A stretch of DNA of 64,000 bases from Rhodothermales bacterium (GTDB lineage Bacteria; Bacteroidota; Rhodothermia; Rhodothermales; UBA10348). The DNA is taken from positions 62,001-126,000 of the forward strand of contig JAEPNP010000003.1 in assembly GCA_017643395.1 (NCBI GenBank), read 5' to 3'. This document shows positions 1-64,000 of the stretch, piece after piece (the first letter of the stretch is position 1; every line of letters begins with the position of its first letter). Under the pieces are notes generated by a model that saw only the letters and a list, made by a program, of their open reading frames with translations, ran no database searches and was not told the DNA's origin. The position numbers and the translations under genes were made by a program.

Positions 1-285
1 GAACAGCCGGTTGGGGTTCTCTGGGTGGATTTCCAGGTCGGAGATGCGGCCTCCTACGTTGCCGGGACCCGCGAACTCCCAGACGGCCTCGGCCGCATGT
101 TTGGATGCGGCCGGCATGGCCCGCTTGGCGGCCAGGGCGTCCTGATACGCAAGCGGGTCCGCCTCAAAGTGAGGAAATGTGCGCTGCAACCAGGCCCGCT
201 CGTCCGGCACCCTCTCCGGTGGCGGCTCGGGGTGCCCGCAGGCGGCGAGCGTAACGAGGAGTGGGAGGGCTAGAAACGGGCGCAT
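1..285 (-). CDS. BNR/sortilin-type beta-propeller lipoprotein, N-terminal 95 aa (cut by window start)
   Basis: The minus strand is open from an ATG at 283-285 through base 1, giving 95 codons and no stop. The product begins MRPFLALPLLVTLAACGHPE, a lipoprotein signal whose lipobox is LAAC (Cys16). Residues 69-95 contain WEFAGPGNVGGRISDLE followed by an HPENPNRLF-type ending. This is the usual opening of secreted VPS10/sortilin or BNR-repeat 'glycosyl hydrolase' beta-propellers of Bacteroidota, which often run to about 1000 aa. The rest lies outside the window, so the enzymatic or binding role cannot be judged. The protein probably sits on a membrane facing the periplasm or the outside. The family call is inference from a short N-terminus. 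Confidence 0.7.
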   Translation of the reverse strand, partial: MRPFLALPLLVTLAACGHPEPPPERVPDERAWLQRTFPHFEADPLAYQDALAAKRAMPAASKHAAEAVWEFAGPGNVGGRISDLEIHPENPNRLF

Positions 286-436
286 GGCGACGGGGCGAAA
301 GCGAAAGATCGCACCGACGTGCGTCCCGCGCGTTCCCGAGCACGTCACCGGTTTCGATGGGCGGACCGGCCGGTTGCGGATTCCCGCGAACGGGGGGACG
401 CACCGCGGTCGCGAGGTCCGCCGCTCCGGCCCGGAT
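286..436. other. short intergenic gap, nothing recognised
   Basis: These 151 bases lie between the start of the BNR lipoprotein and the stop of the DUF4399 gene, both on the minus strand. No convincing terminator or promoter is visible. Confidence 0.5.
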
Positions 437-850
437 TCAGCGGACGGTGATCGTGATCTCGTCTTCCATGCCTTCCAGCGCAATGTGCGCACCGTCAGCG
501 AGCTGCAGGCGCAGCACATGCTCACCCGGAGGCAGGTCGAGCGTAGTGGACGAGGAGCCGTCTCCGTAATGAATGTGCGTGGAGTCCGCAGGAATGACGG
601 AGCCCGGCGCGAGGAATGGCTCGTTCACCAAAATGTGGAAGTGGCCTGAGTTCTCCGTAAACGTTCCGGCCGGCACCACGTCGATGCCCTCAGCCGCCAT
701 TTCCACAGAAATGGGTGATTCGAGCTCGGCGCCATCGGCAGGGGAAGCAAAGAACACTCGGGCTGAAGGCTCGGCGGCTTCCGGCTCGGCCTGGGGTTGA
801 TCAGAGGTGCATGCCGCCACAAGCAGCAGGAGAGGGAGGTACCGGGCCAT
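437..850 (-). CDS. DUF4399-family lipoprotein
   Basis: The 137-aa product starts MARYLPLLLLVAACTSDQP, a lipoprotein signal with lipobox VAAC (Cys14). The mature part carries the DUF4399 signature: a beta-rich FFASPADGAELESPI segment, then SGHFHILVNEPF with a histidine pair, then a histidine-containing THIHYGDGSS loop and a GEHVLRLQLADGAH segment. DUF4399 proteins are periplasmic or surface lipoproteins of about 130-150 aa, and the conserved His residues suggest metal or small-ligand binding. The biochemical role is unknown. The gene is followed on the same strand by the BNR lipoprotein and is divergent from the ABC ATPase gene. Confidence 0.85.
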   Translation of the reverse strand: MARYLPLLLLVAACTSDQPQAEPEAAEPSARVFFASPADGAELESPISVEMAAEGIDVVPAGTFTENSGHFHILVNEPFLAPGSVIPADSTHIHYGDGSSSTTLDLPPGEHVLRLQLADGAHIALEGMEDEITITVR

Positions 851-943
851 GATGCGTCATTGTTGGGTGGGCTGACGGAATCTCGCATTCCGTAATGGTT
901 GTTTCAACAGGCATTGTGCGAGGAATGGTAGTAGCTTTCGGTC

Positions 944-1567
944 GTGAAACAGGTCGAACTCTCCGCGACCGGGCTGGCAAAACGCTTTGGAGCCCGCATT
1001 GTCTTTCGGGACATCAGTCTCTCCGTCGCGGGCGGTCAGGCACTGGCAATCACCGGTCACAACGGCTCCGGCAAATCGACCTTGGTCCGGATTCTTGCGG
1101 GCGTCTTGCGGCCGACCCGGGGAGAGGTCACCCTGTCCGTCGGTGGGGCCTCCGTGAACCCCTCGGACCGCCCGTTCCGTTGCGGGCTCGCAGCGCCGTA
1201 CGTGAACCTGTACGACCACTTCAGTGCGGCGGAGAATCTGCGGTTCATCGCGAGGGCCCGCGAGCTGGAGGGGGCTGAAGAGCGCATCGCCCGGGGACTG
1301 GAGATGGTCGGGCTGGCGGGGCGGGAGGACGATCTGCTCCGCTCCTACTCGTCGGGCATGCGTCAGCGGGCCCGGCTGGCCGCTGCCGTGCTGCATGATC
1401 CCGAGGTATTGCTGCTGGATGAGCCGGGCTCCAACCTGGACGATGCGGGGCGTGGTGTGGTGAGGCGTCTGATTCGGGAATCGCTGGACGCCGGACGCGT
1501 GGTGCTGGTGGCCACGAACGATGCGGCCGAGGCGGATCTGTGCGGGTCCCGGGTGACTGTGGGGTAG
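944..1567 (+). CDS. ABC transporter ATP-binding protein, CcmA-like
   Basis: The 207-aa protein starts at GTG. Walker A is GHNGSGKST (residues 38-46), the ABC signature is YSSGMRQR (135-142), and Walker B is LLLDEP (156-161) followed by a D-loop. The short length and the sequence around the signature resemble CcmA-type heme-exporter ATPases. No permease (CcmB/CcmC-like) lies beside it: downstream is repeat DNA and then a gene on the opposite strand. It must therefore work with a membrane partner encoded elsewhere, or serve another small exporter. The ATPase call is firm; the heme-export role is only a resemblance. Confidence 0.88.
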   Translation: MKQVELSATGLAKRFGARIVFRDISLSVAGGQALAITGHNGSGKSTLVRILAGVLRPTRGEVTLSVGGASVNPSDRPFRCGLAAPYVNLYDHFSAAENLRFIARARELEGAEERIARGLEMVGLAGREDDLLRSYSSGMRQRARLAAAVLHDPEVLLLDEPGSNLDDAGRGVVRRLIRESLDAGRVVLVATNDAAEADLCGSRVTVG

Positions 1568-1620
1568 TGGGGCGGTTGGTGCCCCCCGGGCGGGATCTGG
1601 CTCCGGAGGGGTTCGGCGCC

Positions 1621-1764
1621 GGCGCCTCGGCGGGCTCCGGCTATGGCGCCTCGGCGGGCTCCGGCTATGGCGCCTCGGCGGGCTCCGGCTATGGCGCCTC
1701 GGCGGGCTCCGGCTATGGCGCCTCGGCGGGCTCCGGCTATGGCGCCTCGGCGGGCTCCGGCCCC
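1621..1764. repeat. 24-bp tandem repeat, 6 copies (minisatellite)
   Basis: Six head-to-tail copies of a 24-bp unit start at 1621, 1645, 1669, 1693, 1717 and 1741. The unit begins GGCGCCTCGGCGG and ends CTCCGGCTAT. Copies 1-5 are identical and only the last four bases of copy 6 differ. The period is a multiple of three, so frames stay open and would encode GASAGSGY repeats, but no start site or upstream gene supports translation. It begins 53 bp after the ABC gene stop. Confidence 0.95.
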
Positions 1765-1802
1765 AGCGCCTCGGCCTGGCTCATGCCCCAGTGCCCCCAC
1801 AA

Positions 1803-2248
1803 GTAGGATCTCCGAGCCGGATTCCACAAAAAGGCCGTTTTCGGCGGCCCACAGGTCGAATATCGAGGCATGATTCCACGTTAGGGGCGCTTCCGGCGGC
1901 CCCCCAAGATGGAATATCGGAGCCGAATTCCACGTTCGGTGCGGCCCCAGACGGCCGCATGTGATCGCCCAGGCGACGCGGCGGGACTCCCGGGCTCCCG
2001 GCCGCGCTCCCGCGCTCCCCAAGCGGCGCCCCGGCACGCTCCCTGACTCCCGGGGCTCACACCTCACGCCCCACTAGTAGGATCTCGGGGCCTGATTCCA
2101 CAAAAAGGCCGTTTCCGGCGGTCCCCAAGTCGAATATCGAGGCATGATTCCACGTTAGGGCCGTTTCCGGCAGCCCCCAAAGATGGAATATCGGGGCCGA
2201 ATTCCACGTAGGGTGCAGCCCCAGACGGCCGCATGTGATCGCCCAGGG
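1803..2248. repeat. duplicated ~170-bp intergenic repeat built of ~52-nt units
   Basis: Two diverged direct copies cover about 1803-1974 and 2076-2248. Each holds three units whose anchor GATTCCAC (or GAATTCCAC) lies at 1820/1872/1925 in the first copy and 2094/2146/2199 in the second, so spacing is 52 then 53 nt. Units carry a short palindromic core like AGGCCGTTTTCGGC and a GAATATCG or GGAATATCGG tract. Each array ends in a shared segment reading CAGACGGCCGCATGTGATCG. No coding frame is conserved. Related units occur at 58.4 kb and, with a different internal order, at 10.5 kb. Confidence 0.9.
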
Positions 2249-2285
2249 CACCCCGGCCGCCCTCCCGGCCGCGCCCCGACCCCAC

Positions 2286-2990
2286 TCACGGACACCCCGG
2301 CCGCCTGGACGCCGCCACCACCAGTCCTCGAACCTCACACGCCCCGGCGGCCACCAGGGCCGCGGCGGCCGTTCGAAGCGTAGATCCGGTCGTGAGCACA
2401 TCATCGACCAGCAAGACCCGGCAACCCTCAACCGACTCACGGGCCCGAAATGTCCCGGCCTCCAGGTCGCGCCGCCCAGCAGCCGACTTCCGAGTCTGCG
2501 AGCCCGAGGGACGAGTGCGGGTGAGTACATCGCGCATGGGCAGGGCCAGGGCCCGGGACACCCCTGTGCCAATCAGCGCGGCCTGATTGAACCCCCGCTC
2601 CCTCAGGCGCACTCGGTGAAGCGGAAGGGGAACGATCAGATCGGCCGCCGGGCGGATCGTTTCGCGAACGCTCTCTTCACCCAGCCACGAGGCCAGATCC
2701 GGATTGAACCGATACTTGACCCCGTGAACGAGACGGCGCACCGGCGAATCCGGTTCGGTGTACCAGGCCGCCTGCACCCCGACGAGGCCGGGCTCGAAGA
2801 GGTCGGCCCGCCCGGCCACGGCCAAAGGGTCCGCAACCGGCAGGGACAGCCGACAGCCACTGCAGAGCCACGGGGTGAGATCGGGCCGCTCCCCGCACCC
2901 GAGGCAGCGGTCCGGGAACAGCAGTGCGTTCAAATCACGGGCCGCCCGCGAGAGGAGCGCCTTCGGAGAATCGTTGAAATGCCGACTCAT
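2286..2990 (-). CDS. comF: ComF family phosphoribosyltransferase-like protein
   Basis: From ATG at 2990 the product is 234 aa. An N-terminal zinc-finger-like region has CLGCGERP and CSGC, followed by a type I phosphoribosyltransferase domain with a PLPLHRVRLRERGFNQA block and the PRPP-binding loop LLVDDVLTTGSTL near the C-terminus. ComF proteins are linked to natural transformation, helping single-stranded DNA enter the cytosol; many bacteria keep one without known competence. The frame extends to a GTG at 3059 (257 aa). The downstream ATG was preferred because it gives the usual spacing to the first Cys pair and leaves room for a promoter against the divergent gene at 3069. Confidence 0.9.
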   Translation of the reverse strand: MSRHFNDSPKALLSRAARDLNALLFPDRCLGCGERPDLTPWLCSGCRLSLPVADPLAVAGRADLFEPGLVGVQAAWYTEPDSPVRRLVHGVKYRFNPDLASWLGEESVRETIRPAADLIVPLPLHRVRLRERGFNQAALIGTGVSRALALPMRDVLTRTRPSGSQTRKSAAGRRDLEAGTFRARESVEGCRVLLVDDVLTTGSTLRTAAAALVAAGACEVRGLVVAASRRPGCP

Positions 2991-3068
2991 TGCCGAACGC
3001 ACCCCATCCCGTCCGGCGGCGGCCCTCAAAAACCCCGTATACTTCCGAACCGAGCGCACTGAAATTCT

Positions 3069-3356
3069 ATGGCGACGCGCAAACGCAAGGGCATGTGGAT
3101 CAAGAACAGTTCCACCAAGCCCGTAGCAATAGAGATGGCAACCCGGAAAGTGTCACTTTCTCCGGGTCAGAAACTCCTGATTTCCGCCGAGGAGGTCCGC
3201 GACACCACCTTGCGGGCCAACCTGCAGGTGCGGGCCATTTCCATTGTCCGACCGTCCTCCGACGAGGAGGAGGAGGCACTGCAACGCTACCTGGCGGGTG
3301 ATGGCCCGGAAGTGGCTGCACCTGAAGAAGACGTCCCCGACCCCGAGGAGCTCTAG
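3069..3356 (+). CDS. small conserved-looking protein of unknown function
   Basis: The 95-aa product begins MATRKRKGMWIKNSSTKPV. It has a basic N-terminus, a central beta-rich part (VSLSPGQKLLISAEEVRD, LRANLQVRAISIVRP), and a very acidic C-terminal tail of about 30 residues rich in Glu, Asp and Pro. No signal peptide or membrane segment is visible. It is the first gene of an apparent operon, with only 5 nt between its stop and the start of the glycosyltransferase gene. I do not recognise the family. The compact arrangement and a real-looking protein composition support a genuine gene. Confidence 0.7.
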   Translation: MATRKRKGMWIKNSSTKPVAIEMATRKVSLSPGQKLLISAEEVRDTTLRANLQVRAISIVRPSSDEEEEALQRYLAGDGPEVAAPEEDVPDPEEL

Positions 3357-3361
3357 CTACT

Positions 3362-4510
3362 GTGAAGATCCTTGCGCTGGAGCCGTGGTACGGCGGCTCA
3401 CACAAGAACTTTCTGGATCACCTGGTCCGGCACTCCAGCCATGAGTTCCAGACCGTCACCATGGCGGCGCGTTTCTGGAAGTGGCGCATGCATGGAGGCG
3501 CAGTCACCATGGCTCGGAAAGCGGGGCTTCTGTACGATGGCGCCGAGAAGCCCGACCTCATTTTTGCGTCCAGCATGGTGAACGTGCCCGCGTTCATGGC
3601 GCTGGCGCGGGCGCGATTCGGCGAGGTGCCCGTGCTGCTTTACATGCACGAGAACCAGCTGACGTATCCGCTGCCGGAGGGCCAGGACCGCGACCATACC
3701 TACGGGTATATCAACTACCTGTCCTGCCTGGCCGCGGACCGCATCGTCTTCAACTCGCAGTATCACTACGACGAGTTCATGGAGGCCCTGCCGGTGCTGC
3801 TGCGCATGTTTCCCGACTACACGCATCTGCACACGGTGCAGCAGATCCGGGAAAAGTGCAGCGTGCTGCACCTCGGGATGGATCTCGAGGGTCACGATCA
3901 ATACCAAAGCGCCTACTCCGCGCACCCCTGGGGCCCCGGCATGCGGCCGCCAATTGTGCTGTGGAACCAGCGCTGGGAGCACGACAAGAATCCCGAGGCG
4001 TTCTTCCGTCTCATGAACCGGCTGGATGACGCCGGTCACACATTCCGGCTGATCCTTGCCGGAGAACGGTTCAACGAGCAACCCGTGGAGTTCGAGCGGG
4101 CCTTTGAGCGCTATGCCGAGCGCATCCTCCACTATGGCTACGCGGAGGACTTCGACGAATACAGTAAACTTCTCCACCGTGCCGATCTCGTGGTGTCGAC
4201 AGCCATCCATGAGTTCTTCGGCATCTCCATCATGGAGGCCATTTATTGCGGATGCCATCCCCTGCTTCCGAACAAACTGTCCTATCCGGAGCTGATTCCG
4301 GAGTCGCTTCACAGTCCGCTGCTTCACGCACCGGTGCTTTACAACGACGAAGAGGAGCTGTTTGCCATCATGAGTCGCATCCTGAAAGGCGAGGAGCGAC
4401 CCCTGCCCGTATCGACACTGCGCCGGGTGCCGGAGCACCTGGAGTGGAGTCGACACGTGAAGCGCTACGACGAACTGTTCGGGTCCGTGGTGCAGGAGGC
4501 CGTCGCTTGA
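3362..4510 (+). CDS. tRNA-queuosine alpha-mannosyltransferase-like GT4 glycosyltransferase (GTDC1/DUF3524 family)
   Basis: The 382-aa protein starts at GTG. The N-terminal Rossmann half opens MKILALEPWYGGSHKNFLD, the typical start of the DUF3524/GTDC1 family, and contains YMHENQLTYPLP and NSQYHYDEF. The C-terminal GT4 half has VLWNQRWEHDKNPEAFF, a LILAGERFNE strand, and HEFFGISIMEAIYCGC, the nucleotide-sugar-binding EX7E-like region. The animal homologue mannosylates queuosine in tRNA-Asp. Bacterial members share the fold, but their acceptor is not established for this organism. It is translationally linked to its neighbours: 5 nt after the small upstream gene, and its TGA overlaps the TTG start of the next gene. 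Confidence 0.85.
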   Translation: MKILALEPWYGGSHKNFLDHLVRHSSHEFQTVTMAARFWKWRMHGGAVTMARKAGLLYDGAEKPDLIFASSMVNVPAFMALARARFGEVPVLLYMHENQLTYPLPEGQDRDHTYGYINYLSCLAADRIVFNSQYHYDEFMEALPVLLRMFPDYTHLHTVQQIREKCSVLHLGMDLEGHDQYQSAYSAHPWGPGMRPPIVLWNQRWEHDKNPEAFFRLMNRLDDAGHTFRLILAGERFNEQPVEFERAFERYAERILHYGYAEDFDEYSKLLHRADLVVSTAIHEFFGISIMEAIYCGCHPLLPNKLSYPELIPESLHSPLLHAPVLYNDEEELFAIMSRILKGEERPLPVSTLRRVPEHLEWSRHVKRYDELFGSVVQEAVA

Positions 4511-7461
4511 CGCGGCTCCTGGCGCTCGTGGCGCTGCTGCTGCCGGTCTGGTCGGCGCTTGGTCAGAGCTTTACGGAACAGACGTTTCTGCTGGACACAC
4601 GGGTGAGCCTTGTGGCACGCACGGTGCAAGGCGGCTCGATCGTCGACTACAACGGAGACGGGCTGATGGACGTCTACCGGGAAGGGCTGCTGCAGACGCA
4701 GCGTCCCTGGGGGCGCTTTGAGAACCTGGTGGGCCCATCCGGCATCAGCGACCTCGCCATACGCACCGAAGGCGGCATCTGGGCCGACTACAACCTGGAC
4801 GGCCACACGGATCTGCTACTGATCAACGCGGCCGGGTCCCCCAGCCTCTATCGCAACCTCGGTCGATGGTTCTTCGCGCGCACGGACCGATTCAAGGGCC
4901 TCGATGAGATCGGGGCCTATCGGGGAGCGGTCTGGATGTCTGCCGACAATGACGGCGAGCCGGATCTGGCATTCACCGGCGAGCGATCGACTCGGGTGAT
5001 GCTCAACAATCTGGCAGCTCCGTTTCAGCAGCGCACCTGGGCGTTCTTCTCATCAGGCTGTGGCCTCTCCGCCGCCGACTGGGATGGCGACGGAGACCAG
5101 GATCTCTACCAAAGCGCCTGCGACGAAGACAACTCGCTGGACCGCTTCCTGCGCAACCAGGGGTTTGGGACCTTCCAGGTGGCGGGCGATGTAATCCCTG
5201 CCACGAACGGCCGTCTGGCCGTCGGCGCGGTATTTCTGGACTACGATCGTGACGGCGATCTGGACGTGTTCGCAGCCAATGCCATGGCCGAGCCTCCGGG
5301 CGAGCTGAGCACGGCGAGTGACGTCTTGTACCGGAACGATGGCAACGGGCAGTTCAGTTCCGTGCTTTCGGCCGGCGTTGCCGGCGGCACAGCAGACCAG
5401 GCCTGGGGCCTTGCCGCCGCCGACTTCGACAACGACGGTTGGGTGGATCTATTGGTGACCAACCGCGATGCCGGGGACCTTTCAGGTCCTTCTGTACACC
5501 TCTTGCGCAATGTGGAGGGAACGTTTGTGGACGCCACGGTCGGCTTGCCGGTCGGCGCGCCCTCGCTGAATAGCGTGCCGGTCGTCGGCGACCTGAACGG
5601 GGACGGCTGGGTGGACGTGTATCTCGCTTCCGGCGATGGGGACCGCCTGTTTCACAACGACGGGGGCTCCAACAACTGGGTGCGAGTACGGCTGCGCGGA
5701 TTTACTGCCGATGGACTCCCGAACCAGGGCATTGGCGCATTGGTCACCACGTGGACCGATGGCTCGGCTCAGGCCGGACAGGTCGCTGCAGGAACTGCGC
5801 ACGCCAGCCAGCATGACGGGCTGGTGGTGCATTTCGGGCTCGGCGCTGCGGCGGCGCCGGATTCGGTGATCGTGCGATGGACTTCGGGGCGCACCGACCG
5901 CTACTACTCGGTTCCTGGCGGTCGTGAGGTAGTCCTGGCAGAGGGTGGCTCGATGGGCTTTTCCCCGGGCACGTTCGCGCTCCGCGCGCCGGCAGATGAG
6001 CGGCGGATCGAGCTCTCCGAAGGCGATATCCAGTTCTCATGGGATCCGTTGGTCGAGCCCTCCGGCCAATCGGTCACGTATAACCTGTCCATTGCCGGCC
6101 CGGGCGTGGACACCCTCATCACCGGGCTGACGGGCACGGCCCACTCCGTGGACCCCTCGTTTCTGTTCCAGCAGCAGACCTACTTCTGGACGGTGACCGC
6201 CGAGACGCCCTTTGCGGTGCGCACGGCGACCGAGCGCCGATCCCTGGAGTTCGGAGGTACGTCGGTGGCCGCCCCGCTGAAGCTCAACATGCCGGTCCGC
6301 CCACTCCTCTCCGGGCAGCTGGCGCTTGCGGACTATGACGCGGACGGCGATCTGGACCTCGCGATTTCGGGTCGTACTGGCCAGGTGGGCGAAACGCTGA
6401 TCTATGAGTCGGTCGACAGCTTGTTTGCTGTCGGCGACGTAGACCAGCCGTTCAAATTCCTCAAGCGCATCGACGCCATCCTCCGGGATGTCAGCGAGAG
6501 CCACGTTTCCTGGGTGGACTATGACGTGGACGGGGATCTGGACCTCTTCCTGGCCGGATTCTTCCAGGACGTCGACGGCAACCAGGAACTGGTTTCCGAG
6601 ATCTACGACAACGCGGCAGACATCGTCACACAGAACCGCTTCATTTCCGGAGACTTTCCGGATGTGCAGTTGGGCGATGGCGACTGGGCCGACTTTGACG
6701 GCGACGGTGACCCGGATCTCCTGCTGGCCGGCGCGACCAGTCTCGGGGCGCCGTGGTCCTCCATTGCGGCCGTCGTGCGCAACAACTTCCCCAACGGGTT
6801 CGAGATCGCGACGGATGCCTTCACGGGTGTTCGCATGGCCGATGTGGCCTGGGTGGACCTCGACTCGGACGGCGACCCGGATGCGGTGGTCTCCGGCCAG
6901 ACTGACGATGGTGAGGTAGGCGTCTGGGCCTATCGTAATGACGGCGGTGCCTTCACGGAGATTGATCTGGGTCTCCCGGGGCTGCTCTTCGGATCCATGG
7001 ACTGGGGCGACTACGACGGCGATGGGGATCCCGACCTGGTGATAAACGGTGGCGAGCTGTCGCCTGACCTGTACCGTGGCCGTACGCTTGTGTATCGCAA
7101 TGATGGCGGGACCATGACCAGCATCGGCGCCGAACGCGATCTCGGTCAGATAGCGTTCGGGTCTTCACGATGGCTGGACTATGACCTGGACGGCGATCTC
7201 GACATCCTGTTGTCCGGGGCTGAGAATCCATTCGGTGAACGCTTTGCCCTGGTGTATCGCAACGAGAACAACCTGCGCTTTGCGGAGGAATTCCGCCTGT
7301 CGGGCCTTCTGTTCTCGGAGATCGCAGCCGGAGACTACAATGGCGACGGTGACGTGGACCTGATGGTGGTCGGAGAGGACCAGAACGGTGCCGCAGCGCT
7401 GATCTTTTTCATCAACCTGGTGGTGCCGGAGAGCATTCCGCCCGGGCTGATCGTGCGATAG
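4507..7461 (+). CDS. secreted FG-GAP/VCBS repeat protein with ASPIC/UnbV domain
   Basis: The likely start is the TTG at 4507, which overlaps the preceding TGA and opens directly into a signal peptide (MTRLLALVALLLPVWSALGQ); the product is 984 aa. The frame is open further upstream but that part lies inside the glycosyltransferase gene. Two runs of FG-GAP/VCBS calcium-loop repeats (DYNGDGLMDVY, DWDGDGDQDLY, DYDRDGDLDVF and many more) form a beta-propeller-like protein at about residues 40-400 and 590-975. Between them lie an ASPIC/UnbV domain (about 405-480, with VVHFGLGAAAAPDSVIVRW) and a fibronectin-III-like segment (about 490-585). It is probably a calcium-stabilised extracellular binding protein. 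No T9SS sorting domain is visible at the C-terminus. Confidence 0.88.
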   Translation: MTRLLALVALLLPVWSALGQSFTEQTFLLDTRVSLVARTVQGGSIVDYNGDGLMDVYREGLLQTQRPWGRFENLVGPSGISDLAIRTEGGIWADYNLDGHTDLLLINAAGSPSLYRNLGRWFFARTDRFKGLDEIGAYRGAVWMSADNDGEPDLAFTGERSTRVMLNNLAAPFQQRTWAFFSSGCGLSAADWDGDGDQDLYQSACDEDNSLDRFLRNQGFGTFQVAGDVIPATNGRLAVGAVFLDYDRDGDLDVFAANAMAEPPGELSTASDVLYRNDGNGQFSSVLSAGVAGGTADQAWGLAAADFDNDGWVDLLVTNRDAGDLSGPSVHLLRNVEGTFVDATVGLPVGAPSLNSVPVVGDLNGDGWVDVYLASGDGDRLFHNDGGSNNWVRVRLRGFTADGLPNQGIGALVTTWTDGSAQAGQVAAGTAHASQHDGLVVHFGLGAAAAPDSVIVRWTSGRTDRYYSVPGGREVVLAEGGSMGFSPGTFALRAPADERRIELSEGDIQFSWDPLVEPSGQSVTYNLSIAGPGVDTLITGLTGTAHSVDPSFLFQQQTYFWTVTAETPFAVRTATERRSLEFGGTSVAAPLKLNMPVRPLLSGQLALADYDADGDLDLAISGRTGQVGETLIYESVDSLFAVGDVDQPFKFLKRIDAILRDVSESHVSWVDYDVDGDLDLFLAGFFQDVDGNQELVSEIYDNAADIVTQNRFISGDFPDVQLGDGDWADFDGDGDPDLLLAGATSLGAPWSSIAAVVRNNFPNGFEIATDAFTGVRMADVAWVDLDSDGDPDAVVSGQTDDGEVGVWAYRNDGGAFTEIDLGLPGLLFGSMDWGDYDGDGDPDLVINGGELSPDLYRGRTLVYRNDGGTMTSIGAERDLGQIAFGSSRWLDYDLDGDLDILLSGAENPFGERFALVYRNENNLRFAEEFRLSGLLFSEIAAGDYNGDGDVDLMVVGEDQNGAAALIFFINLVVPESIPPGLIVR

Positions 7462-7462
7462 G

Positions 7463-8938
7463 CTAGTCCTGCTCAGGCAGGGGTTGCAGCGCAAGCTCCA
7501 ACGCCTGCTGCAGGTACGTCTTATGGTTTTGTGCCGTGTACGCCAGGTAGACGTCGGGCTGCGCCGGGTTGCCCTCGAGGATGGATCCGTCCGGCCGAAG
7601 TGTGTGTCCGATGGACCAGCCGTATTCCACCACGGGGTCCGAGGTACCCGGCCAGAGCAGGGTCTCATGCCACTCCCACGAGTTGCTGAAGCCCCCGGTC
7701 GGCATGCCTACGACACGGCCGAGGCCGTTGTCCGCCACCATGGCGACCAGCTGGTCCACCTGGGAGCCTGCGCGGCTTCCGGAAATGACCACCAGTCCGC
7801 CGCGGAACCGCTCGGGTGACGGGGTCACTGTGAGCAGACTGTCCGCTCCGGCGTGTCGCAGCTTGAAGGGCACCGGTCCCACGATTTCGCCGATCGATGC
7901 GCCGCCGTAGGACACTTCCAGCCACTCGCTCAGCTCCGCACTCAGGTGGCGAGGACGCACATCCGACACGCGCAGGGTGGACCATGTGGCGATGAACTCG
8001 CGACCGGTGAGTCGTCGCAGCAGTTCCACCGACCCGCGTCCGCCGGTGCTCTCGGTCACGTCCAGCACGACCGTGTGGTCAAGCAGGTCCTCATCGCCCG
8101 CAAACTCCATCAGGTACTGCAGATCCTCCGGAAACTTGTCGCCGAAGCCCCGCCATTTCAGGATGACCAGCGAGTCCCTGGTCATGAGGTCAAAGCTGGC
8201 TCGGGAGAGTTCGGTCAGCGCTCCGGGGTAGTGTCGGGCAGGGTCCTCGCGGCGCAGGGGCTGCTCTGCCAGGCTGTAGGGGACCTGAACGGAGTGTCCC
8301 GCCAGGTTCAAGTGCAGTTCGGCAGCCTGTAGTTGAGGAGGGATGGTGCTGGATTGCAGCGTCATCAACTCCGCGATGCGCCACATAAGATTCTCGCGCG
8401 TGCTGTGGGCGATGAACGGTGTGACCCGGTTCACGTAGGCGCCGACCGAGTCGTCGAACACCGACAGCACAGAGGTGCCGGGTTTGATGCCAAGACTGTC
8501 GTGCGCACTGGCGACAAAGAATGCGGGATTCGGCCAGTTGCTGAAGTCGGGGTGGATCTCCAGAGGAGCAAAGCGCGGGTTCGCATCGGGAGCGCCCGGA
8601 GGAACGGCCGGCCTAAGGCCTCCGGGAACGGGACGGACCTGCAGATGCCCATCCCGCCGCACGTTGCTCACGCGCGACAGGGCGTAGAAGAGGTCCTCTT
8701 CGGTCTGTGCACCGATGACCGTGTCGCGGAGACGGCCCATGTCATGCTCGACATTGACGGCCAGCGCGGCTTCCTTGGCCGGCGATCGCGCTTCCCGAAT
8801 GAGGGTCCACGCCGAGACCAGGTCGAAGAGCGCCGCGCGCGTGGCAGGCGAGCCCGCCCGGTCCGAGTGACCAGGGGCCTCACACGTTCCCGACAGGAAC
8901 GGCAACAGGGCGAGAACCAGAAAAGGGCGAGCCGACAT
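7463..8938 (-). CDS. S41-family peptidase, exported
   Basis: The 491-aa product begins with a hydrophobic signal (MSARPFLVLALLPFLSGTC), possibly a lipoprotein signal though the lipobox is not canonical. Residues from about 240 on resemble the tail-specific protease (S41) fold: VVLDVTESTGGRGS, then a LVVISGSRAGSQVDQLV block where Ser of SQVD aligns with the catalytic Ser, then VVGMPTGGFSN. The GEKTAG motif of CtpA is replaced by a GMPTGG form. This resembles the GEPTGG branch of S41 enzymes, which does not use the CtpA Ser-Lys dyad. It is probably a periplasmic or surface peptidase of unknown substrate. The gene is convergent with the FG-GAP gene, with 1 nt between them. Confidence 0.8.
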   Translation of the reverse strand: MSARPFLVLALLPFLSGTCEAPGHSDRAGSPATRAALFDLVSAWTLIREARSPAKEAALAVNVEHDMGRLRDTVIGAQTEEDLFYALSRVSNVRRDGHLQVRPVPGGLRPAVPPGAPDANPRFAPLEIHPDFSNWPNPAFFVASAHDSLGIKPGTSVLSVFDDSVGAYVNRVTPFIAHSTRENLMWRIAELMTLQSSTIPPQLQAAELHLNLAGHSVQVPYSLAEQPLRREDPARHYPGALTELSRASFDLMTRDSLVILKWRGFGDKFPEDLQYLMEFAGDEDLLDHTVVLDVTESTGGRGSVELLRRLTGREFIATWSTLRVSDVRPRHLSAELSEWLEVSYGGASIGEIVGPVPFKLRHAGADSLLTVTPSPERFRGGLVVISGSRAGSQVDQLVAMVADNGLGRVVGMPTGGFSNSWEWHETLLWPGTSDPVVEYGWSIGHTLRPDGSILEGNPAQPDVYLAYTAQNHKTYLQQALELALQPLPEQD

Positions 8939-9007
8939 ACCGAAGGGATCGGCTGTCGGCTCGCAGAAATAACCCGACCACGGTCTTCGGTGGGTGACCG
9001 AACGGGT

Positions 9008-10252
<1,245 letters not shown>

Positions 10253-10346
10253 CGCTTGGAGACGTGTGATTGCTGCGCGCAAATTAGGCGCATCGTTTCA
10301 GCCAAAACGTGGCGGAAGGGTGAAATCGGAGCGGTTCCGGAGGCGC

Positions 10347-10406
10347 TGGGCTGTGGGGGCGTGGGCCGTGGAGCCGTGGGGCGTGGGCGGTGGGGCCGGG
10401 GGCCGC
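10347..10406 (+). repeat. G-run tract, possible G-quadruplex former
   Basis: On the plus strand this 60-bp stretch has at least six runs of three to five G separated by short GC-rich loops (for example GTGGGGGCGTGGGCC and GTGGGGCGTGGGCGG). It is a degenerate tandem of GTGGGC-like blocks about 95 bp upstream of the icd start codon, with the G-rich strand being the icd template strand. A structural or regulatory role is only a possibility. Confidence 0.5.
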
Positions 10407-10483
10407 GGATTGGCAAGCGCCCCGGGGCAGCTCATTGCGGCGCGGCCTCCGAATCTGGCGGATTGCGCCAAATCGCGCTCGCC

Positions 10484-10656
10484 AGGCCGGAAACAGCCTG
10501 CTAAAGTTCACAAAGCCCCCCGAATGGAACCTTTTAGGCCGAAAACGGCCTGCTAAAGTTGAGAAAGCCCCCCGAATGGAACCTCTAAGGCCGAAAACGG
10601 CCTCCTAAGGTTGAGAAAGCCCCCCCAATGGAACTTTTTAGGCCGAAAACAGCCTA
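10484..10656. repeat. 52-nt tandem repeat array with perfect hairpins
   Basis: Units recur every 52 nt (CTAAAGTT at 10501 and 10553, CTAAGGTT at 10605). Each unit includes GAATGGAAC (AATGGAAC in the last unit), a run of six or more C, and a hairpin. The hairpin AGGCCGAAAACGGCCT at 10537-10552 and 10588-10603 is a perfect 6-bp stem with an AAAA loop; flanking copies at 10484-10499 and 10640-10655 carry one or two changes. The array is noncoding and lies between the 3' end of one minus-strand gene and the 5' end of icd. Confidence 0.9.
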
Positions 10657-10733
10657 GCGCTGCCTCAGGTCCAACTATTGGGCGGGACCTTTCGTTGGCC
10701 TGCCGCCCACGGCGCCCGCCGGGCCGCACACGC

Positions 10734-11588
10734 CTATCGGCGAATCACGAGGGGCCGGGTGTGCGCACCCGATGAGGAAACCGCCCGGACCAGGTAGACG
10801 CCGGACGGGAGGTCCAATTCCAGGGTCAGGTGATCGTCCGCAGGCAGTCCACTTGTCGGGCTGCCAGACCAGACGAGGCGCCCCAAGAGGTCTAGTACCC
10901 GAACCGACCACGTTTCGGCGCCTGGTAACCGCACGTTAACTGTGACGTGGCCGGTGGTTGGATTCGGAAACAGGGATACGGCCAGGTCCCGAGGGATTTC
11001 CGCCGTCTCCACGGAGACTGGTGTACCCCACCCCAGCTGGCTGCTCCGGAAGTAGACCAGGTCCTGAACCACCACGCCGGCGTCTGCGAACCAGTGGCGG
11101 TAGAGCCCGACCTCCTCAGAGAGATACCAGTCGTCGTCAACGCGCGGGTTGCCGGAGAGTCTGCAGATTTGGGCCCTGCGTCCGTTCCACTCACGATCGA
11201 CCTGGCAGACATGGGAGCCGCGCGTGGAATCCCCCCACACTGGCGCGAGCGCAAACCGCACGCTTTCCGTCTGTTCCGAAGGCGAGTACCGCCAGACGAG
11301 GGCCTGAACGGAGTCGACTCGCTCAAAAACGATCCCGCTTCCGCGCCCAGCCTGGCTCCGCCAGTCGTGTCTTATGACGCGATACGTTTGCCCATTGCTG
11401 AGGGCAGAGTCACCGATCACCTCGTAGGTCGACAGCGTAGGCGGCATGCCCTGTAGTCCGCCCGAGTATTGCCAGACGGCTCCCAACTCGAGCGGATAGA
11501 AACGCAACGCCTCTTCGACCGCCGACTGCCCATTGGCCGGTTGGAAGGTCGCCACGAACGCCGCTGCCAAAATCAGAGCCCGCCTCAC
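10734..11588 (-). CDS. T9SS type A sorting domain-containing secreted protein
   Basis: The start is taken as GTG at 11588, which overlaps the TGA of the upstream glycosyltransferase gene and leads straight into a signal peptide (RRALILAAAFVATFQPANGQ). The product is 284 aa. The open frame continues further upstream, but only as a shadow of the glycosyltransferase gene. The middle region (about 25-190) is a beta-rich domain of no recognised family (FYPLELGAVWQYSG, TYRVIRHDWRSQAG). The C-terminal 80-85 residues form a T9SS sorting domain with LFPNPTTGHVTVNV and LDLPSGVYLVRAV, predicting export and surface attachment or release through the type IX system. Coupling to a glycosyltransferase fits glycosylation or surface assembly, by inference. 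Confidence 0.85.
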   Translation of the reverse strand: MRRALILAAAFVATFQPANGQSAVEEALRFYPLELGAVWQYSGGLQGMPPTLSTYEVIGDSALSNGQTYRVIRHDWRSQAGRGSGIVFERVDSVQALVWRYSPSEQTESVRFALAPVWGDSTRGSHVCQVDREWNGRRAQICRLSGNPRVDDDWYLSEEVGLYRHWFADAGVVVQDLVYFRSSQLGWGTPVSVETAEIPRDLAVSLFPNPTTGHVTVNVRLPGAETWSVRVLDLLGRLVWSGSPTSGLPADDHLTLELDLPSGVYLVRAVSSSGAHTRPLVIRR

Positions 11589-12325
11589 TGCGGCAGCGCC
11601 TTCATCCGCCCGGTCAGGGAGCGCAGGCGCAGTTCCCAGACCTTCCACATCGCCTCCACCACAATCGCCCGGCTCATCTTCGAATCCCCTTCGGTGCGCT
11701 CGATGAAGATGATCGGCACTTCCTTCAGCCGGAATCCGAGTTTCCAGGCCCAGTACTTCATCTCGATCTGGAAGGAGTAGCCGTTCGAGCGCACTTTGTC
11801 GAAGGGGATGGCCTCCAGCACCTTGCGGTGATAGCACTTGAAGCCGGCCGTTACGTCTGCGACGGGCAGCCGGGTGATCATACGCGTGTAGATGCCCGCG
11901 CCGTAGGAGAGAATGAGGCGGGAGAGGGGCCAGTTGATCACCCTCACACCCTGCACGTAACGCGAGCCGACCACCAGATCCGCGTTTCCGGCCCGGATTG
12001 GCGCGATCAGGGACGGCAGGTCCGCAGGCTGGTGGGAGAGGTCGGCGTCCATCTCGCACACATAGGTGTAGCCCTTCTCCAGCGCGAACTCGAAGCCGGC
12101 CAAATAGGCTGTGCCGAGGCCTTGCTTGCCCGGCCGCGACAGCACATGAATCCGCTCGGGGGCCCGACTGCGCACAGAAGCCACAATCTCCGCCGTACCG
12201 TCCGTCGAGGAGTCGTCCACTACCAGGATGTCGATGCCCGGCAGATCCAGCACCTGGGTCAGCGCCGAAGCGATGTTCTTCGCTTCGTTGTAGGTAGGGA
12301 TGATGACGACAGCGTCAGCGGTCAC
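11585..12325 (-). CDS. polyprenol-phosphate mannosyltransferase-like GT2 glycosyltransferase
   Basis: The 246-aa protein is a GT-A fold family 2 enzyme of the dolichol/polyprenol phosphate mannose synthase type. VVIIPTYNEAKN lies at residues 6-17, VVDDSSTDGT at 35-44, the DAD metal motif at 93-95 within EMDADLSHQP, and VGSRYVQG further on. It probably transfers a sugar from a nucleotide sugar to a polyprenyl phosphate carrier at the inner face of the membrane. It lacks the extra C-terminal transmembrane domain of longer forms. Its stop codon overlaps the start of the T9SS protein gene, so the two are probably co-translated. Confidence 0.92.
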   Translation of the reverse strand: MTADAVVIIPTYNEAKNIASALTQVLDLPGIDILVVDDSSTDGTAEIVASVRSRAPERIHVLSRPGKQGLGTAYLAGFEFALEKGYTYVCEMDADLSHQPADLPSLIAPIRAGNADLVVGSRYVQGVRVINWPLSRLILSYGAGIYTRMITRLPVADVTAGFKCYHRKVLEAIPFDKVRSNGYSFQIEMKYWAWKLGFRLKEVPIIFIERTEGDSKMSRAIVVEAMWKVWELRLRSLTGRMKALPQ

Positions 12326-12427
12326 GGGCAGTCGAGGGGTTTTGGCCGCGTCCTACGCCGAGCGGCAAGACAGGTGCCGACCGTAGGGACGCCCTCGCGC
12401 GCCCCGGGACTCACACGCCCCAAACCC

Positions 12428-12712
12428 TCAACCCCGATTCGCCCGCAAGAACTCCAGCGTATGCTCCACCAGATCCGGCGGCAACTCCGCATCCCGACAC
12501 TCCCGCGCCAGATCGATCGTCTGCTGGTACTGATCGAAGTACGCCCCGCAGGGCGGGCATTTCTCCAGATGCTTGCGGTACTTCGTCGCCGTGTCTTCCG
12601 GCAGTTCACCCTCCAGATAGTCGGTCAGGAATGTATTCAGCTCCTGGCAACTGGGCGGTCCCATCATGCGGTGCATGATCGGTCCGAAAATCCTCTGAAG
12701 CAGCTTGTTCAT
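12428..12712 (-). CDS. zinc-finger anti-sigma factor
   Basis: The 94-aa protein has the zinc anti-sigma (zf-HC2) arrangement: Cys22, then His48, Cys52 and Cys55 in HLEKCPPC, that is C-x25-H-x3-C-x2-C. There is no transmembrane segment, so it would be a cytosolic anti-sigma factor that holds the ECF sigma factor encoded immediately upstream, 29 nt away on the same strand. Release by redox change or metal loss is known for some members of this family; nothing here shows which signal applies. Confidence 0.88.
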   Translation of the reverse strand: MNKLLQRIFGPIMHRMMGPPSCQELNTFLTDYLEGELPEDTATKYRKHLEKCPPCGAYFDQYQQTIDLARECRDAELPPDLVEHTLEFLRANRG

Positions 12713-12741
12713 ACCCGTTAGTGCCTCTAGCGCCCGGCCGG

Positions 12742-13374
12742 TTACTGATCCCGAAGGTGTCGATCCAGAAGTTTGCGCAAAGCCTGTCGCGCGCGATGCA
12801 GGCGCACCCGAACCGCCCCGTTCGAAATGTCGAGGATACGCGCGACCTCTTCGGTCTTGATCTCCTCGATGTCCCGCAGCGTAATCACAGTCCGGTAGTC
12901 GTCCGGCAATTGGGCGATGGCCTGGTGCACCAGTTCACGCCGCTGTGACAGCTCGGCAAGGCGCTGCGGGTTCCAGGTTTCGACGGGGTCTCTATACATG
13001 CCCCCGTTGAATTCCGGCTGCATGCGTTCGACCGCGTCCTCGTCCAGGGGCGACAACCTTCGTGTCTTGCGCAGCGAGGCCCGCGCCAGGTTGATGCCGA
13101 TGGCGTACAGCCAGGTGGTGAACTTCGACTCCCGACGAAACGTGTGCAGCCGCTGATACGCCTGCAGAAACGTCTCCTGCATCAGGCTGGCCGCCTCGTC
13201 TTCGTCATTCACCACCCGATTGATCACGCGAAACAGCCGCGGTGACTCCTGTCGCACCAGCAATTCGAACGCGGCCTCATCGCCCGAAAGAAGGGCTTCG
13301 ACATCCAGCGGAGAGCCGGGAGGAGGCGCGGCTTTGTCGTGTCGGGACACAGGTCGAGTCAGGGGGTTCGTCAC
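12742..13374 (-). CDS. ECF-type RNA polymerase sigma factor
   Basis: From GTG at 13374 the product is 210 aa; an in-frame TTG at 13395 would add seven residues. Region 2 is clear (EDEAASLMQETFLQAYQRL, then FTTWLYAIGINLARASLRK) and region 4 has LPDDYRTVITLRDIEE and a helix-turn-helix with VARILDISNGAVRVRLHRAR. There is no region 3, as expected for the ECF group. It pairs with the downstream anti-sigma gene. It is divergent from the pyruvate dehydrogenase operon, separated by about 195 bp that should contain both promoters, but a target consensus cannot be assigned from one site. Confidence 0.93.
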   Translation of the reverse strand: MTNPLTRPVSRHDKAAPPPGSPLDVEALLSGDEAAFELLVRQESPRLFRVINRVVNDEDEAASLMQETFLQAYQRLHTFRRESKFTTWLYAIGINLARASLRKTRRLSPLDEDAVERMQPEFNGGMYRDPVETWNPQRLAELSQRRELVHQAIAQLPDDYRTVITLRDIEEIKTEEVARILDISNGAVRVRLHRARQALRKLLDRHLRDQ

Positions 13375-13569
13375 GAGTATACGGCCTTCGCCCAACCCAC
13401 GAAGCCTGCCGGCGGGCAGGAAGCGCTTCCGGCGATCACGCGCGCCGGGCGGCAGTTAAGAACCGGTAAACACCCCGGAAATGTCGCCTTGAAGGCCTAT
13501 AATTCCGTGCTGTCCGATGCATCCCTGAGCCCGGGAACGGACAGGCAACCCACCACAGACGACGAGTTA

Positions 13570-14715
13570 ATGGCGGAAACCAAAAAGACCACGACGCGCC
13601 GCCGGTCCACGGCCAAGAAAGCCACCAACGGACAGGCCGCAGCAAGTCAGGAGAACTTCCCCGACAAGGCGATCAGCCTCAAGAGCACGTTCAACGCATA
13701 CCCCGCGGGGAAATACACACACGAGGACGTCGGACTCTCTGCCGACGATGTGCTCGCGATGTATCGCAACATGCTGCTGCAGCGCCGCTTTGAGGAGCGA
13801 GCCGCGCAGATGTACGGCAAGCAGAAAATCGCCGGATTCCTGCATCTCTACATCGGCCAGGAGGCGGTCTCCACGGGTACCGCGACGGCTATCGAGATCG
13901 GCAAGGATTCCGTGATCACGGCCTACCGCGACCACGGGCACGGTCTGGCGCTGGGCATGAGTGCCAACGAGTGCATGGCCGAGCTCTTCGGCAAGATCGA
14001 CGGCTGCTCGCGCGGCAAAGGCGGCTCGATGCACTACTTCTCGAAGGAAAAAGGGCTATTCGGCGGTCACGGCATCGTTGGTGCGCACGTACCGCTCGCG
14101 GTCGGCATCGGCTTCGGTCACAAGTACCGCGAAACAGGCGGCGTATCCATCGGCTTTTATGGCGATGGCGCCCACGGCCAGGGTGCCGTGCACGAGGCGA
14201 CGAACCTTGCCGGTCTCTACGACCTGCCCGTCATTCTCGCCGTCGAGAACAACCAGTATGCGATGGGCACCGCGGTGCATCGTGCGTTCTCGGAGACCGA
14301 ATTCACGCGCTGGGCCGTCGGATACGGCCTGCCGTCCTCCCTGGTCAACGGCATGGATGTGTTCGCCGTCACGAAGGCCATGCAGGACCACGTGGCCATG
14401 GCACGCGACTTCAAGCCGTCGTTCCTCGAAATCCGCACCTACCGGTACCGCGGCCACTCCATGTCGGACCCGCAGAAGTATCGCACGAAGGAGGAGCTGG
14501 AGGACAAGAAGAACGAAGACCCCATCATTCGCCTGAAGGCCTACCTCATCGAAAAGAAGATGTCCGACGCAGACGCGCTGGACGCGATCGACGAGGACGT
14601 CAAGGAAGAAGTGCTCGCGTCCGTCGAGTTCTCGGAGAACAGCCCGTTCCCGGATCTCTCGACGATTTACGAGGACATCTACGAAGAGGACGACTACCCG
14701 TACATCGGCCGCTAG
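13570..14715 (+). CDS. pdhA: pyruvate dehydrogenase E1 component, alpha subunit
   Basis: The 381-aa protein starts at the ATG at 13570; the frame is open upstream but the extension overlaps the divergent promoter region. A basic Ala/Thr/Lys-rich N-terminal tail of about 30 residues precedes the E1-alpha fold. Key blocks are YIGQEAVSTGT, TAYRDHGHGLALG, CSRGKGGSMHYF, FGGHGIVGAHVPLAVG, and the thiamine diphosphate motif FYGDGAHGQGAVHEATN ending at VENNQYAMGT. With E1-beta it decarboxylates pyruvate and reductively acetylates the lipoyl group of E2. It is first of three genes in the order alpha, beta, E2. No E3 (lipoamide dehydrogenase) gene is in the window. Confidence 0.96.
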   Translation: MAETKKTTTRRRSTAKKATNGQAAASQENFPDKAISLKSTFNAYPAGKYTHEDVGLSADDVLAMYRNMLLQRRFEERAAQMYGKQKIAGFLHLYIGQEAVSTGTATAIEIGKDSVITAYRDHGHGLALGMSANECMAELFGKIDGCSRGKGGSMHYFSKEKGLFGGHGIVGAHVPLAVGIGFGHKYRETGGVSIGFYGDGAHGQGAVHEATNLAGLYDLPVILAVENNQYAMGTAVHRAFSETEFTRWAVGYGLPSSLVNGMDVFAVTKAMQDHVAMARDFKPSFLEIRTYRYRGHSMSDPQKYRTKEELEDKKNEDPIIRLKAYLIEKKMSDADALDAIDEDVKEEVLASVEFSENSPFPDLSTIYEDIYEEDDYPYIGR

Positions 14716-14743
14716 CGCGAACCAGAATCAAGAGAGAGTAGCA

Positions 14744-15724
14744 ATGGCAGTTCTTCAGTTCCGCGAAGCCCTCCGCGCCGCCATGGTGGAAGAGATGGAG
14801 CGCGACGAGAACATCTTCCTCATGGGCGAGGAAGTGGCGGAATACAACGGAGCCTACAAGGTCTCCGAGGGCATGCTGGACCAGTTCGGTCCCAAGCGTG
14901 TCATCGACACCCCGATTTCCGAGAACGGATTCGCAGGACTCGGTATCGGCGCGGCCATGAATGGTCTGCGGCCGATCATCGAGTTCATGACGTTCAACTT
15001 CTCGTTCGTCGCGATCGACCAGATCATCAACAACGCGGCCAAGATCCGGTACATGTCTGGTGGTCAGTTCCGCGTGCCGATCGTCTTCCGTGGCCCGAAC
15101 GGTGCAGCCGGCCAGTTGGCCGCTACGCACAACACGTCCACCGAATCGATCTATGCCACGATTCCGGGCCTGAAAGTGGTGGCACCGTCGAATCCGGATG
15201 ACGCCAAGGGCCTGCTCAAGGCCGCCATTCGGGACGACAACCCCGTGGTGTTCCTGGAGTCGGAGGTGATGTTCGGCATGAAGGGCGAGGTGTCCGATGA
15301 GGAGGACTACGTGATCCCCCTCGGCAAAGCGCGCATCGCCCGTGAAGGGGATGACGTTACCATCATCGGTCACTCCAAGAGCTACCACATCGCCATGAAA
15401 GTGGCCGAGCGGCTCGAGGCCGATGGGTACAACGCCGAGGTCATCGACCCGCGCACCATCCGTCCGCTGGACATGGACGCCATTCTGACGTCCATCAAGA
15501 AGACCAACCGGTGCGTCATCATCGACGAGTCCAATCCGTACGCCAGCATCTCCAGTGAGATGACGTACCGGATCCAGGAGGCCGCGTTCGACTACCTGGA
15601 CGCGCCGATCAAGCGCATCACAGCCAAGGACACGCCGGCGCCGTACGCCAAAAACCTCATGGAGTACTATATGCCCCAGGAGGACGATGCGTATGAGGCC
15701 TGCAAGGCCGTGATGTACGTCTAG
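14744..15724 (+). CDS. pdhB: pyruvate dehydrogenase E1 component, beta subunit
   Basis: The 326-aa protein is a full-length E1-beta. It opens with LQFREALRAAMVEEMERDE and carries LMGEEVAEYNGAYKVSEG, DTPISENGFAGLGIGAAM, RPIIEFMTFNF, and a transketolase C-terminal domain with VIDPRTIRPLDMDAI. With the alpha subunit it forms the thiamine-dependent heterotetramer. An AGAGAG stretch about 8 nt before the ATG may act as ribosome binding site. The gap to pdhA is 28 nt. Confidence 0.96.
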   Translation: MAVLQFREALRAAMVEEMERDENIFLMGEEVAEYNGAYKVSEGMLDQFGPKRVIDTPISENGFAGLGIGAAMNGLRPIIEFMTFNFSFVAIDQIINNAAKIRYMSGGQFRVPIVFRGPNGAAGQLAATHNTSTESIYATIPGLKVVAPSNPDDAKGLLKAAIRDDNPVVFLESEVMFGMKGEVSDEEDYVIPLGKARIAREGDDVTIIGHSKSYHIAMKVAERLEADGYNAEVIDPRTIRPLDMDAILTSIKKTNRCVIIDESNPYASISSEMTYRIQEAAFDYLDAPIKRITAKDTPAPYAKNLMEYYMPQEDDAYEACKAVMYV

Positions 15725-15760
15725 GACCGGCTGAACCCACACCCACTACCCACTACAGCA

Positions 15761-17080
15761 ATGGCAATAGCGGTTGAAATGCCCAAGATGAGCGACACCA
15801 TGGAAGAGGGTGTGCTCGTGGCATGGCTTGCGGAGGAAGGACAGAAAGTGTCGGCGGGCGATGTGATTGCCCAGGTCGAGACCGACAAAGCCACCATGGA
15901 CCTGGAGGTCTATGACGACGGCGTACTTCTGAAGCGGGTGATCGAAGAAGGCTCTTCGGTGCCCATCGGCGCGCTGATTGCCGTGCTCGGGAAGGAGGGA
16001 GAGGATCCCACTGCCATTCTGTCGAAATACTCGGGCGATGGGGCCGCGGGCCCGGCACCGACCGCGGAGCCTGCTGATGAAGCGCCGGCCGAAGAGGCTG
16101 AGGCTGCACCAGAGGCCGCCGCTCCCGCCCCGACTTCCGACAATGGCCGCGTGAAGGCATCGCCGTTGGCGCGGCGCATGGCTGGCGAGCACGGCATCGA
16201 CCTGGCTGCGCTGGCCGGATCCGGCCCGGACGGACGCGTCATCAAACGCGACGTGGAAGCCGCCATTGCCGGAGACGCGCCCAAAGCCCGCCCCGCCGCA
16301 GCTCCGGCTCCCGAGCGCAAGCCCGAGCCGGCACCGGCCCGCAAGCCCGCGCCGGCCCCGGAGCCTGCCGCCTCGAGCGAAGGCGCCTACGACGCCGCGC
16401 CCATCAGCCAGATGCGCAAGGCCATCGCCCGCCGGCTGGGCGAGAGCAAGTTCACCAGCCCGCACTTCTACCTCACGGTGGACGTGGACATGGCCAAGGC
16501 AGTGAGCTTCCGCAAGCAGCTCAACGCCATCAGTGAGGCGCAGGGCAAGGCCAAGGTGTCGTTCAATGACCTGATCACCAAGTCCTGCGCGCTCGCGCTG
16601 CGCCAGCACAAGTGGGTCAATTCGTCCTGGATGGAAGACCAGGGCGAGATCCATCACCACAACGACGTGCATGTCGCGATCGCGGTGGCCATTGACGATG
16701 GGCTCATCACGCCGGTCATCCGCCACGCTGACCGCAAGGGACTGGCGCAGATCGCCGCGGAGACGCGCGAACTGGCCGGCCGCGCGCGCGAGAAGCAGCT
16801 GCAGCCCGAGGAGTACAGTGGGTCGACCTTCTCGACCTCCAACCTCGGCATGTTCGGCATCGAGGAGTTCACCGCTATCATCAACCCGCCCAATGCGTGC
16901 ATCATGGCCATCGGAGCCATTCGTGATACGCCGGTCGTGGTCGATGGCGCCGTGGTGCCTGGCAAGCGCATGAAGCTCACGATGTCGTGTGACCACCGCG
17001 TGGTGGACGGTGCTACCGGATCCGAATTCCTCGCCACCGTGCGCCAGTACCTGGAAGAGCCGGCGAGCATGCTGCTGTAG
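15761..17080 (+). CDS. pdhC: pyruvate dehydrogenase complex E2, dihydrolipoamide acetyltransferase
   Basis: The 439-aa E2 has one N-terminal lipoyl domain (residues about 2-80, lipoylated Lys in VETDKATMDLE), an Ala/Pro/Glu linker, a peripheral-subunit-binding domain (ASPLARRMAGEHGIDLAAL, then GPDGRVIKRDVEAA), a second Ala/Pro/Lys-rich linker, and the catalytic domain from about 210. The catalytic motif is SCDHRVVDGATG near the C-terminus. It moves acetyl groups to CoA and forms the core of the complex. The gene is 36 nt after pdhB, so the three form one operon. The linkers are GC-rich and rapidly varying, which is usual. Confidence 0.95.
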   Translation: MAIAVEMPKMSDTMEEGVLVAWLAEEGQKVSAGDVIAQVETDKATMDLEVYDDGVLLKRVIEEGSSVPIGALIAVLGKEGEDPTAILSKYSGDGAAGPAPTAEPADEAPAEEAEAAPEAAAPAPTSDNGRVKASPLARRMAGEHGIDLAALAGSGPDGRVIKRDVEAAIAGDAPKARPAAAPAPERKPEPAPARKPAPAPEPAASSEGAYDAAPISQMRKAIARRLGESKFTSPHFYLTVDVDMAKAVSFRKQLNAISEAQGKAKVSFNDLITKSCALALRQHKWVNSSWMEDQGEIHHHNDVHVAIAVAIDDGLITPVIRHADRKGLAQIAAETRELAGRAREKQLQPEEYSGSTFSTSNLGMFGIEEFTAIINPPNACIMAIGAIRDTPVVVDGAVVPGKRMKLTMSCDHRVVDGATGSEFLATVRQYLEEPASMLL

Positions 17081-17087
17081 GGTCATC

Positions 17088-17894
17088 TTGACCCGACTTG
17101 CGCACATCTCGGACGTTCATTTCGGCAGGATCGCCCACAGGGGCGTGGTCGAGGCGCTGGTGCTGGACGTCGAGGACCGGGAGCCGGATCTCGTGGTCAT
17201 CAGCGGAGACCTCACGCAGCGCGCGTATTCCTGGCAGTACCGGGACGCCCAGCAGTTCGTGCGGTCGTTCAAGACCCCGGTGCTGGTAGTGCCGGGCAAT
17301 CACGACGTCTGGCCAATGTGGTGGCCGGGCCGGCGCCTGCGGACTCCGGTCAGCCGGTTTCAGGACGTGATTTCAGATGACCTGGCGCCGCTTGTCAAGA
17401 TGTCGGAGTGCTGGGTTTTGGGTCTGAACACGGCGCACGGCGCCACCGTCAAGGGTGGCAAGGTGACCCAGCGCCAGATTGCTCTGGTGGACGATGCGTT
17501 CGAAGGCGCCCCGGACGTGCGTGTGCTGGTGGCCCACCATCCCCTCGCCCCCATGCCTCACGCACAGAGGTCTGATGTCTGCCGCGGCGGACGGGAATTG
17601 CTGGCCGCAGCGGCAAACAGGCGCGTGCAGGTTGTGCTGGGAGGCCACCTGCACGTGGCGCAGAACATCCGTAGCAACGAAGGTCCCATCATGGTACACG
17701 CCGGGACAGCGACCTCCACGAGGGGTCGCGGCCCGGACAAGGATGCCAACACCTACAACATCGTAGAACTGGACGGCCAGGCCGTGGTGGTAGAGCGCCG
17801 CGACTACGACGGCGTAGACTTCGGTCTGGTACGGCGGGAAACGCTTGCGGTGAGCCCGAACCTGCTCAAGCCGGGGATTGGGATCGGGATGTAG
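17088..17894 (+). CDS. calcineurin-like metallophosphoesterase
   Basis: From a TTG at 17088, 7 nt after the pdhC stop, the product is 268 aa. Metal-binding motifs of the family are in order: HISDVHFG, VVISGDLTQRA, VVPGNHDV, LVAHHPL, and GGHLH. This is the class III cyclic-nucleotide or general phosphoesterase fold; substrate unknown. It has no signal peptide. The longer open frame begins inside pdhC and was not used. It is convergent with the 2258-aa exoprotein gene, with 7 nt between stops. Confidence 0.9.
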   Translation: MTRLAHISDVHFGRIAHRGVVEALVLDVEDREPDLVVISGDLTQRAYSWQYRDAQQFVRSFKTPVLVVPGNHDVWPMWWPGRRLRTPVSRFQDVISDDLAPLVKMSECWVLGLNTAHGATVKGGKVTQRQIALVDDAFEGAPDVRVLVAHHPLAPMPHAQRSDVCRGGRELLAAAANRRVQVVLGGHLHVAQNIRSNEGPIMVHAGTATSTRGRGPDKDANTYNIVELDGQAVVVERRDYDGVDFGLVRRETLAVSPNLLKPGIGIGM

Positions 17895-17901
17895 GTCAGC
17901 C

Positions 17902-20900
17902 CTACTTGAGCAGCACCATCCTGCCCGTAGCAGACTCACTCCGGGCTGCTCCCTGAGCAGTCGCCCGATACAGGTATACGGCCGACGGCAGTCGCGCGCC
18001 GTCAAACTGGATGGTATGCTGCTCGCCTGCCTGAAGGCTTTCGGACAGCAGCGCCACACGCCTTCCGGTAAGGTCAAACACCTCGATCCGAACGTCCGCC
18101 GCATAAGGCAGATCAAATACGAACTGCGTAACAGGGTTGAACGGGTTTGGATAGTTGCCGTGGAGCAGAAAGCGTTCCGGCAGCTCGGACCCGGGGTCGC
18201 TGCTCGTGGTCACCTCTCCCAGATCAATGCGCCCGTCCGGATGCACGGCCCAGATCTGTAGGCCAAAGCCAGGAGTCTGGGAAGACGCAGAGCCGGTAAG
18301 CACGTATCCAACGGTAGAGCCCGCCAGCGGGGTCTGGTCATATCGATGCGCAACGATCGGCGCACCGCTTCCATCGCGCACGACGACGTCCACCACTCCC
18401 GCCAGGAAAGCGCCCGGCACCGCTCCAGAGAAGGCCTCCACGCTGGTCCTGTCTCCGTTGATTTCAAACTCTACATCCGCGGCGTCCGCGGAGGCGTTGA
18501 CCACCCACGGCTGGATGCGCGCCGGAAAGAGCGCCTCGGCCCGCACGTCCGGCACGGCTATCAGGCGTTCGCCGATCGCGGAGACCAGCACGGTCAGGCG
18601 TTCGTCGGTCAGGGGCACGCCGACGCTGCTCTGCGCAGTGGATGCTTCGAAGGCCGAACGATCGCCGGGGTACACGGCCGCTGAGGCCGTCGCCTGCATC
18701 CGTCTAAGCTTCGCCGCCGGAAAGCCGGAAACGTCGAATTCCGTATCTCCGCCGCCGAGACGCATGTCGGCATTCACCACCTGAAGGGCTGTGTTCGTGC
18801 GCCCCTGGAGCTCGGAAAGCCCGATCGAGAACATGGACCCGGTTTGACTGAGTCCGCCGCTGAGCGAAAACGACTCAGCGGTCAAACGGCCGTCCGCAAC
18901 GGTGCCGGTGGCGGCGCGAGTTTGGGGAGTCAGCAGCCGCTCCTGACGCAGCAGCACTCCGGAGGCAGAACCATTCAGGTCCGACTCCGGAACGGAAACC
19001 GTGACGGTATAGGGCTGCGAGGCCACAAAGTTGACCGAACTCGTCACGCGCCACGTGAATGGAGCCAGATCTACCGCGCCAGTGAATCCAGGCAGCCCCA
19101 ATGCAGACTGCACCGGATCCTCCGAAAGCTCCGTTCGGAACGTGGATTGAGTCAGGAGCCCGGTCAGGCCGAGGGTTAGCGGCCGATATACCGCACCGCC
19201 CAGGTGAAAGGGGTACGAGCCGGAGAAGCCGGCCGGCAGCGTGGTCGACGCCGCCCCCCGGATGAAGCTGGTCGCTCCGGGACCGCGAGCGATTCCGCCG
19301 GGGCTGGAGGGGAGTCGGAGCGTCCGGCTCCCTGTGTCAAAGACGCCACGTTCAAGCACCACCGATCCGGTGACCGAAAGGTCGGCGCCTGAAAGCCTGA
19401 CCACGCCATCGTCCGAATCCTGACTCATGGAGAGCGCGGCCACGGCTTCGGGCCCCGCGTTCAACTCCAGTGATTGATCCGCCCCGGTAAAGAAGAGCGA
19501 CGTGGAGGAGCCAAGATCGCCGTCTACGATCAGGTCTGATCCGGCCGTCACCGATAGCCCGGAGAAGACTCCTGCCAGGTTTGCCAGTCCGCCGGATTCC
19601 AGCGCCACCGACCCGCCCACGGATGCCTCCGCTGCGAGCGTGAATGCTTCACCGCTGCTGAGCTGGGCCAGCGGTCCTGAGGTCACCATCCCGGCCCCCA
19701 GCAATTCCAGGGACCGCTCGGTTGTGAGCATGGCTCCGTTCAGGTTGAACGAGTCGTCCGCGCCGTGCAGGGAAATGGTAGCCGCCCCTACCGATCGATC
19801 CCCCGCCATGAGAATGCGAGAAGCGGCGCCGGACCCGGCTCGTACGGCAAGCGAGTCCACCGACGCTCCAGCGGGGAAGAGATCCGGAGCCAGTGTCAAG
19901 TCCCCAAACGGCGCTGACAGCAGCAGGTTGATGGGCGATGAGGTCGCGTAACCCCCACCGGTGCGCAGAACCGCTCGACTCGTCGCATCCAGCGACGCGG
20001 AGATGACGCTTCCGCTGGCGGTGATGGCTCCCCCAAAGTCTGCCGTTCCCGCCCAGACGATCAGCGCGTCCGTGATGCGGAGCGCCGTGATGTTGCGAAA
20101 CTGAATGCCCGGCGAGGCCAGCACGCTTAGCCGACGCAGTTCGCCAAACCCTGCGGTGATCTCCACGCCGGGACTGAAGGAGCCCGCAACGGCTCCACTG
20201 GCACGACCACTGATTGAACCGTCGTGCAGGTCATAGTGCACCTCGTACGCACCCAGGAACTCCGGGCGCCCCGCAAGACCGCCACGACCCTGCATTACGA
20301 TCATGGCCCCGGCACCAATCTGGAGCTGGCCGTCTGCGGCGGCCAGAAACTGTGACCCTCCGCGCCCGGCCGCCAATCTGTTGGCCACCGTAAGCGTGCG
20401 TCCGTTGTTCGGCAGCCGAAGGTTGCCCCGCAGCCGAACGTTGTCGAGGGTCACCGAGGCGCTGAGCGCGACCGTTGCGTTTCCGGCTCCGAGCACCAGT
20501 TCGCCGAAATGGTCGTCGTTGAGAGGAAAGAGCGCGGCATCACCCAGGTGGGCGGCCAGTGCGGGGAGCTGCGGTGCAGACGTGCCCACCAACCGCCCAC
20601 CAGAAGACAGAAAGACATCCGCCGTCGAGCCTTCGAGCACGATGTCGTTGAGGCCGATGTCCAGGACCCCTCGCTCGAGAGAGAATTGCTTGTTGGTGAC
20701 CACCACTTCGTGCGGACCGTTCACCGAGCGTATGCGCACCACGTCGGTGTCCTGATTTGATCGCACGCGCAGGTTGGCGGACGACACCTCCACCGAATTA
20801 CCCAACTGGATGTTGGAAGGCCCCTTGAGAATGAGGTCGCCACCCGTGCCCGCGAAATCACCGAAAAAGGCGTCCGCGTCGCCGTCCAATGCCTCGCCAT

Positions 20901-23900
20901 CCGCGTCCAGCAGGGCCGAAGCACCGTCCAGAGTAACGGAGAACCGGTCCATGAAGATGTCGCCGTCCACCACGACCAACTCGTCAGTGATCACCAGGTC
21001 CGTTGCCAGGACCACGTCATCCGATGCGGTTTCGCTTTCAGGCGCCACACGGAGGCGGGGCAGGGGAGAGGCGAGGCCGAGAGTGGCGTCGCCGGTCAGG
21101 ACGACAAAACCGCCGTCTATGATCTCTGGAGGGGTGGTGCCGGCGCCGAGTTGCCAGATGCTTGCCGCATCGGTCGTGAGCGATGCCCCCGCGCGGGCGT
21201 ACAGCGCGTGATCGGTTCCGATGGTCCAGTTGGATGCCGTGCCGGTCAACGAGGCGCCGGCGGCGAGCTCCACACGGTCAGCGATCGCGATTGCGGCGTC
21301 GGTTGCGACAACTGATTCTTCAATCAGCAGGCCGCCGGGACGGCCGCTGGATCCCAGCGTGACCGAGCCCCCGGTGATGGTAAGGTTCGACACGTGCGCC
21401 AGCTCCAGCAGCGTACCCGCCCCATCCTCAAGCACCAGCCGTTCCACGCGGCCGTCGGCGTCACACTGCACAGATGTCGCTCCGACCAGACGAATTTCGC
21501 CGTTGCCTTCGGTGCGCCCTCCGAGGAAATGCGCGTGTGCTCCCGTGGACCGCAGGGATGCTCCCGACTCCAGACGGACCAGGGCCCCGGTGGTCACCGA
21601 TAGTGCTCCGGAGATCTCGATGGGAGCACCAAGGCTGAGCCCGAACACGGCCGGGTCGTTGGCCGCGTCGCTCAGGTCCACCGAAAGGTCGCGGATGGGG
21701 CCCCAGGTCAACTCGGTTCCGGGTGTGTACAGGCTGGTGACGTCGCCCGACCATGAGAGGTCGAACGGCGTACCGGCGGCATTGACGGTGCCCCCCGCAA
21801 TGCGCACGCCGTCCGGAGTCCCATTACCCGGCGCTTCGTCGGACACGTTCAACGCCAATCCAGCCGCATTGCCGACAAACTGCAGTGCGCCGCCATTCAG
21901 GTTAATGCCGCCGGTTTCCAGGTTCAGCGTGCCAGCCAGGTTCAGGGCTGGGCTCTCCAATACCACATCGCGCGACTCGTCGCCCATGGACAGTGTCAGG
22001 TCCCCATAAACGCCATTTCCTCGCAGTCCGAAATCGAGCGCGGCCTGGTCCGTCACCGAAATGCTTCCGGCATACGTGCCTGTAACCGACATCCAGGCAC
22101 CGGCGTGCTGAATCCGGGCGCTGCCGAGTTCAAGCACGCCCGAGATGTCAGCTGTGCCCAGAAGCCGGAGCACGGAATCTGAGTTTATGCTCACCTGTGC
22201 TCCGCGAGCGATGAGGTTGGCCCCCACAACCTGCGGCGGGAGCACCAGCGCTTGCCCTGCCCCTGACAGAACCAACGTGCCGGATTCCATGGACAAAGAA
22301 GCGTCGGCCAGGTCGGCTGCGCCCGTCAGATCGAGCGACCCGAGCACCGTGACCTCACCATGGAGTCTCGTTATGCCTTGAACCGTCAGCGCGGTGCCGG
22401 CCGGAATGGTCAGGCGACCGGTTGCCTCCTGGTTCAGCAATCCGGACACCGATACGTCCTCAGTAAACTCCAGCGCGCCCCGCACAATCGATGGGGGAAG
22501 CGTGGACAGGCCTGATATCCGGGAGGTCCCGCTCCAGACCAGGTCGCCAGCTCCGAGCCAGTCCAGCGTGCCGCCCTCAGACAGAAGATTCGCGTACAGC
22601 GTCAGCGTGGATTCCAGCGTCAGGGAGCTCGTGGCCGGAAGCGTCAGCGTTTCGATCAGTTCGAGCGGCTGCGTTAGCGTCACGCTTGCGCCGGTCAGCG
22701 AAAGGGACTCGGCCATAATGCCGCCGGACAGCCCGAGCCTGCGGGTCGCGCCAGGTGATGCGACCAGCACCGCGTCCGGAATCTGCCACACGGCCCCATC
22801 GCCAAGGAGATCACCGCCGAAACGGATAACGGTCCCGCCCGAGCCTACCAGGCGGCCGGATACGAGGGTAATGTGCGATGCGGCATCCAGCGAAGCGGCC
22901 GACTCGAGCTGCAGGGTGCCGCCACTGACCAGCAAATCGCCCGTGCGCAGTTCGGTGCCGACCACATGCTCCCCGGCCGTGACGCTGGTTTGGCCGGACA
23001 CCGTGAGGCCCTCCGGGGCATCGATGCCTGCACCGGCCAGTTCGAGTGAAGGCCAGGAAGCAAGGCCGCTGACGGATTGCCGGAGCCCTCCGTCGAGGCG
23101 AAGCAGGGTGAATCCGGTGGCGGACCCTGAACCCAGCAGGTGGCCGCCGACGAGGAGGGTGTCGGTGCCGGACAGGGTGCCGTCGACTCGGACCAATCCG
23201 CGCACATCAAGGGCGGTTGTGGAAGCATCGAGGGTGACCGCGGCGTCGACAACAAGCGAGTCGGTGATGGCGAGTTGGGAGCCGGTCAGCGAGGCGTCTC
23301 CCGTAACGAGGAGCGCTGTGGCTTCTGCCGCGTCGAGCCGTGAGCCGGCGCGCAGTTCGGTAGTGCTGGTCGCTCCGCCCCCCGACAGCGAGACCCCATC
23401 GCCCAGAACCAGCGGTGCCGACGCAGAGGAGATTGTACCGCTGTTCAGGTACGTGTCCGAGGCGTCGGCCAGGGTCAGTCCATTGTGGAGCAGTGCGCCG
23501 GTGTTGTTGAGCGCCGTCGGCAGGTCGGTGCCCGCAAAGTGCACGCTGGACAGCCGTGCGACCTGTGCGTTGGACAGTGCGCCGTCAAACTGAAGCGGCT
23601 GCGATCCGCCGGGGCCAAACAGGAGCGAGCCCGTAAGATTGACGATGTCCGCTTTCCATGGCTGCCCGGATGCGATGTCGCGGATCGTCAGGTCACCCGC
23701 GTTTTCGATGCGACTGGTTGCGGGCGCGGCGCCTTCGCCCAGTCTCAGGGCACCGATAAAAAGTGTACCGCCCCGGTGGAGGATCGCGGCGGGCGGAGGG
23801 AAGGCGCCTGCGATGTGTACCTCCGGCATGTTCGCCAGCCCGGCGAAGTCGGCGGTGCTCCGAATGGGGCTGTCGGAGTTCGTGATGGTCACCCGGTCCT

Positions 23901-24678
23901 GGAACAGCACCTCTCCCGAGCGCACAAACTCGATGGACCCGCGTGGCAGATCGATGGACTCGGCGACAATCACATCGCCCGAGAAGAGAAGTCTGTGATC
24001 ACTCAGGTCTGTGGGCAGGCGATACTGCTGGCCGCCGCCGAACTCGACGACCCGTGGGGCCGGCGTGTACTGGATGCTGCCTGTAAGCGTGTTGCCCTGG
24101 AAGCGCACGCGTGCCGAATCGGGAGCGACCTTGGAGGAGTTGGCGGGATTCACGCGACCCGGAACGCCGACGGACGCGCCCAGCGTGACGGTCAGTCCGG
24201 TGAAGTCGACGATGGACGCATCGAAGTAGACCGAGTGCAGCGCGTTCTCCAGTTCGGGTGCGGTCGGATTGTCCGTGTTCGCGACGCCTGCGCCGAAGAC
24301 AAGCGCGCTTGCGCTGCCGGGCTCAAAGTCCAGCGTGCCCGAGCCGGAGGCAAAGCGCACAAACTTCTCGGAGAAGCGGACCTCTGTCGCTCCAGCAAAA
24401 GCGTCGAGCTGGAAGGTGACTGACTTGCCCGGGATGTCCAGGCTGATTCCGTCCGCATCGTCCCCCACGAAATACTCGCCGGCCGAAACGCACACGCGGC
24501 CGCCAGCGGGTGCGTTGCGATAGGCCAGCTCAAACGAGCGGAGGGGAGCCACCCGGGATCCGGGGTTGCCGTCGTCCCCGTCCGACGCGTTTACGAAAAT
24601 GTCACACGCCTGGCCCGAGGCCGCTGAGGGCACGCAAAGGAGAAAGAAAACGGTTGCCTGGCAGAGGCGACGGAGCAT
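17902..24678 (-). CDS. giant T9SS-secreted beta-helix exoprotein (2258 aa)
   Basis: The N-terminus is a clear signal peptide (MLRRLCQATVFFLLCVPSA). The first mature domain (about 25-110; DIFVNASDGDDGNPGS, then FELAYRNAPAGGRVCVSAG) is the opening found in DUF1565/pectate-lyase-like right-handed beta-helix proteins. Most of the remaining length is a loose repeat of short strands (LDLTGAADLADASLSME-type rungs) like an autotransporter passenger. About 2060-2140 looks like one or two beta domains. Residues about 2164-2258 form a T9SS type A sorting domain with LLHGNYPNPFNPVTQF. It is probably an adhesin or surface-layer protein; no catalytic motif was seen. It is divergent from the 2443-aa paralogue, with a 409-bp shared regulatory region between. 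Confidence 0.88.
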   Translation of the reverse strand: MLRRLCQATVFFLLCVPSAASGQACDIFVNASDGDDGNPGSRVAPLRSFELAYRNAPAGGRVCVSAGEYFVGDDADGISLDIPGKSVTFQLDAFAGATEVRFSEKFVRFASGSGTLDFEPGSASALVFGAGVANTDNPTAPELENALHSVYFDASIVDFTGLTVTLGASVGVPGRVNPANSSKVAPDSARVRFQGNTLTGSIQYTPAPRVVEFGGGQQYRLPTDLSDHRLLFSGDVIVAESIDLPRGSIEFVRSGEVLFQDRVTITNSDSPIRSTADFAGLANMPEVHIAGAFPPPAAILHRGGTLFIGALRLGEGAAPATSRIENAGDLTIRDIASGQPWKADIVNLTGSLLFGPGGSQPLQFDGALSNAQVARLSSVHFAGTDLPTALNNTGALLHNGLTLADASDTYLNSGTISSASAPLVLGDGVSLSGGGATSTTELRAGSRLDAAEATALLVTGDASLTGSQLAITDSLVVDAAVTLDASTTALDVRGLVRVDGTLSGTDTLLVGGHLLGSGSATGFTLLRLDGGLRQSVSGLASWPSLELAGAGIDAPEGLTVSGQTSVTAGEHVVGTELRTGDLLVSGGTLQLESAASLDAASHITLVSGRLVGSGGTVIRFGGDLLGDGAVWQIPDAVLVASPGATRRLGLSGGIMAESLSLTGASVTLTQPLELIETLTLPATSSLTLESTLTLYANLLSEGGTLDWLGAGDLVWSGTSRISGLSTLPPSIVRGALEFTEDVSVSGLLNQEATGRLTIPAGTALTVQGITRLHGEVTVLGSLDLTGAADLADASLSMESGTLVLSGAGQALVLPPQVVGANLIARGAQVSINSDSVLRLLGTADISGVLELGSARIQHAGAWMSVTGTYAGSISVTDQAALDFGLRGNGVYGDLTLSMGDESRDVVLESPALNLAGTLNLETGGINLNGGALQFVGNAAGLALNVSDEAPGNGTPDGVRIAGGTVNAAGTPFDLSWSGDVTSLYTPGTELTWGPIRDLSVDLSDAANDPAVFGLSLGAPIEISGALSVTTGALVRLESGASLRSTGAHAHFLGGRTEGNGEIRLVGATSVQCDADGRVERLVLEDGAGTLLELAHVSNLTITGGSVTLGSSGRPGGLLIEESVVATDAAIAIADRVELAAGASLTGTASNWTIGTDHALYARAGASLTTDAASIWQLGAGTTPPEIIDGGFVVLTGDATLGLASPLPRLRVAPESETASDDVVLATDLVITDELVVVDGDIFMDRFSVTLDGASALLDADGEALDGDADAFFGDFAGTGGDLILKGPSNIQLGNSVEVSSANLRVRSNQDTDVVRIRSVNGPHEVVVTNKQFSLERGVLDIGLNDIVLEGSTADVFLSSGGRLVGTSAPQLPALAAHLGDAALFPLNDDHFGELVLGAGNATVALSASVTLDNVRLRGNLRLPNNGRTLTVANRLAAGRGGSQFLAAADGQLQIGAGAMIVMQGRGGLAGRPEFLGAYEVHYDLHDGSISGRASGAVAGSFSPGVEITAGFGELRRLSVLASPGIQFRNITALRITDALIVWAGTADFGGAITASGSVISASLDATSRAVLRTGGGYATSSPINLLLSAPFGDLTLAPDLFPAGASVDSLAVRAGSGAASRILMAGDRSVGAATISLHGADDSFNLNGAMLTTERSLELLGAGMVTSGPLAQLSSGEAFTLAAEASVGGSVALESGGLANLAGVFSGLSVTAGSDLIVDGDLGSSTSLFFTGADQSLELNAGPEAVAALSMSQDSDDGVVRLSGADLSVTGSVVLERGVFDTGSRTLRLPSSPGGIARGPGATSFIRGAASTTLPAGFSGSYPFHLGGAVYRPLTLGLTGLLTQSTFRTELSEDPVQSALGLPGFTGAVDLAPFTWRVTSSVNFVASQPYTVTVSVPESDLNGSASGVLLRQERLLTPQTRAATGTVADGRLTAESFSLSGGLSQTGSMFSIGLSELQGRTNTALQVVNADMRLGGGDTEFDVSGFPAAKLRRMQATASAAVYPGDRSAFEASTAQSSVGVPLTDERLTVLVSAIGERLIAVPDVRAEALFPARIQPWVVNASADAADVEFEINGDRTSVEAFSGAVPGAFLAGVVDVVVRDGSGAPIVAHRYDQTPLAGSTVGYVLTGSASSQTPGFGLQIWAVHPDGRIDLGEVTTSSDPGSELPERFLLHGNYPNPFNPVTQFVFDLPYAADVRIEVFDLTGRRVALLSESLQAGEQHTIQFDGARLPSAVYLYRATAQGAARSESATGRMVLLK

Positions 24679-25087
24679 GGAGGCCTGTTTATAACGTGAA
24701 GATAGTGTGCTATCGGCCGGTGCAGTTCAATCTGCGGCAGATACGGACGATGTCCACTGCTCGCTATACACCGCAGGAGTTGACAATGACTCATGCCACG
24801 CCCCATTTTCGCGTGAATGCCTAATTCGCGCTTCCAAAAAAGGCGAATCAGGCATTGGGTGCGTCGGCTTTTTCCGGTGTATCCCTCCCACAACGGAAGC
24901 TCACCCACTTCGAACTTCTACCCCTTTGCTGAGCAATCGCCTACCGCTTAGCGTGTTGGCGACCAGTGCGTCTGATGCTGGTCGCCATTGCTGTTGCTCA
25001 ACGAATCTGAGCGCTGGACGGCCCCTCGCCTTTCGGTTCTCAACCCTCTAGTCAACAATCCTAATAACTCAAGGAGAGGCTCAGTCC
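24679..25087. other. 409-bp divergent regulatory region between two giant exoprotein genes
   Basis: The region is noticeably less GC-rich than its surroundings, as expected for promoters firing both ways. It contains a strong inverted repeat at 24816-24856 (listed separately) and an AAGGAG ribosome-binding-like site at 25071-25076 ahead of the ATG at 25088. No believable coding frame was found. Confidence 0.65.
24816..24856. promoter_or_regulatory. 14-bp inverted repeat in divergent intergenic region
   Basis: The arm AATGCCTAATTCGC (24816-24829) faces GCGAATCAGGCATT (24843-24856). Thirteen of fourteen positions are complementary and the remaining one allows a G-U pair in RNA. The loop is 13 nt and A-rich. 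No T-run follows on either strand, so a simple terminator is unlikely; a transcript leader structure or dimeric regulator site is possible. Confidence 0.65.
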
Positions 25088-28000
25088 ATGGACAGCAAGA
25101 AATTGCTACAGCTTCTTGGTTCCTTGGTGATGGTGTTCGTGCTCGCGGCGTTCACTGGACCCCAGGACTCGTCGGCGCAGTCGACCTGGTACGTCAACTC
25201 GACGGAAGGGGACGACAACAACGACGGTAGCCAGATTAACAACGCCGGTGCAGGCGTCGGTCCCTTCGCGACCATCGACAAAGGCATCAGCGAAGCCAGC
25301 GACGGCGATACGATCGTCATCCTCGCCGGCACCTATAACGAGGACATCGATCCCGAGGCATCCAATGCCGGTATTGAGAACCTCACTTTCCAGGTTCAGG
25401 CCTCCGGGGGCAATACGATTGTCTTCATCGAAGACCTGAACATTGACGAAGATCAGAGCCTCTCCGGCGGTAACGGGAAGTTTCGGGTCACGGGTGGCGA
25501 TGTCCGCCTGACCGACGGCGCCCTTACCGTAGCCTCCGGCATCCTTGAGCTGGCCGCAGGTGTTTCGGTTGAAGTCAATGACGGTTCCGTTTCGGGTAAC
25601 AACTTTGTTTACCTCGGAGACGGTTCCGTTCGCTATGACCCGACGAACACCGGTGGCAGTCCTGCGACGATCACCACTGGTCTGGAACTGCCTTCCGATG
25701 GTGCCCTCGGCGGGGGTACGCTCTCGACCGACGCAGCGTTCGACAGCGGATCGCTGACGGTTGACCAGGCGATTACCGCAGGAGCCGTCGACCTGAACGG
25801 TGATGCAGCGGTAACCTTCCAGCAGTCCGTCGGCGGCACCGCCATCGACATCGACGGCGCAGGCGATGTGGCGTTCAACTCCACCGTGAGTGGTGGGGAC
25901 TTCGACGTCACCGGGGCATCGGATGTAACGGTCACGGGCAACATGACCCTGTCCGCCGACCTGTCCATCGAAGGCACGGCCGATGCCGGTAGCTTCACGG
26001 CAAACGGCACCGTTACTGCCCTCTCGATTACGATCGACGGCGACGACGACGTGGACTTCAACGGCGCGGTTTCCGTCACCGGCGGCAACTTCGACCACGA
26101 TGGATCCGGCGACGTCACCACGGGAGACGTCGACCTGAACGGAAATAACCTCGTTCAGACAGATGGCACGTTCACCATGTCGAGCACGCTGACCGTTGGC
26201 GATATCGACGCTGATGGGGTCCGTATCTCCAACGCGGCCGGAGCGTCCATGACGATTGACAACATCGTCCTGGAAAGCATCGACAATACGGGTGAGGACG
26301 GAACGGCACTCGATACCGACGAGTCCGTCTACGCGACGATTGACAACAACGGTACGTTCGTAATCAACGGCTCGATCACGGAGCAGACAGTGGTCGACGA
26401 TGACGACGCCGACGAAGATGTCACGCACGCCCTCGCTATTGACAACGCGGACGACGCACTGTTCACAATCAACGCCACCACGGGCTTCAGTGGTGATGTG
26501 ACCAACGCGGCCTCGAACTTCAACAACAACACGGGCGATGCCATCCAGGATGAGGGTATCGCAGTAGGCGCGAGCAACACGGTCACCGCTTCCTTCGCCG
26601 GCGCATTCACCGACCTCGGCTACTGGGGCGGCGGAACGCTGGCCATTACGGCCGGCACGGCTGCGATCGACGACCTGGAAACGGTCGGCGGACTCACTCT
26701 GTCTGCTGCACGTGCCATCACTACCACTGACCTGGTGGCGACCGGCAACGTTGATCTCCAGGCCGACGGCCCCGTAACACACGCTACCGTTCTGGATGTC
26801 GGTGGAACCCTGACGGTTTCCGGCGACGACATCACGATCAACGACGGCGCAGGCACGCACGAACTGGACGGCCTCACCGTCACCGGCGACGACTTCACCT
26901 ACGGTGATGGCGACGACACGATCAACGTGGACGGCAATGCCACAATCTCGGACGCCACGATTGACGGCGCTCTTGATGTGGACAGTGGTAACTTCACCAC
27001 CGACGGCGGAACGGTCACCGGTGCGCTCGGCGTTGAGGGAACGGCCACCTTCTCTGGTGCCGTCACCCTGGATTCGACCTTCGACGTCGATGGCGCAGCC
27101 ACGATCAACGCGGGTAGCACGGTTTCGGCCGCTGCATTCGCCGCATCCGACATCGGCGGAGCCTTCACGGTTAACGGCACCTTCGACGGAACCGGTACAG
27201 GCACCAGTCTGACGGTAGGAAGCGCGACCATCGCGATTCCGGCCGGCATCCTGGATCTGGACGACGCGGACTTCACGCTTGGCGGTGACTTCACGGGTGG
27301 TACGCTCACCGACGCCGGGGATGTGACAATCAACATTCCTTCGGGCGGGGCGACCTTCTCGCCGGGTCCGAACACCACGGTGGACGGCTTCACGGCTGAC
27401 GGCTCCGGCCGCACCGTTACCGTTTCGGAAGGCTTCACCGTCAGCGACAACGGCGTAGACGTCAATAACGACGCGACACTCGCCTTGGGCGACAACACCG
27501 TCACCATCGGTGCCGGTGGCCTGACGCTGGAGGACGAGGCCCAGATTACCACCTCGTCCACCGCAGGCGCTGTTGCGTTTAACGGCGGTGCTCAGGACAT
27601 CACTGTCACGGGTGCTCCGACTACGGATCCGTCGATTTCAAACATCCGCGTAAACGGAACCGCCACGGTTACCGTGCGGAATGACATCGACATCACCGGC
27701 GACCTGGCACTGAACAACGGAACGTTCGTGGTCGACACCGGCGACACGGTCAACATGACCGGTTCGTCGGCTACGATCACGCGCAACCCGTCTACCGGAA
27801 CCCTGACCGTTAACGGTACGCTCGCCGGTTCCTGGGATGTGGTTTACTTCGGCGCGGCAGGAACGACCTCCGGGGAGTTCTCTGACGGTCAGACCAAGTC
27901 CGCGACGGTCAACATGACTTCCGGCGCGACGCTGACCATTGACGACGCTGCGGACCTGTCTGGCAACTTCACCGTCACTGACGGAATCGTCGTCATCGAC

Positions 28001-31000
28001 GCCAACGTCGGCGTTGCGGGCAACTTCTCCCTCAACGCGGCAGCTGATGGCTTCACTGTGAACGGCGGCGACACGTTCGACGTGGACGGAACCTCCACCT
28101 TCAGTGACCCGGCCACCATCACCGGAGCCTGGACGCAGGCTGGTGCCTTCACAGTCGCCAGCGGCGTCGTGGTGTCTGGCGCTGGTAGCTTCACCGTTGA
28201 CGGTGATGCGACCTCCTCGCTCGAAGGCTCTCTGACGGTTGCGACGACCTTCGACTCCAATCACACTGTGAACGGCACGACCGATGACGATGCCGGCGAC
28301 GCTGTGTTTGGAGCGGTAACGGTTGACAACGACGCAGTGGTCTCGCTCAACGAAATCCAGGAGACCGCAGCGGTCACCGTCACCGACGGTACGCTCAACC
28401 TGGATATGGCGGACGACGGCACGAACAACCCGGAAATCGACGGCGCAATCACCGTCACCGAAGGCGCCCTGACGCTCTCCGGCGATGATGAGATTCGCGA
28501 CATCGATTCCATCGACATCGACGAGGGTGCATCATTGACGCTGAATGGTGTCGATGCAGACTCGGACGGCACGGTCGACGTTGGAGACGGTGGCGCCGGA
28601 GCGGCCACTCTTGATCTGGGCGGCCGCACGCTTGAAGTCGGCGGAAACTTCGAGGCCGATGCAGACGCTTCGCTGGGTACTACGGGTACGGTCAACGTGG
28701 ACGGCGGTGGCGACATCGACGTCAACGGGAACACGATTCCCAACCTGACCCTGACCGGCGTGGACGAGCTGCTGTCGAACGCCACCGTTTCCGGTTTGCT
28801 GAACGTTGACGACGCGCTGGACCTCGGCGGATTCACGCTGACGCTTTCCGGCGATGCCCAGTTCGATGCAGACTTCACCAACGGTACGTTCGCCACGACA
28901 GGAACGACCCTGACGCTCGAGTCGGATACCGACGTCGACAACTTCACGGTCAACTCCTCGTCCACTACGACGATTGTAACCGACGACACCACTGCGCCGA
29001 TCACGAACCGCACGTTCACGGTCAACGGTGACTTCACTATGGAGGCAGGTTCGCTTGCAATCGGTGATGAGACCCTTGACATCGCAGGTGGTGACTTTGA
29101 CTACAACGTCGCTACAGGCGGCGCCATCACGATGGGCGACGGCGAGGTGCACTTCAGCGCGGCTACCGCCTTCGACTCCGATGACGTCAACGTCTCGCTG
29201 AAGAACGTCCAGGTGGACGGTCTCATCGACATGACGGTGGATCCGGGCAACGGACTGACCATCACCGGTACTGCGAACCTGGATGTGTCTCCGTCGGTCA
29301 CTACGGACGATGCCAACGCGGCCACGACCAACTCGACCGTGACCTTCGGTAACGGATCGACGATTATCGTCTCCGCAACAGGCGTGCTTGCTCTGTTCGA
29401 CGACGCCCCGACCCTGGGAACAGGAATGAAGGTGGAGTACGACGGTGGAGCAGCCACTACGGCCGGAAATGAACTTCCGTCTGCCGTGGCGACCTTCGAG
29501 ACGGACAACACCGACTTCGCCTTCCTCGACGGAGTCAGCCTTACGGCCGACGCCATCATCCTTGACGGTGGCATCGACATCGATCCGTTCGATGACTCGG
29601 ATCAGACCTTCACTCTGACGAGTGGCGGTACGATCACCTACGAGAACGATGCAGATGTCGAGGCTGGGGATTCCTTCACCCTTGCCGGTGACTGGAATGT
29701 GGTCTTCAACGGCCTCACCCCGCTTACCGACAACGAGTGGCCCAACGCGTATGCAGCTCCATTGACGATGGATGTGAATAGCGCGCTGACCATGCACGAA
29801 GCCCGCACGACGGTCGACTTGGCTGTTGACGCTGCATTGACTGTCGCGGGTGGTGGCTCACTTACGGTCACCGGCGACCTCTCCATTGAGGATACCGGCT
29901 CGTTCGTGACGAGTGCTACAGAGCTGATCATCATGGCCGGCTCGGCTGCTCAGTCCATCACCGTTGCTGCGGGAGGCACCACGCCTGGCGCGCTCGGGAT
30001 CAACAACGCCGCCGGCGTTACCATCGATTCCGACCTCGACATGGAAGGTGGTACGCTTGTGCTGACCGATGGCCCGCTGATCACCGGCACCAACACGGTG
30101 ACACTTGATCACGGTGGCACCGGCGCCCAGGGCTACACCCGTACGGACGGTGTTATCTTCGGCAACGTCCAGAAGGGCATCGAAACGAGCGGCACGAACC
30201 CGAACCGCGTTGAGTTTCCTCTCGGTGATGCAGCAGGCAACTACCGCCCGTTCGCAATCACCTTCAACGACCCGGCCAACGACATTGGTGACCTGAATGG
30301 CGGCGCCGACGACATCCAGCTGACAGTAGGCTACGTGGCCTCTTCACCTGGTGGCTCGAACGGCTTGCCGATCTCCACCACCGATTCGCAGGGCAACGCG
30401 CTCTCGATCGGCCGCTACCCGGATTTCCACTGGAATATTGAGTCCGCTCCGACGGTATCGCCGTCAGTGGACTACGACGTGGAATTCCAGGCCGAAGGCT
30501 ACTCCGCCTTCGACCAGGAGGATGTCGAGCGCATGCGCGCAATTCGCCGGCAGGACGGCGCGACAACCAACTTCTGGATTGCAGCTGCCCCGACGGCTGG
30601 CGACAACGACAACTTCGCGGTGTCGTCTACTGAGCCGGTAGCAGTGGCCAGAAATGCAGTTGGCGCAGTCAACTCCAACGGAGTGCTCTTCACGTTCGGC
30701 CTCGAGCAGAACATGGGGGCAACCGACCCGGCCGCACTCACGCTGAATGCTGGCAACAGTGAAACCGTGGACCTCACCACCGTCTTCTTCGGCGGTTCGG
30801 AGAGCTACACGTACGCTGTGACCAACAACAACAGCGGTGTAGTGACCGGTGCGGCAGCCGGTGACATTCTCACGGTGACAGGCGTTGCCGCGGGAAGTGG
30901 CACCATCACGGTTGTTGCTACGGATGATTTCGGCACCACTGCCACGGCTACGGTGACGGCCACGGTTAATGCTGCGCTCTCCAGTTCAGCGTTGACCAAC

Positions 31001-32419
31001 CTCGACCCGGTCAGCGTTGGCGCCGCCGACGCTACCGTCGACGGTTCGACGGCAATCGCTGGCGGTACGACTCCGTACACCTACACGGTTGCGAGTGACG
31101 ACACGGCAGTTGCGACGGCGACTGTTGATGCCGCCACCGGCGTGATCACGGTGACGTTTGTCGGTCAGGGTACTGCCACCATCACGCTCACGGCGACCGA
31201 TGCCGAGGGCGATGCGGTGACCAGCACCTTTACCGTCACGGTCAACCCGGCAGCCTCTGCTGGTGGCACGCTGACTGACCAGGTGGTAACCAACGGAAAC
31301 ACCGTAGACCAGGATGTCTCCGGTGAGTTTGCCGGCGGCACGGGTGGCTTCACCTACACCGCTGCTTCGAGCGACGATGCCATCGCCACGGCGGCTGCAT
31401 CCGGCTCGACGGTGACGACGACCGGTGTTCAGCCTTACGTGCTGACTGCTGGCTCCGTGACGGCTGACGCCGGCCCGGCGACCATCACGGTCACGGCTAC
31501 CGATGCCTTGGGCAGCGCAGTGTCTTCGACGTACGATGTCACCGTCAACCCGGTGCTCGGTAACGTCGACGGCTCCGGTGGTGCCAGCCCGGCATCTGCC
31601 AGCCTGGCGCTTGATGCCTTCCTGGGTCTCGCGACCCTGACGGCCAAGCAGACGACTGCAGCTGACTACAACACCGATGCGAGTGTCACGCCGTTCGATG
31701 CGGCTCTGATCTTCGACGCATGGCTGAACCCGACCCCGGGCGCAGCTTCGAAGAAAGAGTTCGCCGCGAACCCGGCCTCTGACGTCGCCTTCGGCGAGGT
31801 AGCCATGCAGGTCACCAAGGTCACGATTCCTGTGACGCTCACCGGCGACAATGCCGCTGCCGTGTCCTTCAACTTCGAAACGCTGATCAACACCGAGCTC
31901 GCCACGGTGACTGGTGTGACCGGCGCAGTCGAGGGATGGACCGTCAAGCACATGATCGGTGAGGACGGAACCCTCCGCATCGCAGGCTTCGGCCTCGAGG
32001 CCATCCCGAGCGACGGCGTTGTGGCGAACATCAGCATCGAGCTGACGAACGCGGGCAACGAGTTCGCTCTGAAGGGACAGGGTGCCGTCAACAACAACCC
32101 GGCAACGGAGCTCGAAGGCATCGACGTAGTCGAACTGCCCGAGGACTTCGCGCTTCTCGGCAACTACCCGAACCCGTTCAACCCGAGCACGAACATCTCC
32201 TTCGACCTGCCGGCATCCGCCGAGGTCACCGTTGAGGTGTACGACATGCTGGGTCGTCGCGTGATGGTGCTGCCGGTTCAGACGGTCCAGGCCGGCGCCA
32301 AGCGTTCCATTCAGCTGAACGCTTCGCAGCTTGCCTCTGGATCGTACTTCTACCGGGTCATTGCACAGATGGAGAGCAAGACGCAGGTCGACAACGGCCG
32401 CATGCTGCTCATCAAATAG
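25088..32419 (+). CDS. giant acidic T9SS exoprotein with beta-helix, Ig-like, dockerin-like and cohesin-like parts (2443 aa)
   Basis: Signal peptide about 1-31 (ends SSAQ). Residues about 32-110 are the DUF1565-like beta-helix opening (TWYVNSTEGDDNNDGS, then SDGDTIVILAGTYNED). About 110-1780 is a very long Asp/Thr/Gly-rich beta repeat (GNFTVTDGIVVIDAN-type rungs). Three Ig-like modules follow (about 1875-2155). Residues about 2158-2217 resemble a type I dockerin: loop 1 is NVDGSGGASPAS (degenerate) and loop 2 DYNTDASVTPFD has calcium ligands at 1, 3, 5 and 12. Then comes a cohesin-like beta domain (about 2225-2345) and a T9SS sorting domain (LLGNYPNPFNPSTNI). It is probably a structural or adhesive surface protein. 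AAGGAG lies 11 nt before the ATG. Confidence 0.88.
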   Translation: MDSKKLLQLLGSLVMVFVLAAFTGPQDSSAQSTWYVNSTEGDDNNDGSQINNAGAGVGPFATIDKGISEASDGDTIVILAGTYNEDIDPEASNAGIENLTFQVQASGGNTIVFIEDLNIDEDQSLSGGNGKFRVTGGDVRLTDGALTVASGILELAAGVSVEVNDGSVSGNNFVYLGDGSVRYDPTNTGGSPATITTGLELPSDGALGGGTLSTDAAFDSGSLTVDQAITAGAVDLNGDAAVTFQQSVGGTAIDIDGAGDVAFNSTVSGGDFDVTGASDVTVTGNMTLSADLSIEGTADAGSFTANGTVTALSITIDGDDDVDFNGAVSVTGGNFDHDGSGDVTTGDVDLNGNNLVQTDGTFTMSSTLTVGDIDADGVRISNAAGASMTIDNIVLESIDNTGEDGTALDTDESVYATIDNNGTFVINGSITEQTVVDDDDADEDVTHALAIDNADDALFTINATTGFSGDVTNAASNFNNNTGDAIQDEGIAVGASNTVTASFAGAFTDLGYWGGGTLAITAGTAAIDDLETVGGLTLSAARAITTTDLVATGNVDLQADGPVTHATVLDVGGTLTVSGDDITINDGAGTHELDGLTVTGDDFTYGDGDDTINVDGNATISDATIDGALDVDSGNFTTDGGTVTGALGVEGTATFSGAVTLDSTFDVDGAATINAGSTVSAAAFAASDIGGAFTVNGTFDGTGTGTSLTVGSATIAIPAGILDLDDADFTLGGDFTGGTLTDAGDVTINIPSGGATFSPGPNTTVDGFTADGSGRTVTVSEGFTVSDNGVDVNNDATLALGDNTVTIGAGGLTLEDEAQITTSSTAGAVAFNGGAQDITVTGAPTTDPSISNIRVNGTATVTVRNDIDITGDLALNNGTFVVDTGDTVNMTGSSATITRNPSTGTLTVNGTLAGSWDVVYFGAAGTTSGEFSDGQTKSATVNMTSGATLTIDDAADLSGNFTVTDGIVVIDANVGVAGNFSLNAAADGFTVNGGDTFDVDGTSTFSDPATITGAWTQAGAFTVASGVVVSGAGSFTVDGDATSSLEGSLTVATTFDSNHTVNGTTDDDAGDAVFGAVTVDNDAVVSLNEIQETAAVTVTDGTLNLDMADDGTNNPEIDGAITVTEGALTLSGDDEIRDIDSIDIDEGASLTLNGVDADSDGTVDVGDGGAGAATLDLGGRTLEVGGNFEADADASLGTTGTVNVDGGGDIDVNGNTIPNLTLTGVDELLSNATVSGLLNVDDALDLGGFTLTLSGDAQFDADFTNGTFATTGTTLTLESDTDVDNFTVNSSSTTTIVTDDTTAPITNRTFTVNGDFTMEAGSLAIGDETLDIAGGDFDYNVATGGAITMGDGEVHFSAATAFDSDDVNVSLKNVQVDGLIDMTVDPGNGLTITGTANLDVSPSVTTDDANAATTNSTVTFGNGSTIIVSATGVLALFDDAPTLGTGMKVEYDGGAATTAGNELPSAVATFETDNTDFAFLDGVSLTADAIILDGGIDIDPFDDSDQTFTLTSGGTITYENDADVEAGDSFTLAGDWNVVFNGLTPLTDNEWPNAYAAPLTMDVNSALTMHEARTTVDLAVDAALTVAGGGSLTVTGDLSIEDTGSFVTSATELIIMAGSAAQSITVAAGGTTPGALGINNAAGVTIDSDLDMEGGTLVLTDGPLITGTNTVTLDHGGTGAQGYTRTDGVIFGNVQKGIETSGTNPNRVEFPLGDAAGNYRPFAITFNDPANDIGDLNGGADDIQLTVGYVASSPGGSNGLPISTTDSQGNALSIGRYPDFHWNIESAPTVSPSVDYDVEFQAEGYSAFDQEDVERMRAIRRQDGATTNFWIAAAPTAGDNDNFAVSSTEPVAVARNAVGAVNSNGVLFTFGLEQNMGATDPAALTLNAGNSETVDLTTVFFGGSESYTYAVTNNNSGVVTGAAAGDILTVTGVAAGSGTITVVATDDFGTTATATVTATVNAALSSSALTNLDPVSVGAADATVDGSTAIAGGTTPYTYTVASDDTAVATATVDAATGVITVTFVGQGTATITLTATDAEGDAVTSTFTVTVNPAASAGGTLTDQVVTNGNTVDQDVSGEFAGGTGGFTYTAASSDDAIATAAASGSTVTTTGVQPYVLTAGSVTADAGPATITVTATDALGSAVSSTYDVTVNPVLGNVDGSGGASPASASLALDAFLGLATLTAKQTTAADYNTDASVTPFDAALIFDAWLNPTPGAASKKEFAANPASDVAFGEVAMQVTKVTIPVTLTGDNAAAVSFNFETLINTELATVTGVTGAVEGWTVKHMIGEDGTLRIAGFGLEAIPSDGVVANISIELTNAGNEFALKGQGAVNNNPATELEGIDVVELPEDFALLGNYPNPFNPSTNISFDLPASAEVTVEVYDMLGRRVMVLPVQTVQAGAKRSIQLNASQLASGSYFYRVIAQMESKTQVDNGRMLLIK

Positions 32420-32432
32420 TATTGACAGCCGA

Positions 32433-32460
32433 GGGGAGGGGGCCTCAGGGCTCCCTCCCC
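32433..32460 (+). terminator. GC-rich hairpin after the 2443-aa gene
   Basis: GGGGAGGG (32433-32440) pairs with CCCTCCCC (32453-32460) across a 12-nt loop, 13 nt after the stop codon. There is no T-run, so it may attenuate rather than end transcription, or protect the upstream mRNA 3' end. Confidence 0.45.
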
Positions 32461-32509
32461 GAGGTGTCGATCCCATCTGGCAACACACCCAAGAAGAGCG
32501 ATATATCCC

Positions 32510-34729
32510 ATGCGAAAGGTTCTCTCAAACTGGCTGCGTTCCGCCGCCCTTGCCATCGCGCTCGTCGCGATGGGCGCCGATGTCTCGCTGGCACAGGTCA
32601 CTGTGGCAGTCAACGACATCTCTGGGCGCCCCGGTGAGTCGGCAGTCGTAGCTGTGGACCTGAGCGGCGTAGAGGGTGGTGCAGCCATTCAGTCTTACCA
32701 GCTGACGGTTGGTAACACGAACGGCAACGTTGCACTTGCTAGCGTGAACTACACTGGCGCTCTCGCCAGTGCCTTCACGAACAACAACAACGGTACTTTT
32801 CCGTCCACGGCGGACGTCACCATCGGTGGCTTCTCGACTGGCACGGACATTACCACCTCGGGCACGCTGCTCTTTCTCACATTTAATTTCGTCGCCGCCG
32901 GCTCAGACACGATTACGCTGACCGGAACGACGTTCAACGCAGGCAACCCCGCCGTCGCTGCAGGCTCCGACCTCTCCGCCGCCGTGGTTTCCTCTAATCG
33001 TTTCCTCAACGCGTCGAACCACAACGTGCTGACGACCGCTCCTGATTTCGTTATCGAGATCACGGCAGAGGACGCCTTCACGGCTGGTGACAACGTCATC
33101 TCCTTCAACTTCGATCTGGATTATGATCCCGCAGTCGTCACCCTCGGTGCCGTTTCTGCTGGCGATCTCAACGCTTCCGGCTGGACGTTTAACTCCAGTG
33201 GTGGAGGTGCTACCGGCTCGATCACGGTTGGAGCGTTCAACTCCGGTGGCGGCGCCCTCAACGGCGCAGGTGTCATTGCCCGCATCGCTGCTACGGCAGC
33301 AGCGGCTGGCACAAGCACCCTGGATCTGAACAGCGTTGTCTTCAATGCCGGCACGCCGGTGTACGCTGATCGCGACGGCTCTGTCACGGTCACCTTCGTG
33401 GCTGCAAACGTGCCGCCGGTTGCGAGCGATGCCAGTGCATCGACGAACAACTTCGCCGACGTGGACGTCACGCTGAGCGCAACAGACCCGGACAGCAGTC
33501 CTGCTGCCCTTACCTACAGCGTCACTCAGCCGGCCAACGGCTCCGTGACCCTGGCGGGCAACGTGGCGACCTACACGCCGGACTTCCCGTTCACGGGCGA
33601 CGACACGTTCACCTTTACCGCCAACGATGGTGAGGATGATTCGAATGTCGCAACAGTGACCGTCACCTCGACGGCAACCGCCGAGGCCGTGCTGTCCGGC
33701 GTCAATGAAGTACCCTTCGTCGCTTCTCCCGGTTCGGGCGTGGTGAACGTGACCATCGCCAACGGCGTGGCCACGATGACGGGTAACTTTGCCGGTCTTG
33801 CCGGCGATTTCGCTGCGTCGCACGTGCACAACGCACCTGTCGGGCAGAACGGCGGTGTGGTGCAAGACCTCACGGCCGGGGTGTCTGTCGACGCTGGAAA
33901 CCGTAGCGGCACGTTCAACACGGTTGTGGACCTGTCAACCAACGCGGCGCTCGCCGACGCCATCTGGAACAGCGGCGCGTACGTTAATGTGCACTCCGCG
34001 GCCTATGGCCCGGGTGAACTGCGTGGTCAGATCCTGCCGGCCCCGAACTCGGCGCCGAACGGAACGGCCGTCCGTGCCCCGTCGGACGTGAAAATCATCG
34101 GCAACAGTGGTGATCGCCTCTACTCGGTGTCGTGGCTGCCGGCCAACGACCCGAACGGTGACACGGTCAACTACCTGTACCAGATGTCGATGAACGCGAG
34201 CTTCACGGACATCGTATCGTTTGACGACTTCTCCGACGGCAACGGTTTCCGTGTCACGGTGGGCGAAGCGGCCGAACTGTACGACTTCGTGACCGACGCC
34301 GACCCCGGCATGGTCAACGTAGGCGGCACGGTCACGCTGTATCACCGCGTGATCACGACGGACGGCTCTCGCTGGACTGCGGGTACCTCTGCCGAGATTA
34401 CGCTGGAGCGCGGCACGGTGACGTCCAATGAGGGCGAAGCTGACCTGCCGACCGAGTTCGCGCTGAAGGGCAACTACCCGAACCCCTTCAATCCGAGCAC
34501 GAGCATCCAGTTTGACCTGCCTGAGGCAGCCGACGTGACGGTGACCATCACCGACATGTTGGGCCGCCAGGTGCTGAACGTCCCGACGCAGGCAATGTCT
34601 GCCGGGGCCGACCGCGCCATTCAGGTCCAGGCCGGATCGCTGGCCTCAGGTCTCTACCTCTACCGCGTGGTGGCTCGGTCCGCCCAGGCCACCTACGCGA
34701 AAGTTGGCACGATGACGCTTATCAAATAA
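32510..34729 (+). CDS. T9SS exoprotein with two cohesin-like domains and a CHRD domain (739 aa)
   Basis: Signal peptide about 1-28 (MRKVLSNWLRSAALAIALVA). Two cohesin-like beta sandwiches follow: about 30-165 (VTVAVNDISGRPGESAVVAV, then a FNAGNPAVAA strand) and about 178-300 (VIEITAEDAFTAGDNVISFN). Next are a cadherin/tandem-95-like module (about 302-390; DDTFTFTANDGEDDSNVATV), a CHRD domain (about 394-510; LSGVNEVPFVASPGSG and ASHVHNAPVGQNGG), a fibronectin-III-like module (about 520-645), and a T9SS type A sorting domain with LKGNYPNPFNPSTSIQF. It is predicted to be surface-exposed. It lies 90 bp after the 2443-aa gene on the same strand and may bind that protein's dockerin-like module; this is inference. 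Confidence 0.85.
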   Translation: MRKVLSNWLRSAALAIALVAMGADVSLAQVTVAVNDISGRPGESAVVAVDLSGVEGGAAIQSYQLTVGNTNGNVALASVNYTGALASAFTNNNNGTFPSTADVTIGGFSTGTDITTSGTLLFLTFNFVAAGSDTITLTGTTFNAGNPAVAAGSDLSAAVVSSNRFLNASNHNVLTTAPDFVIEITAEDAFTAGDNVISFNFDLDYDPAVVTLGAVSAGDLNASGWTFNSSGGGATGSITVGAFNSGGGALNGAGVIARIAATAAAAGTSTLDLNSVVFNAGTPVYADRDGSVTVTFVAANVPPVASDASASTNNFADVDVTLSATDPDSSPAALTYSVTQPANGSVTLAGNVATYTPDFPFTGDDTFTFTANDGEDDSNVATVTVTSTATAEAVLSGVNEVPFVASPGSGVVNVTIANGVATMTGNFAGLAGDFAASHVHNAPVGQNGGVVQDLTAGVSVDAGNRSGTFNTVVDLSTNAALADAIWNSGAYVNVHSAAYGPGELRGQILPAPNSAPNGTAVRAPSDVKIIGNSGDRLYSVSWLPANDPNGDTVNYLYQMSMNASFTDIVSFDDFSDGNGFRVTVGEAAELYDFVTDADPGMVNVGGTVTLYHRVITTDGSRWTAGTSAEITLERGTVTSNEGEADLPTEFALKGNYPNPFNPSTSIQFDLPEAADVTVTITDMLGRQVLNVPTQAMSAGADRAIQVQAGSLASGLYLYRVVARSAQATYAKVGTMTLIK

Positions 34730-34752
34730 GCGGCTTCGTCCAGACCTTCCGG

Positions 34753-34783
34753 AGCCCCGGTTCGCCAACGGCGGGCCGGGGCT
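34753..34783 (+). terminator. GC-rich hairpin after the 739-aa gene
   Basis: AGCCCCGG (34753-34760) pairs perfectly with CCGGGGCT (34776-34783) with a 15-nt loop, 23 nt after the stop. The following bases are TCTGGTATATATG, without a clear T-run, so terminator strength is uncertain. Confidence 0.5.
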
Positions 34784-34913
34784 TCTGGTATATATGCGTG
34801 GCCCATATTGGGTAGTGGTCGCGCGTTCTGAGTACTAGGAACAAGAGCGGACCACGAACGATTGCACCCGCGTCGCCCCATCCCGCTCGATTCATTTCAA
34901 CACTCGCCGGCCT

Positions 34914-37514
34914 ATGCGCTTGCTACGGGGTTCCTCGTCTTTCCTCCGCTGCCTTGCAGCCGCTCTCTTCCTCTCTATTGCCGGCGTTTCCGGGAGCCAT
35001 GCCCAGGTAACGGTGACCGTTGCCGACGTTTCAACGAGTGTTGGCACCGTAGTCGAAGTGCCGGTTGTTCTGTCCGGCGTCGAGGCGGGCGCAGGCGTCA
35101 ACTCGTTCCAGTTGACCATCACCAGCTCGGATCCCGCGGTGGTTCCAGATCGAGCCGATGCAGGCTCCCCGAACTTCCACAACAGCAGTGGAACGCTGGT
35201 GCAAAACTTTACGGTGTCGTCCAATGATGCGAACGGGCGAATCGGCGGATTCACCTCGTCCAACAACGCCTTTACCGGCAGTGGCACGCTGATTCTGGTT
35301 AGACTGAAGGCCACCGCGGCGGTCTCGTCGACGATCACCCTGACGGATTTCAGACTGAACAGCGGCAATCCGGCCCATACACCCGACGTGCCGTCGTTCA
35401 CGTTTGACGCCACCGGCAGTGGTGGCGGCGGCTCCAACAACGCACCAGTTGCCAGCAACGTCAACGTCACTACCTCTCAGGACACGCCGGTCACGGTCAC
35501 CTTCTCCGCGACGGACGCAGACGCCGATAACCTCACGTACAGCGTAGTCGCCACCCCGGGAAACGGCACGCTCGGCACGGTCTCCGGCAACACCGTGCAG
35601 TACACACCGGGAAGTGGTTTCACCGGCACCGACTCGTTCACCTACAAGGCGAACGACGGTACCGAGGACTCGAACACGGCTACGGTGTCAATCGTCGTCG
35701 GCTCGACCGGCGGGGGCAACAACTCGCCCATCGCGAATGACGACTCGTACACAGTAGGCGAAGACGCCGCCTTGAGCGTGCCCGCTCCCGGCGTGCTCAC
35801 CAACGACACGGACGCCGACGGAAACTCGCTGACTGCCTCCCTGGAAACCAGTCCGGACAACGGGTCGGTGTCGCTGGCTTCCAACGGCTCGTTCGCATAC
35901 GTGCCCGACGCCGATTTCTCCGGGACGGACACCTTTACCTACGTGGCCAACGACGGCACGATCAACTCCAACACGGGCACCGTCACCATCACCGTGACGG
36001 CGGTCAACGACGCTCCAGTCGCCCAGAATCAGTCCGTGACCACGGAATCGAATCAGGCGGTCACCATCACCCTGGTGGCTACGGACGCAGAGAGCGACCC
36101 GCTAACCTATACCATAACCGCGACGCCGCTCAAAGGGAGCATCAACCAGAGCGGGAACGTGGTGGTCTACACGCCGAACAACGGCGAGTCAGGAGGGGAC
36201 AGTTTTGCCTTCAAAGCGAACGATGGCCAGGAGGACTCGAACAACGCGACCGTAACGATCACCATCGGCTCGCTCAACACGGCCCCGACCGCCACCGACG
36301 ACAGCTATGACGTCGACGAAGACGACTTTCTCGGCGTGCCGGCGCCGGGCGTGCTGGCGAACGACTCGGATCCAAACGGCGACAACCTGACGGCTTCCCT
36401 GGTATCCGGCACCAGCAACGGTGACATCAGTCTCCAGGCGGACGGCAGCTTCCTGTACACGCCCGATGCGGACTTCAACGGCACCGACACGTTCGTCTAC
36501 GAAGCCTCGGACGGGTCTTTGGCCGATCAGGGCACGGTGACCATCACGGTAAACCCAACCGGCACGGCCCGCCTCCAGGTGATCCATAACGCGCCCGACG
36601 CCCAGGTTGACCCGGCGGATGTCTACCTCAACGGTGAGCTGTTTCTGCTCAACGCTCCGTACCACACGGCCTCGCCCTTTGTGAGTCGGGCCGACGGCAC
36701 GCTGGACGTTGTGATGACACCCAACGGCACCGGCATGGGCGGCGCGGTGGCAACGTTTCAGACTACGCTGGATGAGAACGGCACCTACGTCATCATCCTT
36801 GGCGGAAGCACCCAGAGCAGCTATGCCCTGAACAGCATTCCCAACGCCAAGGAGTCCACCAGTAACGACCGGTTTGAGGCGTTCTTTTTCCAGGGCGGCT
36901 CTGACCTGCCGACGATCGACATCGTCAACCAGTCTGACGACCTCGACAATCCGGGGGAAGTGACAGTACTGGCAGGCGCCACGTTCGGAGACTTTACGCC
37001 CTATCTGCCGAATACGCCGAACTCCTACAACTTCGCCCTGCGCACGTCTGGAGGATCTACGATCGACGTATTCCGGCTTGCCCTCACAGACGCTGGAGCT
37101 ACCTATTCCGTAGTCGTCGGCGGCCTGCTGAATTCGCCAGCCTACCCGATTTCCATGACGGCCTTCGATGCTGCCGGCAATGCCAAGCTCGGCAACGTCG
37201 TCACCTCCATCGAGCCGATCGACGAACTCGCGCCGAAGACCTTCCTGCTTCGCGGCAACTACCCCAATCCGTTCAATCCGAATACAAACATCCAGTTTGA
37301 CCTTCCGGAAGCGGCCGAAGTTGCTGTGCGTGTGACGGACCTCCTCGGACGCGAAATGCTGTCGATTCCTGCGCAGCAATTCTCCGCGGGCACCAACCTG
37401 TTTATTCCGGTTGATGCGTCAGAGTTGGCCTCCGGTATCTACATCTACCGCGTAGAAGCGCGCACCGTGCGGACCACGCATGTGGCCACAGGCACGATGA
37501 CGCTTATCAAATAG
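34914..37514 (+). CDS. T9SS exoprotein with cohesin-like, tandem-95/cadherin-like and DUF4397 domains (866 aa)
   Basis: Signal peptide about 1-31 (ends GSHAQ). A cohesin-like domain spans about 32-165 (VTVTVADVSTSVGTVVEVPV). Four tandem Ig/cadherin-like modules follow (about 180-550), each with an NxAPVA-type opening and DxFTYxANDG-type ending; two include the tandem-95 signature (DDSYTVGEDAALSVPAPGVL and DDSYDVDEDDFLGVPAPGVL). A DUF4397 domain (about 552-760; LQVIHNAPDAQVDPADVYLN) precedes the T9SS sorting domain (LRGNYPNPFNPNTNIQF). It resembles adhesion or matrix proteins. Its stop is only 5 nt before the UbiA-like gene. Confidence 0.86.
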   Translation: MRLLRGSSSFLRCLAAALFLSIAGVSGSHAQVTVTVADVSTSVGTVVEVPVVLSGVEAGAGVNSFQLTITSSDPAVVPDRADAGSPNFHNSSGTLVQNFTVSSNDANGRIGGFTSSNNAFTGSGTLILVRLKATAAVSSTITLTDFRLNSGNPAHTPDVPSFTFDATGSGGGGSNNAPVASNVNVTTSQDTPVTVTFSATDADADNLTYSVVATPGNGTLGTVSGNTVQYTPGSGFTGTDSFTYKANDGTEDSNTATVSIVVGSTGGGNNSPIANDDSYTVGEDAALSVPAPGVLTNDTDADGNSLTASLETSPDNGSVSLASNGSFAYVPDADFSGTDTFTYVANDGTINSNTGTVTITVTAVNDAPVAQNQSVTTESNQAVTITLVATDAESDPLTYTITATPLKGSINQSGNVVVYTPNNGESGGDSFAFKANDGQEDSNNATVTITIGSLNTAPTATDDSYDVDEDDFLGVPAPGVLANDSDPNGDNLTASLVSGTSNGDISLQADGSFLYTPDADFNGTDTFVYEASDGSLADQGTVTITVNPTGTARLQVIHNAPDAQVDPADVYLNGELFLLNAPYHTASPFVSRADGTLDVVMTPNGTGMGGAVATFQTTLDENGTYVIILGGSTQSSYALNSIPNAKESTSNDRFEAFFFQGGSDLPTIDIVNQSDDLDNPGEVTVLAGATFGDFTPYLPNTPNSYNFALRTSGGSTIDVFRLALTDAGATYSVVVGGLLNSPAYPISMTAFDAAGNAKLGNVVTSIEPIDELAPKTFLLRGNYPNPFNPNTNIQFDLPEAAEVAVRVTDLLGREMLSIPAQQFSAGTNLFIPVDASELASGIYIYRVEARTVRTTHVATGTMTLIK

Positions 37515-37519
37515 GCGCG

Positions 37520-38365
37520 ATGGGCGCCGCATCCCGGCGCACGCATGATTCGGGTCTGACGTCCGCACTCGACGCATCCGGCCTGCCGATCCCGCTGATC
37601 GCCGTGGCATTGGTAGCTGCTTCGGCCGTTCTGCTGGGCACCGAGATCCCGGGAAGCGCCTATACACTGGCAGCCGCCGGCTCCTTTGCGATCTATCTCC
37701 TGGACCGAGCATGGCCGTTCTCCCCGGAGGATGCAGCCAATCGACCGGAACGCGCGACATGGCACGGCGACCATCGCTGGTATCGGTTTCCAGCGCTGAT
37801 CCTCGCCATTGGCTTGAGCCTGTGGGCGCTGCTTCAGTTGCCTCGAGCTGTATGGCTCTTTGCCGCAGCGCTGACGGTGCTGGCGGGCCTGCACGCCGTG
37901 CCGCTGGGCGGACGAAGGCTCAAGGCGAGCGCCTGGCTCAAACCGTCACTCGTGGCGGCAGCCTGGGCCGCAGGCGCAGTACTCATCGTGCCGTTTGCAA
38001 CCGGCGGGGAAATCACTCGAGCAGTTGTGCTGCTGCTGGCAGTGCGCGGGCTCACGGTCGCGGCCAATGTGGTCCTGACAGATCTCGCAGATTCCGAGGG
38101 TGATGCCGCCGCCGGACTCACCTCTCTTGCCACACGCTCCGGCGAGCGCGCTGTGCGTAGTCTTGCTTCGGCGTTGATCATTGCGGGCGCGGTGCTGTGC
38201 CTCGCGCAATTCGTCAGAAGCGGAAATGTGCTCTGGAGTGTCGAAGCCCTTGGACTCGTGCTCTATCTGGCAGTGGTCCAGCGACGGGCAGCACTCCCCG
38301 AGCCCATCGTACTGGACCTCCTGGTGGCCTGGCCTGCCGTCACCTGGCTGGTCTCCCGGCTCTGA
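37520..38365 (+). CDS. UbiA-superfamily prenyltransferase-like membrane protein
   Basis: The 281-aa protein has about eight hydrophobic segments. An aspartate-containing loop YLLDRAWPFSPEDAANRPER stands where the first Asp-rich motif of UbiA enzymes sits, and NVVLTDLADSEGDAAAGLTS fits the second (DxxDxxxD-type) motif. UbiA enzymes attach prenyl chains to aromatic or other acceptors in the membrane (quinones, heme O, chlorophyll, lipids). The first motif deviates from NDxxDxxxD, so the acceptor is not predictable. The start is 5 nt after the preceding T9SS gene, suggesting shared transcription, although the two functions have no obvious link. Confidence 0.75.
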   Translation: MGAASRRTHDSGLTSALDASGLPIPLIAVALVAASAVLLGTEIPGSAYTLAAAGSFAIYLLDRAWPFSPEDAANRPERATWHGDHRWYRFPALILAIGLSLWALLQLPRAVWLFAAALTVLAGLHAVPLGGRRLKASAWLKPSLVAAAWAAGAVLIVPFATGGEITRAVVLLLAVRGLTVAANVVLTDLADSEGDAAAGLTSLATRSGERAVRSLASALIIAGAVLCLAQFVRSGNVLWSVEALGLVLYLAVVQRRAALPEPIVLDLLVAWPAVTWLVSRL

Positions 38366-38514
38366 CCGCGCCGCCCATCGCCCGAAGAAGCCACTGACGC
38401 GGCGCAGCGCACCGTCCGGGCATCGCAGAATCCACCCATGAAGTCCAGCGTATATCATTCGCTGGGGCGCTCTGAAATGCGCCCGCTTCCTCGACCCCTG
38501 TGATCCCGACATCG

Positions 38515-39933
38515 ATGGCCCGAATCCTTTCGGCACTTCTGCTGGCCTCTGCGCTCACCGCCTCGGCCAGCGCCCAGGAACTCCCGATTCAGCTGGATCT
38601 GGACCACGCCTCGTTTGCCTATGACGAGTCGTCTTCCATGATCGAGCTCTACCTGGCCTTCGAGGCCGCGACATTGCCCTTCAACCAGCATGAACAGGGC
38701 TTTCTTGCCGTTCTGCCCGTTGATCTGAAGGTGCAGCGCGCGAGCGATGCGCTCCTGCCCGGCACGCCGGCCGAGGCCGTTTGGGCGGACTCGCTGGACC
38801 TGTCCTTCATGATCGCGGATACGACTTCGCTTCAGCAGGGTCAGCAATTCCTGCATCAGGTCCGCGCGGCGGTGCCGCCGGGTGAGTACGAACTCCAGGT
38901 GTCGATCCCCGGGGAGCAGGCGCGCCCGGCCATGATGCTTCGCCGCGATGTCGTGGTACCCAATTTCTCGGATTCGGAGTTCGTGGAGCTGTCCGACCTC
39001 ACGCTCGCGAGTGAGGTGCGCAGAGCCGACTCCCGCGACGAGGCGTTCTACAAGAACGGCCTGGTGGTCAAGCCCAACGCCAACCAGCTCTTTGGGGCGG
39101 GGCTCAGCCAGCTCTACTACTACGGCGAGGCCTACAATCTCGAGCGCCTCTCTACGCAGAGTGACGAGTACACAGTATTCGCTTACATAGCCGAGGCCAA
39201 CCTGCCGCAGCCCATCGAGGGGCTGCAGCGCAGATCTACGCGTCCGCTCCGCGATCCCGATGTGCTCATCGGCAGCTTCAACCTGGCCACACTGCCGAGC
39301 GGATCGTACTTCCTGCGAGTCGCCTTGCTGAACGCAGAGAACGAATCCATCGTCGAGCGCTCCCGCAAGTTCTTCGTTTACAACCCGCACATCGAGCAGG
39401 TAGTCACGACGGGCCTGGAAGCGGATTTCGAGACCAGCCAGTATGCGACGATGTCGCTGGAGGAGGTGGACAAGATGTATGAGCACATCACGCCCATCGC
39501 CACCGACACCGAGCGCAGCCGCATGCGCAGTATCGAGGATCTGGAGGAGCGCCGGCGCTTCCTGATGCAATTCTGGCAGATGCGTGATCCGAATACGAAC
39601 ACGCCCATCAACGAATTCCAGGAAGAGTTCTACCAGCGCCTACAGTTCGCCAACGACCGCTACACGTCCAGTTTTGACGAGGGTTGGAAGACAGACCGCG
39701 GACGTGCGCTGCTGAAGTACGGCCGACCGACGAACATTGAGCCGCACCTCTTTGACCGCGGCTTCCGCCCTTACGAGATCTGGCAGTACAACAACATTCC
39801 GGGAGAAGGACAGGCCATCTTTGTCTTTGCCGACCGGGACGGTTACGGCTTCTTCGAGTTGCTGCACTCCACCGTCTCCGGAGAACGAAAACTCGCCAAC
39901 TGGCAGAACGAGATCCGCGAGGGGTCCAACTAG
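38515..39933 (+). CDS. GWxTD domain-containing exported protein
   Basis: From ATG at 38515 the product is 472 aa; a GTG at 38500 would add five residues. A signal peptide (MARILSALLLASALTASASA) leads into a beta-rich region, and the C-terminal part (about 320-470) carries the family hallmark GWKTDRGRALLKYGRP (around residue 387) preceded by MQFWQMRDPNTNTP and followed by an EIWQYNNIPG segment. GWxTD proteins are found in Bacteroidota and several other phyla and their function is unknown. No lipobox is seen, so it is probably periplasmic. Confidence 0.88.
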   Translation: MARILSALLLASALTASASAQELPIQLDLDHASFAYDESSSMIELYLAFEAATLPFNQHEQGFLAVLPVDLKVQRASDALLPGTPAEAVWADSLDLSFMIADTTSLQQGQQFLHQVRAAVPPGEYELQVSIPGEQARPAMMLRRDVVVPNFSDSEFVELSDLTLASEVRRADSRDEAFYKNGLVVKPNANQLFGAGLSQLYYYGEAYNLERLSTQSDEYTVFAYIAEANLPQPIEGLQRRSTRPLRDPDVLIGSFNLATLPSGSYFLRVALLNAENESIVERSRKFFVYNPHIEQVVTTGLEADFETSQYATMSLEEVDKMYEHITPIATDTERSRMRSIEDLEERRRFLMQFWQMRDPNTNTPINEFQEEFYQRLQFANDRYTSSFDEGWKTDRGRALLKYGRPTNIEPHLFDRGFRPYEIWQYNNIPGEGQAIFVFADRDGYGFFELLHSTVSGERKLANWQNEIREGSN

Positions 39934-39993
39934 ACTTCGCAGTCCGGCGCGCGCGCGCAGGTTATTTTCTCCGGCAGAACCACCACGACAGGT

Positions 39994-41499
39994 ATGCCGG
40001 TAGATCACACCTACATCGACGCCCTCTCATCGCAGGTAGGGCAGGAAGTCACTCTCAAGGGGTGGCTGTACAACAAGCGCGGCGGAAAGGGGATTTTCTT
40101 TCTGATTCTCCGTGATGGATCCGGGTTGGCCCAGTGCGTGGTCAGCGAGGAAGACGTGGATGCATCCAGTTGGCAAGCGGCTTCGGATGCCACCCAGGAG
40201 AGCGCTGTCGCCGTGACCGGCAATGTGCGGGCTGATGAGCGCCAGATCGGCGGCTTTGAGGTGCAGGCCTCGTCCGTATCGCTGATCAGCAAGGCGGAGG
40301 AGTATCCCATCACGCCCAAGGAGCACGGCGTCGAGTTCCTGATGAACCAGCGCCACCTGTGGCTACGCAGCCGCAAGCAGTGGGCCGTCATGAAGGTGCG
40401 CAATCGCATCATCTACTCGATGCACCAGTTCTTCCAGGAGCAGGGCTTCGTGCAGATGGATGCGCCGATTCTGACGGGCAATGCGGTCGAGGGCACGTCC
40501 ACGCTCTTCGAGATCGATTACTTCGGCCGCCCGGCCTATCTGACTCAGAGCGGTCAGTTGCACGGCGAGGCGATGGCGATGGCGATGGGCAAGATCTACA
40601 CCTTCGGGCCGACCTTTCGCGCCGAGAAGTCCAAGACCCGCCGCCACCTCACCGAGTTCTGGATGATCGAGCCGGAGATGGCGTTCTTCGATCTCGACGA
40701 CAACATGGAGCTCGCGGAAGGCCTGTTGGTGCGTCTGGTGGGCGATGTGCTCCGCGACTGTCAGACCGAGCTCGAGATCCTGGAGCGTGATCAGGAGCCG
40801 CTCAAGCGGGTGCAGGGACCGTTTCCACGCATCTCCTACGACCGCGCCGTGGACATCCTGCACTCGGACGAGACCGCCGACATGATGGACGCGCGCATGG
40901 AGAGTCTGCGCGAGGAGGACGCGGCGCTGGATATCGAGCTGGCCGACAACAAGAAGCGCTACGGTCAGGCCAAGAAGTGGGAGAAACGCAAGATGGACGC
41001 GCGGGAGATCGAGATCCACAAGCGCAAGGCGGACATCGAGGAGGATCTGCGCAACCTGCCGAACTGGAAGGAATCGGCTCGCACGTTCGAGTGGGGCACG
41101 GACTTCGGTGGATCCGACGAAACAGTGATTACCTGGCATTTTGACCGGCCGATCATCGTTCACCGGTTCCCGCACCAGTTCAAGGCGTTCTACATGAAGC
41201 GCGATCCCGAGGACGATCGGCTGGCGCTGGGCATGGACGTGCTTGCCCCGGAAGGCTACGGCGAGATCGTCGGCGGGGGAGAGCGGGCAACCGATCTGGA
41301 GTTCCTGCAGGCGCAGGTGAAGGCTCACGGGCTGCCGGAGGAGGTATTCGACTGGTACTTCGACCTGCGCAAGTTCGGCAGTGTGCCGCACTCCGGGTTC
41401 GGGATAGGCCTGGAGCGCACCGTCTCCTGGATTTGCGGCCTGCACCATTTGCGCGAGGCGATTCCGTTTCCGCGGCTGCTGGATCGCATTCACCCGTAG
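39994..41499 (+). CDS. asnS: asparagine--tRNA ligase with a charged coiled-coil insertion
   Basis: The 501-aa class II synthetase has an N-terminal OB-fold anticodon-binding domain (about 1-110; KGWLYNKRGGKGIFFLILRD), motif 1 around QEQGFVQMDAPILTGNAVEG, motif 2 with TFRAEKSKTRRHLTEFWMIE, and motif 3 GFGIGLERTVSWICG. It charges tRNA-Asn in the cytosol. About residues 291-355 (nt about 40864-41060), between motifs 2 and 3, is a highly charged Lys/Glu/Arg/Asp helical insertion with KKRYGQAKKWEKRKMDAR at its centre. It interrupts the block that runs from YDRAVDIL to FEWGTDFGGSDE in relatives. The OB domain supports AsnRS or AspRS; the GEGTS-like VEGTSTLFEI block favours AsnRS. Confidence 0.93.
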   Translation: MPVDHTYIDALSSQVGQEVTLKGWLYNKRGGKGIFFLILRDGSGLAQCVVSEEDVDASSWQAASDATQESAVAVTGNVRADERQIGGFEVQASSVSLISKAEEYPITPKEHGVEFLMNQRHLWLRSRKQWAVMKVRNRIIYSMHQFFQEQGFVQMDAPILTGNAVEGTSTLFEIDYFGRPAYLTQSGQLHGEAMAMAMGKIYTFGPTFRAEKSKTRRHLTEFWMIEPEMAFFDLDDNMELAEGLLVRLVGDVLRDCQTELEILERDQEPLKRVQGPFPRISYDRAVDILHSDETADMMDARMESLREEDAALDIELADNKKRYGQAKKWEKRKMDAREIEIHKRKADIEEDLRNLPNWKESARTFEWGTDFGGSDETVITWHFDRPIIVHRFPHQFKAFYMKRDPEDDRLALGMDVLAPEGYGEIVGGGERATDLEFLQAQVKAHGLPEEVFDWYFDLRKFGSVPHSGFGIGLERTVSWICGLHHLREAIPFPRLLDRIHP

Positions 41500-41535
41500 G
41501 TGGGGGCGGGCGGAGCGCTCGCGGGTCCCGGCGCG

Positions 41536-41610
41536 GCGCGCCCCCCCAGATCGGCGCGGCGTCCCCGAGCGGCGCATCCCCCAGAGCGGCGCGGCCCTCA
41601 GCACGGCGCA
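41536..41610. repeat. degenerate GC-rich tandem repeat between asnS and the SIMPL gene
   Basis: About four imperfect copies of an 18-20-bp unit resembling CCCCCAGAGCGGCGCGGC follow one another. The tract lies in a 158-bp gap and does not fit any coding frame with a signal or domain. It resembles the other GC-rich low-complexity gaps in this window. Confidence 0.55.
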
Positions 41611-41657
41611 GCGTTTGCATTCACTCCCGGCAGATCCTCACATCACGCTCAACGACC

Positions 41658-42371
41658 ATGAAATCGAACATTCCGGTCCTGCTCGCCGTGCTGCTGCTGG
41701 CGGCGACGGCCACTCCACTGGACACCAATGCACAGAATCGCACGGTGTCAGTGCAGGGCGAGGGCATCGTGCATGTCACGCCGGATTTTGCCGTCGTGCG
41801 CTTTGCCGTCGTCACCCATAATGACGACGCCGAGCGCGCCTTCGATGCCAACGAGGCCGCTGCAGCCAGGGCCATGAACGCGGTCCGGGGCCTCGGCATC
41901 GAGGAGCGGTTCATCAAGCTTGAAACGCTCCAGCTCCAGCCTCGCCGTGAATACAACCAGCAGACGCGAAACTGGGAGGAGCGCGGGTTCGAAGCCACGC
42001 GTCAGGTGTCGGTGGAGATTGATGACATGGAAAAGCTCCCGGCGCTCGTTTCGACCGTAGTCAGCCAGGGTGCGAACCGGCTGGGCGGCATCACCTACGA
42101 TGTGCGTGACCGCGAAGGTGCCCGGCAGGAGGCTCTGCGCCTGGCCGCCGCAAATGCGCGTGAGAAAGCCGTGCTCTTGACGGAGGCGCTGGGCGCGGGC
42201 CTGTCCTTTGTGATGCAGATCACAGAATCCGGAGTCTACTTCCCGACTCCGCAACCGGTGATGCTTCAGGAAGCCGCGATGCGGGCCGACTCGGGTGGCA
42301 ATCCGGCCGCCTATGCGGCGGGTGAGCTTGAAGTCAGGGCCAACGTGTCCGTCACGTTTGCCATCGAGTAG
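41658..42371 (+). CDS. SIMPL (DUF541) domain periplasmic protein
   Basis: From ATG at 41658 the product is 237 aa; the frame upstream is open but is repeat DNA. A signal peptide (MKSNIPVLLAVLLLAATATP) precedes the SIMPL fold: RTVSVQGEGIVHVTPDFAVV at the start of the mature protein, then RGLGIEERFIKLETLQLQP, FEATRQVSVEIDDMEKLP, and LAAANAREKAVLLTEALGAG. SIMPL proteins (BP26/YggE-like) are periplasmic or outer-membrane-associated and are linked to stress tolerance; some form channel-like oligomers. Confidence 0.92.
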   Translation: MKSNIPVLLAVLLLAATATPLDTNAQNRTVSVQGEGIVHVTPDFAVVRFAVVTHNDDAERAFDANEAAAARAMNAVRGLGIEERFIKLETLQLQPRREYNQQTRNWEERGFEATRQVSVEIDDMEKLPALVSTVVSQGANRLGGITYDVRDREGARQEALRLAAANAREKAVLLTEALGAGLSFVMQITESGVYFPTPQPVMLQEAAMRADSGGNPAAYAAGELEVRANVSVTFAIE

Positions 42372-42415
42372 GAAGCAGGCCGCGAACTCCGACCCGGATT
42401 CAGGACTCGCGAGGC

Positions 42416-43258
42416 TCAGGCTACGGATTCAGTGCCGACATCCTCCGCGAGGTCGGTCATCCAGGTCACGACACCCTCGATAACGCGATCCCGATCCAGG
42501 TCATTGAAGGTTTCGTGGTAGGCGCCCTCAAACAGACTCAGCTGCTTGTGATCGGTTGAGGCGCGCGCGTACAGCTCCGCACTTCCGTCCGGGTCGGTGA
42601 GTCGGTCTGCCGTGCCGTGGAAGACCAGTAGCGGCATGTCGAGCCGGTGTCCCTCGCGCTCTACCTCGCGCATTCCCCGGATAAACTCGGCACCGGTCCT
42701 GGCGGGAATGCGTCCGTGGTAGTTGAGCGGATCGGCATTTGCCTGCTCGACGACATCGGTCTCCCGCGAAATGGCCGAACGGTCCATCTTGATGGTGGGA
42801 AGACGAGGTGCGACCTCGCCGATCACGGTCGCGAACCGCTGCAGGATAGCCGCCTCGCTGCTCTTGAGCAGTGGACTGGACAGGATAAGGCCGTCGACTG
42901 CACCCGGATTGCGCAGAGCGTAGAGCGTGGCAATCAGTCCTCCCATGCTGTGCCCAAACAGCACCACCGGGACATCCGTCCACGCGGAACGCGCCGCAGT
43001 GAGCATGTGGCCCAGGTCCTCAACTAGTCGAGAGATCCGGGCGATGAACGCAGGGCGCCCTGGCGAGCGACCAAACCCCCGGTGGTCGTACAGCAGCACG
43101 CCGAACCCGGAGTCGGCCATTGCCCGGGCTACATGCCCGTAGCGTCCTGAGTGTTCGGCATAGCCATGCGAAACCACGACCGCCCCCTGGAGGGCGATGG
43201 TGGGTTCAATCAGCCTGAAATGGAGCGGGTTTTCACCCGAACTGGAAGGATCCGCCAC
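42416..43258 (-). CDS. monoacylglycerol lipase-like alpha/beta hydrolase
   Basis: From GTG at 43258 the product is 280 aa. The frame runs back to a TTG at 43318, but that would overlap the upstream gene by 35 bp. Signature parts are VVSHGYAEHSGRYGHVA (oxyanion region), LYDHRGFGRSPGR, the nucleophile elbow FGHSMGGL (Ser), the acid in FHGTADRLTDP (Asp) and the His in GAYHETFND. This is the serine aminopeptidase S33/lysophospholipase-like group that cleaves monoacylglycerols or lysophospholipids. It is probably cytosolic or loosely membrane-bound. It follows the GlsB/YeaQ gene by 25 nt. Confidence 0.9.
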   Translation of the reverse strand: MADPSSSGENPLHFRLIEPTIALQGAVVVSHGYAEHSGRYGHVARAMADSGFGVLLYDHRGFGRSPGRPAFIARISRLVEDLGHMLTAARSAWTDVPVVLFGHSMGGLIATLYALRNPGAVDGLILSSPLLKSSEAAILQRFATVIGEVAPRLPTIKMDRSAISRETDVVEQANADPLNYHGRIPARTGAEFIRGMREVEREGHRLDMPLLVFHGTADRLTDPDGSAELYARASTDHKQLSLFEGAYHETFNDLDRDRVIEGVVTWMTDLAEDVGTESVA

Positions 43259-43283
43259 GTCGTCTTCCGGCGGATCGCCGGAG

Positions 43284-43535
43284 TCAGGCCTGGCTGGGCC
43301 TGAGTTTGGAGTACACAAACAAGAGCACGATCGCGCCGCCGGTGGCTGTCAGGAAACCCCCGACCATGCTGGTCGCAGCGATGCCAAGAAGGCCGCCGAG
43401 GAAGCGACCTACAAACGCGCCCGCAATACCAAGCAGCGTGGTCATGATGAAGCCGCCGCCCTCTTCGCCGGGCATAATGTACTTGGCGGCTGTGCCGGCC
43501 AGAAAGCCGACGATGACCGTTAACAGGATGCTCAT
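43284..43535 (-). CDS. GlsB/YeaQ/YmgE family stress-response membrane protein
   Basis: The 83-aa protein is three hydrophobic Gly/Ala-rich helices with the family pattern: LLTVIVGFLAGTAAKYIMPG, GGGFIMTTLLGIAGAFVG, and a final GGFLTATGGAIVLLFVYSK. The family is also named transglycosylase-associated protein, although no such enzyme activity is shown. It sits in the inner membrane and is often stress-induced. It precedes the lipase gene on the same strand. Confidence 0.93.
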   Translation of the reverse strand: MSILLTVIVGFLAGTAAKYIMPGEEGGGFIMTTLLGIAGAFVGRFLGGLLGIAATSMVGGFLTATGGAIVLLFVYSKLRPSQA

Positions 43536-43633
43536 GATATCCTCGTGGGTGAAGGAAGTGTGACAAGGTAGGCAATGCTACGGGGGCCGTCTATCTTGGG
43601 ATGCACTCAGGCAGAAAACGGTCAATACGCCCC

Positions 43634-45001
43634 ATGAGCAGGACATTGATGGTCTCCATTTCCGGGATCAGAGGAATTTTCGGAAGTGGGCTCGACCCGG
43701 ATGTTCTGGTGCGATTCTCGTCGGCGTATGCGGCGTGGGTGAAGGCCGAATCCACCACTGCCAAGGTGGTCATCGGCCGCGATGCTCGGGTCACCGGTGG
43801 TCTGTGTGCCCGCATCGTGTCTGCGACGCTGGAGGCGGCCGGCATTGATGTCGTCGACCTTGGATTGGCCACGACGCCCACGGTCGAAATGGCGGTGATC
43901 GGACTCGGTGCCGGGGGAGGAATCGTGCTCTCGGCCTCCCACAATCCCGCCGAATGGAACGCGCTGAAGCTGCTCAACAGCAAAGGCGAATTCCTGTCGC
44001 CAGAGGAGGGTCAGGAGGTCATCCGGCTTGCTGATGCGGAGGTCGAGCCGACCGTAACCTGGGATCGGATCGGCTCCTACTCGCAGGCTTCGTACCTCGA
44101 CGAGCACATACAGGCCATCCTGGACCTTGAGTTCATAGATCCGGAGCCCATCGCCCGACGGGATTTCAGGGTAGTGGTAGACGGTATCAACTCTGTCGGA
44201 GGCGTTGCCATCCCCGCACTGCTGAGGCGTCTCGGCCTGCGCGACGAGCAGATTGTCTGTCTCAACTGCGAACCGACCGGCCGATTTGCCCATGTGGCAG
44301 AGCCGCTTCCGGAGAATCTGGTCGAAACCATCGCGGCAGTCGGGGAATCCGGCGCAGATCTGGGCATTGTGGTCGATCCGGACGCAGACCGGCTCGCGCT
44401 CATTCAGGACGGAGGCGTCTATCTGAGCGAGGAGCTCACTCAGGTCGTAGCCGCCGATTTCCTGTGGGGCTTCCGTAACGGGCCGTTTGTGACCAACCTC
44501 TCTTCTTCGCGCGCCATCGAGGATGTCGCTGCCCGCCACGGAAACGATGTCTACCGCTCAGCCGTCGGCGAAATCAACGTCGTCAAGAAGATGCAGGCGG
44601 TCGATGCGGTACTGGGCGGTGAAGGAAACGGCGGCGTCATCCTGCCTGACCTGCACTACGGCCGTGATGCGCTGGTCGGAACGGCCATGATTCTGCAGCA
44701 TCTCGCCAATCAAAACGCTTCATTGAGCGACATTCGTGCCGGGCTGCCCACGTACCACATCGTCAAGCAAAAGACCGAAATCGGCGAACTGGACCCGGAC
44801 GGGCTGCTTGAGCGCATGGCCGAGCGCTACGCCGGAGAGCGCATCTCGACCATCGACGGCGTCAAGATCGATTTCGACGAGGGCTGGGTGCACATGCGCA
44901 AGTCCAACACGGAGCCGATCATCAGGGTCTATTCAGAAGCGACGACCGAGGATCAAGCCCGCAGCCTCGGAGAGCGGTTCATGCAGGAGTTGGTGAGCTG
45001 A
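43634..45001 (+). CDS. glmM: phosphohexomutase (phosphoglucosamine/phosphomannomutase family)
   Basis: From ATG at 43634 the protein is 455 aa; in-frame codons upstream reach 43601 without a better start. The phosphoserine loop is LSASHNP (Ser102), the metal loop VVDPDADRLAL, the sugar-binding loop GGEGNGGVI and the phosphate-binding loop RKSNTEPIIRVYSEA. These define the alpha-D-phosphohexomutase family. The GEGNGG form resembles archaeal-type phosphoglucosamine mutases more than the bacterial GEQSGH form, so the substrate (glucosamine versus mannose phosphate) is not certain. The product would feed cell-wall or surface polysaccharide precursors. Confidence 0.85.
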   Translation: MSRTLMVSISGIRGIFGSGLDPDVLVRFSSAYAAWVKAESTTAKVVIGRDARVTGGLCARIVSATLEAAGIDVVDLGLATTPTVEMAVIGLGAGGGIVLSASHNPAEWNALKLLNSKGEFLSPEEGQEVIRLADAEVEPTVTWDRIGSYSQASYLDEHIQAILDLEFIDPEPIARRDFRVVVDGINSVGGVAIPALLRRLGLRDEQIVCLNCEPTGRFAHVAEPLPENLVETIAAVGESGADLGIVVDPDADRLALIQDGGVYLSEELTQVVAADFLWGFRNGPFVTNLSSSRAIEDVAARHGNDVYRSAVGEINVVKKMQAVDAVLGGEGNGGVILPDLHYGRDALVGTAMILQHLANQNASLSDIRAGLPTYHIVKQKTEIGELDPDGLLERMAERYAGERISTIDGVKIDFDEGWVHMRKSNTEPIIRVYSEATTEDQARSLGERFMQELVS

Positions 45002-45012
45002 CGGGCGATGGC

Positions 45013-45300
45013 CTACAGATCCTGGAACCGGGCGTCCTCTGCCTCGATCGCACCGCCTGACTGCCCCGCACCCGGCTTGCGGTGCACGGTGACGCGCCCC
45101 GCATCGTGCTGCGCGCCTGCGGAAGGCCCCGACGCCGTCTGTCCCGACGCGTACCCCGGCCCGGAGGACTCGGCATACCCCTTCTGAGCGGCGCTCATGA
45201 CTTCCTCCACATTCTTCATGACCCCGCGCACGAATCGTCCGGCCATGAACATCTTGTAGGCCAGCCAGAGCAGGAGAACAATGAGGGCGATCTTGAACAT
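45013..45300 (-). CDS. small single-pass membrane protein (DUF4834-like)
   Basis: The 95-aa protein has one N-terminal transmembrane segment (MFKIALIVLLLWLAYKMFM) followed by a basic stretch and a low-complexity Gly/Ser/Ala tail. This layout, with residues like RFVRGVMKNVEE after the membrane segment, resembles DUF4834-type proteins of Bacteroidota, whose function is unknown. Its ATG overlaps the TGA of the upstream fusion gene by one base, indicating coupled translation. Confidence 0.65.
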   Translation of the reverse strand: MFKIALIVLLLWLAYKMFMAGRFVRGVMKNVEEVMSAAQKGYAESSGPGYASGQTASGPSAGAQHDAGRVTVHRKPGAGQSGGAIEAEDARFQDL

Positions 45301-46532
45301 CAGACGCGCACCGGGTTGAAGTATGTGGTGCCCGCGTAACCGACCTTCGCCACCTGTCGCACGATGGCCTCGAGGTCTTCCTCCGAGTGCACAAAGTCGA
45401 TCTGCTCGGTATTGACGATCAAAAGCGGGGTCGCGTTGTAGCGGAAAAAGAACTGCTCGTACGCCTGATTCAGCGAATCGATGTAAGCGCGGTCCATATC
45501 GCGCTCATACGAGCGCCCGCGGCGCGCGATCATGCGCATGAGCCGGTCCGTTGAGGCCTGCAGGTAGACAACCAGGTCCGGCTTGGGGATGGAAGCCTGC
45601 ATGATGCCGAACATGGTGTCGTAGAGCTGGAGCTCATCGCCCGAGAGATTGAGCTGTGCAAACAGGCGATCCTTGTCGAACATGTAGTCCGAGATGACCC
45701 TTGTGTGGAACAGGTCCGGGCCTCCAAGGGCCTGCTGCTGGCGGAAGCGGCTTGCCAGGAACGCGAACTGCGTCTGGAATGCCCACCTGGGGCGGTCCTC
45801 ATAGAACCTGGCGAGGAAGGGGTTCTCGTCGAACTCCTCCATCACCTCTCGCGCGCCGAACCGACGAGCCAGCAGCCGCGTCAGCGTGCTCTTGCCCGCT
45901 CCGATCACCCCCTCGATAACGACGTAGCGGATTTCAGACGGCAAGCGCTCGCTTACCCGCGCCTGCAACCCCCGACCCTCGCCGGGCCACAGCTCGGCCT
46001 GCGGCGCCTCACTGGAGTCCGGAGACAGGACGACGCCTGTCACGCGAGACGCCGAACCCTCGACTCCCTCGAGCAGGCCCGTCACGGTGGCATTCAGGCC
46101 TGGCACCCAGAGGTTGGGCGCAAGGTCGGCAAGCGGTCTGAGCACGAACTCCCGCTCTGCGATGCGCGGGTGCGGCACGACCAGACCGGACTCCAGAATC
46201 TCCTCGGTGCCGTAGAGGAGCACGTCTATGTCCAGCGTGCGCTGGGTCCACCGCGCGTCGGAGGAGCGTACCCGGTCATTTGCTACCTCAATGTCAAGGC
46301 AGCGTCGCAGGAGGCCTGCCGCAGACAGCGTAGTGTGCACGGAAAGCACCGCGTTGAGATAGGGCGGCTGCGCATCGCCCATGGTCACGGCCGCAGATTC
46401 GTAGACGGGCGAGCAGGCGATAACCTCGATCCCCTGTGACGATCCGAGGGCGCGCACGGCAGCCTGCAGATAGGCGGCGCGATCTCCCTGGTTGGAGCCG
46501 AGTGCTAGGTATGCCGGAGTGTGCTGGGACAC
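45300..46532 (-). CDS. folK: FolK-deoxynucleoside kinase fusion protein
   Basis: The 410-aa protein joins two enzymes. Residues 1 to about 160 are HPPK (FolK), with LALGSNQGDR at 10-18 and RTLDIDVLLYG near 98-108; it pyrophosphorylates the pterin of folate synthesis. After a roughly 40-residue linker, residues 201-410 are a deoxynucleoside kinase of the dCK/dGK type: P-loop GVIGAGKST (208-216), MEEFDENPFLARFY, SDYMFDKDRLFAQLNL, and the LID with RRGRSYERDMD. It salvages deoxynucleosides for dNTPs. Folate synthesis and dNTP supply meet in thymidylate production, which may explain the pairing. No frameshift is visible at the junction. Confidence 0.92.
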   Translation of the reverse strand: MSQHTPAYLALGSNQGDRAAYLQAAVRALGSSQGIEVIACSPVYESAAVTMGDAQPPYLNAVLSVHTTLSAAGLLRRCLDIEVANDRVRSSDARWTQRTLDIDVLLYGTEEILESGLVVPHPRIAEREFVLRPLADLAPNLWVPGLNATVTGLLEGVEGSASRVTGVVLSPDSSEAPQAELWPGEGRGLQARVSERLPSEIRYVVIEGVIGAGKSTLTRLLARRFGAREVMEEFDENPFLARFYEDRPRWAFQTQFAFLASRFRQQQALGGPDLFHTRVISDYMFDKDRLFAQLNLSGDELQLYDTMFGIMQASIPKPDLVVYLQASTDRLMRMIARRGRSYERDMDRAYIDSLNQAYEQFFFRYNATPLLIVNTEQIDFVHSEEDLEAIVRQVAKVGYAGTTYFNPVRV

Positions 46533-46640
46533 GCGTGCGTCTACTCCCCATTTACCCGGAAGATCGCCGGTTTTCCGGCCGGGCTCGATTCACGAAAGAA
46601 GCATGTATTTCTTATCCTTAGGGGTTCCACCTCCCCATTT

Positions 46641-48320
46641 GTGAACCAGGCTCTCGAATCGAAGGGGGACGCTTCCGCGCGTCTTCTGGAGTTGGAGGCA
46701 ACCAACCGCAGACTGCTCGAAGAGCGCGATGAGGCGCTTCGCGGTGCGCGGGAGTTGAGCCACCAACTTCAGATTGTCAGCGAGGCGGCTCTCCACAACA
46801 ACAGGCGGTACCGCGCGGTTTTGGACTCGCAGCACGAGTTCATTTCCCGCAGCCTGCCCGATACCACGTTGACCTACGTCAACGAGGCCTATTGTCGGTA
46901 TTTTGGTTGCACTCGCGACAAGGCCGTCGGAACGAGCTTCCTGAGATTCGTCAATCCTGACCACAGGGAGGCCGCTCGCGGGCATTTCGAAGACCTCGTG
47001 GCCAATCCCCGAGTGGTCGAGTACCAGCACGAAGTGGTCCGGCCCGACGGATCGCGAGCATGGAACGAGTGGGTGGACGTGCCGATTCGAGACGAGTCAG
47101 GACGCGTGGTTGAGTTTCAGTCGGTGGGCCGGGACATCACGGCCCAGCGCGAGGCGCAGCTGGCCTTCGAGGAATCCAGCAGCCGTCTGGAGGCCATCCG
47201 TGCGATTGAGAAGGCCATGTTGGCTGCCAAGGGGTGGCGGGAAGTCGCGGAAATCGCGGTAGGACGCCTGGCCGAAATGGTGCCGCCGGGTCGCGTGACG
47301 GTCTATGTGCAGGACGCCTCGGCGGCAGAGTTTCACCTTGCCGCATCGTCCGGCAACGACCATCTCAAGCATCCAGCGCTGCCAGTGGTCGACGTGGAGG
47401 AGGTCATTGGACTGCAGCTGTACGGGCTTCTCACGCGCGGGCAGGAAGTGCAGGTGGCCGACATGGACGCCATGGCCACGAATTCGACGTATGTGCAGAG
47501 GGTGCGCAGTTTCGGTGCCCGCTCAGGCTTCATCATCCCGCTCATGGCCCGCGGTCAGTTCTTCGGGGCCCTGCTGTTTTCGTTTATCGAGCCGCACGCG
47601 TTTACGGACCACCACGTGCGCATCGCCCGTGAACTGAGCAACACGCTCTCACTGGCCATCTGGCAAGCCCGAATCGTTGATCAGCTGCGGGCGACCAACG
47701 ACAAGCTCCGACTCATGTCACGTGAGTTGGTGGAGACGGAGGAACGCCGGCGTAGATATGTCGCCGCGGAGCTTCACGAGGAGATAGCTCAGATGCTCGC
47801 GGCCGCAAAAATGGGTCTTCATGCGGCCCGTTCGGACGCGCCGATTGGCGTCGGTGAGGACCTGGACCATCAGATCAAGCTGGTCGGTGACACGCTGGAG
47901 CAGGTGCGCAGCCTGTCGATGTTGTTGCGGCCCAATGTGCTGGAAGAGCAGGGTTTGTTCGATGCGATGAGCTGGCTGGTCGATCGACAGGCTGGACTGG
48001 AATCGGTAGAGGTCGACCTGGAACTGCCGGACGAGCGCCCGTCTTTGAGCCCGGCAGCCGAAATCACCTGCTACCGCATCGTGCAGGCGGGCATTGCCGA
48101 GGCACTTCGTGCAGAGGGGCTCAGCAGCCTTGCACTGTTGGCGCAGGTCTCCAAGGAGATGCTGGTGCTACATGTGATATTTGACGGGACGGCGCAGCGC
48201 ACAAGCGGCGAACTCCTCCAGCTTCAGGAGCGCACAGAACTTCTGGGGGGCACGATGCGCCTGAGCCGGCTCCCTGGTGGCAAGAATCGCATCACGGCCG
48301 CATTCGTGGCGGGGGACTGA
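46641..48320 (+). CDS. PAS-GAF histidine-kinase-like protein with degenerate ATPase domain
   Basis: From GTG at 46641 the product is 559 aa. An N-terminal coiled coil (about 10-50) leads to a PAS/PAC domain (about 55-175; FISRSLPDTTLTYVNEAY and EFQSVGRDITAQREAQ), a GAF domain (about 185-345) and a HisKA_3-like dimerisation helix with RYVAAELHEEIAQML, where the His is kept. The HATPase part is recognisable (CYRIVQAGIAEALRAEG) but the N-box Asn and the G1/G2 glycine boxes are missing; the corresponding segment reads HVIFDGTAQRTSGELL. It is therefore probably not an active kinase. It has no transmembrane segment, so it would sense in the cytosol. The LprI-like gene follows after 2 nt. Confidence 0.82.
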   Translation: MNQALESKGDASARLLELEATNRRLLEERDEALRGARELSHQLQIVSEAALHNNRRYRAVLDSQHEFISRSLPDTTLTYVNEAYCRYFGCTRDKAVGTSFLRFVNPDHREAARGHFEDLVANPRVVEYQHEVVRPDGSRAWNEWVDVPIRDESGRVVEFQSVGRDITAQREAQLAFEESSSRLEAIRAIEKAMLAAKGWREVAEIAVGRLAEMVPPGRVTVYVQDASAAEFHLAASSGNDHLKHPALPVVDVEEVIGLQLYGLLTRGQEVQVADMDAMATNSTYVQRVRSFGARSGFIIPLMARGQFFGALLFSFIEPHAFTDHHVRIARELSNTLSLAIWQARIVDQLRATNDKLRLMSRELVETEERRRRYVAAELHEEIAQMLAAAKMGLHAARSDAPIGVGEDLDHQIKLVGDTLEQVRSLSMLLRPNVLEEQGLFDAMSWLVDRQAGLESVEVDLELPDERPSLSPAAEITCYRIVQAGIAEALRAEGLSSLALLAQVSKEMLVLHVIFDGTAQRTSGELLQLQERTELLGGTMRLSRLPGGKNRITAAFVAGD

Positions 48321-48322
48321 CC

Positions 48323-49144
48323 ATGCGCACCGCTTCAGCATTACTAATCGCGTTGTGGCTTGTCACGGTGGGCTGCCAAACTCCGGCTTCGGACGTCGCG
48401 CCAGTTCAGTCGCCGGGCCCGGATGCCGGGCTGATTCCTGACGAGTATCCGGAAGCCGAAGTTCTACAGAGCTCTGACCTTCGGATTGTCGTCGCCGGAC
48501 ACTACACCTCGGGCCATGAGGCATACGTATTCCAGCCCTGTGGGGTGGAGGAGGCCTATTGGGTTGACCATGATGCGGGACTCGCATCCTTCCACGCGGA
48601 GGTTACCGACGAACCGTACGAGGGCGTGTTTGTCGTAGTCGAGCTGGGCCTCGAACCACCGGCGGATGACGGTTTCGCGGCCGATTACGATGGCGTGGTT
48701 TCGTTTACGCGAGCAATTTCGCAATCCCGGCGCAGTGCGGCGGACTGTGGAGCTGCCGAGTCCACGGCGGAGACCCCCGAAAGCGGAACGGCAGAATCCG
48801 ACGACCACCCCATCGACCGGAGAGCCGAAGCCTGTGCCGAGGCGGAGAATTGGACCACCACGGGCTTCATGATCTGCATGGACAGGGCGGGCACCGAGTG
48901 GGATGCCGAGTTGAACGAGCAGTATCAACTCCTGATGAGCCGACTCGAACCGCCGGAACAGGACGCGCTCCGTCAGGCCCAGCGGAACTGGATCACGTTC
49001 AGGGACGCAGAGCGTCAGCTGTATAGCGAGATGTACGGCAACCGGGAGGGCACGATGTGGCGCATGGTCAACATTGAGCTGATCGTTGGGCTCACCAGGG
49101 ATCGGGCGCAGGCACTGGCGCGGATAAACGCGGAGTTTCGGTAG
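48323..49144 (+). CDS. LprI-family (DUF1311) lipoprotein
   Basis: The 273-aa protein has a lipoprotein signal ending in TVGCQTP. A poorly conserved N-terminal part with a Cys pair (about 60-140) is followed by an acidic Ser/Thr/Glu linker and a C-terminal LprI domain (about 170-273): EACAEAENWTTTGFMICMD and DAELNEQYQLLMSRLEP, with a QAQRNWITFRDAE helix. LprI-type proteins include lysozyme inhibitors of proteobacteria and mycobacteria; members outside those groups are uncharacterised. It is placed 2 nt after the sensor-like gene and is probably co-transcribed with it. Confidence 0.82.
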   Translation: MRTASALLIALWLVTVGCQTPASDVAPVQSPGPDAGLIPDEYPEAEVLQSSDLRIVVAGHYTSGHEAYVFQPCGVEEAYWVDHDAGLASFHAEVTDEPYEGVFVVVELGLEPPADDGFAADYDGVVSFTRAISQSRRSAADCGAAESTAETPESGTAESDDHPIDRRAEACAEAENWTTTGFMICMDRAGTEWDAELNEQYQLLMSRLEPPEQDALRQAQRNWITFRDAERQLYSEMYGNREGTMWRMVNIELIVGLTRDRAQALARINAEFR

Positions 49145-49206
49145 CCACGTCGGGCTCCGACGATCGGTGCGGATTCGAGAGCCCGCCCAGGAACCGAAGG
49201 CGGCTG

Positions 49207-49665
49207 CTACGGGTGGAGTTCTTTCCAGCCCGAGTCCGGATCGTTCCCGAAGCAATCGATCCCCGCCAGCGCTTTCAGGGAATGTCGTGCCAGTGGACCC
49301 TGATACAACGGGGGTGCTCCGTCGGGAATCTGAACCTCCTGGGTCCACTCGTACGAGCGCCCGGCCTGAAGCACCTGAGCCTCCGCGATTGCGTACTCCA
49401 TGCGGAACGTTCGATTGGACGCGGAAACGGTACGCGTGGTACTCGAGTCTCCGGACGCGACTCGCACATTGGGAATCTGCACGTCCTCGGTTCCTTCAAT
49501 GTGGAGGTAGACACCGCTGCACTGCACGTCCTTGTCGCCTATGACCGCTGTAATGCGAATCGTAAAGGGCGTGTCGTAACTCAGCGGATCGGGCGAAATC
49601 GATACCTGCGCGCCCGACCCGGTGAGCGCACTCGTGGCCGACTTGATCCGATCGAGAAGTCCCAT
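49207..49665 (-). CDS. arrestin-fold protein resembling Spo0M
   Basis: From ATG at 49665 the product is 152 aa; the open frame continues upstream to 49773 but that part overlaps the groEL terminator. It opens MGLLDRIKSATSALTGSGAQ and continues as a two-sheet beta protein (VSISPDPLSYDTPFTIRITA, VYLHIEGTEDVQIPNV), like sporulation-control Spo0M/arrestin-like proteins, though shorter than the roughly 250 aa of Spo0M. It is cytosolic; function unknown in non-sporulating bacteria. It lies downstream of groEL on the same strand but beyond a terminator. Confidence 0.6.
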   Translation of the reverse strand: MGLLDRIKSATSALTGSGAQVSISPDPLSYDTPFTIRITAVIGDKDVQCSGVYLHIEGTEDVQIPNVRVASGDSSTTRTVSASNRTFRMEYAIAEAQVLQAGRSYEWTQEVQIPDGAPPLYQGPLARHSLKALAGIDCFGNDPDSGWKELHP

Positions 49666-49727
49666 GACGCTGACCCGGCTTGTTGACCACAAAATAAGCC
49701 CCGTTTCGTAAGGGCAGGGCGCAACAG

Positions 49728-49760
49728 AAAAGGGCGAGGCCGCAATCGCGACCTCGCCCC
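49728..49760 (-). terminator. rho-independent terminator downstream of groEL
   Basis: Read on the minus strand, GGGCGAGG and CCTCGCCC form a perfect 8-bp stem (arms at 49752-49759 and 49732-49739) with a 12-nt loop, followed by TTTTC. It lies 25 nt after the groEL stop and before the Spo0M-like gene. Confidence 0.8.
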
Positions 49761-49784
49761 TTCCATAAGCCAAAGCGGCGGGAC

Positions 49785-51425
<1,641 letters not shown>

Positions 51426-51475
51426 TTATCTACTGAGTTCTGTTTGACTGGGGCGTTTGACTTCCTGAGCGGAAA

Positions 51476-51763
51476 TCAGCCAACGATTCCGAGGATATCG
51501 GACTCGCGCATGATGAGCAGGTCGTCGTTGTCCAGCTCGATCTCGGTGCCCGAGTACTTGCCGTAGAGGACCGTGTCGCCCTCCTTGACCGTCATGTCGA
51601 TTTTGTTGCCGTTCTCGACGCGGCCGGGGCCGACTGCGACGATGGTGCCCTTCTGGGGCTTCTCCTTTGCGGTGTCGGGGATGAACAGACCGCTGGCCGT
51701 CTTCTCCTCCGCCGGGACGGGTTTGACCACCACGCGGTCGCCAAGGGGCTTGATGCTTGCCAT
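51476..51763 (-). CDS. groES: co-chaperonin GroES (Hsp10)
   Basis: From ATG at 51763 the protein is 95 aa. The open frame further upstream covers the CIRCE region and is noncoding. Landmarks are [19 protein letters not shown], the mobile loop region [25 protein letters not shown], and a C-terminal [19 protein letters not shown]. It caps the GroEL cylinder. It is first of the groES-groEL operon, preceded by two CIRCE operators. Confidence 0.97.
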
Positions 51764-51801
51764 TGCAAGAACCTCGCTAGTTGAGATTGATGTGGGAATT
51801 T

Positions 51802-51828
51802 CTGGCACTCTCTCAGAGGGAGTGCTAA
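51802..51828. promoter_or_regulatory. CIRCE operator 1 (HrcA site)
   Basis: CTGGCACTC-N9-GAGTGCTAA matches the CIRCE inverted repeat consensus TTAGCACTC-N9-GAGTGCTAA with two changes at the outer bases of one arm. It is 39 nt upstream of the groES start. CIRCE binds the heat-shock repressor HrcA; no hrcA gene is in the window. Confidence 0.9.
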
Positions 51829-51855
51829 ATATACGGCGTAGCACTCCCCTGTCGA
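51828..51855 (-). promoter_or_regulatory. candidate groES promoter within the CIRCE pair
   Basis: On the minus strand TATATT (51828-51833) could serve as -10 and TCGACA (51850-51855) as -35 with a 16-nt spacer. The -10 overlaps the edge of operator 1 and lies between the operators, and the -35 is inside operator 2, so HrcA binding would block it. A sigma-70-like pattern is assumed; promoters in Bacteroidota may deviate. Confidence 0.45.
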
Positions 51856-51864
51856 GAGTGCTAA
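51838..51864. promoter_or_regulatory. CIRCE operator 2 (HrcA site)
   Basis: GTAGCACTC-N9-GAGTGCTAA is a second CIRCE element, differing from the consensus at one base. The two sites are separated by 9 nt (51829-51837), so centres are 36 nt apart. Confidence 0.92.
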
Positions 51865-51999
51865 AACATTCCATTTTCCCCCGGGGTTCCGCGGGTTTAC
51901 AGCTTTTTGGCCGTCTTGAAGGCTCCTAACGGGCGGTACGGTGCGGGGTTGTGAACGTGGGGACAAGAATTTGCCCTCCGCCGCAACCGGGGCACCTCC

Positions 52000-52512
52000 G
52001 TGTCCGTTTTGAAGAGCATGCGGACCCCCAACGCCGGCTGGTACATGGCCTTCGGGCTGGGAGCCCTCATCGTCACCCTCATGATGCTTCCTCCGTTTGT
52101 AGGCGAGAGCGTGCGAGGGTATCTGATGCAGGGCTTCGCGGCTGTGTGCCATCAACTGCCGGGACGATCGCCGCATGTGGATGGCGTGCAGCTTGCCGTG
52201 TGCCATCGCTGTTTTGGCATCTACTGGGGCCTGCCGATAGCCGCGGTGGCGTATCTGGCAGTGAAGCGTCAGGTTCGATTCGGAAAGCGGGGCCCCTGGA
52301 TTCTCGGATTCGCCCTTATCCCCATGCTGATTGACTGGGGTGGCGATGTGCTCGGCGTGTTTTCGAACACTCCAGGCACCCGCATGGCCACCGGGCTGGT
52401 ATTCGGCCTTGTGGCCGGCCTCTTTCTGGTCCTTGCCTTTGTGGATGTGAGGCCGTCACGATCCGTCGCTGAGCCTCCCGTGGAATCAGAGGGCCGCCCA
52501 ACCTATCATTAA
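52000..52512 (+). CDS. DUF2085 domain membrane protein
   Basis: The 170-aa protein starts at GTG (an ATG at 52018 is possible). It has about four transmembrane segments and the DUF2085 Cys/His signature: CHQLPGRSPHVDG followed by LAVCHRCFGIYWGLP, which looks like a metal-binding site. The function is unknown. A candidate partner is the next gene, 23 nt downstream, also a membrane protein. Confidence 0.9.
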   Translation: MSVLKSMRTPNAGWYMAFGLGALIVTLMMLPPFVGESVRGYLMQGFAAVCHQLPGRSPHVDGVQLAVCHRCFGIYWGLPIAAVAYLAVKRQVRFGKRGPWILGFALIPMLIDWGGDVLGVFSNTPGTRMATGLVFGLVAGLFLVLAFVDVRPSRSVAEPPVESEGRPTYH

Positions 52513-52535
52513 TCAAACCCCCAACACCCTCCCAT

Positions 52536-53036
52536 ATGCCGAGTAAACAACAATCGATCATCCTCGGAGGCGCGATCGTCGGCCTCCTCAGCACGTCCTA
52601 CCTGGGCTTCATCAACATCCTGTGCTGCGCAGGCGTGTTGACTGGAGCCGTAGTTGCCGTCTGGCACTACACGTCGACGCATGAACTCACGCTCTCGGGA
52701 GGCCAGGGCGCCGGGATCGGTGTGCAGGCGGCACTGGTGGGCTGGTTGATAGCCTTCGTGCTCAATTTTGTGCTCATGTCTGCGGGCGTGCGCCATGACC
52801 TCATGATGGCCGAGTGGTCGCTGGCCAACTTTGGCGACCAGATGCAGCCTGAGCAGCTCGACCAGATCGAGGAACAGATCAACACGCCGTTCGGCGTGGG
52901 ATCGTATCTCAAGATGACCCTGGCCAGCGTGAACGGAGTCATCGGTATTGTCCTGACGGCTCTCTTCGGTGCCATCGGCGGTGCCATCGGCGCCGCGGCC
53001 TTCAAGAAAGGTCCGGAGGAAGAGGCCGCTGCCTGA
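52536..53036 (+). CDS. multi-pass membrane protein of unknown family
   Basis: The 166-aa protein has about four hydrophobic segments: IILGGAIVGLLSTSYLGFIN, CCAGVLTGAVVAVWHY, GVQAALVGWLIAFVLNFVLM, and SVNGVIGIVLTALFGAIGG. A CC pair stands near residue 30. A central hydrophilic stretch (FGDQMQPEQLDQIEEQ) may be extramembranous. I do not recognise the family. The tail is Glu/Ala-rich. It is co-directional with the DUF2085 gene and ends at a strong terminator. Confidence 0.75.
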   Translation: MPSKQQSIILGGAIVGLLSTSYLGFINILCCAGVLTGAVVAVWHYTSTHELTLSGGQGAGIGVQAALVGWLIAFVLNFVLMSAGVRHDLMMAEWSLANFGDQMQPEQLDQIEEQINTPFGVGSYLKMTLASVNGVIGIVLTALFGAIGGAIGAAAFKKGPEEEAAA

Positions 53037-53042
53037 TTCACG

Positions 53043-53082
53043 GCCCCCGGGGACCCTGTCTCCGGGGGCTGATGTTTTTTTT
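53043..53082 (+). terminator. strong rho-independent terminator
   Basis: GCCCCCGG (53043-53050) pairs with CCGGGGGC (53062-53069), 8 bp with an 11-nt loop, followed by TGATG and eight T residues (53075-53082). It ends the 52.0-53.0 kb transcript and faces the convergent gene that ends at 53102. Confidence 0.88.
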
Positions 53083-53101
53083 GGGGCTGGCGCCGTCGGG
53101 C

Positions 53102-53740
53102 CTACCGGCCGCGACCCTGCAGCGCTTTCGGCGGCCCGAGAATCTCGGCCAGGATGATGGCCTTGCGCAGATCGTCCGGCGAGTTCAGCGGCAACGCCTC
53201 GGCCGCGGGGGTCGGCGCTAGCCGCTTGGACGGCTCGCGGGCGATGTGGTCGTGCCCCACCAGCGGGTCCCGGAATTCCGAACCCATCGCCTCAAATGCA
53301 TCTTCTCGGCGGGGGGGCGGCTTCGGCTTCGATGTCGGCCAGCGGAATTCCGGCTTGACCGGCTGTTGGCCCCCCTTCCATTCAGAGCGGGCTCGTTCGA
53401 ACCGCTCCTCGGAGTCAGGGCGGCCGGTCACGACCCTATGGAATTCGTCGCTGGTGAGCGCCGGTTCCGCACGCGCACGCTCCGGTCCGGCGGTAGCGAT
53501 GCCTCCACGCTCGACGCGCACCGGCTCGGGAGCACGTTCAGGTGCTCGTTCCGGCGGCCGCCCAGGCCCCGGGAATCCCAGCGCCTCGCCGATTTCGGCC
53601 AGGGCACGCTGCAGCTCTTCCGACTGCTGGGGGCCGTCCGCGCCCGGTGCTTCTCCCTGTGGTGGGGCCTTGCGCCGGGCTGCCAGATTGGACACTACCC
53701 AGAAGACCAGGAACAGTATGAGGTAGATCACTCCGTCCAT
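53102..53740 (-). CDS. single-pass membrane protein with Pro/Arg/Glu-rich tail
   Basis: From ATG at 53740 the product is 212 aa. One N-terminal transmembrane segment (MDGVIYLILFLVFWVVSNLA) is followed by a disordered, charged, Pro-rich cytosolic region (ERAPERAPEPVRVERGG) and a C-terminal helix of the form DDLRKAIILAEILGPPKAL. The C-terminal motif with a REAxILxEIL-like helix occurs in other small bacteroidotal membrane proteins, but I cannot name a family. It starts 11 nt after the mutY stop and is probably in its operon. Confidence 0.7.
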   Translation of the reverse strand: MDGVIYLILFLVFWVVSNLAARRKAPPQGEAPGADGPQQSEELQRALAEIGEALGFPGPGRPPERAPERAPEPVRVERGGIATAGPERARAEPALTSDEFHRVVTGRPDSEERFERARSEWKGGQQPVKPEFRWPTSKPKPPPRREDAFEAMGSEFRDPLVGHDHIAREPSKRLAPTPAAEALPLNSPDDLRKAIILAEILGPPKALQGRGR

Positions 53741-53751
53741 GGCGCAAGATA

Positions 53752-54819
53752 CTAGTCGGAGAGGATCTCTATCAGGCGTCGATTGGCACGGGGGAATGCA
53801 AAATCGCCGAGCTCGTCTCCCGTGACCCAGCGGAGCGGCTGGTCCAGCCTGGCCTCCGGCGTCCCGGAAAGCAGCAGGCACCGGAACGCCCAGAGGCGAA
53901 TCCGGAAATGCGAGTACGCGTGGCGGATCACGGCGATCTCATCGACCACACGGACTTCAATGCCCAACTCCTCCCGAAGCTCACGCACACAGGCCTCTTC
54001 CGGGGCTTCTGCATCCTCGCATTTCCCGCCGGGAAACTCCCACAGCCCGCCAAGCATGCCTTCTTCCGGCCTGCGCTGAATCAGCATGCGACCCGAGGCG
54101 TCCTGCACCACGCCCACAGCCACCCTGTATTCCGGCACGGGCGCCCGGCGCTTTTTGACCGGGAATGCCTCCACCTGATCCAGAGCCAGCGCCGCACATC
54201 CGGCCCGCACAGCGCAGTGCTTGCAATTCGGGGTGCGAGGGGTGCACACAGTGGCTCCCAACTCCATGATGGCCTCATTGAAGGCACCAGGATCGTCGGT
54301 GTCGAGCAATTCCTGCGCGCGCTGCCGAAGGGCGCGCCGCACCGGACTGCGGGTTACGTCCTCTGCGATGGCGTCGTACCGAGAGAGCACACGAATCACA
54401 TTCCCGTCCAGCACTGCCTCGGGTACGCCAAACGCAATGGAAGCCACCGCGGAAGCCGTATAGTCTCCAATGCCGGGGAGGCCGGAGAGCCCATCGTACG
54501 AATGCGGGAGTTTGCCCCCGTGATCACGAACCACGCTGCGAGCCGCGGCGTGCAGGTTGCGCGCACGCGAGTAGTAGCCCAGGCCTTCCCAATTCAGCAG
54601 GACCTCGTCAAGCTCGGCTTCTGCCAGGTCGCGCACCGTCGGGAAGGCCTGCATGAACCGCTCGTAGTAGGGCGTCGCCTGATCCACCCTGGTTTGTTGC
54701 AGCATGATCTCCGAGACCCAGATGCGATAGGGATCCCGCGTGCGACGCCAAGGAAGGTCTCTGCGCACCTCATGAAACCACGAAAGCAGGCGCCTGCGGA
54801 ACTCGGCAGTGCTCAGCAC
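53752..54819 (-). CDS. mutY: A/G-specific adenine DNA glycosylase MutY
   Basis: The 355-aa protein starts at GTG. It removes A paired with 8-oxoG. Catalytic Glu37 (VSEIMLQQT) and Asp138 (AVLDGNVIRV) are at the same numbers as in E. coli, which supports the start choice. The helix-hairpin-helix includes LPGIGDYTASAV; the [4Fe-4S] cluster ligands are Cys192, Cys199, Cys202 and Cys208. A NUDIX-like 8-oxoG-recognition domain (about 225-355) follows with GLWEFPGGKCED and a RELREELG box. It lies 4 nt after the upstream minus-strand ORF and 11 nt before the next gene. Confidence 0.97.
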   Translation of the reverse strand: MLSTAEFRRRLLSWFHEVRRDLPWRRTRDPYRIWVSEIMLQQTRVDQATPYYERFMQAFPTVRDLAEAELDEVLLNWEGLGYYSRARNLHAAARSVVRDHGGKLPHSYDGLSGLPGIGDYTASAVASIAFGVPEAVLDGNVIRVLSRYDAIAEDVTRSPVRRALRQRAQELLDTDDPGAFNEAIMELGATVCTPRTPNCKHCAVRAGCAALALDQVEAFPVKKRRAPVPEYRVAVGVVQDASGRMLIQRRPEEGMLGGLWEFPGGKCEDAEAPEEACVRELREELGIEVRVVDEIAVIRHAYSHFRIRLWAFRCLLLSGTPEARLDQPLRWVTGDELGDFAFPRANRRLIEILSD

Positions 54820-54823
54820 GCGT

Positions 54824-55198
54824 TCAGTCCGCCGTTGCCACGTAGACCCGAATCATCACCGTGCGGGCCGAGCCGTCCTCCATGCGGGCCCGGAATTCGA
54901 ACCGATAGTTGCCCTCGGCCGTGTCCGGCGTCCGCCAGAAGAAACTTCGATCCCGCCACCATCCGCGGGCCGGCAGTCTCACCGGTCGATACTCGATCAC
55001 GGACCGGCCCTCCAGCGTGGTCGGCAAAGTCCGGATGACAATCTCGCCCGCCGAAACCGTGTCTACCAGGGTGGTATCCAGGGCGCCGATCGGTGCCGCC
55101 TGCAATGCGGGCGATGGGACCGGAGCCGCGTCCGGCGGCCGCATCGGCAGCAGGAGCGCCAGCCATAGTAGAAAGGCGACCAGGAATCCGGGATGCAA
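54824..55198 (-). CDS. hypothetical membrane-anchored protein
   Basis: From a TTG at 55198 the product is 124 aa, with an N-terminal membrane segment (HPGFLVAFLLWLALLLP) and a beta-rich remainder (EIVIRTLPTTLEGRS, YRFEFRARMEDGS, ending VYVATAD). The frame runs further back to 55300, but that part overlaps the exported BamA-like gene on the other strand. No family was recognised. Its start is uncertain because no ribosome binding site is visible, so the gene is accepted mainly for its protein-like composition and tight spacing to mutY. Confidence 0.5.
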   Translation of the reverse strand: MHPGFLVAFLLWLALLLPMRPPDAAPVPSPALQAAPIGALDTTLVDTVSAGEIVIRTLPTTLEGRSVIEYRPVRLPARGWWRDRSFFWRTPDTAEGNYRFEFRARMEDGSARTVMIRVYVATAD

Positions 55199-55241
55199 CG
55201 GGGGGAGGAGGCTGTTCGGAGGGCCCGCAATATATGCGCTT

Positions 55242-56834
55242 GTGGCCTGCTGGCTCCTGGCTGGCGCTGCGCAGGCCCAGGACTGGCGTGTGCATCTCAA
55301 GCCGGATTCGCTGACAACCTGGCCGACCGGGGTCAGCCCTGGAGATCCGGAGGGACTGGCGGCCTGGCTGCGCGGGCAGGGATTCCTGCAGGCCGAGGTG
55401 GATTCTCTCGGCGATGCCGTTGCCTACGTGACCCAGGGTCCGCGGTACACCTTTGGCGCATTCGTGGTGGACGGGTCGGAATCAGGACTTTCCGGGAGGC
55501 CGCTAAGCGAAGCCATCGCCGACAGCGTAGCGAACTCCGTGCTTGAACGGCTCGAGCGAGCCGGCCGCATTGGGGCTTCCATGAGCATGGATTCCCTCTC
55601 CGTGGCTGACGGGCGGTTGCGTACTGTCTGGACGGTGAATCCGGGTCGCCAGGCCCTGTTGCAAGGCCTGCTCATTGGTGGCCGAAGCCAGGCTTCGGAG
55701 CGATTCGTGCGACTCGTCTCGCGTCTGGAGCCGGGCATGGTGCTAACGGAGTTCGACATCGCCGAAATCCGGGCGCGGCTGATGCAGACCGGGGTTTTCG
55801 CGGATGTGCAGGGCCCCATACTACTCCCGACTTCGGACTCGACGGCCGTCGTACAGCTGGTGCTCGAGGATCGTCCGCCGGGCTCGTTTGACCTGGCGTT
55901 GGGGTATCTGCCCGGACCGTCCTCCGGCACCGTAGTCGGCTCAGGCCACTTGCTGCTGCGCAACCTCTTTGGCGGAGGTCGCACGGTGGCGGTCGAACTG
56001 GACCGACTGCCGGGGCAATCCAGCAGTTTCGCGGCGCGTTTGCACGACCCGTTCGTGCTGGGCCCGCTTGTCGGAGCCGAACTCGAGTTCGACGGCTACC
56101 AGGAGGACTCCACGTTCAGCAGACAGGAGTACCGCGGCCGCCTGCTTGTGCGTCTGGGGCAAGTGACACTCACTGGAACCGCAACACGCACGGCCTCCCG
56201 CCCGGGTACGGCAGGAGGCATCGTTCAGAATGGACGGCAGCGCGTGCCCCGCTCCCGGACGCGGGCGGCAGGACTCGGTCTGCGCTTCGATTCCCGCGAC
56301 GACGCACTCAGCCCGGCGAGCGGTCAACTGGTGGACATTTCAGCTACGCGCGGTACCAAGCGCTCCTCCGGCTTGCGGGTGCAGCAGGGCGACACGGTTC
56401 GGGTCTCTGAGGCGCGGCTCCAGGACCGGCTGGAGGCCATCGCCCGTGTGTATGTCCCGGTGGCAAGGCGCATCGTGTTGGCAGGTGGGGCCGACGTGCG
56501 GGTGGTTTCCTCGCAGGAGGTGGAGCCGTCCGACCTCTTCCGGCTGGGAGGTGCGACCTCGCTGCGCGGCTACGACGAAAACCGTTTTCGCGGTGAGGCG
56601 GTCGGCCGCAGCCTGCTCGAGATTCGGCGACGCCTGGAAGGGGCTGCCTATACCTATGCATTCATTGACCATGGCTTCGTCACTCTGGAAGGGAACACCA
56701 CTCGCCATACGGGCTTCGGGCTCGGTGCGCAGCTACAGACCGGTGCCGGCCTGCTCAATGTCAGTTATGCCGTGAATCGGGACCATGGGCTGCTAAACGG
56801 TCGTGTCCACCTGGGTCTGGCTTTCGGACTGTGA
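55242..56834 (+). CDS. BamA/TamA-family outer membrane beta-barrel protein
   Basis: The region encodes a C-terminal barrel of the bacterial surface antigen/Omp85 type: DLFRLGGATSLRGYDENRF (typical of strand and L6-like motif) and a FLAG-like closing end LGLAFGL. The N-terminal part (RGQGFLQAEVDSL, VTQGPRYTFGAFVVDG) resembles POTRA domains. The product is about 530 aa from GTG at 55242. A signal-like segment (YALVACWLLAGAAQAQ) straddles this start, so translation may begin a few codons upstream at a non-standard ATA (55230), which has GGAGGG 5-6 nt ahead. It would insert or export substrates at the outer membrane. Its stop overlaps the rsmE start. Confidence 0.82.
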   Translation: MACWLLAGAAQAQDWRVHLKPDSLTTWPTGVSPGDPEGLAAWLRGQGFLQAEVDSLGDAVAYVTQGPRYTFGAFVVDGSESGLSGRPLSEAIADSVANSVLERLERAGRIGASMSMDSLSVADGRLRTVWTVNPGRQALLQGLLIGGRSQASERFVRLVSRLEPGMVLTEFDIAEIRARLMQTGVFADVQGPILLPTSDSTAVVQLVLEDRPPGSFDLALGYLPGPSSGTVVGSGHLLLRNLFGGGRTVAVELDRLPGQSSSFAARLHDPFVLGPLVGAELEFDGYQEDSTFSRQEYRGRLLVRLGQVTLTGTATRTASRPGTAGGIVQNGRQRVPRSRTRAAGLGLRFDSRDDALSPASGQLVDISATRGTKRSSGLRVQQGDTVRVSEARLQDRLEAIARVYVPVARRIVLAGGADVRVVSSQEVEPSDLFRLGGATSLRGYDENRFRGEAVGRSLLEIRRRLEGAAYTYAFIDHGFVTLEGNTTRHTGFGLGAQLQTGAGLLNVSYAVNRDHGLLNGRVHLGLAFGL

Positions 56835-57556
56835 TCCCCAAGCACACATTTCATGTTTTCCCTCCGGTAGTCGGGGACCGCGTGGACCTGCCGGAGCGGG
56901 AAGCGCAGCATGCGCGACGCGTTCTTCGCCTTCGGCCCGGAGACGGCGTGTGTCTGGTGGACGGACTGGGCAACCGGTTTGTCTGTGCGCTGGATGATGT
57001 CACCGCAAAAGCGGTCCGGGCACGCATTGTGGAACGGGAGGCACTGCCGCGGGCCCTTCCTCGGCGCGTGACCATCGGCGCGGCCCTGCTCAAGAACGCC
57101 GGTCGTTTCGAGACCATGCTGGAGAAGGTCGCCGAGTTGGGGGGCGATGCGGTGGTGCCCCTGCTCACCGAGCGTGCCGAGCGCACCCGGTTCCGACTGG
57201 ACCGTGCGGAATCCATCCTGGTCGGGGCCATGAAGCAGAGCGGCTCGGCGTGGTTGACCAGGATCGTGGACCCTGAGCCGCTGTCCCAGTTTATCGGCGG
57301 GGCCCCCGAGCATGCGCTAAGGCTGATCTGCCATGAGGCGGCGGACCCCAAGCAGGGGCTGGTGGCCCAGCTCTTGGCCCATCCGGACCAGGATGTGATC
57401 GTTGCGGTGGGGCCGGAGGGGGGCTTCTCCGAGGAGGAGATCGGCCTTGCGCAAGAAGCAGGATTCCAGGTCTGCTCGCTTGGGCCCACCAGACTCCGGG
57501 CCGAAACTGCCTCGATGGCCGCCATGGCCACCATAGCCCAGGTCAGCCATGCATGA
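56831..57556 (+). CDS. rsmE: 16S rRNA (uracil1498-N3)-methyltransferase RsmE
   Basis: The 241-aa protein starts at GTG, overlapping the TGA of the preceding gene. N-terminal PUA-like region (HARRVLRLRPGDGVCLVDG) and a SPOUT methyltransferase core with KVAELGGDAVVPLLTERAER, KQSGSAWL, VGPEGGFSEEEI and LGPTRLRAETASMAAMA. The last motif binds SAM in the trefoil knot. It methylates U1498 of the small-subunit rRNA. Confidence 0.97.
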   Translation: MIPKHTFHVFPPVVGDRVDLPEREAQHARRVLRLRPGDGVCLVDGLGNRFVCALDDVTAKAVRARIVEREALPRALPRRVTIGAALLKNAGRFETMLEKVAELGGDAVVPLLTERAERTRFRLDRAESILVGAMKQSGSAWLTRIVDPEPLSQFIGGAPEHALRLICHEAADPKQGLVAQLLAHPDQDVIVAVGPEGGFSEEEIGLAQEAGFQVCSLGPTRLRAETASMAAMATIAQVSHA

Positions 57557-58088
57557 ACTGAAAGAAATCACCGAGGCCTCGGAGGACATCTTCCGGGGCA
57601 AACTGTTGCATGTGAAGCGGGACGCCGTGCGCATGCCGGATGGCTCAGCGGGCGTGCGGGAATGGATCGACCATCCCGGAGCTGCGGCAATCGTGGCAAT
57701 GCTTGATGCGGAGCGGGTGGTCATGGTGCGGCAGTATCGCTATGGCCCCGGCAAGACGTTTCTTGAGCTGCCGGCCGGAAAATTTGACGGACCGGAGGCG
57801 CCGGAAGCCGTCGCGGCCCGCGAGCTTGAAGAGGAGACCGGGTATCGGGCCGGGCGACTGGAGCACCTGGGCGGACTGTACAATGCTGTCGGATACAGCA
57901 ACGAGATCATTCACATCTACCTGGCCACCGATCTGGAGCGCACTCACCAGGCGCTCGATGAAGGGGAGGTTCTTGAGGTGGAGATCCACGCGCTGGATGA
58001 GGTTGTGGCAATGGCCGGCCGTGGCGAGTTGCAGGACATGAAGACCGTTTCGGGCCTGTTGATGGCGGCGGCGCGTTTGCGCGGCTGA
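57549..58088 (+). CDS. NUDIX hydrolase, ADP-ribose pyrophosphatase-like
   Basis: The 179-aa protein starts at an ATG that overlaps the rsmE end by 8 bp. It has the RQYRYGPGKTFLELPAGKF approach to the Nudix box and the box itself ending in ARELEEETGYRAG, with the acidic REExEE-type pattern. Downstream GLYNAVGYSNEIIHIYLA fits the ADP-ribose pyrophosphatase (NudF-like) subgroup. It would cleave ADP-ribose or related nucleotide sugars. It is the last gene of the BamA-like/rsmE/NUDIX operon. Confidence 0.9.
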   Translation: MHELKEITEASEDIFRGKLLHVKRDAVRMPDGSAGVREWIDHPGAAAIVAMLDAERVVMVRQYRYGPGKTFLELPAGKFDGPEAPEAVAARELEEETGYRAGRLEHLGGLYNAVGYSNEIIHIYLATDLERTHQALDEGEVLEVEIHALDEVVAMAGRGELQDMKTVSGLLMAAARLRG

Positions 58089-58220
58089 GGGGTCGGCGCA
58101 CCCGCTCAGTCGCCGGCCGTCGGGGGTTGCTGCGGGGGCTTGGCGGGATCTGGTGCGCGCCCGGCGGGTCTGGGGTGGCAGTGCTGGCCGGGCGGAGGGC
58201 TGATGTCCGGCTCGTGCTCG

Positions 58221-58345
58221 CCGGCTCCGCCGGCCGCCGGCGCGGTGGGAGGCGGTGGTCCGGCTCCGCCGGTCGCGCGCCGGGGGGCAGCTTTCCGGCT
58301 CCGCCGGTTGCCGGCGCGGGGGGCAGCTTTCCGGCTCCGCCGGTC
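58221..58345. repeat. 35-39-bp imperfect tandem repeat, 4 copies
   Basis: The core CCGGCTCCGCCGG begins at 58221, 58260, 58295 and 58331. The middle copies share a GGGGGGCAGCTTT spacer. The core is nearly palindromic (CCGGC/GCCGG arms), so hairpins are possible. Confidence 0.75.
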
Positions 58346-58429
58346 GCCGGCCGCGTTGAGGCGGTGGGCCGGCGCTGGTCTGCCTCCGGGGGGCTCGCGC
58401 TTCAGCGCAGACATGGAAAATCGCCGCCT

Positions 58430-58545
58430 GATTCCACTTAGGGGTTGCCGCGAAAATGGCCGACGTGGAATACGGGGCCTGACTACACTTTCGGACCCCC
58501 TCGATTGCCCCCGTAGTAGAAAATGGGGCCAGGATTCCACGTAGG
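58430..58545. repeat. 52-nt-period array related to the 1.8-2.25 kb repeat
   Basis: The anchor is GATTCCAC at 58430 and 58533 and GACTACAC at 58481, so spacing is 51 then 52 nt. The TAGTAG...GGGGCC tract before the third anchor (58513-58532) resembles the one before the anchor at 2094. Short motifs GGAATACGGGG and ATTCCACGTAGG also recall the 1.8-2.25 kb units. Confidence 0.8.
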
Positions 58546-58700
58546 CGCCAAACCGACAATGCGCGGCGCATCCGGCGCTCCCGAAGCCACCGTCCCTCAG
58601 CATCGGCGCTGCGCCGGAAGCCCCAGCATTGGCACCACGCCGGAAGCCCCGGCGACGGCTTAGGGCCGCAGCGCCGCCAGCCCCCGCGCCGGCAGTCCCC

Positions 58701-58900
58701 GCGACAGCCTACGGCCGCACCGCTGCCACCACGCGCGACGGTTTGCACCCTGCACCGCCGCCAGCCCCCGCCCCGCCAGCCCCGCGACGGCTTACGGCCG
58801 CACCGCTGCCACCACGCGCGACGGTTTGCACCCTGCACCGCCGCCAGCCCCCGCGACGACCTACGCCGCAAACGCTGCCACCACGCGCGGCGGTTTCACG
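58701..58900. repeat. long imperfect tandem repeat, about 83-bp period
   Basis: A segment beginning TACGGCCGCACCGCTGCCAC (58710) recurs at 58793 and, diverged and shortened, at 58862. Copies include ACCACGCGCGACGGTTTGCA and a CACCCTGCACCG end. Not coding. Confidence 0.8.
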
Positions 58901-58980
58901 CACCCTGCACCGAGCACGTATTCCGGAAGCCGATCAAAGGCCGTACTTTATCGGGCTGAATCCAGGATCGCATCATCGCA

Positions 58981-59349
58981 ATGACGTTTTTCACCATTCT
59001 CATCGTTGTCATCGCCATCATCGGCATCCTGCTGACGTTTTCCGTGCTGCTTCAGAGCGGCAAGGGCGGCGGACTGGCAGGTATCGCAGCCGGCGGTGCA
59101 ACCACGCAGATTCTCGGCAGCCGCCAGGCTCCCGACTTTCTTGAGAAGGCCACCTGGATTCTGGCAACGGCGTTCATCGTGCTCTGCATCCTGACGAACT
59201 TCGCCATCGATTCCGGGACGCGCGAGTCCGTAATCCAGCAGCAGGCCCAGCAGAATCCGCCAGCCGCCACGCTGCCGCCGGCCACCACCGCACCTCCGGC
59301 GGATGCCGGGGCCGCCACGCCGCCTCCAGCCGGCAACGACGGCAACTAG
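58981..59349 (+). CDS. secG: preprotein translocase subunit SecG
   Basis: The 122-aa protein has two transmembrane segments (about 3-22, TFFTILIVVIAIIGILL; about 57-77, ATWILATAFIVLCILTNF) and the family's central SVLLQSGKGGGLAGIAAGG and FLEKATW. It assists SecYE in protein export. A C-terminal tail of about 40 residues rich in Pro, Ala, Thr and Gln is longer than in E. coli SecG and not part of the conserved fold. Confidence 0.95.
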   Translation: MTFFTILIVVIAIIGILLTFSVLLQSGKGGGLAGIAAGGATTQILGSRQAPDFLEKATWILATAFIVLCILTNFAIDSGTRESVIQQQAQQNPPAATLPPATTAPPADAGAATPPPAGNDGN

Positions 59350-59366
59350 CTTCCCGGGAACGGGCG

Positions 59367-59565
59367 CCCCGCCGCCCCGCACCAGGTCGCCGCGCCGCAC
59401 AAGCCGCCGCAACCGGCCCGCACCGCCGAGCCGCACCAACTCGCCGCGCCCGGGCCGCCGCACCGCCGCGCGCCACGCCGCCGCGACCGGCCCGCGCCGC
59501 ACCGCCGCGCCCCACGCCGCCGCGACCGGCCCGCCCCGCCGCGACCGCCCCGCACCGCCACACCC
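59367..59565. repeat. GC-rich low-complexity tract
   Basis: Imperfect repeats of CGCCGCGACCGGCC and CACCGCCGCGCC fill the space between secG and the rnpB terminator. It is nearly all C and G with scattered A; both strands have open frames made only of Arg, Pro, Ala, Gly. Confidence 0.65.
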
Positions 59566-59576
59566 TCCATCGCCCG

Positions 59577-59612
59577 AAAAAGGAGAGGGGCGCCCCGTCG
59601 GAGGCACCCCTC
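59577..59612 (-). terminator. rho-independent terminator of rnpB
   Basis: On the minus strand GAGGGGTGCC (59612-59603) pairs with GGCGCCCCTC (59594-59585), 10 bp with one G-T pair and an 8-nt loop, followed after CC by a run of five T residues (59581-59577). It lies 12 nt past the end of the RNase P RNA. Confidence 0.88.
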
Positions 59613-59623
59613 GTGTCGCGGAA

Positions 59624-60016
59624 GGCGTCGGCCTGTAAGCCGAATTCTGTCCGGAACCGGTTCCGCTGTCCGGCCCTGGACCGCCATCTATCTGGGACTG
59701 CCGTCACCGACAGCCTCAAGCGGCCTACCCGCGCTGTTGAACGGGCCGTTCATTCCCGGAGACCGGGAGCCAGCGCTGCTTGGCCTTGCACCCCGTGAGG
59801 TTTGCCTGGCCGCACCGGTCGCCCGGCGCGCCGGTGGGCTCTTACCCCACCATTTCACCCGTCGCCTGTGCCCGAGGGCCATCGGCTGGTTTGTTTTCTG
59901 TTGCACTTGCTGTCCTGGACCGACGCCCAGGCCTTCCGGTTAGGAAGCACGGTGCCCTATGGTGTTCGGACTTTCCTCACCGCGCGTAAACGCGGCGCGA
60001 CGGTCCGACCGACGCC
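59624..60016 (-). ncRNA. rnpB: RNase P RNA (M1 RNA), bacterial type A
   Basis: The minus strand holds the full set of conserved RNase P elements: GAGGAAAGTCC (59978-59968), AGTGCAACAGAAA (59907-59895), GGGTGAAATGGTG, GGGGTAAGAGCCCACC (59847-59832) and the 3' ACAGAATTCGGCTTAC (59650-59635). The ends form an 8-bp P1 helix, GGCGTCGG at 60016-60009 with CCGACGCC at 59631-59624, giving about 393 nt. It is the catalytic RNA that cleaves tRNA 5' leaders. Weak open frames across it are shadows. The exact ends are inferred from P1. Confidence 0.96.
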
Positions 60017-60018
60017 AT

Positions 60019-60048
60019 TATCAATCGCGGCCGCGAAGGCCGTGTCAG
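60019..60048 (-). promoter_or_regulatory. candidate rnpB promoter
   Basis: On the minus strand CTGACA (60048-60043) and TTGATA (60024-60019), 18 nt apart, sit just upstream of the P1 helix of rnpB. The -35 overlaps the stop codon of the upstream coiled-coil gene (60047-60045). A sigma-70-like pattern is assumed. Confidence 0.45.
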
Positions 60049-60800
60049 ACGCTGGCCATCGTCTCCCGGAACAGATCGCCGTCCACAATGATGCGGCCGG
60101 TGTGCTCACAGACGATGATGCGATTGCGCTGACGAATTTCAAGCTGGCGCTGCGGCGGCACGGCGAATCCGGCTGCGGCGCCACGCTCCAGCGGTACCAC
60201 GGCGCGACCATCACGAACACGGCTCCGGAGTCGCTTGTACGCCCGCAGATACCGGGCCTCGACAAACTCCTCAGCGCCATCGCGATCCTTCTCCAGGTCT
60301 TCCTGCTCGTGGCGGGTGTCTTCCAGCACTTCCTGCAGTTCAGACTGCTTGGATGACAGCAGGGCGTCCACATCGGCCAGCCGCTGCTTGGCTTCCTCGA
60401 CGGTCTGGGCGTGCTCTGGGCCCGCTGCTTCCAGTTCTTCGATGCGCACCTGGTTGTCGGCGATGCGCTGCTTCTGCGCCTCGATCTCCTTGGTAAGCGC
60501 GTCGTACTCGCGGTTGTTGCGCACCTGGAGCTGCTGCTCTTCGTAGCGCTGGATCAGCATCTCGGCTTCCTTGATGTCGACGGCCGCCTGCTTTTTGGCG
60601 TCGTCCTGCTCCTTGGCTTCCGCTTCCAGCTTCTCGAGACGCGTAGTCAGGCCGACTTTCTCGTCTTCCATATCCCTGATCTCGTCAGGAAGATCGCCCC
60701 GCAGCTTCTTGATCTGGTCGATCTTGCTGTCGATGGCCTGAAGCCGGACAAGGGCCGTCAGCTGCTCCCCGATGGTGGTTTCGTGCGCGGTAGTTGGCAT
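60045..60800 (-). CDS. COG1579-like coiled-coil protein with degenerate zinc ribbon
   Basis: From ATG at 60800 the product is 251 aa; an in-frame codon at 60851 gives a longer unlikely start. Residues about 15-175 are a long coiled coil (RLQAIDSKIDQIKKLRGDLP, EKLEAEAKEQDDAK, LTKEIEAQKQRIADNQVR). The C-terminal part resembles the COG1579 zinc ribbon: AVPPQRQLEIRQRNRIIVCE. In relatives two CxxC pairs flank this; here only the Cys of CEHTG remains, and the first pair reads GAAAGF. It is probably a non-zinc, structural member. It lies just upstream of rnpB. Confidence 0.85.
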   Translation of the reverse strand: MPTTAHETTIGEQLTALVRLQAIDSKIDQIKKLRGDLPDEIRDMEDEKVGLTTRLEKLEAEAKEQDDAKKQAAVDIKEAEMLIQRYEEQQLQVRNNREYDALTKEIEAQKQRIADNQVRIEELEAAGPEHAQTVEEAKQRLADVDALLSSKQSELQEVLEDTRHEQEDLEKDRDGAEEFVEARYLRAYKRLRSRVRDGRAVVPLERGAAAGFAVPPQRQLEIRQRNRIIVCEHTGRIIVDGDLFRETMASV

Positions 60801-60919
60801 TCCCGAACTGTGTGACTGGATTCGCTTGATGCTAGCCCACGATAACGGCACCCCAGTGTGAAAGTTCGCACAGCTTCTGTGCAGATACGGTGCGGTGAGG
60901 CACGCCCCGAGGAGCTACC

Positions 60920-61729
60920 TCAGACTCGTCGAATCCACGTCTGGATGGGCGATGTGGTCTCTGCCGTGCGATGTACGGGAATGCCGTCCGTCACCCGATC
61001 CAGAAAGGCCACCAGCAGTTCCTCGGTCATCGCCTCCGATTCGTAGTGACCCACGTCCACGTAGGCCAGGGCCGGCGTTCCGTCGGGGTTCAGCGCGTCG
61101 AAGAACTGGTGGTACTTGACGTCCGCCGTCACGTACGCGTCCGCCGCTGACGCCAGCGCCAACGCCAGGAAGGAACTCCCCGAGCCGCCGCAGACTGCGA
61201 CCCTCCTGACTCTCATCCCCGGGCTGGAGACGTGCCGCACGCCGTTCACCGCCAGCGCGTCCGCAATCCTCGCCAGAAAGGCCTCGATCGGTATTGGTTC
61301 GTCGTATTCGCCGACGGTGCCAAGGCCGGTTTCGGAATCATCTGCGCGCTCCTGCAGGAACTCCAGGTGATTCAGGCCGAGCTTGCGCGCCAACGCAAAG
61401 GACACACCCTCGCGAGCCGCGTCCAGGTTGGTGTGGATGGCGTAGTGCGCCAGTCCGGACTCGGCGAGTTGCAGCGCCATCGAACCCACCAACGTCGCCG
61501 GAGTGATCTGCTTGATCGGCGAAAAGAACATCGGATGATGGGTGATGACAAGATTGGCGCCCAGTCGGCGGGCCTCCTGAATCACGGCGGGAGTCAAATC
61601 GAGAGCCACCACGACACCCGTGACCGTGGTCTCCGGCCGGCCGATCTGAAGCCCTGAGTTGTCCCATGACTCGGCGCTGGCAGCCGGCGCCCACTCCTCA
61701 AGCAAGGCGGTCAGTTCGGCGATGGTCAT
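60920..61729 (-). CDS. Nif3-like dinuclear metal center protein
   Basis: The 269-aa protein is a Nif3/YbgI-like member. Conserved parts are ESWDNSGLQIG, VVVALDLTPAVIQEA, LVITHHPMFFSPIK (His pair), HYAIHTNLDAA and VDVGHYESEAMTE (His and Glu metal ligands). These proteins form toroidal hexamers with a two-metal centre; the physiological function is not settled. The start overlaps the MFS gene stop by 4 bp. It is followed by the coiled-coil gene on the same strand, a frequent pairing for COG1579 proteins. Confidence 0.93.
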   Translation of the reverse strand: MTIAELTALLEEWAPAASAESWDNSGLQIGRPETTVTGVVVALDLTPAVIQEARRLGANLVITHHPMFFSPIKQITPATLVGSMALQLAESGLAHYAIHTNLDAAREGVSFALARKLGLNHLEFLQERADDSETGLGTVGEYDEPIPIEAFLARIADALAVNGVRHVSSPGMRVRRVAVCGGSGSSFLALALASAADAYVTADVKYHQFFDALNPDGTPALAYVDVGHYESEAMTEELLVAFLDRVTDGIPVHRTAETTSPIQTWIRRV

Positions 61730-63006
61730 GGGTTATAGGCTTTCGCGGCCGCCATGCCTTCTTTCTCGTTGACCTTGAGCAGCAGAACTGCGCCGAGCAC
61801 AAAGAAGAAGATCACCACCGACACGCCGGCTCGCTGTCCATACGCGGCCGTCAGGGCACCAAGAGCAATCGGGCCCATGAACGCAGTGAACTTGCCGGAG
61901 AAGGCAAAAAAGCCGTAGAACTCGTTCTCCTGTCCGTCCGGAATGAACCGACCCAGCAGGGAGCGGCTCGCGGCCTGGTTTGGTCCGGCCAGCAGGCCGA
62001 CCAGTATCGCGGAGATCCAGAACAGGGTCACCGATTGCGCGACTACAGCCAGAATGGCGGCAATCACCAGTCCACCGAGGGAGATCAGGATAGTCGTGCG
62101 TCCGCCCAGTTTGTCGTCCACAAAACCAAAGGCCCACGCCCCGAGTCCGGCGGCCACGTTCAGGGCGATGCCGAACATGAACATCTCCTCGGTCTCGAAG
62201 CCAAAGGTGCCGGTTGCGTAGATGGCACCGAACGCGAAGATGGTGACGATGCCGTCGTTGTAGACCAGCCGCGCAAGCAGCAGCCAGAACAGGTTCTTCA
62301 GCTTGCGCACATGCAGGAAGGTGGTCTTCAGCTCACGTGCTGCGTCCCGAAACAGCGTGCCCATCGGAGGACGGTCCGCCTTCACAGGATCAGACACAAA
62401 GAGAAACATGGGAATGCTGAATACCGCAAACCACGCCGCGACGAGCAGATTGGTCGCACGAATGTGTTCACCGGCCTCCTTGTCCAGTCCGAACGGGGCC
62501 ACCTCGGGCTGCACAAACACCAGAAAACCGATCAGGAGCGCCATGAGGCCCCCGAGGTAGCCCAGTGCCCAGCCGTTGCCGGAGACGCGGCCGATGCGGT
62601 CCGGAGTGGCAAGGTCCGGCAGATAGGCGTTGTAGAACACGTTGCCCATCTCAAAAGCCACATTGGCGATCACAAACGCGCCGAGCGCAAAAACAATCTG
62701 ACCCGGCAGCGGGAAGTAGAGCACCACCGTGCCGACTACGCAGGTGATGGTTGCTGCCAGGAGGTAGGGCTTGCGCAGTCCGCCCTTATCGGCCATCGCC
62801 CCGAGAAACGGGGAGCAAACCGCAACTATGATGGCCGAAATCGCAACGCCGATTGACCAGAGCGATGTCCCGGTTTCAGGGTCGGGAGCAATCGCCTGCG
62901 TGAAGTACGCCGCGTAGATAAACGTGACGATAAGCGTCGTGAATGCCGAATTGGCGAAGTCGTACAGCGACCAGCTGGCGATGGCCCGGCGATTGGAGGT
63001 GACCAC
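61726..63006 (-). CDS. MFS transporter, UMF1-type
   Basis: The 426-aa protein has about twelve transmembrane segments. SWSLYDFANSAFTTLIVTFI near the start is a hallmark of the UMF1/Atg22-like group, and AVCSPFLGAMADKGGLRKPY fits the MFS loop between segments 2 and 3. Later parts include LLAGPNQAASRSLLGRFIP. The substrate is unknown; the group includes peptide/drug-like transporters and amino-acid effluxers of vacuoles. Its end overlaps the Nif3-like gene. Confidence 0.92.
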   Translation of the reverse strand: MVTSNRRAIASWSLYDFANSAFTTLIVTFIYAAYFTQAIAPDPETGTSLWSIGVAISAIIVAVCSPFLGAMADKGGLRKPYLLAATITCVVGTVVLYFPLPGQIVFALGAFVIANVAFEMGNVFYNAYLPDLATPDRIGRVSGNGWALGYLGGLMALLIGFLVFVQPEVAPFGLDKEAGEHIRATNLLVAAWFAVFSIPMFLFVSDPVKADRPPMGTLFRDAARELKTTFLHVRKLKNLFWLLLARLVYNDGIVTIFAFGAIYATGTFGFETEEMFMFGIALNVAAGLGAWAFGFVDDKLGGRTTILISLGGLVIAAILAVVAQSVTLFWISAILVGLLAGPNQAASRSLLGRFIPDGQENEFYGFFAFSGKFTAFMGPIALGALTAAYGQRAGVSVVIFFFVLGAVLLLKVNEKEGMAAAKAYNP

Positions 63007-63045
63007 GGGAGCGAAAGGGTTGGTGGCGCCCCAAGGTAGGTCCGG

Positions 63046-64000
63046 CTAGGCGACCTGTGCGACAACCTGCTCCACGAAGCGCTCTACCTCATCGTCCGTA
63101 TTGTAGTAGTGCACGGAAGCGCGCACCATTTCAGGCAGTCCGCGATGATCTGCGTCCAGTCGGGAGGACGATGGGATGGCCAGCGAGGTGTTGAACTTTC
63201 TGGTCAGCAAGCCACTCTTGATGCGAGCGGCCGGCACGGATTCGTGAGAGAACGTCACGATACCGCTCCGCTGCACACCCAGGTCGTGCACCCTCACACC
63301 GGGCAACGCCTGCAGGCGAGTCCTGAGATCGTCGGCCAGTCGCTGCACCCGCTCCGCGATGGCCGCAAGGCCGACATCCATCGCGTATCGGGCCGCCACG
63401 CCGAGGGCAATCTTCCCGGCAACGTTTCCTTCCCAGGTTTCAAACCGCCGGTGATCGCCGTGGGGTTCGTAGTGGCCCGCATCGACCCATTCTGCGGCGT
63501 GCAGGTCCAGGAATGGCGGTTCCAGATCCGGAATGAGTCCCCGGCGAACAAAGAGAAATCCCGTTCCGCGCGGACCACGCAAAAACTTTCGGCCCGTGGC
63601 GGAGAGCATATCGCACCCGAGCTCGTCCACATTCAGCGGCAATTGCCCTGCAGACTGGCACGCGTCAAGCAGGAACGGCACCCCGTGGCTCCGCGCCACG
63701 GCTCCGACATCGGCGGCCGGATTGATGAGGCCCCCGTTCGTCGGGATGTGCGTCAGTGCGATGACCCGAGTCCGCGACGTGATCAGGCCTTCGAGTGCGG
63801 CAACGTCCACCTGCCCGGACGAGTCATTCGGCGCCACGTCGATGTGAAGCCCCTGTCGCCGGGCCACCTGAAGCATGGCGATGTAGTTCGAGGCGTAGCT
63901 GGCCTGCGCGGTGAGGATGCGATCTCCCTCTCGAAAATCGATGCCGTAGAACGCTGCACCCCAGGCGCGCGTGGCATTCTCGACGATGGCAATCTCGTCT
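63046..64000 (-). CDS. class V aminotransferase-fold PLP enzyme (5' end cut by window)
   Basis: The frame stays open from base 63046 to the window end, giving at least 317 residues; the in-frame ATG at 63876 is internal. It is a fold-type I PLP enzyme of the class V/cysteine desulfurase-like group. Visible features are ENATRAWGAAFYG, THIPTNGGLINPAADVGAVA, LLDACQSAGQLPLNVDELG (Asp for the pyridine nitrogen), and LSATGRKFLRGPRGTGFL, where the Lys forms the Schiff base. It resembles isopenicillin-N-epimerase-like and selenocysteine-lyase-like proteins; exact substrate unknown. It precedes the MFS gene on the same strand with about 40 nt between. Confidence 0.9.
   Translation of the reverse strand, partial: DEIAIVENATRAWGAAFYGIDFREGDRILTAQASYASNYIAMLQVARRQGLHIDVAPNDSSGQVDVAALEGLITSRTRVIALTHIPTNGGLINPAADVGAVARSHGVPFLLDACQSAGQLPLNVDELGCDMLSATGRKFLRGPRGTGFLFVRRGLIPDLEPPFLDLHAAEWVDAGHYEPHGDHRRFETWEGNVAGKIALGVAARYAMDVGLAAIAERVQRLADDLRTRLQALPGVRVHDLGVQRSGIVTFSHESVPAARIKSGLLTRKFNTSLAIPSSSRLDADHRGLPEMVRASVHYYNTDDEVERFVEQVVAQVA

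Follow-up and report, generated by a model that had tools for sequence, protein, structure and literature searches.

A conserved dockerin and cohesin gene pair that may join T9SS-exported surface proteins in Rhodothermales

Introduction

What might three consecutive genes for presumed surface proteins, one carrying a dockerin-like segment and the next two opening with cohesin-like domains, build together? Cohesins and dockerins are plug-and-socket domains known from cellulosomes, and such pairs are best known from Firmicutes. The genes in question lie in a window of 64,000 nucleotides (the whole stretch analysed here) on contig 3 of a 4.5 Mb genome from an uncultured member of the Rhodothermales, whose close relatives are Rhodothermales and Bacteroidota MAGs. 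An earlier note on this DNA had proposed that the three products form a cohesin-dockerin assembly on the cell surface, reached by way of the T9SS. Here, we ask which parts of this proposal stand, taking in turn the export route, the identity of the modules, the conservation of the genes and the predicted contacts between their products.

Results

The open reading frames are consecutive on the + strand, as are all features given below unless stated otherwise, and encode proteins of 2443, 739 and 866 aa (P1, 25088–32419; P2, 32510–34729; P3, 34914–37514), which agrees with the sizes and strand noted before. P1, with homologues in nine genomes of the family, runs from a signal peptide through long beta-helix-like repeats and Ig-like repeats to a dockerin, a cohesin-like domain and a T9SS tail. 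In P2, two cohesins are followed by a Big_9 (bacterial Ig) domain (33407–33667; Pfam), a CHRD domain (33683–34033; PF07452, 63.6 bits) and a T9SS tail. P3 combines one cohesin with four Big_9/cadherin-like domains, a DUF4397 domain (36567–36923) and again a T9SS tail; in an order relative, a polycohesin scaffoldin also has DUF4397 in front of its T9SS tail. P1 and P2 share a reading frame.

How would these proteins reach the surface? Each ends in a T9SS sorting domain (P1, type A, 32165–32419, PF18962 at 42.2 bits and TIGR04183; P2, 34475–34729; P3, 37260–37514; stop codons included), and all three contain NYPNPFNP and match Por_Secre_tail/TIGR04183 above cut-off, as the earlier reading of these tails had led us to expect. 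Signal peptides are apparent by eye in P1, P2 and P3, and another part of the genome contains a gene for the translocon protein SprA (SprA_N, E 8.8e-87 by profile search). With signal peptide, C-terminal TIGR04183/PF18962 domain and translocon all in place, the three products are predicted T9SS type A cargo.

Among the window's other genes, those for UbiA, GWxTD, class II D/K/N-type tRNA synthetase and phosphomannomutase-like proteins offer no clue to function. A divergent gene on the − strand (17902–24678), head-to-head with P1, encodes a 2258-aa T9SS repeat protein with a P1-like start, VNASDGDDGNPGS, in which no dockerin was detected.

A type I dockerin is built from a pair of 22-residue repeats, and each repeat contains a calcium loop (D/N at positions 1, 3 and 5; D at 12). 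In P1, the segment spanning residues 2158–2215 (31559–31732) carries two such loops, which had been described as a dockerin-like pair. This holds for the second, DYNTDASVTPFD (31664–31699), whose D, N, D and D at positions 1, 3, 5 and 12 are canonical and as previously read, but not for the first, NVDGSGGASPAS (31562–31597), which is degenerate, with N, D and S at 1, 3 and 5 and Ser instead of Asp at 12, so that the pair is half canonical. According to our alignments, Asp12 of loop 1 is missing throughout the P1 family, and several order relatives show no such defect in either loop.

Profile comparisons nevertheless place the segment, by sequence homology, among the dockerins. When a profile of the 62-residue segments of eight family members was compared with the PDB, the first six matches were solved dockerins (best E-values, 3.5e-5 for 8x39 and 0.005 for 4uyp), and with order relatives added, solved dockerins were matched at E 1e-14 to 1e-10; the profile search that the earlier note had called for thus came out in favour of a dockerin. 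Pfam Dockerin_1 (PF00404) scores the window copy at 12.7–13.9 bits, under the curated cut-off of 22.9, and its homologues in order and phylum relatives lie mostly above it, for example at 24–46 bits. Among eight full-length P1 homologues, mean pairwise identity is 73% in the T9SS tail, 63% in the dockerin, 43% in the domain behind it and 30% in the long repeats, so that only the tail is better conserved than the dockerin; conservation within the family is strong in loop 2 and in the FDAALIF helix. AlphaFold places three helices where they are expected, at a pLDDT of only about 28–42 with alignments of 7–10 sequences.

Elsewhere in the window genome, four weak Dockerin_1 matches (G000 C5:129, C1:431, C1:523 and C1:2030) were recorded, none of which reappeared at E 0.001 with an order-wide dockerin profile. 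A P1 paralogue is encoded on contig 1 of the same genome (L073:9991–16920, − strand); it contains a dockerin, a cohesin-like domain and a T9SS tail, and no adjoining cohesin gene was found.

The N-termini of P2 and P3 and the domain directly behind the P1 dockerin are, on profile and fold evidence, homologous to cohesins. The cohesin count proposed before, two for P2 and one for P3, was borne out. P2 cohesin 1 (32594–32986) is recognised by the family cohesin profile and by PDB cohesin matches; P2 cohesin 2 (33026–33391) scores 29.5 bits with PF00963, above the cut-off of 24.1; and the P3 cohesin (35004–35390) scores 21.0 bits, below that cut-off, and 70.3 bits with the family cohesin profile. 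These PF00963 scores come from separate scoring, hmmscan of the whole P2 and P3 proteins not having listed cohesins. Searched against the PDB, a profile of the two P2 domains matched 13 sequences, every one of them a cohesin.

The domain directly behind the P1 dockerin (31775–32131) had been overlooked before. The post-dockerin half of the P1 profile matches cohesins in the PDB, and Foldseek finds nearly all strong matches of the modelled domain to be cohesins, the best being cohesin-like modules of Clostridium perfringens (2jh2, TMt 0.67). In a linked P1–P2 chain modelled with AlphaFold, the cohesins reached pLDDT values of mostly 67–89, and single-domain Foldseek matches of the model include 2xdh (TMt 0.74), 6kge (0.73) and chain A of 4uyq (0.71), so the structure prediction once suggested for these domains yields cohesin folds; the top-ranked multi-domain matches, with TM-scores near 0.15, are meaningless.

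Is the arrangement of the genes conserved? Every one of the ten family genomes that carry P1 has a P2 homologue about 0.8–0.9 kb downstream from the dockerin, and most of the ten continue with P3-like cohesin genes. In four other families of the order, a same-strand cohesin gene comes about 0.95–1.26 kb (up to 1.3) after the giant's dockerin, and the order of dockerin gene and cohesin gene is kept in most order relatives. At the class and phylum level, the pair was present in 14 of 14 loci examined; the downstream partner has one to three cohesins there, and is T9SS-tailed wherever its end lay in the stretch and was recognisable. The N-terminal parts of the giants vary, being of a beta-helix or repeat type like P1 (L109, L112, L113) or a subtilase (L110).

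The two modules also keep company within genomes: among 78 genomes of the order, 23 have both, three have dockerins only, three cohesins only and 49 neither (Fisher, 1.7e-13), an association that owes something to chains in which both modules reside. Dockerin/cohesin co-variation over 24 pairs, examined with a partial Mantel test, gave a weak signal, hardly above the control (0.20, p 0.017, versus 0.15, p 0.035). Since the two genes stand side by side across the phylum, the pair probably represents a real, little-described means of joining cell-surface proteins.

Two variants of the locus deserve mention. In two order genomes (L110 in G036, L115 in G038), the dockerin giant opens with a subtilase-type N-terminus (by Pfam, Peptidase_S8 in the former; a subtilase-like start in the latter), with a cohesin-dockerin-cohesin-T9SS architecture. 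In two other relatives, a small open frame of 170–184 codons with a single cohesin sits between the P2 and P3 homologues (L063:13140–13691; L064:13254–13763).

To look for an interface, AlphaFold was given a linked chain from the P1 dockerin through P2 cohesin 2, with two in-frame stops read as Ser; it returned a pTM of 0.38 and, with alignments of 7–10 sequences, resolved neither the dockerin nor a supported interface. Likewise, the dockerin-cohesin dyad of P1 showed no confident packing, at a dockerin pLDDT of 30–36. Alignment depth was limited because only the window sequences and six related loci were used in these runs.

What do the same modules do in the wider order? Two genomes of another family (G033 and G045) have 10 and 11 dockerins, together with T9SS-tailed proteins of 4 and 6 cohesins; one scanned scaffoldin of these genomes contains DUF4397, as P3 does. 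Fifteen of their proteins have a C-terminal dockerin, a signal-peptide-like start, no T9SS tail and no cohesin in cis, the dockerin occupying the usual place of the T9SS tail, and several of the fifteen carry PL14 lyase, DUF5060/apiosidase-like, F5/8C, PA14, PKD or beta-helix domains. All proteins of these genomes with an extra domain after the dockerin retain a T9SS-type tail (in L082, the variant TFPNPFSR). The modules seem, in these relatives, to fix proteins that act on polysaccharides to scaffoldins anchored by the T9SS. The earlier remark that no glycosidase is present stands for the window and does not extend to its order relatives, where dockerins of this family are attached to polysaccharide lyases and to proteins resembling glycosidases.

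Discussion

Taken as modules, these are known cohesin and dockerin families in a noncellulosomal arrangement. We consider it reasonably likely that a cohesin-dockerin interaction of this noncellulosomal kind links P1, P2 and P3 at the surface after their export by the T9SS, and on the whole we expect P1 to dock onto P2 or P3 in trans on the cell surface. In the calcium-dependent docking that we propose, the P1 dockerin, whose loop 2 probably carries the calcium, would bind a cohesin of P2 and perhaps that of P3. A surface protein with a very long beta-helix would in this way be connected to proteins that have cadherin-like, CHRD or DUF4397 domains. The cohesin behind the dockerin could offer a further docking site or act as a spacer before the T9SS tail. 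The likely product would be a surface scaffold or adhesive layer, although the matrix or adhesion role suggested earlier is still conjecture. Of the assembly originally envisaged, the module identities and the T9SS routing are upheld; the docking itself draws indirect support from the conservation of the pair, the co-occurrence in genomes, and the dockerin-only enzymes and T9SS-tailed cohesin arrays of relatives. Against an assembly speaks that P1 and its one dockerin paralogue have T9SS tails of their own, so docking is unnecessary for their anchoring.

Might the P1 dockerin instead find its partner in P1? It could bind the adjacent cohesin-like domain, either of the same chain, forming a latch that depends on calcium and lies ahead of the T9SS tail, or of the next P1 molecule in a head-to-tail polymer, leaving the cohesins of P2 and P3 to other partners. 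This would fit the maintenance of the dockerin-cohesin dyad in a single chain across the phylum (33 of 148 sampled genomes, 24 of 83 genera) and the order relatives that have cohesin, dockerin and cohesin in one protein. However, the neighbouring cohesin gene was kept in every one of the 14 distant loci, and the modelled dyad did not pack confidently. Moreover, the fifteen C-terminal dockerins of G033 and G045 lack a cohesin in their own chain and, if active at all, can only work in trans, a logic that supports docking in trans for P1 too. We thus regard pairing within or between P1 chains as rather improbable.

Slightly less probable still is that the modules have lost their mutual binding and persist only as structural spacers or relics in T9SS repeat proteins. 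The degenerate loop 1 and the sub-threshold Pfam score of the window's dockerin could be taken as signs of such decay, and cohesin-like folds also serve as plain adhesin domains (9ifr is among the Foldseek matches). Relics would not be expected to look like this dockerin, however, which exceeds every part of P1 but the T9SS tail in conservation, loop 2 and the FDAALIF helix included, nor does the phylum-wide retention of the gene pair suit them.

That P2 and P3 are small scaffoldins gathering dockerin-bearing enzymes is very unlikely, and already disfavoured for the window genome: polycohesin T9SS proteins alongside dockerin-bearing PL14 lyase, apiosidase-like and beta-helix proteins in G033 and G045 lend the idea some appeal, but a cellulosome, defined by a multi-cohesin scaffoldin and several dockerin-bearing enzymes, is not what this genome encodes, its two dockerins at E 0.001 (order-wide profile) both residing in T9SS-tailed giants, and a Pfam scan of P1 returning no enzyme domain.

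How does the proposed docking between P1 and its neighbours compare with known systems? The clostridial cellulosome uses the same two module families by profile (type I cohesin-dockerin; 4uyp/4uyq, 5nrm, 2ccl), but is anchored by SLH domains or sortase rather than the T9SS, and our profile searches of the window genome found neither a dockerin-bearing enzyme nor a multi-cohesin array. Cohesin-like modules of C. perfringens NagJ and GH33 (2jh2, 2w1n, 2vo8) are the closest folds to the P1 post-dockerin domain, but sit on secreted glycosidases of a Gram-positive. For Archaeoglobus fulgidus, we know of no conserved gene pair of a giant and its partner. Its noncellulosomal pair (2xdh cohesin; used in PMC9705933) shares with ours a cohesin and a dockerin outside a cellulosome, as well as the 2xdh fold matched by our models, but is archaeal and has no T9SS link. 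In Candidatus Stygibacter (Cloacimonadota; PMC8542988), predicted dockerin-bearing secreted proteins and a large cohesin scaffoldin whose C-terminal domain is of the T9SS type follow the same logic as in G033 and G045; that organism, however, belongs to another phylum and its predicted degradation complex has tandem cohesins and CBMs, whereas in the window a single dockerin giant stands beside cohesin proteins with T9SS tails, with no enzymes among them.

Cohesins have been mentioned for a Rhodothermales MAG in a metagenome paper (PMC8547425), and the consulted part of a 2026 mucinolysome survey (PMC12997984) describes the presence of dockerins together with cohesins in Bacteroidetes MAGs as surprising and as requiring further work; within that part, these genomes are not analysed further, and neither the gene pair nor a T9SS link is described. 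In the open-access text searched, we found no description of a conserved dockerin/cohesin gene pair, which is not proof of novelty. The present locus contributes a conserved pair of defined genes whose export route is likewise defined. If the docking is real, it would provide T9SS bacteria with a general way to assemble surface proteins, by which some relatives would mount degradative enzymes on their surface, and new binding pairs for protein engineering.

More tentatively, and with less confidence than we place in the docking, one may imagine an ancient two-gene unit, a dockerin-cohesin giant and its cohesin partner, that builds surface layers via the T9SS across Bacteroidota sensu lato. Some Rhodothermales could have derived cellulosome-like complexes from it, the dockerin standing in for the T9SS tail, so that scaffoldins with T9SS tails would, through docking, bring tail-less enzymes to the surface or keep them there.

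As a separate observation, loci L068–L070, L075 and L077–L094 of G045, G033 and G054 are candidate T9SS-anchored cellulosome-like systems, with scaffoldins of 4–6 cohesins and a T9SS tail. A conserved CFPxxxxC-like tail with two cysteines, absent from the window's P1 family, follows many of the dockerins at L077–L094.

Follow-up and report, generated by a model that had tools for sequence, protein, structure and literature searches.

A protein of 559 residues encoded in the genome of a Rhodothermales bacterium apparently lacks an ATP site, though its C-terminal half is predicted to have the fold of a histidine-kinase ATPase domain. The gene lies within a 64,000 nt stretch of DNA, termed the window, which corresponds to C3:62001-126000 of a 4.5 Mb genome in a 21-contig assembly and to which all positions given without a contig refer. 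There is good support for the view that ATP use has been lost; the absence of ATP binding itself we infer. We tentatively read the protein as a lineage-specific pseudokinase of the HisKA_3 branch which, by analogy with RetS, may act through response-regulator phosphatase activity or docking. The gene, the parts of its product and the gene that follows it are listed here.

46641-48320, + strand: PAS-GAF-HisKA_3 pseudokinase gene, with a GTG start and a TGA stop, encoding 559 aa; recognised from its ORF, Pfam domains and GC content by codon position.
46806-47153, + strand: PAS domain, residues 56-171 (PAS_4 E = 3.5e-13, PAS E = 2.7e-11).
47241-47660, + strand: GAF domain, residues 201-340 (E = 7.7e-9).
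47751-47939, + strand: HisKA_3 dimerisation/phosphoacceptor domain, residues 371-433 (29.3 bits, cut-off 24).
47775-47792, + strand: H-box core, His379-Glu380-Glu381-Ile382-Ala383-Gln384, which holds the phosphoacceptor His along with the phosphatase-motif Gln.
47970-48308, + strand: degenerate catalytic/ATP-binding half, residues 444-556, of predicted HATPase-like fold.
48075-48116, + strand: former N-box, residues 479-492, with Ala483, Glu487 and Ala491 in place of Glu, Asn and His.
48180-48194, + strand: former G1 box, residues 514-518, with Phe in place of Asp and Ala in place of the second Gly; a shortened lid comes after it.
48323-49144, + strand: gene for an LprI-domain protein of 273 aa (LprI E = 1.3e-19), starting 2 nt past the pseudokinase stop.

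The GTG at 46641 was chosen as the first in-frame start clear of the divergent gene upstream; an alternative in-frame GTG at 46521 overlaps that gene, and the codon-position bias there is weak (55/50/60). As had been claimed from a first inspection of the DNA, hereafter the original prediction, the PAS, GAF and HisKA_3 domains are all kept, each exceeding its Pfam cut-off, and HisKA_3 scores 34.7 bits when searched for in its own genome. No obvious membrane segment was seen by eye in the 559-residue protein, no Pfam match to a Response_reg domain was found within it, and scans for promoters and terminators returned nothing exceeding chance.

The catalytic half, by contrast with these domains, gave no Pfam match to HATPase_c at E <= 1, and a search of the organism's own genome for HATPase_c at E <= 0.1 found no match at the position of the pseudokinase. 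There are 11 places in this genome that match HisKA_3, and ten have HATPase_c within 400 nt, the pseudokinase being the sole exception. The lost residues were located in a multiple alignment that included 51 homologues, defined as distinct aligned segments spanning His379 as well as the G1 box at E <= 1e-4; these were taken from ORFs of at least 150 aa in loci L001-L177, with segments lacking either site dropped, and they include four paralogues encoded in the pseudokinase's own genome (L001, L002, L004 and L005). The N-box Asn, present in 51/51 homologues, is Glu487 in the pseudokinase, and the N-box Glu and His have become Ala483 and Ala491. Within the G1 box Asp is replaced by Phe514 and the second Gly by Ala518, and the first Gly is kept as Gly516; further on, the lid Gly has changed to Glu524 and the terminal Gly-Thr to Lys548-Asn549. 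The lid is also seven residues shorter than in a profile built from the 51 homologues. The G1 Asp was placed in 51/51 homologues by multiple alignment and in 33/51 by pairwise alignment, and the multiple alignment was adopted. Loss of the N-box Asn and of the glycine boxes, both part of the original prediction, is thus borne out, with Gly516 the only glycine of these boxes to survive.

Of 29 columns conserved at >= 90%, the pseudokinase keeps one of nine at the ATP site and 16 of the 20 others (Fisher exact p = 8.6e-4, a value that depends on column classes set by hand after the column table had been seen). The nine columns that, from general knowledge of the motifs, we take to form the ATP site are the N-box Glu, Asn and His, the G1 Asp, Gly and Gly, the lid Gly and the terminal Gly-Thr; the four lost elsewhere are a Glu at position 370, the Asp that follows the phosphoacceptor His (Glu380), a Gly at 383 and a Pro at 556. 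A trivial explanation would be that an active kinase has been misaligned, or that a frameshift or assembly artefact has corrupted the gene, and the assembly, in 21 contigs, offers no second copy against which to check the bases. Such an error is nonetheless highly improbable and largely refuted: the profile alignment crosses the N-box without a gap, Pfam finds no HATPase_c, and a six-frame profile search of 47500-48500 scored 121.7 bits in the gene's frame, with nothing above 0 bits in any other. As the other five frames contain no match, no frameshift accounts for the loss, and the profile search and realignment put forward as a check on the original prediction recovered no intact N-box or G-boxes in any frame.

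The catalytic (CA, or HATPase) fold is predicted to be kept. AlphaFold2 modelled the full protein with a mean pLDDT of 75.2 and a pTM of 0.34, residues 461-559 reaching a pLDDT of 84-92 per block and part of the GAF domain falling below 50, and modelled the DHp-CA portion with a mean pLDDT of 82.2 and a pTM of 0.62. The DHp-CA model resembles the CA domain of VraS (Z 18.1, 127 residues, 2.2 A) and DesK (Z 16.6, 122 residues, 1.9 A), a fold partly given in advance because the remaining rows of the input alignment are intact kinases. DesK (PMC5231405), NarX (cited in PMC3510030) and VraS (PDB) are reported to be of the same DHp subfamily and CA fold, but their CA domain binds ATP, whereas the pseudokinase is without the N, G1, G2 and Gly-Thr motifs. 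The idea of a dead ATPase half on a retained scaffold is supported by the missing HATPase_c match, the lost motif residues, the VraS/DesK-like predicted fold and an ordinary scaffold score, given below.

The dimerisation domain has been altered less. The phosphoacceptor His, found in 51/51 homologues, is kept as His379, and Gln384 preserves the phosphatase-motif Gln, found in 38/51. The residue following the His, Asp in 51/51 homologues, is Glu380 in the pseudokinase, making its motif ExxxQ rather than DxxxQ, and Ala383 stands four residues past the His, where 48/51 have Gly. Retention of the HisKA_3 helix, as originally claimed, therefore holds for His379 and Gln384 but not for these two positions, through which the H-box is altered. 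In HisKA_3 kinases, phosphatase activity reportedly requires DxxxQ at the His, whose Gln holds water in position and whose Asp makes contact with the regulator (PMC3510030, PMC5231405), and in NarX that Asp is described as one of two residues required for the activity (cited in PMC3510030). Since this Asp is Glu380 in the pseudokinase, phosphatase activity may be gone too.

The same replacements of Asp by Glu and of the conserved Gly by Ala count towards a second, unlikely reading, in which the pseudokinase would be purely allosteric, neither carrying nor removing phosphate and exerting conformational control over a bound regulator, kinase or transcription factor, like DivL and NifL. DivL of Caulobacter, a pseudokinase with a kinase-like fold and poor nucleotide binding (PMC4211667), is reportedly without kinase or phosphatase activity and reads a phosphorylated regulator. 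Similarly NifL of Azotobacter vinelandii, a PAS-containing, kinase-like regulator without a kinase function (PMC11509896), is reported to be neither kinase nor phosphatase and to bind NifA. The Foldseek lists include both the NifL-NifA complex (rank 7 with the full-length model) and DivL (rank 18 with the DHp-CA model), although kinases of the same fold fill both lists. Each precedent also differs from the pseudokinase: DivL is described as having Tyr in place of the His (PMC4211667), whereas the present protein keeps the phosphoacceptor, and Gln384 with it, and loses the ATP-site residues instead. In NifL the GHKL domain reportedly continues to bind ADP and ATP, and the protein pairs with NifA (PMC11509896), whereas the lost ATP motifs of the pseudokinase argue against such binding. 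No NifA-type gene lies beside the pseudokinase gene, its neighbours being the LprI gene downstream and a divergent HPPK/deoxynucleoside-kinase gene upstream.

Whether the protein was decayed or repurposed had been left undecided in the original prediction. In leave-one-out BLOSUM62 scoring of the pseudokinase against the 51 homologues, its dimerisation domain scored 1.38 (homologue mean 1.52, with 12/51 lower) and its ATPase scaffold outside the motifs 0.87 (mean 0.92, with 17/51 lower), whereas its ATP-site columns scored -0.46 against a homologue mean of 5.74 (sd 0.28, minimum 4.75). With the motifs included, the ATPase half scored 0.36 against a mean of 1.40, the lowest of the 52 sequences. 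This last value is in keeping with a young decaying gene, which would have lost its function recently and have yet to acquire a stop codon, as are the gene's lineage-specific occurrence in a variable slot, the lack of a response regulator nearby and the failure to find an orthologue in the genomes and species searched. However, the losses gather in the ATP site (8/9 columns, as against 4/20 elsewhere), which counts against decay because an undirected process should not strike the residues of that site in particular. The frame is also open, with an ordinary scaffold score and normal codon-position bias along the gene: GC by codon position over residues 475-559 is 69/46/75, comparable to the rest of the gene and to its neighbours, and with a codon score for which nine other ORFs of the window served as training set, every segment came out in favour of the frame in which the gene is read. 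We accordingly hold recent decay to be improbable, and the loss of ATP-site columns with scaffold, dimerisation domain and codon-position bias maintained favours repurposing, without proving it.

The best match in another genome is a PAS-GAF-HisKA_3 kinase of 1057 aa (G051, L190:6154-9327), 31% identical over residues 48-546 of the 559-aa pseudokinase; unlike the latter, it has canonical motifs, and what by eye looks like a NarL-type response-regulator gene lies 21 nt downstream of it. The homologues read, for which the search of the phylum provided 30 loci, look like active kinases. No orthologue of the pseudokinase was found in 60 relatives, 114 genomes of the order and 394 of the phylum (overlapping sets), nor in two genomes of the same genus, one 98% and one 88% complete. 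Likewise, the last 80 residues, compared with 244 genomes of the class, matched only their own genome at E <= 1e-4. Six peptide patterns searched across 84,980 species revealed no orthologue among the best 80 of 228 relatives (79 loci), many of which match mainly in the PAS domain and from which the records nearest to this genome were possibly left out. The intact kinases found are thus distant homologues, the best full-length one at 31% identity, and so do not speak against the original prediction in the way that active orthologues would.

The order phosphomannomutase-like gene, HPPK/deoxynucleoside-kinase gene, groEL, groES is found in 7/7 family genomes, one of them with the first gene only partly matched, and neither the pseudokinase nor the LprI gene has a match at the syntenic site in these seven. 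In three of them the HPPK/deoxynucleoside-kinase gene is separated from groEL by 0.2 kb, and in the other four by 1.9-4.1 kb, so that the pair sits in a variable slot (46533-49784) before groEL. In the one genome whose slot was read (G001) it contains ORFs of 1055 and 169 aa. The divergent upstream gene (45300-46532, - strand) fuses HPPK and deoxynucleoside kinase; these form one frame in some family genomes (for example G001 and G010) and two matches in others (for example G003 and G004). On the other side of the slot, an ORF of 188 aa beside groEL (49207-49773, - strand) has no Pfam match above the cut-off.

The LprI-like gene reported 2 nt after the pseudokinase is indeed there, starting at 48323, and from the spacing it is a probable operon partner that would be co-transcribed. 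The original prediction calls it an unusual partner; the comparison made on this point covers the seven syntenic genomes, where both genes are absent. By eye, the N-terminus of its product is lipoprotein-like. The LprI domain occurs at a single place in this genome and in 10/60 relatives, this genome included. No full-length counterpart of this product was found in 26 other family genomes; in four of these a match at 34-39% identity is confined to the N-terminal part.

Split histidine kinases have already been published, and the retained His379 with its acidic neighbour would allow the pseudokinase to supply the acceptor half in a heterodimeric or split kinase, phosphorylated in trans by an intact HisKA_3 kinase. 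Intact HisKA_3 paralogues do exist in the genome, the best at 33% identity (C5:296754-297416), but this identity is low enough to make mixed dimers doubtful, no partner gene is adjacent, and the HATPase fold that has been kept would be superfluous in a pure acceptor; we think such a role distinctly unlikely. A dedicated regulator is not evident from position either. At eight of the ten HisKA_3 places with HATPase_c, a response-regulator domain lies within 1 kb, in one case in the same hybrid frame, whereas the pseudokinase has no close regulator, the nearest on the contig starting about 24.7 kb downstream. That regulator, of NarL type at C3:134976-135632 (L204:3977-4633) and the only one of its type on the contig without a nearby HisKA_3 kinase, was considered as a specific partner and rejected, since it is 80-82% identical in both genomes of the same genus, neither of which yielded an orthologue of the pseudokinase. 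In another HisKA_3 kinase of this genome, the HATPase_c match (G000:C1:583087-583347) spans one TGA, perhaps simply the end of the gene.

Under the reading that we prefer, of a HisKA_3 pseudokinase working through phosphatase activity or docking, the PAS and GAF domains would sense a cytoplasmic cue and shift the dimeric helical bundle of HisKA_3 into another posture. With its fold kept and normal ATP binding gone, the ATPase half would not support self-phosphorylation, and the His, the phosphatase-motif Gln and the surface for docking response regulators would still be on offer. Signalling would then most likely be lowered by dephosphorylating or holding a NarL-type regulator for which a different kinase is responsible, or through binding to that other kinase itself. 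The protein is probably unable to turn a pathway on, and damping one down is the likelier effect. What the analysis shows is the domain content, the selective loss of ATP-site residues, the retained frame and codon bias and the lack of a neighbouring regulator; the dimer, the target, the phosphatase or docking activity and the direction of the effect we infer. An N-box mutant of EnvZ is reportedly kinase-minus and phosphatase-plus, and EnvZ without its catalytic domain is said to have phosphatase activity (works cited in PMC5727384).

RetS of Pseudomonas aeruginosa offers a precedent for the proposed mode of action: it is described as having a degenerate HATPase domain, a retained H-box with an intact phosphatase motif and no capacity to autophosphorylate, and as dephosphorylating and inhibiting GacS (PMC5992135). 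The two proteins differ in architecture, RetS being reported as a hybrid of the HisKA family that carries REC domains and senses in the periplasm, and the pseudokinase a HisKA_3 protein with PAS and GAF domains and no REC; they also differ in phosphatase motif, HExxT in RetS (PMC5992135) and ExxxQ here. A more far-reaching scenario, possible but rather doubtful, is that selection erased ATP binding and spared the phosphoacceptor and phosphatase surface, yielding an 'off' sensor dedicated to NarL-type regulators, RetS-like in another kinase family, that would have newly arisen in one species and be translated with an LprI-type envelope lipoprotein.

The reach of these observations is limited to a single gene in a single genome, with no orthologue found in the sets searched. 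Kinase-dead histidine kinases acting by phosphatase activity or docking are already known from a few systems, and a literature search found no HisKA_3 pseudokinase among the titles and openings of abstracts listed, which in one case covered 25 of 44 papers; what is new here is a kinase-dead sensor variant in the HisKA_3 branch. A match to HisKA_3 alone is thus insufficient to call a protein an active kinase and, if the proposed reading is true, this case could show whether regulator phosphatase activity in the branch needs nucleotide binding.
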